From an uncultured bacterium (GTDB taxonomy: Bacteria > Verrucomicrobiota > Lentisphaeria > Victivallales > UBA1829): a DNA stretch of 37,994 nucleotides. The notes under the pieces are model-generated. The model saw nothing but the letters and a program-made list of their open reading frames with translations. It searched no databases and was not told where the DNA came from. Position 1 is the first letter of the stretch. Every line of letters begins with the position of its first letter. Position numbers and translations under genes: made by a program. The DNA is taken from the NCBI GenBank assembly GCA_949297765.1, contig CASFTV010000032.1:1-37994 (forward strand), given 5' to 3'. Shown here piece by piece: positions 1 through 37,994 of this stretch.

Positions 1-19
1 GTTGCAATTGGCGAATTTT

Positions 20-100
20 TTCAGGGCCCGTGTCGGGCTGCCGGCAATATCGCCTTGAAGGCGTGGAGCATACCACCGGCTAAGCCGGTGGTTTTGATTT
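20..100 (+). mobile_element. Possible IS200/IS605 right end or omegaRNA 3' tail
   Basis: Three compact hairpins follow one another: 26-30/34-38 (GCCCG/CGGGC, loop TGT), 51-54/60-63 (CGCC/GGCG, loop TTGAA), and a perfect 9-bp stem at 72-80/84-92 (ACCACCGGC/GCCGGTGGT, loop TAA) followed by TTTTGATTTTT. A strong short-loop hairpin after smaller ones resembles the right end of IS200/IS605 elements carrying tnpB, whose 3' end doubles as guide RNA scaffold. The tnpB gene itself would lie left of the window, so this is inference. The last hairpin plus its T-rich tail could equally be an ordinary rho-independent terminator of an upstream gene. Confidence 0.35.
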
Positions 101-324
101 TTGCACCATGTCGTCAGAGAGGCCGTCCGCTCATGAAATCCGTTTTTTTCAATGCTCGGAGTGCGGATTCGATACGGCCGGAAAAGTCCGCTTGGTTCCT
201 GTCGCGTTTTTTTGCTCTCGAAAGAAAGAAGGTTTTTTTGTGGATTATGGTATTATAAAAATACCTAAAGAGAATAGAAAGCTTATTTTTCTATACTAAA
301 TTTTAAAAATTTTTCGAAAAGCTC
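101..324. other. Intergenic stretch, no supported gene
   Basis: The short open frames here (for example from 108) lack a convincing ribosome binding site and have no recognisable domain. The sequence becomes strongly A/T-rich from about 200, as expected upstream of the promoter at 325. Confidence 0.5.
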
Positions 325-353
325 TTGACATTTTATTGGTTTTGTGGTATAAT
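325..353 (+). promoter_or_regulatory. Consensus sigma70 promoter of the pseudopilin/CAZyme operon
   Basis: TTGACA (325-330), a 17-nt spacer and TATAAT (348-353) match the sigma70 consensus exactly. The bases before the -10 are GTGG, giving a TGn extended -10. The start point should lie near 360, leaving a leader of about 40 nt before the ATG at 400. The upstream flank is A/T-rich and could act as an UP element. Confidence 0.85.
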
Positions 354-399
354 TAAAGCACCAAACAAAATACTCTGCCATGTCAGGAAAGGAAGGAAA

Positions 400-1206
400 A
401 TGAAACTGTCAACAATGGTTCGGAACGGGGGCCGGAGGAAGAGCTGTCGCACACAGCGACGGAAATTTACCTTGCTTGAACTGCTCATCGTGATCGCGAT
501 CATCGCGATTCTCGCGGCGCTGCTGCTGCCCGCGTTGAACAAGGCGCGCAGTCGTGCACATGCGATCGTCTGTACCGGCAATCTGCGCCAGTTCGGCGTG
601 GCGATGATCCAGTACAGCGATACGCACCAGGACTACATTTTCCCCGGTACCGCACCCAAAGACAAAGGGGGAAACGCGGTTGAACAGCGCTGGCGCTACG
701 CCAACCACTGGCCGGCGATTCTTTCCGTATTCATGGGGCATAAACAGTATGCGCCCGGTGAAATTGCATTTCAGGAACTTTCCGATTTCAAAGTGGCGAT
801 CTGTCCGGAGGTGAACACCCGTTTCGGATACGGCTACAATGCCCGGTCGCTGAGTTTTCAGACGTCCGATCCGCTTCCGGCAACGTGGTCCGGGTTCAAC
901 AAGTACGCCAAGATCCAGACCATCAAAAAACCGACTTCCACCGTGGTTCTCGGCGACAATTTCTGGTATAACAATACGATGGACAATATCCTTCCGGAGA
1001 ACTGGATTCCGTGGATTTCCCGCGGCAGCCAGGGGTTCTACACCGGCTGGCCAATGCTTGATTTCCGTCACAACGGCCAGAGCAACATTCTCTGGCTTGA
1101 TGGCCATGTCGCACCCAAACATGTGAAATCGGGCATCATCGCCGAAAACTCCTACGACTGCGACGTGAATTTCTGGGGTGTTTCCGGAAACTGGCAGTGG
1201 TATTGA
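400..1206 (+). CDS. Type II secretion-like pseudopilin, H-X9-DG type
   Basis: This 268-aa protein starts at ATG 400 behind AGGAAGGAAA. It has a basic leader (residues 1-22), then FTLLELLIV, the prepilin peptidase cleavage/N-methylation site with Glu at +5 (FTLLE), followed by one hydrophobic helix. The C-terminal half carries [12 protein letters not shown], which fits the H-X9-DG motif of the prepilin-type processing-associated domain found in large paralogous families of Lentisphaerota and Planctomycetota. Members are thought to be exported, pilin-like surface proteins. Their exact role is unknown, but they often sit beside glycoside hydrolases, as here. The next gene begins 23 bp downstream, so they are probably co-transcribed from the promoter at 325. 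Confidence 0.85.
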
Positions 1207-1229
1207 TTCAGAAGGAAAGGAAACTGGAG

Positions 1230-3461
1230 ATGAGAAAAAAAATCCTGGCCATGACCGCCGCTCTCTTGGGTGCGCTGACGGCCGGTGCCGCCGTCGAAAC
1301 TCTGATGTTCGATGATTTCACCGCAACCCGCTCCGAGTGGAAACTGCCTTCCTCCGGAGGATTTCTTTCGTCCGGTACGCTCCGCATTGCGCCGTCGCCG
1401 GCGGATCGGGAGAAGAACAATCTGGCCAGACGCACGCTGGATGTCTCCCGCTGGAAAGGACGCCTGCTCTTTTTCTCGGTCGAAGCGTGCGCCTGGAAGG
1501 TGACCCGGCCCCGCAACAACTGGAACGGCATCAAATTCATGATTCATTACAACTCTCCGGAATACGGGCGAGTCTGGATGCATCCGGTCAATCTCTACGG
1601 GTCGTTCGGCTGGAAAAAGCTCTATTTCGCCTGCACGCTTCCGGATGACATTCGCGAAGCGACCCTTGCCCTCGGACTGGAAGACTGTTCCGGTGCGGTT
1701 GAATTCCGCAACATCCGGCTGGAATCTCCGGTTGACCGGCCGTTTCCCGGGCGGGCGGAGTATTCCGACGCCGTGCGCAGAATGCCGCCGCTCCGCGGAA
1801 TGATGTCGCCCCAGCAGCTGACCGCGGGTGATCTGAGCGATCTCCGGCTCTGGGGGGCCAATCTGCTCCGCTGGCAGTTCTGCCGCAACTGGGGCGTCCC
1901 GTTCACGGATCGCGATCTTGCGGAATACGGAACCTGGATTCAGGGGAAACTCGCCGAATTCGACCGCGTTCTGGCCGATGCCGAACGAAACGGACTCAAA
2001 GTCGTGCTGGATCTGCACTCTCCGCCGGGCGGCCGCCGGGACGGTGCCGATTTCAAAGATATGGAGATGTTTTATGACCGCAGATATGCGGACTGGTTCG
2101 TGAACTTCTGGCGCGACGTCGCCCGGCGTTACAAAGACCATCCGGCTATCTGGGGATACGATCTCATCAACGAACCGGTGCAGAGCCGTCCGTCCGGACA
2201 CGGTTACTGGGAGCTGCAGCTGGAGGCCGCCGAAGCGATCCGCAAAATTGATCCCGAACGTCCCATCCTCGTCGAAGCGAACAACTGGGCGGCTCCGGAA
2301 AGTTTCCGGTATCTCAAGCCGTTCCCGCTCAAGAACATTATTTATCAGCTGCACTGTTATCTTCCGCTGCCGTACACTCATCAGCTGGTCCACGGAGGAG
2401 CGGTCAAGGATCCGGTTTTCCTCACCTATCCCGGACGGATCGACGGCGTGATGTGGAACAAGGAAAAGTTCCGCCGGATGCTGGAACCGGTCCGCCAGTT
2501 CCAGCAGCGGTACGGCGCCCGGATCTATGTCGGAGAGTTTTCCGCGGTCCGCTGGGCGCCCGGGGCGGCCCGCTATCTGGCCGACGCAATCTCCATCTTC
2601 GAAGAATACGGCTGGGACTGGAGTTATCATGCGTTCCGCGAATGGGATGGCTGGAGCCTGGAATACACCGACCGCTACGGTGAAAAGAAAAAGGCCGCAA
2701 CCCCCACCGACCGCATGAGGGTGATCCGGGAGTTCTTCCGCCGCAACGCGGTTTCAACAGACCATGTGACCGAGGCGGACCTGAGTTTCCTTCCCGCTCC
2801 GACTCTCAAGGAGAGCCGGCCGGCCGGCCGGGAGTACCGGATCCTCTTCAAAGGCAACAGCATCACCCGGCACGGCACCAATCCGCAGATCAAGGCCGCG
2901 CTCGGCTGGGATCGCCGCTGCGGCATGGCGGCCAGCGACGAGGCGCACGACTATGCCCATCTGCTTGCCGCCCGCATTCAGCGCACGATGCCGGACCGTC
3001 CGGTCCGGATTGAATTCAGCACCCCCGACGTGGCAGAAGGGGAGACGGAAAAGAACTTCCGTCCCGATCTTGTCATCCTCCAGACCGGAGAACATTCTCT
3101 GCCCGGCGACAAGAGCGTGGAGGATTTTGAGCGACGCTATCGTGATGTGGTCGCTTCTCTGAAGACCTTTCCTGCCGGAACGCAGCTGATTGCCGTCGAG
3201 CTCTGGGCGCCGACCAATGGAACCCCCTATGAAGGCAAAAGCCGGATCCTGCGCGATCTCCTGCGGAAAATCTGCACGGAAAACGGCATCCCGACCGTTT
3301 CGGTGGAAGCGTATGCCACCGATCCCTCCTGTCGCGGTTCCGGCGTGCATCACGGGGTGCGCTGGCATCCCAATGACAAGGGAATGGCCGGTTATGCAGA
3401 GTCGATCTTCGCCGTCTGGCAGCGCGAACAGGCCCGGAAATCCGGCGGGGAAAAGAAATAG
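1230..3461 (+). CDS. Secreted GH5-type glycoside hydrolase fused to an SGNH/GDSL esterase
   Basis: The 743-aa protein starts at ATG 1230, after AAGGAAAGG, with a Sec signal peptide (residues 1 to about 20, ending TAGAA). Residues 25-165 form a beta-rich, CBM-like region. Residues 185-510 are a GH5 cellulase-like barrel: LINEP holds the acid/base Glu315 and YVGEF the nucleophile Glu436. Residues 540-735 are an SGNH hydrolase domain with the block I serine in KGNSIT (Ser544) and a C-terminal WHPND histidine (His713). The usual GxND of block III reads QTGEHS, so the oxyanion arrangement is atypical. Together the domains suggest cleavage and deacylation of an acylated plant or host polysaccharide; the true substrate cannot be told from sequence. 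GTG or ATG starts further upstream (1197) would overlap the pseudopilin and lack a signal peptide. Confidence 0.8.
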   Translation: MRKKILAMTAALLGALTAGAAVETLMFDDFTATRSEWKLPSSGGFLSSGTLRIAPSPADREKNNLARRTLDVSRWKGRLLFFSVEACAWKVTRPRNNWNGIKFMIHYNSPEYGRVWMHPVNLYGSFGWKKLYFACTLPDDIREATLALGLEDCSGAVEFRNIRLESPVDRPFPGRAEYSDAVRRMPPLRGMMSPQQLTAGDLSDLRLWGANLLRWQFCRNWGVPFTDRDLAEYGTWIQGKLAEFDRVLADAERNGLKVVLDLHSPPGGRRDGADFKDMEMFYDRRYADWFVNFWRDVARRYKDHPAIWGYDLINEPVQSRPSGHGYWELQLEAAEAIRKIDPERPILVEANNWAAPESFRYLKPFPLKNIIYQLHCYLPLPYTHQLVHGGAVKDPVFLTYPGRIDGVMWNKEKFRRMLEPVRQFQQRYGARIYVGEFSAVRWAPGAARYLADAISIFEEYGWDWSYHAFREWDGWSLEYTDRYGEKKKAATPTDRMRVIREFFRRNAVSTDHVTEADLSFLPAPTLKESRPAGREYRILFKGNSITRHGTNPQIKAALGWDRRCGMAASDEAHDYAHLLAARIQRTMPDRPVRIEFSTPDVAEGETEKNFRPDLVILQTGEHSLPGDKSVEDFERRYRDVVASLKTFPAGTQLIAVELWAPTNGTPYEGKSRILRDLLRKICTENGIPTVSVEAYATDPSCRGSGVHHGVRWHPNDKGMAGYAESIFAVWQREQARKSGGEKK

Positions 3462-3470
3462 AGGCCGGCG

Positions 3471-5813
3471 ATGCTGAAGCGTTGTTTCTGCCGGGATCTG
3501 CCGTCCGTGTGTACCGGCGGCGCGGCACGTTGGATCGCTCCGGAGGAGGCTGTCCCGGATCGGGCCGGATGTTTTATCTGCCGGTGCCGGGCGGTGTTCT
3601 CCCGCGCGGAAGTCCTCCGTCTCCATCTTGCCGCGGATTCCGTTTACCGGCTCTATATTGACGGAGTGTTCGCCGCGGAAGGTGCGGAACTCGGCGACAA
3701 GCAGATCCGCTTTGTCGATTCCCTGGAGTGGGAGGCCTCGGCGGGAGAACATCGGCTGGTTGCGATTGTTCCGTTTTTCGGTCCGAAAGGGCCATGGGCG
3801 CGAATGGATGCTGCTCCCGGCTTCTTCTGCGCGGCGGAAGGCCGCGGAGCGGAGCAGCTTGCCTCCTGTTCCGCAAACTGGCAGACCGCCGACGCTCCCA
3901 TGTTCCGCTGGCAGGCGCCGTTCGGCTGGGTGACTCCGGTGGGCGAGGAGCTGATCTTCGATGCCTCGGCTTCCCCGGACGGCATATGGCGCGGCGCGGA
4001 TCGGGTCTGTGACTGGCGCTCCGCGGCGGAACGGTCCGATTCCGGGCGCAGACTTCAGCCGGCAACTCTGCCGGACATGCTCCGGAAACCGGTGAAGAAT
4101 TTCCGAGTTCTCTATGCGGGACCCCATCGGGATAAACAGTTCCACGGTGCCGACAACGACGAGGCGGCCGCCGCGGAGGCGGAACGGAAACTGCGCTCGG
4201 GAGAGGTGCTGACCTTTCCGCCTCACGTCGAGCGGAAACTGCTGATTGCTCTTGAGGATTACTGCTGCATCCGTCCTGAACTGACCGTTTCCGGAGGGCG
4301 CGGCGCCTCCGTTTCGCTTGGCTGGGCGGAAGGACTTTTCCGTAACGATGCGGAACTCGGGGAAAAGGAGGACCGCCGCCGGTGGCGCGACCGGTATTTC
4401 ATCGGACTCTACGATCATTTCCTCTGCGATGGACGTTCCGGAATGGAATTTTTCACGTTTTCCAGCCGTTCGGGACGTTATCTCTCGCTGGAGGTGAAAA
4501 GCGGGAGTGAGCCGCTGACCATCGACGCACTCCGGTTGCCGGAACATCGTTATCCGCTCCGGCTGGAAGCGGCGTTTGCCTGCGCCGACCGGCGTTTTGA
4601 AGACCTGGCGCGGCGATGCCGCAGGACGCTGGAGATGTGTTCGCATGACACATTCATGGATTGTCCTTACTACGAGCGTCTGATGTATGTCGGCGACACC
4701 CGCATTCAGGCGCTGCTGACGCTGGCGGGCAGCCGGGATTCCCGACTGGTGGAGAAGGCGCTTCACCTGATCGCCGCGGGACAGCTTCCATCCGGATTTG
4801 TCCCGTCGCGTTATCCCTCACGTCCTCCGCAGGAGATTCCGCTGTATACGCCGTTCTTCATCGGCATGGTGACCGATTACGCGCGCTGGCGCGGCGGGAC
4901 CCTGCCGCGGGAACTCCTCCCGGTCGTGCTGCGCTGTGCGGAGGCGTTTGAACCATTCCGGAACCGTTACGGCCTGGTGGAGTTCCACCGGGGATGGAAC
5001 TTTGTGGACTGGGTCCCCGCATGGAAGACGGGAACTCCGCCGCATGGAGACGACGGCGTTTCGGGTCTGGTCAATGCTCATGTCCTCTACGGATTCAAGG
5101 AGTGCGCCGATCTCTGCGGACTGCTCGGCGAGAAAACGCTGGAGCTGCAGTGGCGGAACCGGCTCTCCGACGCCATGCGCGTATTTGTCGAGACCTTCTG
5201 GGACGAATCCGCGGGGGCGTTCCGCAACAGCGCCGATGATCCGCTCCTCTCGGAACATCTGCAGATTCTCGCGCTTCTGACCGGCGCTCTGCCGGACGCG
5301 GTGCGGACCCGATGCGCCCGGACATTGTGCAGCGGCACTCTGCCGATACGGACAACTTCCTATTTCGATTTCTATCTTTTTGAGACGTATGCGCTCCTGG
5401 GGCGCGGCGACCTTGTCCTGCGCCGCCTTGAGGATGTGTTCGATCAGGAGAAACTGGGATTGCGGACCATGCCGGAACAGCCGGAACCTTCCCGCTCCGA
5501 CTGTCATGCGTGGAGTGCGCATCCGCTCTATCACTGCTGGACAACGCTGCTCGGCGTGCGTCCGGCGGGCTTCGGATTCCGCGAAGTCGAGATCCGGATC
5601 CCCGTCGGCGCGCCGGAATTCATGCGCGGTTCGGTGGTCCATCCCGCCGGAGGTTCGATTGAAGTGGAATGTACTCCGGAGGAGGTTCATCTTCATCTTC
5701 CCTGCGGTCTTTCCGGGCGGCTGCATCTTCCCGGCGGGGAAGTGCGGAACCTGCACAACGGGGACAATCGTATTTTGCGGAAAAATCCGGCGGATGTGGC
5801 TCTGTTTTCTTGA
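3471..5813 (+). CDS. Alpha-L-rhamnosidase-like (GH78-type) six-hairpin glycosidase
   Basis: A 780-aa protein with an N-terminal beta-sandwich region (about residues 1-350, including the LHLAADSVYRLYIDG-type jelly-roll strand common in rhamnosidases). An (alpha/alpha)6 region follows from about 380 to 690, then a short C-terminal beta domain. The signature DCPYYERLMYVGD (Asp397 to Asp409, with Glu402) corresponds to DCPxRDExxGWxGD in GH78, where these acidic residues line the active site; RD is replaced by YY, so substrate or chemistry may differ. No signal peptide is visible, suggesting cytoplasmic cleavage of imported oligosaccharides. It starts 9 bp after the GH5-SGNH stop with only a weak ribosome binding site, so translational coupling is likely. 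Another clan of six-hairpin glycosidase is possible. Confidence 0.65.
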   Translation: MLKRCFCRDLPSVCTGGAARWIAPEEAVPDRAGCFICRCRAVFSRAEVLRLHLAADSVYRLYIDGVFAAEGAELGDKQIRFVDSLEWEASAGEHRLVAIVPFFGPKGPWARMDAAPGFFCAAEGRGAEQLASCSANWQTADAPMFRWQAPFGWVTPVGEELIFDASASPDGIWRGADRVCDWRSAAERSDSGRRLQPATLPDMLRKPVKNFRVLYAGPHRDKQFHGADNDEAAAAEAERKLRSGEVLTFPPHVERKLLIALEDYCCIRPELTVSGGRGASVSLGWAEGLFRNDAELGEKEDRRRWRDRYFIGLYDHFLCDGRSGMEFFTFSSRSGRYLSLEVKSGSEPLTIDALRLPEHRYPLRLEAAFACADRRFEDLARRCRRTLEMCSHDTFMDCPYYERLMYVGDTRIQALLTLAGSRDSRLVEKALHLIAAGQLPSGFVPSRYPSRPPQEIPLYTPFFIGMVTDYARWRGGTLPRELLPVVLRCAEAFEPFRNRYGLVEFHRGWNFVDWVPAWKTGTPPHGDDGVSGLVNAHVLYGFKECADLCGLLGEKTLELQWRNRLSDAMRVFVETFWDESAGAFRNSADDPLLSEHLQILALLTGALPDAVRTRCARTLCSGTLPIRTTSYFDFYLFETYALLGRGDLVLRRLEDVFDQEKLGLRTMPEQPEPSRSDCHAWSAHPLYHCWTTLLGVRPAGFGFREVEIRIPVGAPEFMRGSVVHPAGGSIEVECTPEEVHLHLPCGLSGRLHLPGGEVRNLHNGDNRILRKNPADVALFS

Positions 5814-5837
5814 CAACTCCGTTTGGCGGCATACATT
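5810..5837 (+). promoter_or_regulatory. Promoter of the GntR/LacI regulator gene
   Basis: TTGACA (5810-5815), 16-nt spacer, TACATT (5832-5837). The -35 hexamer overlaps the stop codon of the preceding glycosidase (5811-5813), so the regulator can be made independently of the upstream CAZyme operon. Confidence 0.6.
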
Positions 5838-5869
5838 AGAGAAAAAAAACGAACAGGAGAAGCTGTGGT

Positions 5870-6943
5870 ATGGGGCGAGCCGTACTTGGGAAAAATGACG
5901 TTTTCCGGAAACAGATTCTTTCGGAGATCGCGATCGGCATCTACCGTGAGGGGGAACGGCTGCCCGGCGAACGGGAGCTGAGCGAACGGTATCAGGTCAG
6001 CCGGAACACCGTCCGGCGGGCGCTGCAGGAGCTGGAACACGACGGAGTCCTTTTCCGGCGTCCTCCGGTCGGAACGTTTGTATCCGGAGGCGCGCTGATG
6101 CGCCTGAGGGCGAACCGTCCGCCGCAGCTGCAGGTCGCGGTTCTGATGAACAACGAAGAGTCGAACAACCCGATCTATCAGCAGATTTTCCGTTCCATGC
6201 AGGGGCATTTGCCGGATGAGGTCCGCTTGAACGTCTACTTCTGCGGTTCGTGCGACCGGCTGTTCCGCGCGGGAGAAGAGATTGATCTGGCTCTGGTGTT
6301 CGGCCGGTACCCGGAAGCGGAACTGGAGACATTGCGCCGCAGGGTCGGCGAGGTGATTATCTGGGGACGGGAATCGGAGAATTTTTCCTGCATCACCTGC
6401 GACAACTACAACGGAGGACGGCTGATGGCTCAGACCGCGATCGACGCCGGACACCGTCACCTTGCCCTGATCGGCCCCCGGGAAGAGGATGCCCGCGGCG
6501 AGTTCGCCCGACGGATCGCCGGTGTGGAGGATGCCTGCTGCGAGAACGGCGTTTCTCTGCTCTATCACCGGCTGACGCTGGAGGAATCGCTCAACCTTGC
6601 CGGAAGCATCTACTTTACGCTGGATGCGTTTCTGCGGGAAGATCCGGAATTATCCGTTGTGCTTTGTCTCTACGACAGCATTGCCCTGTCGGTGCTGGAG
6701 TGCTGCCGCCTGCGGGGAATCCCGGTGCCGGAGCACCTCAGCGTGATCGGTTTCGACGACCACTGCTATGCGGAGTTCATCACTCCGGCGCTGACGACGG
6801 TCCGCAACGTGGCAAAGGAAGCCGGGGTGCGGCTGGCAAACTATATCGAAAGCCGTCTGCGCGATCCGGCGGCATCTTCCGGGCTCCATGAAGTCCTCAG
6901 ACCGTTCCTGATCGAACGTGAGACGCTGCGCCGCTTCTGCTGA
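5870..6943 (+). CDS. GntR/LacI-hybrid transcriptional regulator (sugar-responsive)
   Basis: 357 aa, starting at ATG 5870 with AGGAGA nine bases upstream. Residues 10-75 are a GntR-type winged helix (GERLPGERELSERYQVSRNTVRRALQ pattern, then a wing ending VGTFVSGG). Residues 85-340 are a LacI/periplasmic-binding-like sensor: QVAVLMNN at its start, the GxxxA region around GHRHLALIG, and the typical SVIGFDDHCYAEFITPALTTV end strand. In this family (AraR-like) a sugar bound to the C-terminal domain releases the dimer from operators. Its place directly after a GH5/SGNH and GH78-like pair suggests it controls that operon. The operator and ligand are not identifiable here. Confidence 0.8.
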   Translation: MGRAVLGKNDVFRKQILSEIAIGIYREGERLPGERELSERYQVSRNTVRRALQELEHDGVLFRRPPVGTFVSGGALMRLRANRPPQLQVAVLMNNEESNNPIYQQIFRSMQGHLPDEVRLNVYFCGSCDRLFRAGEEIDLALVFGRYPEAELETLRRRVGEVIIWGRESENFSCITCDNYNGGRLMAQTAIDAGHRHLALIGPREEDARGEFARRIAGVEDACCENGVSLLYHRLTLEESLNLAGSIYFTLDAFLREDPELSVVLCLYDSIALSVLECCRLRGIPVPEHLSVIGFDDHCYAEFITPALTTVRNVAKEAGVRLANYIESRLRDPAASSGLHEVLRPFLIERETLRRFC

Positions 6944-6952
6944 GCTCAAACC

Positions 6953-6970
6953 GACCGGGGGAATCCGGTC
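6953..6970 (+). terminator. Weak hairpin after the regulator gene
   Basis: Perfect 6-bp stem GACCGG/CCGGTC around loop GGGAAT, ten bases past the stop. There is no T-run, so intrinsic termination is doubtful. Confidence 0.25.
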
Positions 6971-7093
6971 CGTCTCGTCCTGACGCGATCTCATTGCCGA
7001 CTCCGGCTGAAAAGAGACCGCCGTGTTTCATCCGCAGGGAAGAGCTGTCCGAGATTGCGTTTCGTCCGTCAGACGGCGCTTTGGTGTTCCATC

Positions 7094-7117
7094 CCGCCCG
7101 CTCCGGGGCGGATCTTT
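7094..7117 (+). terminator. GC-rich hairpin with short T-tail
   Basis: Stem CCGCCC/GGGCGG (7094-7099/7106-7111), then ATCTTT. It sits between the regulator gene and the next promoter and could insulate them. The T-tail is short. Confidence 0.3.
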
Positions 7118-7145
7118 GCGCTGAAGCGGTGCGGCGGAAGCATTC

Positions 7146-7173
7146 TTGAAAAAATCCTTCGCTGTGCTATATT
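7146..7173 (+). promoter_or_regulatory. Promoter of the small exported protein
   Basis: TTGAAA (7146-7151), 16-nt spacer, TATATT (7168-7173) preceded by GTGC (TGn extended -10). Predicted start near 7180, about 24 nt before the GTG at 7204. Confidence 0.65.
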
Positions 7174-7203
7174 ACAAAAATCCAATCCGCGAAGGTTATG
7201 CCC

Positions 7204-7599
7204 GTGAAACGAATTGAAACGCTTCTCTGTCTGAGCGCTCTTTTTGCAGCTCTGTTTTTCTGTTTTCTTTCGCAGGATTCCGGTTTCCCGGCGTCTTCCG
7301 CTGTGCCGGCTGGATGGATCGGAGGGTATGAAAACCCGGAATTCTGCGTGGATGCGGATGATGCGACGATTCACGATCCTTATTTCCTTTTTGGCGGGAA
7401 AACACTCCGTCTTCCCCCGCTGAAACGCTCCCCGGAGGGCGTATGTTTCTCCGGATCTGCTCTTCTGCAGGGAGGAATCCTGCCCTGCGCGCCGGGCGGC
7501 GGAACTGCGGTTTCTCCGGATGCGGAGAGCGGCACGCCGTTTCATGAAATTCTTCTGTCGAGTGTTTTTCCGGTTCGTGCCGGTCCCCTGTCCGCCTGA
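7204..7599 (+). CDS. Small exported or membrane-anchored protein of unknown function
   Basis: 131 aa. The preferred start is GTG 7204, because GAAGG (7191-7195) lies eight bases before it; the in-frame ATG at 7198 would be only two bases from that site. Residues 7-24 (LLCLSALFAALFFCFLS) form a signal peptide or single anchor, so the remainder is probably periplasmic. The mature part has two cysteines and no domain that I recognise. It has its own extended -10 promoter and lies about 130 bp upstream of the calcium pump, with no proof of a functional link. Confidence 0.5.
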   Translation: MKRIETLLCLSALFAALFFCFLSQDSGFPASSAVPAGWIGGYENPEFCVDADDATIHDPYFLFGGKTLRLPPLKRSPEGVCFSGSALLQGGILPCAPGGGTAVSPDAESGTPFHEILLSSVFPVRAGPLSA

Positions 7600-7731
7600 A
7601 CAACCGGCGGGAAAAGAGGTTTCCGCCGGTTCGGGACGACTGGGAAACCAGCATTTGCAATCAGAAGAACAGTCACCGGTTCCGCACGGGATTCGAGTCG
7701 GGGCCGGTTGGATCAGGGGAAATATACTGAG

Positions 7732-10419
7732 ATGAATCATGCATCCGAATCCGTATCAGCGGAGTTGTGTCGTTATCGAGGTCTGACCGAAGCGGAGGTC
7801 GCCGCCAGCCGGGCCGCGGAAGGAGCCAATCTTCTGGAACTTCCGCCGGGAAAGCCGGCCTGGAAGCTGTTTCTGGAGAAGTTTCAGGATCCGGTCATCA
7901 TTATTTTGATGGTCGCCGCACTGATTTCCATTTTCACCGGGGCGGTGATGGAAAGTCTGGGAATCCTGCTTGCCGTGCTTCTGGCCACGGGGATCGCATT
8001 CCTGAACGAGTACCGGGCGGGAAAGGAGTTTGACATTCTGAACCGGGTGGACGATTCCACTCCGGTCAAAACTGTCCGGAACGGCGGGTTCACGTTTGTG
8101 CCGAAGAAGGATCTGGTGGTGGGCGATGTGATCTTTGTGGAGACCGGAGAGGAGGTGCCGGCGGATTCGTCGGTGCTGGAGTCGGTCAATCTGCATGTGG
8201 ATCAGTCGAAGTTCACGGGAGAACCGGAGCCGGTGGAGAAGGCCGCGTCCGGAGAGGACCGGTTTGCAGAATTGGGAGAGGCTTCGTATGCGCACAATCT
8301 GCTGCTTCGCGGTTCGACCGTTCTTGAGGGAAACGCGTATGCGAAGGTGGTCGCTGTCGGCGCGAAAACCGAGATCGGGCGGACCGCCGCGGCCGCGTCG
8401 GAGGTGACGGATGCGGTCACTCCGCTGCAGAAACAGCTCAACCGTCTGGGGAGGGTGATCGCGCTCTGCGGATCTTCTCTGGCGGGATGTCTGCTGGTGA
8501 TTCTTCTTGTCCGGGCGCTGCTTTCCGGAGAGCTGCCGTGCGATTTCGCGGCGTATGCGGATCTCCGGGTGATCGGGACTCTGCTGGGCTTTTTCATGAT
8601 CGCAATTACCCTGATTGTCGTGGCGGTTCCGGAGGGACTGGCAATGAGTGTTACGCTGAGTCTTGCATACAGCATGCGGAGGATGACCGCCAGCCAGTGC
8701 CTGGTCCGCCGGCTCCATGCCTGCGAGACCATCGGGGCGGCAACGGTGATCTGCACCGACAAAACCGGAACTCTGACCATGAATCAGATGCGGGTGCGCG
8801 CTCTCTTTTTTCCTTCCGCGAATCTGGCGGAAGATCCCGGGGACGCTCTGATCGCCGAAGCGTTCAGCGTAAACTCCACCGCCAATCTCGGCAGTGAAAA
8901 CGGGGAACTCCGGGTCCTCGGCAATCCGACCGAAGGGGCGGTCCTGATTGCACTGCACGATCGCGGAATTTCGTATGCGCAGATCCGCTCCTCCTTCCGC
9001 ACGGTCCGCCAGTATCCGTTCCGGACAGAGGTGAAGATGATGGCAACTTTCGGAATTTCACCCGTTCTTGGAGGCCCTGTTCTTCATGTGAAAGGTGCGC
9101 CGGAATTCGTGCTTGGGAACTGTTCGTCGATTCGGGAAGGGGAGGGGAAGATCCGTCCGCTGGACGGGGCGGACCGCAAACGGATTGAGGAGGAGTTCCG
9201 GGCGGCGCAGTCCGCCGGCTGCCGGACTCTTGCGTTCGCCTTCCGGACTTTTGACTCCGAGGCGGATCCGGGAGAGTTTGCCGATGCGGCGGAAGATCTG
9301 ACCTATCTCGGATTTGTCAGTATTGCGGATCCGGTGCGTCCGGAGGTCCCGGGGGCGGTGAGGGCCTGTCGCGGAGCCGGAATCGACGTCAAGATCGTGA
9401 CCGGAGACACTCCCGTCACGGCGGGAGAGATCGGACGCCGGATCGGTCTCTGGAAAACGGATGCCGACCGAAGCGGAGGAATTCTGGAAGGCCGGGAGTT
9501 CGCCGCTCTTTCGGAGGACGAGGCGAAGGAGCGTGTGAAGTCGCTCCGCCTGATCGCCCGGGCAAGGCCGGATGACAAGATGAAGCTGGTCCGGGCGCTC
9601 CAGGCAAACGGCGAAGTCGTCGCCGTGACCGGCGACGGAACCAATGATGCGCCTGCGCTCAATTATGCCGATGTCGGCATTTCCATGGGCCGCTCCGGAA
9701 CCGCGATTGCCCGCGAGGCATCGGATATCATCCTTCTGGACGACTCCTTCGCGACCATTGAAAAAGCGGTCCTCTGGGGCCGTTCGCTCTACCTGAATAT
9801 TCAGCGCTTCATCCTGTTCCAGCTGACGATCAATGTCGCGGCGGTCGGGATTGCTCTTTCCGGCCCGTTCACCGGCGTGGAGCTTCCGCTTACCGTGATT
9901 CAGATGCTCTGGATCAATCTGATTATGGACACATTCGCCGCTCTTGCTCTTGCGACCGAGCCTCCGGATCCGGCGGTCATGAGCCGGCCGCCGCGTGATC
10001 CGCGCGCGTTTATCGTGACGCCCGCCATGGCATGGAACATCTTCGGCACAGCGGCGTTTTTCCTGATCTGTGTGCTTTCGTTCCTCCTCTGTTCCCGGTC
10101 CGCGGGAGTGGAGACTGCGCCGGAAACGCTGACGGTTCTGTTTACCGGATTCGTGCTGCTGCAGTTCTGGAATCTTCTGAACGTCAAATGCTTCGGGACG
10201 GGGTGTTCCGTGTTCCGTTCCCCGGGGAAGAATCCGGTTTTCTGGCTGATCGCTCTGGGAATCCTGATCGGGCAGTTCCTGATTGTCCAGTTCGGCGGCC
10301 GCGTTTTCCGGACCGTTCCTCTGAATGCGGTGCAATGGCTGCTGCTGCTTGGTGGAACGTCACTGGTTCTCTGGGCGGGTGAACTGATCCGTTTTCTCCT
10401 CCGGCGTTTCCGGCGCTGA
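7732..10419 (+). CDS. Calcium-translocating P-type ATPase (PMCA/P2B-like)
   Basis: 895 aa, starting at ATG 7732, after AGGGGA at 7715-7720. In order: N-terminal cation ATPase domain, two helices (about 50-95), actuator domain, M4 with PEGLAMSVTLSLAYSMRRM (Pro-Glu-Gly, Ca2+ site II type), the phosphorylated Asp343 in DKTGTLT, nucleotide-binding KGAPE, hinge TGDGTNDAPAL, then six C-terminal helices with the M6-type NLIMDTFAALALATE. These features assign it to the PMCA-type Ca2+ pumps, which move Ca2+ out of the cytoplasm in exchange for protons. Length is normal and nothing is truncated. It converges on the macro-domain gene with 18 bp between stops. Confidence 0.88.
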   Translation: MNHASESVSAELCRYRGLTEAEVAASRAAEGANLLELPPGKPAWKLFLEKFQDPVIIILMVAALISIFTGAVMESLGILLAVLLATGIAFLNEYRAGKEFDILNRVDDSTPVKTVRNGGFTFVPKKDLVVGDVIFVETGEEVPADSSVLESVNLHVDQSKFTGEPEPVEKAASGEDRFAELGEASYAHNLLLRGSTVLEGNAYAKVVAVGAKTEIGRTAAAASEVTDAVTPLQKQLNRLGRVIALCGSSLAGCLLVILLVRALLSGELPCDFAAYADLRVIGTLLGFFMIAITLIVVAVPEGLAMSVTLSLAYSMRRMTASQCLVRRLHACETIGAATVICTDKTGTLTMNQMRVRALFFPSANLAEDPGDALIAEAFSVNSTANLGSENGELRVLGNPTEGAVLIALHDRGISYAQIRSSFRTVRQYPFRTEVKMMATFGISPVLGGPVLHVKGAPEFVLGNCSSIREGEGKIRPLDGADRKRIEEEFRAAQSAGCRTLAFAFRTFDSEADPGEFADAAEDLTYLGFVSIADPVRPEVPGAVRACRGAGIDVKIVTGDTPVTAGEIGRRIGLWKTDADRSGGILEGREFAALSEDEAKERVKSLRLIARARPDDKMKLVRALQANGEVVAVTGDGTNDAPALNYADVGISMGRSGTAIAREASDIILLDDSFATIEKAVLWGRSLYLNIQRFILFQLTINVAAVGIALSGPFTGVELPLTVIQMLWINLIMDTFAALALATEPPDPAVMSRPPRDPRAFIVTPAMAWNIFGTAAFFLICVLSFLLCSRSAGVETAPETLTVLFTGFVLLQFWNLLNVKCFGTGCSVFRSPGKNPVFWLIALGILIGQFLIVQFGGRVFRTVPLNAVQWLLLLGGTSLVLWAGELIRFLLRRFRR

Positions 10420-10437
10420 GAGGACGGCCTGTTCTGG

Positions 10438-10935
10438 TCAGCGGTTCAGAAGCTGACGGTAAAGCTCCAGCTGATCGTCGGAGAAGCAGCAGAAGAGCGC
10501 TTCCTGCGGCAGTTCGCCTTCCCATGCCCGGACCGTCTCCACGGCGATCCGGGCAGCTTCGAATTTCGGATAGCGGTAGACTCCCGTCGAGATGCAGGGA
10601 AAGGCGATGCTCGCGCAGGCATTCTCTTCCGCAAGACGCAGGGAATTGCGGTAGCAGTCCCGCAGCAGGGCGGGTTCTCCGCGAGTTCCTCCGTGCCAGA
10701 CCGGTCCCGGGGTGTGGATCACAAATTTTGCGGGCAGGCGGAAGCCCGGCGTGATGCGGGCTTCCCCGGTCGGGCAGCCGTTGAAACGGCGGCAGGCTTC
10801 GAGCAGAAGCGGTCCGGCCGCACGGTGGATGGCTCCATCCACTCCGCCCCCGCCGAGAAGAGTGCAGTTCGCCGCGTTGACGATCGCATCGACATGAAGC
10901 GTTGTGATATCATCCCGGATGGCGCGGAGAATCAT
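10438..10935 (-). CDS. Macro-domain ADP-ribose hydrolase (YmdB-like)
   Basis: 165 aa. It shows the macro-domain landmarks [23 protein letters not shown] (adenine/ribose contact and GGGVDGAIH loop) and ISTGVYRYP (phosphate-binding loop). Bacterial members hydrolyse O-acetyl-ADP-ribose or remove ADP-ribose from proteins, DNA or RNA ends, and act in the cytoplasm. Its ATG overlaps the murE stop by 4 bp (ATGA), so it is translationally coupled as the last gene of the envelope operon. That coupling to cell-wall synthesis is unusual and unexplained. Confidence 0.85.
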
Positions 10936-12389
10936 GAGATTGCCTCCCGGATGAGTTCGCGGTCGTCCATGTGGTATTGAATCCCCTGGATTTCCTGTGT
11001 GGTTTCGTGGCCTTTTCCCGCGACGAGCAGGATGTCGCCCGGACGGGCCAGACGGACGGCGTGACGGATCGCTTCCGGGCGGTCCGTGATGGTCTCATAG
11101 CATGCGCCCGGAGGAAATCCCTGTTTCGCCTCGCGGATGATCGCTTCCGGGGATTCCGTGCGCGGATTGTCGCTGGTCAGAATGCTGCGGTCGGCGATCC
11201 GTCCGCAGACCGCCGCCATGCGGGGGCGTTTCGTGCGGTCGCGGTCCCCTCCGCAGCCGAAAACGACGATCAGTTGTCCGCGGCAGAGCGGCCGGAGGGC
11301 CGAAAGCACACGTTCCAGCGCGTCGTCCGTATGGGCGTAGTCGACAAATGCCGTTCCCCCGTTCGGAAGATCAATGCGTTCGAGCCGTCCGGGGATCCGG
11401 ATCGGTCCGTGCAGAACCTCCTGGAATCTCTCCTGCGGAACTCCCGCCGCCGCGGCCGCCGTCAGCGCGGAAGCCAGATTGTACACATTGTGCAGTCCGA
11501 TCAGCGGCGACGTGATTTCCATCCCGTTCCCGGTTATCTCCAGATGGAATCGGGTTCCCGCGTCGCTTGCCTCGCGGACGGTGATTCGGACCGCCGCTCC
11601 CGGATCGTGTGCCGAAAGGGTCAGAACGGGACGTCCCAGTTCGGCGGCGAGCCGCGCTCCATGCGGATCGTCGATGTTGATGACCGCATTCCCGTCTTCC
11701 GCAAGCGATTCGGTGAACAGAAGTTTTTTCGCCTGATAATACGATTCCATGTCGTGATGATAGTCCAGATGGTCGCCGGTCAGATTGGTGAAAATGGCAC
11801 TCTTGAAACGGGCGGATCCCATCCGGTGCTGGTGAAGTCCGTGACTGGACGCCTCCAGAACGGCGTGTCCGCATCCCGCCCGGTGCATTTCGGCGAGAAT
11901 GCGCTGGAAGGTTTCCGCATCCGGAGTCGTGCGCGCGGAGTCGACAATGGGAGATGTGCCGCCGCAGTCGTATTCGATGGTTGAGATCAGTCCGGTCCGG
12001 AATCCGCCGCCGGACTGCAGAAGCGCCCGCAGAAGCATTGCCGTGGTGGTTTTCCCATTGGTACCGGTCACTGCGTGAAGAGTCAGAAACTGCGCCGGAT
12101 TGCCCGCAAACAGTTCGCAGAGCAGTCCCCATGCCCGGTAGGAATCCGCGCAGAGCAGATGGGGGAGGGGTGTTTCCAGCGCCGGATCGTCCGAAACAAC
12201 GGCCGCGGCGCCCGCGGCTTCCGCATCCCGGACAAAGCGTCGCCCGTCCGCCCGAGCCCCCCGGATCGCACAGAAAAGAACGCCGGGGCGGATGGTTCGG
12301 GAATCGTTCGAGATTCCCTCAATTTCACATTCTCCCGGTCCGGTGATCCGGAGCGGGGAAAGTTTGGCGATGCAGTCGGAAAGAAGCAT
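10932..12389 (-). CDS. murE: UDP-MurNAc-L-Ala-D-Glu:meso-diaminopimelate ligase
   Basis: 485 aa. It contains the Mur ligase N-terminal domain, the ATP-binding P-loop [10 protein letters not shown], the central HxxHLDYHHD-like region ([13 protein letters not shown]) and the C-terminal [15 protein letters not shown] is the signature for meso-DAP rather than lysine, so the peptidoglycan is DAP-type, as expected in a diderm. It adds the third residue to the cytoplasmic UDP-MurNAc dipeptide. The SD GGGAG lies nine bases before the ATG. It follows murF by 15 bp and overlaps the macro-domain gene. Confidence 0.92.
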
Positions 12390-12404
12390 GGCGGAGTCTC
12401 CCGG

Positions 12405-13772
12405 TCAGGGTTCGATCCGTTCCAGACGGGTCCCGCGCGAGGCTTTCAGAAAGACCAGATCCCCCGGCCTCACCATTTTCCGGACCGGTTCCGCCGCCGA
12501 TGCGGAATCGGGGAACGATTGAATCAGAGGGGAATTCAGCTCCTCCGCAGCGAGCGTCATTTCCGGTCCGACGGCGGCAATCCGCGCTCCGGGGAAGGTG
12601 TGAAGCGCCCGTTCGAGAATCTCGCGGTGGACGCTCCGGGAGGATTCTCCCACTTCCCGCATGTCGCCAAGAACAAGAAGCAGTTTTGCCGGATCTGCGA
12701 ACTCTTCGAGCCATTCGAGGGTTGCGCGCATGCTGTCCGGATTTGCGTTGTAGGCGTCGTTGATCCAGAGTGCTTCGCCGCGGCGGGTGATTTTCATCCG
12801 CATGCCGGGCAGGACGCATTCGGCGAGTCCTTCCGCGATCACCTTCATCGGAATGCCGAGCGCGGCGGCGGCCGTTGCGGCTCCTGCGGCGTTTCCCGCC
12901 TGATGTTTTCCGGAAAGGCTCCAGTTCACGGTTGCCGTCTCTCCGGTTGCATGGTTGATCAGCTCGAACGAACTGCCGGTGACGGATCCGCCCCGGTAGA
13001 CCGCTTCCATGACGGAGTCTTTTCCGCTTCCATAGCAGAGAATGCGGTGGTTTCCCGCCGCCTCTTTCATGATGTCGAATCCCGCGGCGTGGAGCGGAAG
13101 AACCGCGGTCCCGTCCGGAGAAAGATGCCGGAAGAGCGTGGACTTCTCCTTCGCCACGCCCTCCAGCGAGCCGAGATACTCCAGATGACAGCGTCCGATG
13201 GAGACGATCAGCCCGACATCGGGACGGATCGTTTCGGAGAGCGGTTCAATTTCCCCGTGGTGATTCGTTCCGCATTCCAGAATACAGATTTTGTGCCGGG
13301 CGGTCAGACGCAGAAGATTCTGCGGCACTCCGATCTGATTGTTGGTATTTCCTTCGGTCGCGAGAACATGTTCCGGTCCGTACGCCCGGTTGAAAATGGC
13401 GCGGAGCATCTCCTTGACACTGGTTTTTCCGCTCGAACCGGTCAGCGCGACCGCCTTCACCGGAAAACGGAGACGGTGGAATTTCGCCAGATTCTGATAC
13501 GCCCGGACTGCGGAGTCCACGACAATCGCGGGCGCTCCCGGCGGAAGTTTGGAGAGGCGCGCCCGCTCGACACAGAGCAGGACCGCTCCCTGTTTCCGGG
13601 CCGTGTCCAGAAAGTCGTGTCCGTCGAACTGTTCCCCGGGGATCGCGATGAAAAGCGAGTTCGGTGCTGCAATCCGGGAATCGGTCGTGACGCTGTCGAC
13701 GCCGTCTCCTTCCGGAGGATTGAGAAACGTTCCTCCGGTCGCCTCCCGGATTTCCTCGAAACGGAACAGCAT
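12405..13772 (-). CDS. murF: UDP-MurNAc-tripeptide:D-Ala-D-Ala ligase
   Basis: 455 aa. It has the N-terminal uridine-binding domain, the P-loop GSSGKTSVKEML, a NTNNQIGVP stretch typical of MurF, ECGTNHHGEI, and the NDAYNANPDSM motif of the C-terminal half. It adds D-Ala-D-Ala to the tripeptide precursor made by MurE. The ATG at 13772 has GAGGA eight bases upstream. It lies 11 bp after the lipoprotein stop, in the same operon; the murF-before-murE order differs from the usual dcw cluster, where murE precedes murF. Confidence 0.9.
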   Translation of the reverse strand: MLFRFEEIREATGGTFLNPPEGDGVDSVTTDSRIAAPNSLFIAIPGEQFDGHDFLDTARKQGAVLLCVERARLSKLPPGAPAIVVDSAVRAYQNLAKFHRLRFPVKAVALTGSSGKTSVKEMLRAIFNRAYGPEHVLATEGNTNNQIGVPQNLLRLTARHKICILECGTNHHGEIEPLSETIRPDVGLIVSIGRCHLEYLGSLEGVAKEKSTLFRHLSPDGTAVLPLHAAGFDIMKEAAGNHRILCYGSGKDSVMEAVYRGGSVTGSSFELINHATGETATVNWSLSGKHQAGNAAGAATAAAALGIPMKVIAEGLAECVLPGMRMKITRRGEALWINDAYNANPDSMRATLEWLEEFADPAKLLLVLGDMREVGESSRSVHREILERALHTFPGARIAAVGPEMTLAAEELNSPLIQSFPDSASAAEPVRKMVRPGDLVFLKASRGTRLERIEP

Positions 13773-13783
13773 CGGAAGCGTCC

Positions 13784-14383
13784 TCAGTCAAGAATCAGTT
13801 CTGTGAGGACCTTGTCGTCTTTGAAGACGACCCGTTTGCTCTTGACGCGGTCGGCCCAGTAGATCCATGTATCGCTGAGCGGATTCGGCGTCCGGATCCG
13901 GCTCGGGGGGCCATAGGTGATGACTACCTGTTTGCGGGTCATTCCTTTTTCCAGAACGCCGCGGCGCATTTTTTCGAACCGGGCAGGTGTTGCTCCTGCG
14001 GCGGTCTCAACGGCGACGGCCGTCGTAAACAGCTGACGGGCGAAATCCTCCATCGGCACCAGAGTGGCTCCCTGATCGTAATGAAGTGTGAAAAGCTGCC
14101 CGTTCGCCTTGAATTCAATTTTGGAGTCAGTCATCGACACGATCTGCACTTCGGTCCCGAACGGAAGAAGTTTGCCCTGCTGGATATTTTCCGCCGTAAG
14201 AGCATCCGGCGTTTTATACCAGAGATTGTAGGCGGTGTAAACCTGTGCGTGGGTCGGAAGCTGGAGAACCTCCTCCGGAACCAGGTGACGGGTCTGACAG
14301 CCGGAAAGCAGCACTCCGGCTGCAGCGAGGATCAGAGCGAGAAAAACGGACGCCGTCTTCTTCATGAAAAGATCTTTCATCAT
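13784..14383 (-). CDS. Outer-membrane lipoprotein, possibly BamE/SmpA-like
   Basis: 199 aa from ATG 14383, four bases after the lptE-like stop; an alternative ATG lies at 14365. Residues 1-28 are a signal peptide ending in the lipobox LSGC (Cys29), so it should be lipidated. The C-terminal third (GMTRKQVVITYGPPSRIRTPN...WIYW...KRVVFKDDKV) resembles the BamE/SmpA-type fold, where a GMT-x-x-V-x-x-x-x-GxP helix precedes a beta sheet. The middle section (FGTEVQIVSMTDSKIEFKANG) is not recognised. Lying between a BamD-like and an LptE-like gene and murF, it is plausibly an outer-membrane assembly accessory; the BamE assignment is tentative. Confidence 0.6.
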   Translation of the reverse strand: MMKDLFMKKTASVFLALILAAAGVLLSGCQTRHLVPEEVLQLPTHAQVYTAYNLWYKTPDALTAENIQQGKLLPFGTEVQIVSMTDSKIEFKANGQLFTLHYDQGATLVPMEDFARQLFTTAVAVETAAGATPARFEKMRRGVLEKGMTRKQVVITYGPPSRIRTPNPLSDTWIYWADRVKSKRVVFKDDKVLTELILD

Positions 14384-14387
14384 CGTG

Positions 14388-14921
14388 TTACCATGCCTCT
14401 GTTGTATATTCAACCGCAAGTTTCGCGGCATTGTAGCAGGCCTGCTTCAGCGCGTTTGCACGGCTGGTCGCGGGATCTGCGAGAATCTGATAATTGGCAC
14501 TTCCGGAGACCGTGCGTGTGCGGACCAGCGGTTCTCCCCGCCCCGGAATCAGAACCGTGTATTCCAGTTTGACGGTAATCTCAAATTCCGCCGGACGGAA
14601 CGTGACGTCGTTATCCATGCTGTCTTCCCGGATGGTCCGGTTGGTCACGGAGGTGATTTTCCCGTAGAGAATACAGTCCGAATGGCCGGGATTCTTCAGC
14701 GTGAGCGCTCCGTCGAACTGGAATCGTTCACAGAGCTGCTGGCGCATGATCGACCCTGCGAGCATTTCCAGCGTATCGTTCTTGATCTCGCCGACCGCGA
14801 TGGTCTTGATCTGGGGATGCATCAGCGTCCGTGCGCCGATCCGGTAGCCGCAGCCCGCACTGAAAAAAAACGGGAGCAGCAGAAAGAAAACGGAAAATCG
14901 GAAAAGGTTAGAGCATGTCAT
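14388..14921 (-). CDS. LptE-like LPS-assembly lipoprotein
   Basis: 177 aa from ATG 14921. The signal peptide ends in lipobox SAGC (Cys24) followed by GYRIG, the pattern seen at the mature start of LptE/RlpB proteins. The rest (IKTIAVGEIKNDT...LEMLAGSIMRQQL, then beta strands and a C-terminal helix) fits the LptE fold, which plugs the LptD barrel that inserts lipopolysaccharide in the outer leaflet. The start overlaps the end of the BamD-like gene by 14 bp. Upstream in-frame codons exist but lie inside that gene and would bury the signal peptide. Confidence 0.7.
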   Translation of the reverse strand: MTCSNLFRFSVFFLLLPFFFSAGCGYRIGARTLMHPQIKTIAVGEIKNDTLEMLAGSIMRQQLCERFQFDGALTLKNPGHSDCILYGKITSVTNRTIREDSMDNDVTFRPAEFEITVKLEYTVLIPGRGEPLVRTRTVSGSANYQILADPATSRANALKQACYNAAKLAVEYTTEAW

Positions 14922-15990
14922 CGGTAATGGATTCCTCCTGGTTCGTGTTGCGGTCGATCCGTCCTTCGCGTGCGTCCTTGATCGGCAGAAGCCAGCGGCT
15001 GCCCGCTCCGGGAACATGGAGAGTGTCGGCGTTTTCACGGGGGAAGGCCTGTTCCCGGAAGACGCGTTTTTCCGGAGTCCATTCCACTCCCTTGATCTTG
15101 TATTCCTCATTGATTTCCGCGAGCATTTCTTCGGCTTCCGAGGTGGAGCTGGTCTGCGGATAGTCTTTGATGACGGAGGTGAAATAGCGCTGGGCAACGT
15201 CGAATTTCCCGTTATTCTTGTAAAATTTCCCGATGCTGCAGAGCCGTTCCGCCATGATGTTGTAGACCTCGTCCCGGGAACGTTTCACCCATTCGCTTTT
15301 GGGATCATCGGGATGTTTGGCAAGAAAGGCGTCGAATGCTTCGATGGCCTGCTGTGCATTTTTTCCGTCTCCGTCTCCGCGCCGGGAGAGCAGGAGGAGG
15401 GCGTTGGAGAGTTCCAGCGCCGCATAGCGTGCCTGCTCGGAGTCCGGATGAAGTTTGATGACCGTGGAAAAATGCCGGATGGCCTGATCGGGATCGTCGT
15501 TGTCGAGATAGAGCCGTCCCAGCCGAAGCATGGCTTCCGGGGCTTCGGCGCTGCACGGCGCATTTTTCAATGCGGCTTCATAAATCTCGATGGTCCGGTC
15601 ATCTTTTTTGATGAACGGCAGCCAGGAAAGATAATAGTCGCGGTGTCCGCGGAAAAAGAGATCCGCAATTTCGAACTGGCGCTTGATGACCTCGTAATAA
15701 TTGATCCGCGTGACGTGGCCGAGCGCGAGTTTCTGGAGACAATCGAATTCCGCTCCGTATTTGCGTCCTTTCCGGTAGGCGCGGGCCGCGCTGATGAGCG
15801 CATTGACTTTTTGAACCGGATCATCCGCCTGAACATCGGATTCCAGATACGAATCTGCGGCAGAGAGGAATTTCCGCTGGTTTTCCAGTTCCCGTCCGGT
15901 GGAAAAGGCCTCCAGTGCGCCTTTTTCATCCGCCGCAAGAGGGAAAAACAGGACGGCGCAAAGGCTCAGACATAAAAATTTCAGACGCAT
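14908..15990 (-). CDS. BamD/YfiO-like TPR protein of outer-membrane assembly
   Basis: 360 aa with a signal peptide (residues 1 to about 20, ending PLAADE) and several tetratricopeptide repeats: residues 40-75, 150-185 (AEAPEAMLRLGRLYLDNDDPDQAIRHFSTVIKLHP pattern) and 255-290 (GKFYKNNGKFDVAQRYFTSVIKDYP). That last type of repeat is typical of BamD. Canonical BamD is a lipoprotein, but here no lipobox cysteine precedes the cleavage site, so the protein should be soluble in the periplasm. The C-terminal tail from about 300 is charged and probably disordered. It is the first gene of the bamD-lptE-lipoprotein-murF-murE-macro operon and has a promoter at 16058-16086. Confidence 0.65.
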   Translation of the reverse strand: MRLKFLCLSLCAVLFFPLAADEKGALEAFSTGRELENQRKFLSAADSYLESDVQADDPVQKVNALISAARAYRKGRKYGAEFDCLQKLALGHVTRINYYEVIKRQFEIADLFFRGHRDYYLSWLPFIKKDDRTIEIYEAALKNAPCSAEAPEAMLRLGRLYLDNDDPDQAIRHFSTVIKLHPDSEQARYAALELSNALLLLSRRGDGDGKNAQQAIEAFDAFLAKHPDDPKSEWVKRSRDEVYNIMAERLCSIGKFYKNNGKFDVAQRYFTSVIKDYPQTSSTSEAEEMLAEINEEYKIKGVEWTPEKRVFREQAFPRENADTLHVPGAGSRWLLPIKDAREGRIDRNTNQEESITDDML

Positions 15991-16057
15991 AAACTGTTTT
16001 TCTCTCCCAAATCGTTTGTTTTATTCCGGATTGTGAATTATTTTAAAGAACGGGTTT

Positions 16058-16086
16058 AATGTAGCACGGATTTGATGAAATCGCAA
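16058..16086 (-). promoter_or_regulatory. Promoter of the envelope operon
   Basis: On the minus strand: TTGCGA (16086-16081), 17-nt spacer, TACATT (16063-16058) preceded by GTGC, an extended -10. Start point near 16051, about 60 nt before the bamD-like ATG. It lies in the 119-bp divergent gap shared with the glycosyltransferase gene. Confidence 0.6.
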
Positions 16087-16109
16087 ATGAAAACCGGAAT
16101 AAAGTTGAA

Positions 16110-17216
16110 ATGAAGATTCTTCAGGTGCTGACGGAACTGGGCGCGGGGGGCGCTGAACGGGTCGCGCTGGATCTCTCGGAGGAGCTGCTGAAACGCGGAC
16201 ACCAAGTGGCCCTGACCGTCTTGAAGTCTCCTCCGAAAAACCGGACAATCGCGGATCGTTTCCTGGCTCTCCGCATCGTGCCGGAGTATCTGCACATGGA
16301 CCGGGCGGCGGAGCTGTACCGTCTCTATCTGCTGCGCAGGAGCATCCGCAGAGCGGCTCCCGACATCTGTCATTCCCATCTGATGCACCCGAATCTCTGT
16401 ACGCGTCTTGCCGGAATCGGGCTGGGCATCCCCCTGCTCAATACGATCCACATCAGCGAGCGCCGTCCGGGGAAGGGGCTTCTGTTTGCGGCCGACCGCC
16501 TGACCTTTCCGCTCTGTTCCGCCTGCAGCGCTGTTTCGTTCGCATCGGCGCGGTTCCATGAGCGGATGCTCGGGCTTAAACGGGGGACAATCAAAGTCAT
16601 TTACAACGGCGTCGATCCCATCGTTCCCCCGTCCGGCGAGTGGCTCCGTTCTCTGAAGGAAAAATGGGGACTTGCTTCCTGCTCCAGAATCATCGGTTCC
16701 ATCGGCCGTCTTGATCCGCAGAAGGGGTTTGATTTCCTGCTTTCGCTTCTTCCGGAGCTTTCTGCGCGGGTCCCCGCCGGCGAACACTGGGGAATCGTGA
16801 TCGTCGGGGAGGGGCCGGAGATGGATCGTCTGCGTGCGCTCGCCGCACAGGCTCCGGAGAATCTGACCGTCGTCCTTCCGGGCTTTCTTGAGGATGCTCA
16901 GCGGGCAACCTACCTGTTCGATCTCTTCGTGATGCCGTCTCGGTACGAGGGATACGGTTTGGTCCTTGCCGAGGCGATGACCACGGGCGTTCCCGTCGTG
17001 GTGAATCCCGTGGACTCTCTGCCGGAACTCTGCCGTTTCTACAAAAACCATGCTTCGGCGGATTTCGCTTCCCCGGAGCATCGCAGCGAAACGGCGGCGG
17101 TCCTTGCACAAGCCGTCTTCCGGCCGAGGGGCGAGCCCCAGGTGATCTCCCGCAGGGGGGAGATGGCGGAACGCTATATTCATCTCTACGAGAGTCTGCT
17201 GGGGGCGAAACACTGA
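16110..17216 (+). CDS. GT4-family (GT-B fold) glycosyltransferase
   Basis: 368 aa. The N-terminal Rossmann domain begins MKILQVLTELGAGGAERVALDLSE, with the glycine-rich GAGGAE loop of GT4 enzymes. The C-terminal domain carries IGSIGRLDPQKGFDFLL and the nucleotide-sugar site PSRYEGYGLVLAEAM, where EGYGLVLAE is the E-x7-E retaining motif. Such enzymes transfer a sugar from an NDP-sugar to a lipid-linked or oligosaccharide acceptor at the inner face of the membrane, typically in LPS or exopolysaccharide synthesis. It is divergent from the envelope operon, which fits an envelope role. The ribosome binding site is weak (GGA eleven bases upstream). Confidence 0.82.
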   Translation: MKILQVLTELGAGGAERVALDLSEELLKRGHQVALTVLKSPPKNRTIADRFLALRIVPEYLHMDRAAELYRLYLLRRSIRRAAPDICHSHLMHPNLCTRLAGIGLGIPLLNTIHISERRPGKGLLFAADRLTFPLCSACSAVSFASARFHERMLGLKRGTIKVIYNGVDPIVPPSGEWLRSLKEKWGLASCSRIIGSIGRLDPQKGFDFLLSLLPELSARVPAGEHWGIVIVGEGPEMDRLRALAAQAPENLTVVLPGFLEDAQRATYLFDLFVMPSRYEGYGLVLAEAMTTGVPVVVNPVDSLPELCRFYKNHASADFASPEHRSETAAVLAQAVFRPRGEPQVISRRGEMAERYIHLYESLLGAKH

Positions 17217-17219
17217 AAC

Positions 17220-17252
17220 GCCGTCCTCCCGGAGAATCTGCGGGAAGACGGC
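17220..17252. terminator. Bidirectional hairpin between convergent GT4 and serS genes
   Basis: A 12-bp stem, 17220-17231 against 17241-17252 (GCCGTCCTCCCG/CGGGAAGACGGC), with one C-A mismatch and a 9-nt loop, starts right after the GT4 stop. T-runs are poor on both sides, so strength is uncertain. Confidence 0.5.
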
Positions 17253-17280
17253 GCCGATCAGAAAAAAAGACCTCCGCGGA

Positions 17281-18531
17281 TTATTTCGCGGGCGGTTCGA
17301 TTCTGTCAAATCCGGTGTAGGGCCGGAGAACTTCGGGAATGACGACGGAGCCGTCTTCCTGCTGATAGTTTTCCAGAATGCAGATTGCGACTCGGTCCGT
17401 CGCGGCCGTCGCACTGATCGTGTGGACGTATCCTTTGGAGCCGTCCTTCCCCTTGTAGCGGATGTTCAGGCGGCGGGACTGGAATTCCGTCAGATTGGTG
17501 TTCGAGGTGACTTCCCGGTAGCCGTTGAAGCTCGGATACCACGCTTCAATATCGTATTTCCGGTATCCCGGCGCGCCCATGTCGCCGACGCAGACGTCCA
17601 CCACATGATAGGGCAGACCGAGTTTCTGCAGCAGCATCTCTTCATTCTCCAGCGCGAACTTGTGCTGATTGACCGAGTCTTCCGGCTTGCAGAAGATGAT
17701 CTGTTCAACCTTGTGGAACTGATGAACGCGGAAAATCCCGCGGCTGGCTTTTCCGTAGCTTCCCGCCTCGGTTCGGAAGCAGGGGGAGTAGGCGGTGTAG
17801 AAGATCGGCAGTTTTTCCGCTTCGAGTGTTTCATCCGCATGGAAGCCGACCAGCGTCTGTTCAGAGGTCCCGATCAGGGCAAGGTCTTCCCGTTCCAGCT
17901 TGTAGGTCTGATCCGCGAAGAAGGGCAGATAGCCCGTTCCGAACAGCGTCCGTTCCTTGGCGAGACAGGGGGTGATCATCGGCGTGAAGCCGCGCTTGAT
18001 CAGTTCCGCTTTGACCCAGGTGTAGAGTGCGTCGCAGAGGAGCGCGCCTTTGCCTTTCCAGTAGTAGAAGCCGGACTGGGCGACTTTGGCTCCGCGTTTG
18101 ATGTCGAGGATGTCGAGTCCCTCCCCGAGTTCCACATGGTCGCGGACCTTGAAGGAGAACTCGCGGATGGTGCCGACCTTCCGGATCTCTTTGTTGTCGG
18201 CGTCGTCCTTGCCCATTGGGACTTCGGGATCGAGGATGTTCGGCAGCCAGGAGAGCGCCTCGTCGACTTTGACGCCGAGTTCGCGTTCCTTTTCCTCGAG
18301 TGCGGCCAGTTCATCCTTCATTGCCTTGACTTGTTCGCGGGCGGCGGGATTGCTCTGGCACTCTTTGCTCAGACGGTTGCGTTCGCTGCGGAGAAATTCC
18401 GCTTTCTGCGTGACTTCGCGCCGTTCTTTGTCGAGCGCGGCGATGGCGTCCACATCCACGTCGGCTCCGCGGATCTGACAGTTCTTTTTGACGAATTCCG
18501 GATTTTCCCGGATGTATTTGATGTCGATCAT
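17281..18531 (-). CDS. serS: Seryl-tRNA synthetase
   Basis: 416 aa. The N-terminal coiled-coil arm (about residues 28-105, LDKERREVTQKAEFLRSERNRLS...) binds the long variable arm of tRNA-Ser. The class II core has the motif 2 region (FRTEAGSYGKASRGIFRVHQFHKVEQ pattern) and motif 3 (TNLTEFQSRRLNIRYK...ISATAATDRVAICILENYQ). The normal motif 3 GTA(L/V)A(V/I)-R is here SATAATDRVAI, close to the usual. AAGGA lies ten bases before the ATG. It follows the RpiB-GlyA gene by 23 bp, so serine/glycine metabolism and serine charging share one transcript. Confidence 0.93.
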   Translation of the reverse strand: MIDIKYIRENPEFVKKNCQIRGADVDVDAIAALDKERREVTQKAEFLRSERNRLSKECQSNPAAREQVKAMKDELAALEEKERELGVKVDEALSWLPNILDPEVPMGKDDADNKEIRKVGTIREFSFKVRDHVELGEGLDILDIKRGAKVAQSGFYYWKGKGALLCDALYTWVKAELIKRGFTPMITPCLAKERTLFGTGYLPFFADQTYKLEREDLALIGTSEQTLVGFHADETLEAEKLPIFYTAYSPCFRTEAGSYGKASRGIFRVHQFHKVEQIIFCKPEDSVNQHKFALENEEMLLQKLGLPYHVVDVCVGDMGAPGYRKYDIEAWYPSFNGYREVTSNTNLTEFQSRRLNIRYKGKDGSKGYVHTISATAATDRVAICILENYQQEDGSVVIPEVLRPYTGFDRIEPPAK

Positions 18532-18554
18532 GATATCGGTATCCTTTTCTGGCT

Positions 18555-20276
18555 TCAGAATTGCGGGAGCGGGAAGGCTTTGGTGAATTCCCGGACCTCT
18601 TCGGCGATGGCGGCAAGCGCGGCATCGTCGCTGCGGTGTTCGACGGCACGGTTGATGAAATCGGCGATCTTGAGCATTTCCGCTTCCTTCATGCCGCGGG
18701 TCGTAACGGACGGCGTTCCGATCCGGATGCCGCTGGTGACCATCGGTTTTTCCGGATCGAACGGAATCATGTTCTTGTTGACGGTAATCAGGGCCTTGTC
18801 AAGCGCGGTGGCCACCTCTTTTCCGGTGGTCTGTTTCGGACGAAGATCGACCAGCATCAGATGGTTGTCCGTGCCGCCGGAGACGATCCGGAAGCCCTTG
18901 TCGGAGAGCGCCTTCGAGAGAACCGCCGCGTTTTTGACGATCTGCTCCTGATACGCTTTGAATTCCGGTTTCAGAGCCTCGCCGAAGCAGACGGCTTTCC
19001 CGGCGATCACATGCATCAGAGGTCCTCCCTGGATGCCGGGGAACACCTTCGAGTTGACGGCTTTGAGGTACTGTTCTTTGCAGAGGATGAGTCCGCCGCG
19101 CGGACCGCGCAGCGTCTTGTGCGTGGTGGTCGTGACGATGTCGCAGTACGGAACCGGGGAGGGATGGAGTCCCGCCGCGACCAGTCCGGCAATGTGGGCC
19201 ATGTCGACCATCAGTTTCGCTCCGACCAGATCCGCGATTTTCCGCAGTTCCGCAAAGTCGATGGTGCGCGGATAGGCGCTTGCTCCCGCGACGATCAGCT
19301 GCGGCCGGTGTTCCTCGGCAAGACGGCGGACCTCCTCATAATCAATGGTTTCCGTCTCCTTGTTGACACCGTAGGGAATCACATTGTAGAACTGGCCGCT
19401 GAAGTTCATCTTGTGGCCGTGGGTCAGATGTCCGCCGTGATCGAGGCTCATGGCGAGGATCGTGTCGCCTGGGTTGATGAGCGCAAAGTAGGCGGCCATG
19501 TTCGCCTGGGAGCCGGAGTGCGGCTGGACGTTCGCGGCTTCCGCTCCGAAAAGACGGCATGCGCGTTCGATGGCGATCTTCTCCACTTCGTCCACAAATT
19601 CGCAGCCGTTGTAGTAGCGTTTCGCCGGGTAGCCTTCAGCATATTTGTTGGTCAGGACGGAGCCCTGAGCCGCACGGACCGCGCAGCTGGTGAAGTTCTC
19701 CGAGGCGATCAGTTCGATGCCTTCAAACTGGCGGTTCGCCTCCTTGTCGATCCAGCGGGCGATTTCCGGATCGGTTCCGCGGATTGCGGCGATATCGTCG
19801 TAGCTGTCTTTTTCGAGCTGGTTGAGGCGTCTGGCATGGCGTCCGCCGACGCAGGTGAATTCCGTGCCGAGCCAGGTTGTGACGATCTCCCCGATATCCT
19901 CGCGGGTGAGATAGTCGGCCGGGATCACCAGAACGTTGGAGCAGTTGTGGTCGCGGCTGGCCTTCGCGAGCTTGGCGCTGTACGCCACCGCCGCCCGGAC
20001 TCCGTGGAAGCGGTTCGCCACCACGGCCATGCCGATGCCGGACCGGCAGATCAGGATGCCTTTTTCAATTTCCCCTTTGGAAACCGCGCGCGCAAGAGCG
20101 GCTCCGAACGTGTTGTAGTCATCTTCCGGGTCGAAGACGGACGGTCCGTAGTCAACAACCTCAAGACCTTTTCCGGAAAGCTCCGCCGTGATCTCCTTCT
20201 TGAGTTCGAATCCGCCGTGGTCCGCGGCGATGGCGATGCGCATGTCGTTCTTGTTCCAGTCAGAAACCGATTTCAT
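18555..20276 (-). CDS. Fused ribose-5-phosphate isomerase B and serine hydroxymethyltransferase
   Basis: One uninterrupted 573-aa frame. Residues 12-155 are a complete RpiB/LacAB domain: IAADHGG with Asp19-His20, the catalytic Cys77 in LICRSGIGM (usual form CGTGxGM), and His110 in RDHNCSN. Residues 156-573 are a full-length Gly[32 protein letters not shown] and the PLP lysine Lys387 in [14 protein letters not shown]. RpiB interconverts ribose- and ribulose-5-phosphate; GlyA makes glycine and 5,10-methylene-THF from serine. Both feed purine synthesis. The ATG at 20276 has AAAGGA nine bases before it. The linker is only a few residues long, and no stop or frameshift lies between domains. The RpiB domain might serve as a regulator rather than an enzyme, but its catalytic residues are kept. 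Confidence 0.92.
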
Positions 20277-20300
20277 TCGTAAACATCCTTTCGTGGTGAT

Positions 20301-20780
20301 TTATGATGATTGCTGTTTGCTGTTTGACTTTGACAAATCCAGAAAGAGGTTTTCCAGCGCCCCTTTCATCTCTCCGAAGCATGTCCGGTAGACTTCCGCA
20401 TTCCCTCCGAACGGATCGGCGACATCCCGCGGAACCGACGGATCGGAATGAAATTCGTTGAGAAGAAAGAGTTTTTTCCCGGCGTCCGGATACTGTGCCA
20501 GAATCGCCCGCCGATGGGATTCCGTCATGGCAACGATCCGGTCCGCCTCTGCGACAAGCCGTGCGGAAAGCGCTGCCGCCCGGTGTCCCGAGAGATCGAC
20601 TCCGAACGTTTTCATGACCTCTTCGGCATTGGGGGAGGCGGGCGCGCCGGCGCAGGCGGAAATCCCGGCGGACTGACAGTGAAGATCCGTCGTTTTCGCA
20701 TCCCGGACGAGTTTCCGGAAGAACCCTTCGCACATGGGACTCCGGCAGGTGTTCCCCGTGCAGACAAACAGGATGTTCAT
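20301..20780 (-). CDS. Low-molecular-weight phosphatase, YwlE-type arginine phosphatase
   Basis: 159 aa. The P-loop VCTGNTCRSPM gives nucleophile Cys7 and Arg13, and the general acid is in DPFGG. Position 11 is Thr, as in Bacillus YwlE, where it selects phospho-arginine; classical tyrosine phosphatases have Ile or Leu there. It therefore probably dephosphorylates arginine-phosphorylated proteins made by an McsB-type kinase, which would have to be encoded elsewhere. It is the first gene of a minus-strand operon with rpiB-glyA (24 bp gap) and serS. The tail from about 150 (KSNSKQQSS) is polar and extra. Confidence 0.8.
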   Translation of the reverse strand: MNILFVCTGNTCRSPMCEGFFRKLVRDAKTTDLHCQSAGISACAGAPASPNAEEVMKTFGVDLSGHRAAALSARLVAEADRIVAMTESHRRAILAQYPDAGKKLFLLNEFHSDPSVPRDVADPFGGNAEVYRTCFGEMKGALENLFLDLSKSNSKQQSS

Positions 20781-20819
20781 GCAGGTCCGCTCTCCATTGA
20801 AAAATTTGATGACGGCGTT

Positions 20820-20848
20820 ACTATACCACGTTTTCGGGAAATTTCATC
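20820..20848 (-). promoter_or_regulatory. Promoter of the phosphatase/rpiB-glyA/serS operon
   Basis: Minus strand: -35-like GATGAA (20848-20843), 17-nt spacer, TATAGT (20825-20820) preceded by GTGG, an extended -10. The -35 is poor, but the extended -10 is close to the form seen elsewhere in this window. Start point near 20813, about 33 nt before the ATG. Confidence 0.5.
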
Positions 20849-21001
20849 CCCTCTTTCAAAGATTTTGCGGAAAAATGGGACTTGTTCCGGTCCTGTCCGG
20901 GAGAAGAGCGGAGAGATTTTTTTTTGGATTCCTCCTTGCAATATTCCGGATCTCCGTGTACCTGTATGGAGGGGAGGGAAAGGGGAATACGGAAAAAGGT
21001 T

Positions 21002-21556
21002 ATGAGCACCTATCGCTGTCCGAACTGCAAAAGAGTTTTCGAGCATGAGGAAATGGAGGCGATCTTCTGCCCGCACTGTCCCACGACTCTCTGCGAGTGC
21101 GTCCTGAAACGGGACGATGAAGGGAAAAAACGGGATGCCCGCCTGCGGAAAATCTTTGAATGGACGAAAACACTGTTTGTGTGCGCGGTGCTGGCATGGA
21201 TCTTCTGCCGTCTGATTCTGCCTCTCTGGATGGGGCCGTGTCCTGCGGCTGCCGGTCTTCTTTTTCTAGGGCCGCTCTGGTGCTGTGTCAGTGCTCCGTT
21301 GTTCCGGTTGTTCGCGGGGGAGGAGTTTTCCGTGCGGACCGGCATCCTCGGAACGGCCGTCTGGTTTTTCACATTCGTCTTCGTTTTGATCCTCGCATTC
21401 GACGCCCGCTCCGGATCGGTTTCTCCCCGGAATTTGATGGATTGGAAGACGGTTTTCGCTTTTGTCCCCGGCGGTTATATCGCCTATCGGGCGGCTTCGG
21501 TCGACCACTGGTTCCAGTCCCTGCTTTCCGCGCGCAGGGCATTCAAGGGGGAGTAG
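21002..21556 (+). CDS. Zinc-ribbon, four-helix membrane protein of unknown function
   Basis: 184 aa from ATG 21002; AAAAAGG lies just two bases upstream, so spacing is tight. Residues 5-30 carry CPNC...CPHC, a zinc ribbon facing the cytoplasm. About four hydrophobic segments follow (roughly 60-80, 85-105, 115-140, 150-165). The arrangement of an N-terminal zinc ribbon with membrane helices is common in small bacterial membrane proteins of unknown role. The in-frame ATG at 20966 would add 12 charged residues before the ribbon and has a purine-rich but poorly spaced site. The gene stands alone between two minus-strand operons. Confidence 0.6.
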   Translation: MSTYRCPNCKRVFEHEEMEAIFCPHCPTTLCECVLKRDDEGKKRDARLRKIFEWTKTLFVCAVLAWIFCRLILPLWMGPCPAAAGLLFLGPLWCCVSAPLFRLFAGEEFSVRTGILGTAVWFFTFVFVLILAFDARSGSVSPRNLMDWKTVFAFVPGGYIAYRAASVDHWFQSLLSARRAFKGE

Positions 21557-21607
21557 GCTTCCGGAGCATTTTGCGCTCCGCGCGGCCGGAATCCTTCCCG
21601 CTCCGGC

Positions 21608-21637
21608 CTGTTCCCGTCTTCGGACAGACGGGAACAG
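21608..21637. terminator. Strong symmetric hairpin between convergent genes
   Basis: Perfect 12-bp stem CTGTTCCCGTCT (21608-21619) and AGACGGGAACAG (21626-21637) with loop TCGGAC. It lies between the stops of the zinc-ribbon gene and the second pseudopilin and can work in both directions. No clear T-run follows. Confidence 0.55.
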
Positions 21638-21649
21638 ACGGACGGCGGG

Positions 21650-22324
21650 TCAGTGGTTGTGTTCGTGCGGTTCCTGGTAGGCGGAACACCATTCTTTCAC
21701 AAAATGCTGGTTCCGGTCCTCGGAGCCGTCGCCGATGGTGTCGGCAAAGCGCTGGGACGATGCATGGCCGTCGAGGAAGAGATAGTTGGCACTTCCGCGG
21801 TGCCGTTCCGTATTCAGGACCGTCCGGACGGATGCCGGTGCGGAGAAGCCCGGATAGCATTGGTGGGCAATGGCGGCGTCATTTTCCTCGCCCCGTTCGG
21901 AGAGGATGATCCGGGCGGAGGCGTTCCGGACCGTGGAACGTTTCTGTCCGACCGTGTACATCGCATTGAACATGTAGCTCTGCGCCGCCTCGCTGAAATA
22001 CCGGTCTTCCGGACACCGCAGATACGGCGGACGGTAGCGGTAGAGTTCAAACAGCGGTGCAAACCACTGCGGATCGCCGGGAAGTTCCTCGATGTGGGCA
22101 AAGTTCCCGTCTTCCAGACGGTGCGTGACGGGAAACATCTCCTGATGGTCGTCGGCGTAGGCGTTCAGCGCGAGAAAGGTTTGACGGCAGTTGTTCAGGC
22201 AGTTCGTCGAATGGGCCTTCCTCTGCGCCGCATTCAGCGCCGGAAGAAGAAGCCCTGCAAGGATCGCCACGACGGCAATCACCACAAGGAGTTCTATGAG
22301 GGTAAAATGCAAAAAGCGGTTCAT
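21650..22324 (-). CDS. Second H-X9-DG pseudopilin, with His-rich C-terminus
   Basis: 224 aa from ATG 22324, with AGGA eight bases upstream. A very short leader MNRFLHF precedes TLIELLVVIAVVAILAGLLLPAL, a type IV prepilin N-terminus with Glu at +5 of FTLIE. HRGSANYLFLDG fits H-X9-DG exactly. The protein ends EPHEHNH, a histidine-rich tail not present in the pseudopilin at 400. It is the last gene of the minus-strand group with the His/Cys-rich small exported protein 72 bp upstream, so a metal-related role for the pair is possible but not shown. Confidence 0.85.
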   Translation of the reverse strand: MNRFLHFTLIELLVVIAVVAILAGLLLPALNAAQRKAHSTNCLNNCRQTFLALNAYADDHQEMFPVTHRLEDGNFAHIEELPGDPQWFAPLFELYRYRPPYLRCPEDRYFSEAAQSYMFNAMYTVGQKRSTVRNASARIILSERGEENDAAIAHQCYPGFSAPASVRTVLNTERHRGSANYLFLDGHASSQRFADTIGDGSEDRNQHFVKEWCSAYQEPHEHNH

Positions 22325-22396
22325 TTTGAATTCCTGCAAAATCTCGGGTTGAAAATGGCTCCGCATGAATCCATGCGGATGAAAAAAGGTGGAAGA

Positions 22397-22729
22397 TCAG
22401 GCAGAATGCGGCGGTCCGCGCACAGGTGGAAGTTGGACGGAGAATGGAGGCGGCGGATATTCCGGACGGGCGGAATGGAGAACCTTCCCCGCGGATGTGC
22501 CGGCCGGAGCGGAGTCATTCCATTCCAGACCGTTCAGCATTCCCGAACAGAGCGGACAGAAGGATTCGTCCGCCGGATTGTGAAGTTTTGTCATCGGGAC
22601 GCTGAGAATGGTTCCTTCGTCGCTGTAACAGGAATCGTGATGGTGGATGCAGGGATGCAGAACCCCGTTCAGCGAAAGAGCCAGGGCGCAGATCAGAAGG
22701 AAGATCAGGGAAAACGGACTTTTTTTCAT
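22397..22729 (-). CDS. Small exported His/Cys-rich protein, DUF2946-like
   Basis: 110 aa. Residues 1-22 are a signal peptide (MKKSPFSLIFLLICALALSL). The mature part has HPCIHHHDSC and later CPLC, a layout of an N-terminal His cluster and a CPxC-type pair reminiscent of DUF2946/copper-associated small proteins. From about residue 75 the sequence is proline-rich (PEYPPPPFSVQLPP). It overlaps the rsmE stop by 4 bp, which makes expression coupled. The metal-binding function is inferred from residues only. Confidence 0.6.
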   Translation of the reverse strand: MKKSPFSLIFLLICALALSLNGVLHPCIHHHDSCYSDEGTILSVPMTKLHNPADESFCPLCSGMLNGLEWNDSAPAGTSAGKVLHSARPEYPPPPFSVQLPPVRGPPHSA

Positions 22730-23448
22730 CGTCTTCTCCCCGTGAGAAATCCGGTGATGAAAGCGGCGGCGAACTCCACTCTCAGAATATGATTCCCGAA
22801 GGATACGGGTGTGAAGCCTCTGTCGGAGAACGCCCGGACTTCCGATTCCACATATCCTCCCTCCGGACCGACGGCAAGGACCAGATGTCCTTTCCCCGGA
22901 TGAATTTCTCCTGCGGAGCGTCCCGGATGGGCGATGATTTTTTCGCTCTCTTCCGGGAACAGTTCTCCGGAGCTTTCCAGAAACTCTTTCAGATAGCGGA
23001 AAAAACGGAGGTTCGGCGGACGGGTGTCGAATCCCTGTTCCAGCCCTTCCACGATTTCCTTCCGGATGTTTTCCGGAGAGAGTGCGGCGCTGTTCCAGTA
23101 GCTTTTCTCCACCCGGGCCGAATGGGTGAAAATGAGATCTTTGACTCCCGCGGAAACCGCGAAATGGAGAACCTTCTTGAAACTTTGCGGCCGCGGCAGG
23201 GAAACCACCAGAGAGACCGGAAGTTTTTCCGGCGGAGGAGTGGTAAATTCCTCCGCTTGCAGAACGGCCCGTCCTTTTTCGATTTCCAGAAGCACGGCGC
23301 TTCCGGTTTTCCCGTTCAGGAATCCCGCTTTGACGGTCTCTCCGATTCCGGTCCGGAGAACGGTGCGGATGTGTTCCGCGCGTTCTCCGGTCACGGTGAA
23401 GCGGCGTTCCGGGGAGAGATCCTCAGGCTGGAGCAGAAGCAGATTCAC
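22726..23448 (-). CDS. rsmE: 16S rRNA (uracil-1498-N3)-methyltransferase
   Basis: 240 aa starting with GTG at 23448, with GGAGAA upstream inside the end of the preceding gene. It has an N-terminal PUA-like domain (RAEHIRTVLRTGIGE) and a C-terminal SPOUT domain whose knot region holds LAVGPEGGYVESEV and SFGNHILRVEFAA. Both are hallmarks of RsmE, which methylates U1498 near the ribosomal decoding site using SAM. It starts 3 bp after the acyl-CoA synthetase gene. Confidence 0.9.
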   Translation of the reverse strand: MNLLLLQPEDLSPERRFTVTGERAEHIRTVLRTGIGETVKAGFLNGKTGSAVLLEIEKGRAVLQAEEFTTPPPEKLPVSLVVSLPRPQSFKKVLHFAVSAGVKDLIFTHSARVEKSYWNSAALSPENIRKEIVEGLEQGFDTRPPNLRFFRYLKEFLESSGELFPEESEKIIAHPGRSAGEIHPGKGHLVLAVGPEGGYVESEVRAFSDRGFTPVSFGNHILRVEFAAAFITGFLTGRRR

Positions 23449-23451
23449 AAA

Positions 23452-25116
23452 TTACCACATTTCTCCGGTTTCCGCGTGTTTGCGGAGAATGTCGCGCTTG
23501 ACTTTTCCGGAGAGGGTCTTCGGAAGCGTTTTGACAAACTCAATTTCACGCGGATACTTGTACGGCGCACTATGCTGCTTGGCATGCTGCTGGAGTTCGC
23601 GGACCAGCGATTCCGTCGGTTCGTATCCGGGATTGAGAATCACATACGCCTTGACCTTGGCTCCGCGGATCGGGTCCGGTGCGCCGACCACCGCCACTTC
23701 GCAGCAGGCCGGGTGGGACATGAGGACCTCTTCGACCTCCAGCGGTCCGATGCGGTAGCCGGAACTCTTGATGATGTCGTCGCTGCGGCCGACAAAGAAC
23801 AGATAGCCTTTTTCATTCATGTAGGCTTTGTCGCCGGTGTAGTAGAATCCGTTGATGAAGCTCTTCTGGTTCTCCTCTTCGTTGAAGAGGTACTTGTCCA
23901 TCAGGCCGACAGGGCGGTGTTCCGGATCGACCTTGACGGCGATTCTTCCGGGTTCTCCCTGCGGAACGGGTTTCCCGTTGTCGTCATGCAGTTCGATATA
24001 CCATCCCGGAGCGGGCTGGCCCATGGAGCCGGGCTGGGTCGGAATGTCGATGAAGTTGCCGACCATGCAGACCGTTTCCGTCTGTCCGTACGCCTCGCGG
24101 ATGGTCAGTCCGGTTCCTTCTTTCCAGAGCCGGATGGTGTCCACGTTGAGCGCCTCGCCCGCGCTGGTGCATTTCTTCAGCTCGGAGAGATCGAAGCGCT
24201 TGAGGTCGTTGATGACGATCATCCGGTAGACCGTCGGCGGCGCGCAGAACGAGGTGATCTGATATTTCTCCAGAACGGGCAGAATTTCATCCGGAATGAA
24301 TTTTCCGCGGATGTCGTAAATGAAGACGCAGCATCCGACGCTCCACTGCCCGAAGTAGTTGCCCCAGAGGTTCTTCGCCCATCCGGCGTCGCTCAGCGAA
24401 TAGTGGAGATCGTTCTTGTTGAGTCCGTGCCACATTTCCGCCGTGATGCGGTGACCGAGCGGATATGCGTGCGTGTGCTGCACCACCTTCTGCATCTTGC
24501 TTGTTCCGGATGTGAAGGCCAGAAGCAGCGGATCGGAGCTCTTTGTCCGCACCTGTGTCGGCGTTTTGACTCTTGTCCGGGAGAGCAGGGTGTTTTTGAT
24601 CTCCTTCGGATAACTGATCCAGTTTTTCCGTTCTCCATCGACGATCATGCGGAAGTTGAGCAGGGGGCAGTCGTCGAAGATTTCATCGAATTTATGTGCG
24701 TTTTCCTGATCGCTGATGACGACCTTGAACTTTCCGTAAAGGAGTCTCTGGCGCAGATCTTCCGGGGTCAGAAGGGCGGGCGAGGAACACTGGATTGCGC
24801 CGAGTTTCATCAGAGCCAGAGAGAAAATCCACCATTCCGGGATTCTCGGCAGCATGATGAACACGCGGTCTCCTTTGGAAACTCCGTGCTTGAACAGAAG
24901 GTTCGCCGCCTGATTGGAAAGCCGGCTGAAGTCAAAATATGTCAGCTTTCGTTCCCGTCCCTGCTGATTCACCCAGATCATCGCCAGGCGGTTGCGTTCT
25001 TTTTCCGCCCATTTGTCAACGACGTCATAAGCAAAGTTGTAATATTCCGGTACTTCGATTCCGTTTTTGCGAAGTTCTGCGACGGCAGCCAAATCTTCTT
25101 CAGGAAACTGGTTCAC
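23452..25116 (-). CDS. Acyl-CoA synthetase of the medium-chain (AcsM/MACS) type
   Basis: 554 aa starting with GTG at 25116, with AAGGA and GGGGAA just upstream. It is a full ANL-family adenylating enzyme: ATP loop FTSGTSKMQKVV, core motif EAYGQTE, the TGD at YYTGDKAYM, hinge VGRSDDIIKSSGYRIGPLEVE, and the catalytic C-terminal lysine in LPKTLSGKVKR. It activates a carboxylic acid to acyl-AMP, then acyl-CoA. The N-terminal region (YYNFAYDVVDKWAE, then DFSRLSNQAANLL) is like medium-chain or AMP-forming acyl-CoA synthetases rather than acetyl-CoA synthetase. The substrate may be a short, branched or aromatic acid; sequence alone does not decide. Confidence 0.88.
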   Translation of the reverse strand: MNQFPEEDLAAVAELRKNGIEVPEYYNFAYDVVDKWAEKERNRLAMIWVNQQGRERKLTYFDFSRLSNQAANLLFKHGVSKGDRVFIMLPRIPEWWIFSLALMKLGAIQCSSPALLTPEDLRQRLLYGKFKVVISDQENAHKFDEIFDDCPLLNFRMIVDGERKNWISYPKEIKNTLLSRTRVKTPTQVRTKSSDPLLLAFTSGTSKMQKVVQHTHAYPLGHRITAEMWHGLNKNDLHYSLSDAGWAKNLWGNYFGQWSVGCCVFIYDIRGKFIPDEILPVLEKYQITSFCAPPTVYRMIVINDLKRFDLSELKKCTSAGEALNVDTIRLWKEGTGLTIREAYGQTETVCMVGNFIDIPTQPGSMGQPAPGWYIELHDDNGKPVPQGEPGRIAVKVDPEHRPVGLMDKYLFNEEENQKSFINGFYYTGDKAYMNEKGYLFFVGRSDDIIKSSGYRIGPLEVEEVLMSHPACCEVAVVGAPDPIRGAKVKAYVILNPGYEPTESLVRELQQHAKQHSAPYKYPREIEFVKTLPKTLSGKVKRDILRKHAETGEMW

Positions 25117-25164
25117 TTCCCCATTCCTTTTCTGTTGTTGTCCATGACAAAATTTTATTGGTTT

Positions 25165-25192
25165 AATTTACCCTGAAAAAGGCGGATTGCAA
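25165..25192 (-). promoter_or_regulatory. Candidate promoter of the acyl-CoA synthetase operon
   Basis: Minus strand: TTGCAA (25192-25187), 16-nt spacer, TAAATT (25170-25165). Start near 25158, about 42 nt before the GTG. No extended -10 is present, unlike several others here. Confidence 0.4.
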
Positions 25193-25235
25193 TCGGAGGG
25201 ACGTAAAAAAATGCAAGATTTTCCTGTTTCTGTTC

Positions 25236-26210
25236 TCAATTTCCGGGGAAATGACAGGCGCAGAAATGAGCGGCGGAAGAGTCTTTCCGCTGGAGTTCCG
25301 GTTCCTGTTCTTCGCAGACTTTTTTCCGGAATGGACAGCGCGGATGGAACCGGCAGCCCCGCGGCGGACGCAGAGGGGAGGGAACGTCGCCCGAGAGAAG
25401 AATCCGTTTCCCTTTTCCCGGATTCGGATCGACGCTCGGGACCGCGGAGAGCAGGGCGCGGGTGTAGGGGTGCTGCGGATTCCGGCACAGCTCTTCCGCT
25501 TCCGCCGATTCCACCACTTTCCCGAGATACATGACCATGATCCGCGTGCTGATGTGTTCGACCACCGCCAGATCGTGCGCAATGAACAGCATTGCAAAAC
25601 GGTTTTTCGCCTGAAGATCCTGAAGCAGATTCACAATCTGCGCCTGAACGCTCACATCGAGAGCGGAGACCGGTTCGTCTGCCACAATGAAATCGGGATT
25701 CACCGCCAGGGCGCGCGCGATGCCGATTCTCTGGCGCTGTCCGCCGCTGAACTGATGCGGATGGCGTCCTGCCAGTTCCGGATCCAGACCGACCAGCTCC
25801 ATGAGGCGCCCCACCTTTTCCGCCCGTTCGGCGGCATTCAGATCCGTATGAAGACGGAGCGGCTCCTCCAGGGCGGAGAAAATCGTCATGCGGGGATTCA
25901 GCGATCCGTAGGGATCCTGAAAGATCATCTGGAATTTCCCGCGTGTCCGGCGCAGTCTCTCTCCGCGGAGCGCGCAGAGATCAATTCCGTCGAGACGGAC
26001 ACTTCCGGATGTCGGGTCCTCCAGGCGGACCAGTGCCCGTCCGAGAGTGCTTTTCCCGCAGCCGGATTCTCCGACCAGCCCCAGCGTTTCTCCCCGTTCC
26101 AGCGTGAAGGAGACTCCGTCCACCGCCCGGACCGCGCGCGGCTTCCCGAACAGATGTTCCGGCGGGAGCGGATAGTATTTCCGCAGATCCTTTACTTCGA
26201 GCAGCGGCAT
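25236..26210 (-). CDS. OppF/DppF-type oligopeptide ABC transporter ATPase
   Basis: 324 aa with Walker [11 protein letters not shown]-loop [14 protein letters not shown], signature SGGQRQR, Walker B region [12 protein letters not shown] and switch His in IAHDL. The C-terminal part has [12 protein letters not shown] and further cysteines, the C-terminal oligopeptide-transporter extension that often holds an Fe-S cluster. In Opp/Dpp systems it energises peptide or nickel import at the inner membrane with OppD. No permease, OppD or binding protein gene lies in the window; its partners must be elsewhere. Its start overlaps the HD-domain gene by 19 bp, in the RNase Y operon. Confidence 0.85.
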
Positions 26211-26977
26211 GAGAGGCGTTCTCCCGTCCTGTGCAGAATGTCGTCGAAAACCGAGTCCGCCGGAAGAAAGGTGCGGAGTTTCTCGTAAAAGTTCCGTTCC
26301 TTCAGGAGTTTCCGGCTGGTGTCGAATTCAATTTCCCCCGCCCAGCCGAACAGACAGGTTTTGAAGTCGTTTGCATTGCGGATCATCCGGTAGGAGGTCC
26401 GCCGTCCCGCGAGGACCGACTCCAGAATTTCCGGAGAGACTTCCGTTCCCCCTTTCCGGCTCAGGCTGATCAGGGAATCGTCGTGGAGCGTCAGTTCTCC
26501 TCCGAAATAGCGGAGGACCAGTTCCAGAATGGCGAGTTTGTCCGCGTCGCGTGTCAGACGGGCGAATTTCCGTGCAAATCCGTCGAGAATTCCTTCCGGT
26601 ATCTCGATTTTGTTGTGAAATTCCACCGCCGCCGCGACCGTCGCCCGCCATCCGGGGGAAAGCTCCTTCAGAAAATCCTGCGCATAGAGGATCCGCACCC
26701 CTTCGTAGCCGTGATCGAAGTTCGACAGGGAATCATTGTACGTTTTGAACCGTTTCACCTGTTCGAACCGCGCCACATCGTGGAACAGGGCGCAGATCTG
26801 TGCAAGCAGGCGGTCATCGACGCTGAAACTCTCTCCCTCCGCGATGAGCCCCGCATAGCGGACAACATCCATTGTGTGGTCGAGCTTGCACTGCATGGCA
26901 TCGACAAGCGAACCGTCCGCGCTGCGGAAGGAATCCGCATAGCGGCTGAAGCGGTCCGCATAGTCGTCAAAGGTCAT
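26192..26977 (-). CDS. HD-domain phosphohydrolase
   Basis: 261 aa. It contains His in [12 protein letters not shown] and the HD pair in [11 protein letters not shown], followed by EFHNK and DADKLAILE, which together form an HD metal-binding site (H...HD...D). Such proteins hydrolyse nucleotide or phosphate esters in the cytoplasm. No GGDEF, RelA or other domain is attached, so the substrate is open. It overlaps the rny stop by 4 bp and the ABC ATPase start by 19 bp, so it is expressed with RNase Y; a role in nucleotide turnover is a guess from context. Confidence 0.75.
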
Positions 26978-28524
26978 TTTGCGTACTCCACCGAACGGGT
27001 TTCGCGGATGATTGTGACCTTGATCTGGCCGGGATAGTTCATCTCTTTTTCGATCTTTGCGCAGATGTCCCGCGCCATGACCTGAGCCTGATTTTCGTTG
27101 ATCTTTTCCGGCTGTACCACCACACGGATTTCCCGGCCCGCCTGAAGGGCAAAGCAGGAATCCACGCCGGAGAAGCTGTTGGCGATCGTTTCCAGCTGCT
27201 CCAGACGTTTGAGATAAAGCTCTGTGGTTTCGCTTCTTGCTCCGGGCCGGGAGGCGCTGAGCGCGTCGCAGGCGTTGGTCAACGCGGCGTAGACCGTGGT
27301 CCCCTCCACCTCTCCGTGGTGAGCGGCGACGGCATTGATGACATCTTTCGCCTCATTGTATTTCCGGAGAATATCCGCGCCGATTGCGGCATGGGTGCCT
27401 TCGATCTCGTGGTCAACCGCCTTTCCGATGTCGTGGAACAGTCCGATCCGGCGGGCCTTCTGTTCGTCGAGTCCGAGTTCCGCCGCGATCGCTCCCATGA
27501 ACGCCGCCGTTTCGATGGAGTGCTTCAGCACGTTCTGGGAGAAGCTGAAGCGGAAATGAAGACGGCCGAGCAGCGGGAGAAGCGCTTTCGGAACGCCCTG
27601 AACGGAGGCGTCCAGAACGGCTTTTTCGCCGTATTCGAAGAGTTCGTCGTCAATTTCCTTGCGGATTTTTTTGACCAGTTCCTCGATGCGGGTCGGATGG
27701 ATCCGTCCGTCGGAGATCAGTTTTTCAAGCAGACGGCGCGCGGTTTCCTTGCGGATCGGGTCGAAGCAGGAGATCACAACCGCTTCCGGGGTGTCGTCTA
27801 TGAGGATGTTGACGCCGGTTGCGGCTTCCAGTGCGCGGATGTTGCGGCCTTCGCGTCCGATGATGCGTCCCTTCATTTCGTCGGTCGGCAGGGGGATGGT
27901 TGCGGTGGTGCGTTCGTAGGTGCAGTCGCCGGCGTAGCGCTGAATGGCGGAGATCATCAGTTTCTGGGATTCGCGTTCCGCTCTCTGTTTGGCTTCATCA
28001 AGAGTGTTGCGGATCAGAATGCCGCACTCGTTTTCCACTTCGCCTTTCAGCTTTTCGAGGATCAGATTCTTGGCGGTTTCGCGGTCCATTCCGGAGATGC
28101 GTTCCAGTTCGGTCACCTGGTTTGCATAGAGCTTTTTCAGGTCTTCCTCCTTGCCGGAGAGACGTTCCTTGATGATTTCTATATCATGTTCTTTTTTCTC
28201 GATGCTGCGGACCTTTGCGTCGAGCGAATCTTCTTTGCGCTCAAGGTTTTCCTCCTTCTGAGCGAGTCGTTTTTCCGCGGTCAGCTGTTCGCGGCGGCGT
28301 TCGCGGATTTCCTCTTCGAAGGCTTCCTTGAGTTTCACCACATCGGCTTTTGCTGTGACGCGGGCTTCGCGGAGGATCTGATCGGCCTCTTTCTGCGCGT
28401 CGTTTTTCAATTTTGCCGTTTCTGTTGCGACCCGGGATCCGGTGGCCTTCGCATAGGCGACGCATGCCAGATACCCGATGACACATCCGCCGGCCAATGC
28501 GGCGGCGATCCATACACCAATCAT
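26974..28524 (-). CDS. rny: Ribonuclease Y
   Basis: 516 aa. The N-terminal transmembrane helix (residues 2-22) anchors it to the inner membrane. A long coiled coil (about 30-200) follows, then a KH domain (GRIIGREGRNIRALEAATGVNILIDDTPEAV) and an HD domain with FHDIGKAVDHEIEGTHA. It is the endoribonuclease that starts mRNA decay in many bacteria lacking RNase E. The SD GAGG lies about seven bases before the ATG. Its ATG overlaps the 5-FCL stop by 4 bp. Confidence 0.93.
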   Translation of the reverse strand: MIGVWIAAALAGGCVIGYLACVAYAKATGSRVATETAKLKNDAQKEADQILREARVTAKADVVKLKEAFEEEIRERRREQLTAEKRLAQKEENLERKEDSLDAKVRSIEKKEHDIEIIKERLSGKEEDLKKLYANQVTELERISGMDRETAKNLILEKLKGEVENECGILIRNTLDEAKQRAERESQKLMISAIQRYAGDCTYERTTATIPLPTDEMKGRIIGREGRNIRALEAATGVNILIDDTPEAVVISCFDPIRKETARRLLEKLISDGRIHPTRIEELVKKIRKEIDDELFEYGEKAVLDASVQGVPKALLPLLGRLHFRFSFSQNVLKHSIETAAFMGAIAAELGLDEQKARRIGLFHDIGKAVDHEIEGTHAAIGADILRKYNEAKDVINAVAAHHGEVEGTTVYAALTNACDALSASRPGARSETTELYLKRLEQLETIANSFSGVDSCFALQAGREIRVVVQPEKINENQAQVMARDICAKIEKEMNYPGQIKVTIIRETRSVEYAK

Positions 28525-29144
28525 GATTTCCTCACTTCATTTAAAATAGTTTCGCGCCCGGCGAGGGGGCGTTCCGTTTCGCAGCGCCGGACAGCGGCCT
28601 CCGTGACGATCATATCAAGCCTGACGTCATGGAGTTCCGTCGGCAGCACAAGGCACTGCTGACATTCATAGAAGATGCCGAGTGCTGTCGCGCATCCCCG
28701 TCCATTCAGGATTCTGTCGTAAATTCCCCCGCCGCGTCCGAGTCGGTTGAGTTTCTCGTCGAACGCCACGCCGGGAACCAGATACAGTACGTTTTCAGTC
28801 TGAATATACTCATCCGCCGGCCGGGTTGAAACGGGTTCCATCAGTCCCCATTTTCCCGGGGCCAGAGTTGCCAGGTCTTTCTCCTCCACGAGCGACAGCA
28901 CATATTGGCCGCCGTCCCATTTGGGAAGACATGCCCGGCATCCTCTTTTCAGAGCCGTGCGGAGCAGCGGGAGGACATCGGGTTCCGTTCCATCGGTCAC
29001 ATAGCCTGCGACGAGACCGGCATTCCGGAATTCCTCCAGTTTTTCCACCGTGCGAACAATGGCCCGGTCCGCTTTGCTCCGTGTATACGGAGAGAGTCCG
29101 GCGCGGATTCTCAGATATTCCCTGCGCAGTGTTTTCTTATCCAT
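28521..29144 (-). CDS. fau: 5-formyltetrahydrofolate cyclo-ligase
   Basis: 207 aa from ATG 29144 (MDKKTLRREY), with AAAGG nine bases upstream; a longer frame adds 16 Arg/Pro-rich residues without a site. It has the basic N-terminus KKTLRREYLRIRAGLS, the middle KWDGGQYV and the family signature LVPGVAFDEKLNRLGRGGGIYDRIL. It converts 5-formyl-THF to methenyl-THF with ATP, rescuing folate from the SHMT side reaction. It heads a run of four overlapping minus-strand genes. In many bacteria this gene lies beside 6S RNA; I see no 6S-like RNA directly upstream. Confidence 0.9.
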   Translation of the reverse strand: MDKKTLRREYLRIRAGLSPYTRSKADRAIVRTVEKLEEFRNAGLVAGYVTDGTEPDVLPLLRTALKRGCRACLPKWDGGQYVLSLVEEKDLATLAPGKWGLMEPVSTRPADEYIQTENVLYLVPGVAFDEKLNRLGRGGGIYDRILNGRGCATALGIFYECQQCLVLPTELHDVRLDMIVTEAAVRRCETERPLAGRETILNEVRKS

Positions 29145-29707
29145 TGCGGCGGGCCTTTCTGGGCATCGGGCGGATCGACGGGGAAGGTTCAACGGGATGA
29201 CGGTACAGCCGCCGCAGGAACATCGTTTCGGAAGATTCCTCCGGGGAATGTATATTTAAAATACACCCGCCTTCACGGAAAATTCCGTGTTCCGTTCGAT
29301 CGTTCAGCTGTTCCATGACACACCTTTTTCAGGCATCTCCGGAGGTGCAGACTGTTGATTTTCAGTTCATTCCGCAGACAGCTCCGTCTGCCGTTTTGCG
29401 GACAGAATGGAAAACCCGGGAAAAAGACCGGTTTTTCTTGTCTGGCGAGATTTGTTCTCCTGTATGCAAAATGAACTCAAATCCATCTTGAACCACCGTA
29501 AAATGCCGTTTTGTTCCCCCGTTTTCCGGATCAGCGGATTCCGGGTTGTTTCTGCGACTATATCAACGTCCGGCAATGCCGGACTCCTTAATCTTCTTAT
29601 AATACCCTGACATTTTGAAAATAAAAGTCCGGGAGCATTTTTTTTTGCAACTTTTTCTATTTTTTTTTCAAACTTGTCTTTTTTCTGTCTTTTTTCCTGA
29701 TTTTGTC
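29145..29707. other. Intergenic region, no supported gene
   Basis: About 560 bp without a convincing frame. It holds a short AT-rich near-palindrome TGTAT-N7-ATACA around 29248-29264 that could be a promoter or operator of the 5-FCL operon, and a perfect hairpin GTCCGGC-AAT-GCCGGAC (29568-29584) without T-tail. From about 29600 the plus strand is very T-rich. Nothing else was recognised. Confidence 0.5.
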
Positions 29708-29735
29708 TTGCATTTTTCTGATTCCGGGATATTTT
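29708..29735 (+). promoter_or_regulatory. Promoter of tRNA-Thr
   Basis: TTGCAT (29708-29713), 16-nt spacer, TATTTT (29730-29735). Start near 29742, 15 nt before the mature tRNA. Confidence 0.5.
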
Positions 29736-29756
29736 ATGCAACACTGAATTATGGCT

Positions 29757-29831
29757 GCCAGCTTAGCTCAGGGGTAGAGCTACGCACTTGTAATGCGTAG
29801 GTCCTCGGTTCAAATCCGAGAGCTGGCTCCA
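29757..29831 (+). tRNA. tRNA-Thr (anticodon UGU)
   Basis: Complete cloverleaf. Acceptor stem GCCAGCT/AGCTGGC; D arm GCTC-AGGGGTA-GAGC; anticodon stem ACGCA/TGCGT with loop CTTGTAA, anticodon TGT at 29789-29791 reading ACA; T arm CTCGG-TTCAAAT-CCGAG. The discriminator is T and CCA is encoded (29829-29831). Identity comes from the anticodon. The AT-richer island begins directly after it. Confidence 0.96.
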
Positions 29832-30019
29832 TCTTTTCCCTTGAAAATCCGAGATTCTTGTAGAAATCCTCAGATGCGTCAGGTATTGCCGTTGAAAAAT
29901 TAACCGGTCTTGCTGTTTTCCTATTGCTCTCTGCTCAGCAGGAGAATAAGCTTTTATCTCTGAAAATGATTCGGTTTTATGCTCTGTTTTGCCGGGAACT
30001 CTTGAAGTTTTTTCTTTCC

Positions 30020-30048
30020 TTGACATTTTCATGGTCTTGTGCTATTTT
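30020..30048 (+). promoter_or_regulatory. Promoter of sRNA copy 1
   Basis: TTGACA (30020-30025), 17-nt spacer, TATTTT (30043-30048) preceded by TTGTGC, an extended -10. The start should be the A at 30055, seven bases past the -10. Confidence 0.8.
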
Positions 30049-30054
30049 ATTCTT

Positions 30055-30225
30055 ATGACCAGAGCAAATCATTCAACGGATCAAACTTCTCAAAGAAGTC
30101 GTTGAAATGTAATATCTGCCAAAGCCGAGGAGGCTGCGGTTCAGCCCAAGTCTTGTGTGGCGCCTGTGTATCAGGTGACCTCCCTGACATGTCCCCGGTC
30201 GGCTTGACCGATTCGGGGTTTTTTT
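30055..30225 (+). ncRNA. Candidate novel small RNA, copy 1
   Basis: About 171 nt between its own promoter and intrinsic terminator, with no plausible coding frame. Hairpin I pairs CATTCAACG (30070-30078) with CGTTGAAATG (30100-30109) and holds an inner stem ACTTCT/AGAAGT (30085-30090/30094-30099). Hairpin II is AGCC-GAGGA-GGCT (30123-30135), presenting a GGA/SD-like loop. A conserved single-stranded AGCCCAAG follows, whose AGCC could compete for the same GGCT. Hairpin III pairs GGCGCCTG (30159-30166) with CAGGTGACC (30172-30180, one bulge), loop TGTAT. Hairpin IV is the terminator. Copy 2 keeps all four hairpins with different sequence in III and IV, which is covariation evidence for a functional RNA. 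I do not recognise a known family; a regulator binding CsrA-like or ribosomal targets through the GAGGA loop is a guess. Confidence 0.75.
30193..30225 (+). terminator. Rho-independent terminator of sRNA copy 1
   Basis: CCCCGGTCGG pairs with CCGATTCGGGG (outer CCCCG/CGGGG, one G-T pair and a bulge, inner TCGG/CCGA), loop CTTGA, followed by seven T (30219-30225). Confidence 0.85.
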
Positions 30226-30312
30226 ATGGAATCAATTTCAGGAATTTTCTGCTTCGATAAAGATCCAGGATGGAAAAATTGCAGAACGTTTCGTTTTTTT
30301 TTAGAAAAACTC

Positions 30313-30341
30313 TTGACATTTTCATAGTCTTGTGCTATCTC
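30313..30341 (+). promoter_or_regulatory. Promoter of sRNA copy 2
   Basis: TTGACA (30313-30318), 17-nt spacer, TATCTC (30336-30341) preceded by TTGTGC. The -10 is weaker than in copy 1 but the extended motif is the same. Start at the A at 30348. Confidence 0.7.
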
Positions 30342-30347
30342 ATTCCT

Positions 30348-30510
30348 AAGAAGCAAATCATTCAACGGATCAAACTTCTCAAAGAAGTCGTTGAAATGTA
30401 ATATCTTCTCGAGCCGAGGAGGCTCTACAGAAGCCCAAGCCATGTCCTTCTCTTTATGAGAACGATATGACACGTCCCGGTATGGCACACTGTCCATATC
30501 GGGTTTTTTT
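30348..30510 (+). ncRNA. Candidate novel small RNA, copy 2
   Basis: About 163 nt, same plan as copy 1. The 54 nt at 30353-30406 are identical to 30064-30117 (hairpin I). Hairpin II has one more base pair: GAGCC-GAGGA-GGCTC (30411-30425). AGCCCAAG is kept. Hairpin III differs in sequence, TTCTC-TTTAT-GAGAA (30448-30462) with outer ATGTC/GACAC-type pairs, but keeps a U-rich five-base loop (TTTAT against TGTAT). Hairpin IV is the terminator. Selection on structure rather than sequence in the 3' half, and on sequence in the 5' half, suggests a fixed 5' recognition part and a variable 3' part. Confidence 0.75.
30476..30510 (+). terminator. Rho-independent terminator of sRNA copy 2
   Basis: Ten-pair stem CCCGGTATGG (30476-30485) with CCATATCGGG (30494-30503), including one G-T pair, loop CACACTGT, followed by seven T (30504-30510). 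Confidence 0.88.
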
Positions 30511-30600
30511 ATGGAATCAATTTCAGGAATTCTCTGCTTCGATAAAGATTCGGAATGGAGAGATTGCTTTTTCAGAATTGATCCTGACGTTTTTTTATCT

Positions 30601-30924
30601 GACAAAGAGAAAATCCAGACCTTGATTGCCCAACAGCGAATCAATCTCGCTGACGTGGACTATCTTGATCTGGATTCTGTTGAAAAAATAATTCATGATT
30701 TTGAAAATTTCAAGAACATTTCCGGGAGGAATTCTGAAATTTCTCAAAAGAACATTCTTGAGCCGGAAAGAAGGAATCCGTATCTGACAATGCCGATCGA
30801 CATTGTTCGAAGACATGCAGAAACAGGCGTCCAGCTCGCAAAAGATGTCCTCTAAAAACGTACAGAAGAGAAACAAAACGAAGCTGGACTGGAACAGCCG
30901 AAGGATAAGAAAGAAGAGAAGCCG
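30601..30924 (+). repeat. 324-bp direct repeat, copy A
   Basis: Identical to 31386-31709 except for five substitutions (98.5%), one of which creates the TAA at 30853. Offset 785 bp. It encodes the end of the MuF-C-like domain plus a charged linker. Confidence 0.95.
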
Positions 30925-31385
30925 GGTGGGATGAGAGTCGGACAGGATAGTCTTCATGAAATCCACCCCGCATTCGATGATGTTTTGGAAAGGCAGATAA
31001 AAGGAGAGCTTCCGGACGGGATGTTTATTCTCTTGGAAAACCGTCCGATATTCTGCTCGGGACCGGCATTCCCAATTTCCCAATAGAACTTGCAAGTTCA
31101 AGGCTTTCGGATAAATCAAAACAGCCGAATCATCCATTCAAGATTGGCGAAGTGAAAAATTTACCGATCGCTTTGCAGAATCCTTTTGCCGTGTTCCGAT
31201 ATGGAGATGAAACAAAAGCGCAAAATATCATTGTGAACATTCAGCACGAAAACAAAAATTTCCTTGTCGGAATTCATTTGAATCAAAACAGCAGAGGTTT
31301 TGAAATCAATGATATTCGAGGCTTGTTCCCGAAAGACCTTCATGAATGGCTGAACTGGATTCAACAGGGAAAAGCATTGTATCTT

Positions 31386-31709
31386 GACAAAGAGAAAATC
31401 CAGACCTTGATTGCCCAACAGCGAATCAATCTCGCTGAGGTGGAGCATCTTGATCTGGATTCTGTTGAAAAAATAATTCATGATTTTGAAAATTTCAAGA
31501 ACATTTCCGGGAGGAATTCTGAAATTTCTCAAAAGAACATTCTCGAGCCGGAAAGAAGGAATCCGTATCTGACAATGCCGATCGACATTGTTCGAAGACA
31601 TGCAGAAACAGGCGTCCAGCTCGCAAAAGATGTCCTCCAAAAACGTACAGAAGAGAAACAAAACGAAGCTGGACTGGAACAGCCGAAGGATAAGAAAGAA
31701 GAGAAGCCG
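31386..31709 (+). repeat. 324-bp direct repeat, copy B
   Basis: Intact-frame copy of the repeat at 30601-30924. Sequence on both sides differs, so the duplication ends exactly at GACAAAG and AAGCCG. Confidence 0.95.
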
Positions 31710-32004
31710 AACGTTCCGATATCCGGAGAGGAAACAGCTTCTACGAAAACATCTGAACCTGCAGATGTCAAGAATGAGATAGAACATCAAGTATCGGGAA
31801 AAGAAAAAGCGGAAGAAGCCGAAAAAAAATTGACTCGAAATTCCGAACAGCGAGAAAGACAATGCAGGGAAAAACTGCTTCTGAAGCGATTTGCGTCCAA
31901 TCACAAAATTTCGCGGAAGGAAGCAGAAGAACAGATGGAATTCCTCGTCGTGAAAAAAAGCCCGAAAGATCGCTCACGGCTCTTCCATCAAAGGCTCGAA
32001 TACT

Positions 32005-33738
32005 TCAAAGAAGTCTTTGAATTTGAGTTCGGGAGGAAGAACGGTTTTTCCCGGTCACCTCCAAGCCCCTGGAGTCCGGTCCGGAAACCGATCTTCTCCA
32101 GCCTTCCCGGCTGCTGTTTGATTTTGTTGTAGTCTGAACAAAGTCCCCGATATTGATTTTCATGCCGATAATGACGGATTCTCCGTTTTTGATATTGTCG
32201 ATGGCAAGGGCAACGCTGTCGATCTGTTCTGCGGCGAGAGCGTTGTAAAGTTCCTCTTTTGAATCATACGCCAGCTGAGAAAGGACAAAATCATCAACGG
32301 AACCATGTTTTTTCTGGACATTCTTCAAGGCTTTCTGTGTTGCAGAGAGCAGGAATTTCGGGATCAGAGTCCCGAGAGATTCGCTTTTGCTTTGCGTTTT
32401 GTATTTTGCCTGAAGTCCGTCTTCGGAAAGTTCCGGTTCCGTCTCTGAATTGTTATCTTCTACGGCAGTGTTTCCAGAATCAGCCAGTACAGGTCGTAAT
32501 CCTCCGGATTCTCCACTTCTTCCAGCCAGTCCGGATGTTCCACGGCTGTTTTCAATCCCCACTTCAGATCCGTTTCGCAGGCCATCCAGCTCTGCCATCC
32601 CGCTGGAATCTCGTCCTCCTCGAACGGGAGTTCCGGGCAGCTTTCGTGAGCTCTCTCCAGCAGAGCGAGTGTCATTTCCAGACCGTTCTCCTTTTTGTAC
32701 TGTTTGAGCATCTGCCAGATCAGACTTTCCAGACACTGCCCCGCTTCTTTTTCCGTCTTCGGCGGTCCGTCCGTGATCCAGAGCATTGTGTTGGACATCA
32801 TTTGCCCGTTCTGTTCCAGTTTGTCCGAGTTCAGTCTCATGATTTTTGCACCAGGCAGCAATTCCATTTTCAACTCCTTTCAGTCTTTGGAAAATATTGC
32901 TCCAGTCTGCCAGTCTTTCAACCGGCTTTGATGAAAATTCAGTTGAAAAATCGGAATTTTCTTTTCTTCCGTTCAAGATGATGATCCGGATGGGATATCC
33001 GGCCCCTTGTTTTTTGTACAACTCGCCGGCTACCTCGAAACTGTCCGCGATATTGAAATGGTCATAGATGGAATTCAGGAACGGCTTTTCCGTTGGATTG
33101 ACTTTTGATTCAAGTTTATCCGCGGCACCAAGGATGATTGCCGCGGTCCCGTTTTTGTCAAGAGATTTCAGCGCCTGAAGAGCGATCAGATGTTCCAGTT
33201 TTGCGATTTTGAATTTTTCAAATTGAACTTTTCTATCCAGTCTGCCGAACGGAGGATTCATGATGATAGCATCCTGTGTTTCTTCTGGAGAGAAAGTTGT
33301 TGCGTCTTCGGATGTAACAGTTTTGAATCCGGAAGTTTTCAGAATTCCGTTTCGGATTTTTTCGATTTCATTGGCAGAAACACTTTCTGGCTTTGCTGCG
33401 ATAAGAAGAGCGCCGTTTCCTGCGGTGGGTTCATAAATATGATCGGCATTCCGGATTCCGATTGCACGTCCGAGCATATAGGCCAGCGGAACTGGAGTAG
33501 AATACGCCTGATTCATGACGCTTGTGGACGTTCTGGAATTCCGCAGCGGCATCTGTTCATCCGCTTCCTTCAGCGGCTTCTTCCGATGCTTTTTTGAACG
33601 TTCTGCTCCGGACGGCTTTTTGACGACTTCTGCTATCGGTTCGGATTCTTGTTCGGAGGCATATACCGGCCCGGATATTTTTTCAGGAGCATCTTCTGTT
33701 CTTCGCTGAGATCTTCCTCCTTCATCTCCCCTGTCCAA
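32005..33738 (-). pseudogene. Large polyvalent protein fragment: N6-adenine methyltransferase and truncated helicase
   Basis: 577 codons from TTG 33738. Residues 70-275 are a class I adenine methyltransferase with YSTPVPLAYMLG, motif I EPTAGNGALLIA and catalytic motif IV MNPPFGRL. Residues about 435-520 (AKYKTQSKSESLGTLIP, VDDFVLSQLAYDS, EQIDSVALAIDNIKNGESVIIG) match the segment before the Walker A of strawberry-notch-like helicases in LPPs. The frame then leaves the family right where GDxTGxGKGR is expected, so the helicase is cut off near 32165. Residues about 300-430 are Gly/Ser/Arg-rich and overlap another gene. LPPs are giant multi-enzyme proteins injected or carried by phages and conjugative elements; here it is a broken piece, convergent with the MuF-C remnant. 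Confidence 0.65.
32460..32867 (-). CDS. Unknown 135-aa acidic protein nested inside the LPP remnant
   Basis: The frame starts at ATG 32867 with AAAGGAG six bases upstream, the best SD in the island. The protein is acidic and Trp-rich (LWITDGPPKTEKEAGQCLESLIW, GWQSWMACETDLKWGL, EVENPEDYDLYWLILE), with no domain that I recognise. Codons have G or C at most third positions, like the chromosomal genes, whereas the overlapping LPP frame gives a Gly/Ser/Arg-rich low-complexity string here. The segment is a multiple of three, so the LPP frame stays open across it. Either an added gene overprints a disordered LPP linker or it was inserted there after decay. Confidence 0.6.
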   Translation of the reverse strand: MELLPGAKIMRLNSDKLEQNGQMMSNTMLWITDGPPKTEKEAGQCLESLIWQMLKQYKKENGLEMTLALLERAHESCPELPFEEDEIPAGWQSWMACETDLKWGLKTAVEHPDWLEEVENPEDYDLYWLILETLP

Positions 33739-33844
33739 TACAGCTTGTGCCGGAGAGCGGCCAGTTGAAGTTGTTCCGTTCCCCCCTCCCGAGTTCTTTC
33801 ATGAACTCCTTCAGTTCTTCCTTCGTCTGAATTTGTTTTGGCAT
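33633..33844 (-). pseudogene. Frameshifted small gene upstream of the LPP remnant
   Basis: Starts ATG 33844 as MPKQIQTKEELKEFMKELGR. A run of six G (minus strand; C at 33781-33786) then breaks the frame; with seven G it would continue as LQLAALRHKLYWTGEMKEEDLSEEQKMLL to a TAG at 33633. The restored protein is about 70 aa, highly charged and helical, of unknown function, overlapping the LPP frame. A variable G-run could also mean phase variation or a sequencing error. Confidence 0.45.
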
Positions 33845-33890
33845 TGATGATCTCCAGAATTTGTTTTTTTTGTGTAAATCGGCGTTGCTT

Positions 33891-34059
33891 TCAATTTTCA
33901 AGGCTGATTTCTTCACCATTGGCTGAATTGTCGTAAACAATATACTTCACTCTGTCGCCAATTTCTTCCAGAAGGTTCAAAAAATTTTCTTTCACTTTGC
34001 TGTGAGTCTTGATGAAAGAGGTTTTTGGGACAATGTGTCCATCCGGAATCCGTCCGTTC
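33891..34059 (-). pseudogene. Possible zeta-toxin-like kinase C-terminal remnant
   Basis: About 55 codons ending at TGA 33893-33891: GRIPDGHIVPKTSFIKTHSKVKENFLNLL...VKYIVYDNSANGE. The order G-H-x-VP, a basic helix with x-N-L/F, and YDNS near the end is the pattern of the last part of zeta-toxin/AAA kinases. The N-terminal P-loop part is absent; the frame runs into the hairpin at 34063. It lies 46 bp upstream of the frameshifted small gene. Confidence 0.35.
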
Positions 34060-34062
34060 CAG

Positions 34063-34092
34063 CCCTCCCGGTTGAAAGGCCGGGAGGGTTTT
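34063..34092 (+). terminator. Orphan rho-independent terminator at the island edge
   Basis: Perfect 9-bp stem CCCTCCCGG (34063-34071) / CCGGGAGGG (34080-34088), loop TTGAAAGG, then TTTT. No plus-strand gene ends just before it; the neighbouring remnants are on the minus strand. It may belong to a chromosomal gene lost when the island inserted. Confidence 0.7.
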
Positions 34093-34156
34093 CCCGCGCA
34101 CGTTTCCTCCTTTTCCGCCCAATGCGCTTCTCTGCGGAAATTTTCCCGATGCGGAC

Positions 34157-34185
34157 TTGATAAATTCTCTTTCCGGGGATATACT
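34157..34185 (+). promoter_or_regulatory. Promoter of the MTA phosphorylase operon
   Basis: TTGATA (34157-34162), 17-nt spacer, TATACT (34180-34185). Start near 34192, about 42 nt before the chosen ATG. Confidence 0.65.
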
Positions 34186-34233
34186 TCCGGAATGAAAACA
34201 GAAACTCCAACACAAGCGGACAGGATGCGGATT

Positions 34234-35118
34234 ATGAAACTGGGAATCATCGGCGGAAGCGGACTTTATGAAATTGATCACTTCAATGTGCGGAACGGCG
34301 GCACGGTGGAAACTCCGTTCGGGACAACCCAGTCCCGGCTGCTGGAAGGGGATCTCAACGGGTGCGAAGTGGTCTTCCTTGCCCGGCACGGAGAAAAACA
34401 TCAGTATGCGCCGCATGAACTGAATCACCGGGCAAACATCTATGCCATGAAGAAACTCGGCGTGACGCATCTGCTGAGCATGTCGGCGGTCGGCAGTCTG
34501 CGCGAAGAGTTCGCTCCGCGCGACGTCGTGATCGTGGACCAGTATTTCGACCGGACCACCAAACATACTCCGAATTCCTTCTTCGACAACGGTGTTGTGG
34601 CGCACATCAGTTTTGCCAGACCGGTCTGCCCGGAACTCTCGAATCTTGCGTTCAAGGCGGCGGAAAAGGCGGTGCTCCGTCAGGAGACGATGCGGCATCC
34701 GAAGGTCCACATGGGCGGGACCTATGTCAATATCGACGGACCGGCGTTCTCCTCCATGGCGGAGTCGCGGGTCTACCGGATGTGGGGGCTGGATGTCATC
34801 GGAATGACCAATCTGCCGGAGGCAAAACTGGCGCGCGAAGCCGGAATCTGCTATTCCACTGTCGCCATGGTCACCGATTACGACAGCTGGCATGCGGATT
34901 TTGAACCGGTCACGGTGGAAATGGTGGTGGCGAATCTGCAGGCGAACACCGCGCTGGGCAAGGAGATTGTCACGCTCGTGGCGGAGTCGTTCGGTTCGCT
35001 CCGGCGATCCTGCGAATGCTCCCGGGCGCTGGAGAATGCGCTGATCACCTCGCCCGATGCCATCGCGGAGGAGCGGTTCCGCGATCTGGAGCTGTTGATT
35101 GGAAAACGTCCCGGGTGA
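34234..35118 (+). CDS. mtnP: S-methyl-5'-thioadenosine phosphorylase
   Basis: 294 aa. ATG 34234 (MKLGIIGGSGLYEI) is chosen because AGGA (34222-34225) lies eight bases before it and because starts further up (34192) coincide with the predicted transcription start. It has the phosphate-binding GGSGLY, ARHGEKHQYAPHELNHRANIYAMKKLGVTHLLSMSAVGSL (base/phosphate pocket and purine-phosphorylase II signature), and VGMTNLPEAKLAREAGI-type region (IGMTNLPEAKLAREAGICY). It releases adenine and 5-methylthioribose-1-phosphate from MTA, recycling a polyamine by-product; a related inosine or guanosine activity cannot be excluded. The following gene starts 10 bp later. Confidence 0.88.
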   Translation: MKLGIIGGSGLYEIDHFNVRNGGTVETPFGTTQSRLLEGDLNGCEVVFLARHGEKHQYAPHELNHRANIYAMKKLGVTHLLSMSAVGSLREEFAPRDVVIVDQYFDRTTKHTPNSFFDNGVVAHISFARPVCPELSNLAFKAAEKAVLRQETMRHPKVHMGGTYVNIDGPAFSSMAESRVYRMWGLDVIGMTNLPEAKLAREAGICYSTVAMVTDYDSWHADFEPVTVEMVVANLQANTALGKEIVTLVAESFGSLRRSCECSRALENALITSPDAIAEERFRDLELLIGKRPG

Positions 35119-35128
35119 CGGATTCATC

Positions 35129-36658
35129 ATGCGGAAACACGTTGACTGGATTTGTCTGATTCTTGCACTTCTTCTTCCGGTTGCGTACTGGGGAACGGTG
35201 CGGGGCCTGTTTGCTCCGGAGGGGAGGGAGACTTCCGAGGACGCATTCTGGCATGTCGCCGCCTCCCGCCGCTCTCTTCCCGAGATGACGGCGCGCTCGT
35301 TTCCGCTGACTCTCTCGGTCTGGCGCGATCACTATGCGGATAAGGAGCTGGTGTTTCATCTGCTGCTGAAGGGCTGGGGGAAGGTGGAGTCGCTGTTTTC
35401 CGCTGCGCCGCTGTCGCCGCCCTTCACCGGGGCGTCCTGTCTGTTCATGCTGCTGTTTTCTGTGCTGTTTGTGACGGCGGCCCATTCGCTGGGGATCGCT
35501 CCGCCGAAAATTCTGATGGCGTCCCTGCTGTGCGGAATGCTGATTCCGAATTTCACCTATCGGCTGATGATGCTTCGTCCGCATGTGCTGTCGATGGCGC
35601 TGATGATGGGGGCGGTGGCGCTGCTGGCGCGCGGGCCGCGGAGCCGGCCGGCTGTGTGGGGAGTCTTCGGGCTCGGATTCCTGTACGCATGGAGCTATTC
35701 CAGTCCGCATCTGTTCTGTGTGACGGCGTTTCTGTTCGGTCTGGGGTATTTTCCCCGGGAGAAGTTCCGGAGTTTCGTGCCGTTTGCCGCATCGGTTCTC
35801 GGCGTGTTCTGCGGACTGCTGATTCATCCGCAGAGTCCGAATACGTTTCTGGTCTGGAAGGTGCAGGCGCTGGATGCGCTGCTGGCGCCGATTGCGGGAG
35901 GGGTGGTTCAGCTGCCGTTTGCGCGGGAGCTGCTGCCGCCCCGGTTCCGCTGGCTTCTGCTGGCGCTGCCGGCGCTGGTTTCTGCCTATTTCTGTCTGAT
36001 GGGGCTGATCCGGATTCTGGAGAAGGAGCGGCTGAAGGAGGTGCCGCCGAATCTGCTTTCGCTGCTCTGCTGCACGTTTTTCTGGACGGGGGCGATGTGT
36101 GTGGTGTCGATCCGGCCGGTGGAGTATGCGGTCCCGATGCTGTGCCTGACGGCGTTTCCGCTGATGGATTATCTGCGGGAGCGCGGGCTTTTTGCATGTC
36201 TTTCGCGGCCGTGGATCGGCTGGGTGGTTCCGGCGGTGCTGATTGTGCTCTGCGGGGTGTACTCGACGCGGAACTGTGCGGAGAATCTGCGGGTCTGGTG
36301 CAGTCCGGCGCCGCGGGATCTGGCGGCGGCGCTGCGGAAGCATGTGCCGGCGGGGGCGCGGGTGGTGAACATCATCTGGAGCGATTTCCCGTATCTGGCG
36401 TTTGCCGCGCCGGAGTATGAATACTCCTGGGCGCTGGATCCGATGTTCGCGTATGCGTCCGATCCGGAGAAGGCCGTGAAGCTCGGCCGTTTCGCCCGGG
36501 ACGGCCGCCGACGCCGTCCGGAAGCGCTTGCCGCTCTGATGGATGCGGATTTTGCGGTGGTGGTTTTCCAAAGCAATCGGATGGGATATTTTCTGGAACG
36601 GAGCGGATGGCGTCCGCTCTACCGCGGCTGGGATGGATGGCTTTTCCGTCTCCGCTGA
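35129..36658 (+). CDS. Polytopic membrane protein, possible GT-C-type glycosyltransferase
   Basis: 509 aa from ATG 35129. An upstream TTG at 35099 with GGAG eight bases before it is an alternative that overlaps the mtnP end. About nine to ten hydrophobic helices span residues 7-370, and a soluble C-terminal domain (about 385-509) follows. The first periplasmic loop contains ETSEDAFWHVAASR and later RDHYADKELVFHLLL: acidic residues right after the first helix plus a conserved H-x-x-K-E-x-x-F-H are typical of GT-C enzymes that use polyprenyl-phosphate sugars. No family can be assigned with certainty. High G/C in third positions and many CTG codons match the chromosomal genes. Confidence 0.55.
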   Translation: MRKHVDWICLILALLLPVAYWGTVRGLFAPEGRETSEDAFWHVAASRRSLPEMTARSFPLTLSVWRDHYADKELVFHLLLKGWGKVESLFSAAPLSPPFTGASCLFMLLFSVLFVTAAHSLGIAPPKILMASLLCGMLIPNFTYRLMMLRPHVLSMALMMGAVALLARGPRSRPAVWGVFGLGFLYAWSYSSPHLFCVTAFLFGLGYFPREKFRSFVPFAASVLGVFCGLLIHPQSPNTFLVWKVQALDALLAPIAGGVVQLPFARELLPPRFRWLLLALPALVSAYFCLMGLIRILEKERLKEVPPNLLSLLCCTFFWTGAMCVVSIRPVEYAVPMLCLTAFPLMDYLRERGLFACLSRPWIGWVVPAVLIVLCGVYSTRNCAENLRVWCSPAPRDLAAALRKHVPAGARVVNIIWSDFPYLAFAAPEYEYSWALDPMFAYASDPEKAVKLGRFARDGRRRRPEALAALMDADFAVVVFQSNRMGYFLERSGWRPLYRGWDGWLFRLR

Positions 36659-36692
36659 CCGGGGACGGAGGGCAGACGGACGGAGGTGAAGC

Positions 36693-37763
36693 ATGAGAAC
36701 GTATCGGAAACAGACGGATGTCCTGACAGAGCTTCGCGAGTTTGTGATCGCAAAGCGGACGGAGGGTGTTTCGCGTCTGGACGGGGAACGGGCTCTTGCC
36801 GCGCAGTTCGCCGCCGGACGGCCGACAATCGGAAAAGCCCTTCAGCAGCTGGAGAAGGACGGGCTGATCCACCGCTCCAGAAGCGGCGCGACGATTCTGC
36901 CGTTCCGCCAGAAATACCGCTATGCCTATGCCGCACAAGTTCACTGCATCAATGACACCTTTTACTTTCCCGCCTACAAGGATCTCTGGATGGAACTGCA
37001 GAAGACGGCGGCGGAGGCGGGAATCCGGATTGATCTCCTGCCATACGATCCCGACTATCCGGAGACCCAACAGGAGTTTCTGGAGAAACTGGATTCGTTT
37101 GATCTGGTGTTTTTCTCTCTGTTCTTCAATTCGACTTTTCTGCCGGAAGTCCTGCGGGGGCGGAAATGCCGTGCGGTTCTGCTCAATGAACTGGATGAAT
37201 GTGATGATTTCCCTCTCTATGCGCTGGATAATTTTGAGACGGGGGCCATGGCGGCGCGGATTCTGCTCGAACGGGGATACCGCCGTCCGGCGCTGAGCGC
37301 TCCGGGGATCAATACCGCATCTTTGGATTTCCGGCAGAGAGTCAACGGGTTTGCAGAGGTGATGGAGAAGGCCGGATGCAGGTTTCAATTGCTTTCCTCC
37401 TATATGGATCTTGGAATTGAGGAGATAAACCTGATGCAGCGCTGTATCATGCGTCTTCCCCGCCTGGGGTTCGACAGCGTTTTTTTTCTGGACGACCACT
37501 GGGTAATGCTTTGCGATCCTCTGATTGAAGCCGGGATGGTTCCGGAGTTCGGAATCCTTGCGTTTGATGGAAACATGATCGCCCGCACTCACAATCCGCC
37601 GATTGATACGCTTTCCCACGGGACTCTTCCTCTTGTCCGGAAGGTCCAGGAGATCATTTTTGCGGAAGAGGCGGGATTCTTCCGCTATGATCCTTCCTTC
37701 CGCTTCCGGATCGCTCCGGATTATTTCCCCGGGAAGACTCTCCGGACACGCCAGAATGCGTGA
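36693..37763 (+). CDS. Second GntR/LacI-hybrid transcriptional regulator
   Basis: 356 aa with SD GGAGGTGA just before ATG 36693. Residues 8-72 are a winged helix (DGERALAAQFAAGRPTIGKALQQLEKDGLIHRS), and residues 80-340 a periplasmic-binding-like sensor (LLNELDECDDFPLYALDNFETGAMAARILLERGYRRPAL, later GILAFDGN). It is a paralogue of the regulator at 5870 but diverged, with no CAZyme genes beside it in the window. TTCCAGA/TCTGGAA elements downstream could be its operators for whatever gene lay there before the IS. Confidence 0.75.
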   Translation: MRTYRKQTDVLTELREFVIAKRTEGVSRLDGERALAAQFAAGRPTIGKALQQLEKDGLIHRSRSGATILPFRQKYRYAYAAQVHCINDTFYFPAYKDLWMELQKTAAEAGIRIDLLPYDPDYPETQQEFLEKLDSFDLVFFSLFFNSTFLPEVLRGRKCRAVLLNELDECDDFPLYALDNFETGAMAARILLERGYRRPALSAPGINTASLDFRQRVNGFAEVMEKAGCRFQLLSSYMDLGIEEINLMQRCIMRLPRLGFDSVFFLDDHWVMLCDPLIEAGMVPEFGILAFDGNMIARTHNPPIDTLSHGTLPLVRKVQEIIFAEEAGFFRYDPSFRFRIAPDYFPGKTLRTRQNA

Positions 37764-37881
37764 TCTGGCCATATTTTGGAATTTTTTCCAGAAAAGTTAT
37801 CCAAAGACCGGAAAAAAACGGAAAATCCGGAAAAAAAGCCCGTTGCGCATTCTGGAAAAATGTTGTATAATGAATTCCAGA
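37750..37881. promoter_or_regulatory. Cluster of TCTGG/TTCCAGA inverted repeats
   Basis: GCCAGA/TCTGGC (37750-37755/37764-37769, overlapping the regulator stop), TGGAA/TTCCA (37777-37781/37786-37790), and TCTGGAA/TTCCAGA (37851-37857/37875-37881) flank or precede a promoter. The last pair surrounds the -10 at 37866. They may be operators or, for the first, a weak terminator. Confidence 0.35.
37843..37871 (+). promoter_or_regulatory. Promoter interrupted by the IS element
   Basis: TTGCGC (37843-37848), 17-nt spacer, TATAAT (37866-37871), with a 7-bp inverted repeat around the -10. Its natural gene is not in the window; the IS end begins about 30 bp downstream. Confidence 0.55.
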
Positions 37882-37901
37882 GAAACAAGTAAAGCCTTAG
37901 G

Positions 37902-37930
37902 TTGTGTCGTCAATAGATTTGTGCTATATT
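37902..37930 (+). promoter_or_regulatory. Transposase promoter inside the IS end
   Basis: TTGTGT (37902-37907), 17-nt spacer, TATATT (37925-37930) preceded by TTGTGC. Start near 37937. Confidence 0.55.
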
Positions 37931-37961
37931 ATGCAAACGTCAAAAAAAGGATATCGGGAAA

Positions 37962-37994
37962 ATGGCGAATGCATACGAACGACATGATATATCG
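37962..37994 (+). CDS. IS5-type transposase, first 11 codons (partial)
   Basis: ATG 37962 begins MANAYERHDIS and is cut by the window edge. YERHDIS/YERHDLS near the N-terminus, before D-x-x-W-x-x-I-x-P-x-LP, is typical of IS5-family DDE transposases. AAAAAAGG and CGGGAA lie upstream; the second is closer to a working site. Eleven residues limit the certainty. Confidence 0.55.
   Translation, partial: MANAYERHDIS

What the first reader, a model, noticed from the sequence alone, without database searches (positions are those of the whole stretch)
30019..30567. Twin tandem small RNAs of an unrecognised family
Two units about 290 bp apart each carry a TTGACA-17-TATnTn promoter with extended -10, about 165-170 nt without coding frame, and an intrinsic terminator with seven T. 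The first 54 nt of the core are identical. The 3' halves have diverged but fold alike: terminator stems CCCCGGTCGG/CCGATTCGGGG and CCCGGTATGG/CCATATCGGG, and third hairpins with loops TGTAT and TTTAT. This is covariation plus a constant 5' module with a GAGGA loop and a shared AGCCCAAG. A constant part plus a variable part suggests a regulator family with one partner and different targets. It sits at a tRNA-linked island beside phage-type debris.
Basis: partly seen in the sequence, partly recalled or inferred. Interest (0 to 1): 0.82.

Follow-up and report, generated by a model that had tools for sequence, protein, structure and literature searches.

The report
Phage toxin genes hiding antisense RNAs
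The two small RNA genes in this bacterial genome are free-standing copies of a structured RNA that phages normally carry hidden on the opposite strand of their own nuclease-type toxin genes, which points to an unrecognised way of packing a toxin and (probably) its RNA antidote into one stretch of DNA.

Summary
The twin units are real: promoter, 165-170 nt body and terminator, 289 bp apart, no Rfam match. They are not an isolated sRNA family. A third copy in the same genome (contig C57) and a diverged fourth in another genus lie ANTISENSE inside large phage-type 'polyvalent' genes, directly behind an LPD3 domain. Of 56 LPD3 loci, 23 carry an antisense hairpin plus U-run there (3.1 expected from synonymous-codon shuffles; 0 on the sense strand); 13 (0.6 expected) show a strict cassette: sigma70-type promoter, hairpin starting at the predicted +1, U-run. 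MuF_C nuclease domains carry the same (5/15 against 0.09; viral contigs 13/16 against 0.9). ADP-ribosyltransferase domains do not (0/18). One MuF_C-linked RNA of 67 nt shows 13 pairs with compensatory changes and also occurs free-standing, with promoter but no toxin frame, in other genomes; the window holds two nested-type copies (minus 30605-30678, 31390-31463). That nested antisense RNA genes exist is well supported by sequence. My preferred function, an RNA antidote to the nuclease domain with the twins as orphan 'immunity' copies, is inference (about 0.5). Transcription is untested.

The parts
29757..29831 (+). tRNA-Thr (TGT), edge of the island
   Evidence: ARAGORN; Rfam
30020..30048 (+). 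promoter of RNA unit 1: TTGACA-17-TATTTT, TG at -15; predicted start near 30055
   Evidence: sequence
30055..30225 (+). RNA unit 1 (c1), free-standing copy of the LPD3-linked antisense RNA; terminator hairpin 30193-30218, T-run 30219-30225
   Evidence: R2 match 171.9 bits
30313..30341 (+). promoter of RNA unit 2: TTGACA-17-TATCTC (weak -10); predicted start near 30348
   Evidence: sequence
30348..30510 (+). RNA unit 2 (c2); terminator hairpin 30476-30503, T-run 30504-30510
   Evidence: R2 match 180.1 bits
30171..30644 (-). 157-aa open frame that shadows unit 2: remnant of the linker behind an LPD3 domain, the domain itself is missing
30605..30678 (-). MuF_C-linked 67-nt hairpin RNA behind a broken MuF_C copy; promoter-like TTGAAA-17-TATTTT at 30713-30685
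   Evidence: 96.3 bits, part of the model
31110..31403 (+). MuF_C domain (PF18819), remnant of a polyvalent/MuF-type gene
31390..31463 (-). MuF_C-linked 67-nt hairpin RNA, antisense behind the MuF_C domain; promoter-like TTGAAA-17-TATTTT at 31498-31470
   Evidence: 99.1 bits, part of the model; MFE z -4.1 against synonymous shuffles

Best explanation
Shown by sequence analysis: phage-type polyvalent genes carry, on the opposite strand of the linker directly behind LPD3 or MuF_C domains, a self-contained small RNA gene with its own promoter, a structured RNA (often starting at the base of a closing stem) and an intrinsic terminator. Such RNA genes also exist free-standing without the toxin-type frame; the window twins are free-standing copies of the LPD3-linked RNA. 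Inferred: the RNA folds, binds the neighbouring RNase-type domain and blocks it (works like a type III antitoxin). Its place on the reverse strand lets toxin domain and antidote move together when polyvalent proteins shuffle domains. Free-standing copies would be orphan immunity RNAs against incoming phages or elements that deliver the toxin.
For: Third and fourth copies antisense behind LPD3; promoter plus terminator at C57 and G013 reached by 1/300 synonymous shuffles each. LPD3: strict cassette 13/56 against 0.66, sense 0; hairpin plus U-run 23/56 against 3.1. Hairpin base 10-16 nt after the -10 start in 11 of 18 loci. MuF_C: 5/15 against 0.09, viral contigs 13/16 against 0.91. Control domain ART-PolyVal 0/18. 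MuF_C RNA: 13 pairs with two-sided changes, 0/500 shuffles. Free-standing copies in G066 (three, genome without a MuF_C match) and G105. MuF_C is described as a PBECR, a predicted RNase (PMC5512222).
Against: No transcript, no toxicity and no binding shown. A BECR fold for LPD3 is not shown. Over half of LPD3 loci show no cassette by my criteria, among them Helicobacter phage LPD3. The window-family RNAs are longer (150-170 nt) and lack the simple closed-hairpin geometry. One cassette follows an MPTase-like region, not a nuclease. Nested copies are by nature complementary to the mRNA, so an antisense role is not excluded.
Confidence: 0.5

Rival explanations
1. Antisense regulator: the RNA pairs with the mRNA of the polyvalent gene that it overlaps and lowers its expression (RNase III cleavage, attenuation, interference), somewhat as RNA-OUT of IS10 does; free-standing copies repress incoming genes in trans.
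For: Full complementarity to the mRNA in nested copies; sigma70-type promoters suited to constitutive expression.
Against: It lies behind a domain in mid-gene, not at the translation start. The fold is kept by compensatory changes. Free-standing copies are only 54-78% identical to the nested copies known here, though a closer target may be unsampled. Restriction to nuclease-type domains, not ART, in the same kind of proteins is not predicted.
Confidence: 0.25
2. Ordinary trans-acting sRNA family: a constant part binds one partner and variable parts bind different targets.
For: Shared 5' part and diverged 3' part, promoter and terminator.
Against: Homologues lie antisense behind LPD3 in phage-type genes; the identical 5' part is not kept in G013; RNAs with the same arrangement elsewhere share no constant part.
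Confidence: 0.08
3. DNA-level palindromes: the hairpins mark module boundaries where polyvalent domains recombine, and the promoter-like and U-run parts are incidental.
For: Location at domain ends; strong mosaicism of these proteins (PMC5512222).
Against: Strand asymmetry (U-run never on the sense strand), fixed promoter-to-hairpin distance, none behind ART domains, free-standing copies that keep promoter and U-run.
Confidence: 0.08
4. Coding-only explanation: the sequence is conserved as a protein linker and the RNA features are coincidence.
For: Linkers keep peptide motifs (FFEKF, NVNP); the minus strand of unit 2 is open.
Against: Synonymous-codon shuffles lose the features; free-standing copies keep the RNA without the frame; unit 1 of the window has stops in the frame but an intact terminator.
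Confidence: 0.04

Closest known systems
Type III toxin-antitoxin systems (ToxIN, CptIN, AbiQ/antiQ)
   Same: Proposed action: a structured RNA with intrinsic terminator neutralises an endoribonuclease; linked to phage conflicts.
   Different: Known ones have the RNA upstream on the same strand, in tandem repeats, pseudoknotted (PMC5086642). Here one RNA lies antisense inside the coding frame, behind one domain of a large phage-type protein, and orphan copies occur.
Type I antitoxins and cis-antisense RNAs such as RNA-OUT of IS10
   Same: Antisense small RNA of about 70 nt, hairpin shaped, encoded over the gene it may control.
   Different: Not at the translation start; fold conserved by compensatory change; free-standing copies; recurs behind a class of domains in unrelated sequence families.
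MuF polymorphic toxins and phage polyvalent proteins with PBECR domains
   Same: The protein side is exactly this: MuF_C and LPD3 domains in polyvalent genes.
   Different: Published accounts propose small downstream immunity proteins for MuF toxins (PMC5576092). An RNA gene on the reverse strand is not mentioned in the polyvalent-protein paper (no 'antisense', 'promoter' or 'terminator').
Orphan immunity genes of polymorphic toxin systems
   Same: Antidote copies without the toxin, on islands.
   Different: Those are proteins; here RNA, and the immunity role is inferred only.

Membership tests
Type III toxin-antitoxin system | RNA gene upstream of the toxin gene on the same strand, terminator between them | tested here: not met
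   RNA lies antisense, behind the domain
Type III toxin-antitoxin system | RNA made of tandem repeats | tested here: not met
   One RNA per site; the window's twin copies are separate transcription units
Type III toxin-antitoxin system | Pseudoknotted antitoxin | tested here: inconclusive
   Nested hairpins explain the covariation; pseudoknots were not searched for
Type III toxin-antitoxin system | Toxin is an endoribonuclease neutralised by binding of the RNA | not testable with these tools
   MuF_C is a predicted RNase by literature; no assay
Type I toxin-antitoxin / cis-antisense RNA | Antisense RNA overlapping the toxin mRNA | tested here: met
   Nested copies
Type I toxin-antitoxin / cis-antisense RNA | Toxin is a small hydrophobic peptide | tested here: not met
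   Frames of roughly 800-4700 aa with LPD3, MuF_C, ART, ParB domains
Type I toxin-antitoxin / cis-antisense RNA | Acts by pairing with the mRNA | not testable with these tools
   Needs a recoding experiment
Any Rfam 15 family | Match at gathering score | tested here: not met
BECR-fold nuclease (for LPD3) | Helix plus four or five strands, His in the helix, late Thr/Ser | tested here: inconclusive
   Low-confidence model with helix and four strands; invariant H42 and T102; no Foldseek or hhalign support
LPD3-linked antisense RNA (this report) | Homologue antisense behind an LPD3 domain | tested here: met
   C57 and G013 copies

The most novel reading that the evidence does not exclude
A general, unrecognised class of phage toxin-antidote modules in which the reverse strand of the toxin's own coding sequence encodes a structured RNA antidote, so that domain shuffling cannot separate them; bacteria and mobile elements keep orphan copies of the RNA as immunity genes, and the window's twin RNAs are two of them.
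Probability: 0.45. Interest if true: 0.93.

Novelty: categorically new. Interest (0 to 1): 0.82.

Why it matters
Phages and mobile elements make large polyvalent proteins loaded with nuclease domains, and how producers and lysogens tolerate them is largely open. Autonomous, structure-conserved RNA genes on the reverse strand behind exactly these domains, with free-standing copies elsewhere, would be a new genetic architecture: toxin domain on one strand, RNA gene on the other, one module. It makes a direct, cheap test possible (express the domain with and without the RNA). It also warns that annotation which discards RNA genes inside open frames can miss such genes, and that conserved linker peptides may really be promoters read backwards. 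If the mechanism proves to be RNA neutralisation of an RNase, it becomes a new branch beside type III toxin-antitoxin systems.

Tried and rejected
Plain sRNA with diverse targets: rejected because homologues are antisense behind LPD3. Coding-only explanation: rejected by synonymous shuffles and free-standing copies. Exact 35-37-nt core searches of viral and genome collections gave nothing. DUF6738 search in 120 genomes gave one sub-threshold hit. The G019 DNA hit (L005) is a chance promoter-like match next to an unrelated gene. PBECR3 gave only 3 usable loci, and MPTase-PolyVal loci were mostly small separate genes, so ART-PolyVal served as the control. LPD3 structure prediction and Foldseek were uninformative; LPD3 against MuF_C by hhalign gave no match. 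Alignment A5 was too divergent for a viral scan. Helicobacter phage LPD3 and PBECR1 ends show no cassette; PBECR2 and PBECR3 ends show a hairpin with U-run but no fixed promoter distance. No second copy of the tRNA 3' end in the window, so no att site was defined. A covariance model of the window family finds only the four known copies in 169 relatives. Literature searches found no description of such nested RNAs (open PMC papers only).

Full report
WHAT WAS CLAIMED, AND THE CHECK. The window carries two tandem units 289 bp apart, each with TTGACA-17-TATnTn, a 165-170-nt body and a hairpin terminator with seven T. The bodies share 55 identical nt at the 5' end and diverge after that. No Rfam family matches. 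A tRNA-Thr(TGT) lies 188 bp upstream and a MuF_C phage domain 0.6 kb downstream.

THE KEY TO ITS NATURE. A third copy lies in the same genome on contig C57. There it is antisense, inside an open frame of 1151 codons that encodes a polyvalent-type protein, directly behind an LPD3 domain (PF18798, E 2e-15). The window's minus strand still shows the same peptide: open in unit 2, with stops in unit 1, and with no LPD3 domain left. A diverged fourth copy in another genus (G013) sits at the same place behind LPD3, again with TTGACATTTTC and a CCCCGG/CCGGGG-U5 terminator on the antisense strand. A promoter score of at least 10.5 together with a terminator of at most -17 kcal/mol is reached by 1 of 300 synonymous-codon shuffles for each of C57 and G013. 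So the twins are free-standing copies of an RNA that is otherwise nested in a phage-type gene.

IT IS A GENERAL ARRANGEMENT. I collected 59 LPD3 places from the order and phylum searches (137 and 388 genomes) and scanned the antisense strand behind the domain. Typical cassettes: L023 TTGACA-17-TATACT, then a 66-nt closed hairpin and TTTTT; L033 TTGACA-17-TATAGT, then 68 nt; L029, L038, L044, L061 and L074 likewise. A strict cassette (promoter score at least 9; closing stem starting 9-16 nt after the start of the -10; U-run at its 3' base) occurs in 13 of 56 loci against 0.66 expected from 200 synonymous shuffles each, and never on the sense strand. Hairpin plus U-run alone: 23 of 56 against 3.1, sense 0. 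When promoter and hairpin are picked independently, the hairpin base lies 10-16 nt after the -10 start in 11 of 18 loci, exactly 12 nt in 7: the RNA would start at the base of its closing stem. In whole long frames (257 kb) 14 antisense cassettes stand against 0 sense and 2.5 expected.

WHICH DOMAINS. Besides LPD3, cassettes follow MuF_C: 5 of 15 loci against 0.09 expected. In viral contigs with GC from 33 to 57%, 13 of 16 MuF_C loci carry the antisense hairpin plus U-run against 0.9 expected, sense 0; consensus promoters are weak in many of these. Cassettes do not follow ART-PolyVal, which sits in the same kind of protein: 0 of 18, mean promoter score 6.6 against 6.8 shuffled. Others follow unnamed domains in C57 and G002 ('VQLVSVANSDLRQ') and in G247; one follows a region that I read as MPTase-like, without a Pfam hit. 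MuF_C is described as a PBECR, a predicted RNase of the BECR fold (PMC5512222). Whether LPD3 has that fold is open.

RNA-LEVEL SELECTION. The MuF_C-linked RNA is a 67-nt hairpin. In 12 gapless sequences 13 pairs show two-sided compensated changes (34 cells; 0 of 500 shuffles; slid controls 0-6 cells). Hairpins of the same length and place are kept by MuF_C loci with unrelated RNA sequence. LPD3 RNAs compensate too, partly through amino-acid changes: L044 against L061, and L051 against L053. The window family (four sequences) has 9 of 36 pairs with two-sided changes, and some breaks.

FREE-STANDING COPIES. A covariance model of the MuF_C RNA (R1) finds in relatives a further nested copy (G119) and free copies: three in G066 and one in G105, each with promoter (TTTGCA-17-TATAAT, TTTGCA-17-TATATT or TTGACA-17-TATATT), RNA and U-run, and no toxin frame around them. 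A hit in G099 is weaker. G066 has no MuF_C match. Clear similarity is confined to promoter, RNA and U-run. A shadow of the lost coding sequence can still be read (TQRRTNPADVSHLDPDS), so free copies descend from nested ones. The G105 copy lies 270 bp from a tRNA-Thr(TGT), the isoacceptor also found in the window, and beside a gene that looks like a type I restriction subunit; one G066 copy lies 3 kb from what looks like an integrase (both by inspection only). The window holds two MuF_C RNAs as well (minus 30605-30678 and 31390-31463).

HOW IT MOST LIKELY WORKS. Shown by sequence: RNA genes with promoter, conserved fold and terminator, nested antisense behind LPD3 and MuF_C, and free-standing copies. 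Inferred: the RNA is made in the lysogen or producer, folds, and binds the RNase-type domain to keep it harmless; the reverse-strand position lets domain and antidote shuffle together; orphan copies protect against incoming toxin. Reasons: restriction to nuclease-type domains, conservation of fold rather than of sequence, persistence without a cis target. The main rival is antisense control of the mRNA. I give the antidote model about 0.5, antisense models 0.25, and the existence of the RNA genes about 0.9.

WHAT IS KNOWN. Type III toxin-antitoxin systems are closest in proposed action (RNA antidote to an endoribonuclease), but the same-strand and repeat features are not met (PMC5086642). The polyvalent-protein paper does not mention antisense, promoter or terminator; MuF toxins are proposed to have small downstream immunity proteins (PMC5576092). 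I found no description of nested RNAs in the open literature searched. I call the arrangement categorically new; if the mechanism is RNA neutralisation of an RNase, it could be filed as a new branch beside type III.

LIMITS. No transcripts; simple promoter scoring; mostly draft genomes; open-access literature only. The criteria were sharpened while looking at part of the LPD3 set, but the MuF_C, ART and viral sets were tested afterwards with the same or near-identical rules. The twins themselves are longer and less regular than the typical cassette, and unit 2 has a poor -10, so it may be decaying.

Noticed in passing
L004 (contig C57) about 695 nt past the LPD3 end; L081 aa 3571-3616 (G002): A second nested antisense cassette of about 100 nt with shared sequence (GGGTCGGGTTGGCTCCCGATACGGC) behind an unnamed domain ending in 'VQLVSVANSDLRQ..AVSGANPTL'; TTGACT/TTGACA-17-TATACT/TATGCT promoters.
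   Followed up: partly
window 30171-30644 minus: The shadow ORF weakly matches Pfam DUF6738 (E 1.9e-4, below its cut-off); that protein family might partly be a shadow of such RNA genes.
   Followed up: partly
L192 6613-6688 and 6957-7030 (G105); window 29757-29831 and 30055-30510: Free-standing RNAs of two different families lie just downstream of the same tRNA-Thr (TGT) in two genomes: a possible shared integration hotspot.
   Followed up: no
window 32005-33738 minus: Frame with an NPPFG-type adenine DNA methyltransferase motif, as in polyvalent proteins: more element debris beside the RNAs (by inspection).
   Followed up: no
L102 (Helicobacter phage BK070148), antisense at the PBECR2 and PBECR3 ends: Hairpins with U-runs (-18.4 and -14.7 kcal/mol) right at the ends of PBECR2 and PBECR3; the arrangement may extend to Helicobacter phages and other PBECR families.
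   Followed up: partly
L043, L051, L067, L078 behind LPD3: A recurring linker peptide (VPYPGxNVNP / VPQSGxxVNP) is the reverse complement of TTGACATT...TGxGACAGT, i.e. an apparent protein motif that reads as a promoter on the other strand.
   Followed up: partly
L089 aa 420-457 (G050): Strong antisense cassette (TTGACA-17-TATATT, 75-nt RNA, seven T) behind an MPTase-like region rather than a nuclease-type domain.
   Followed up: no
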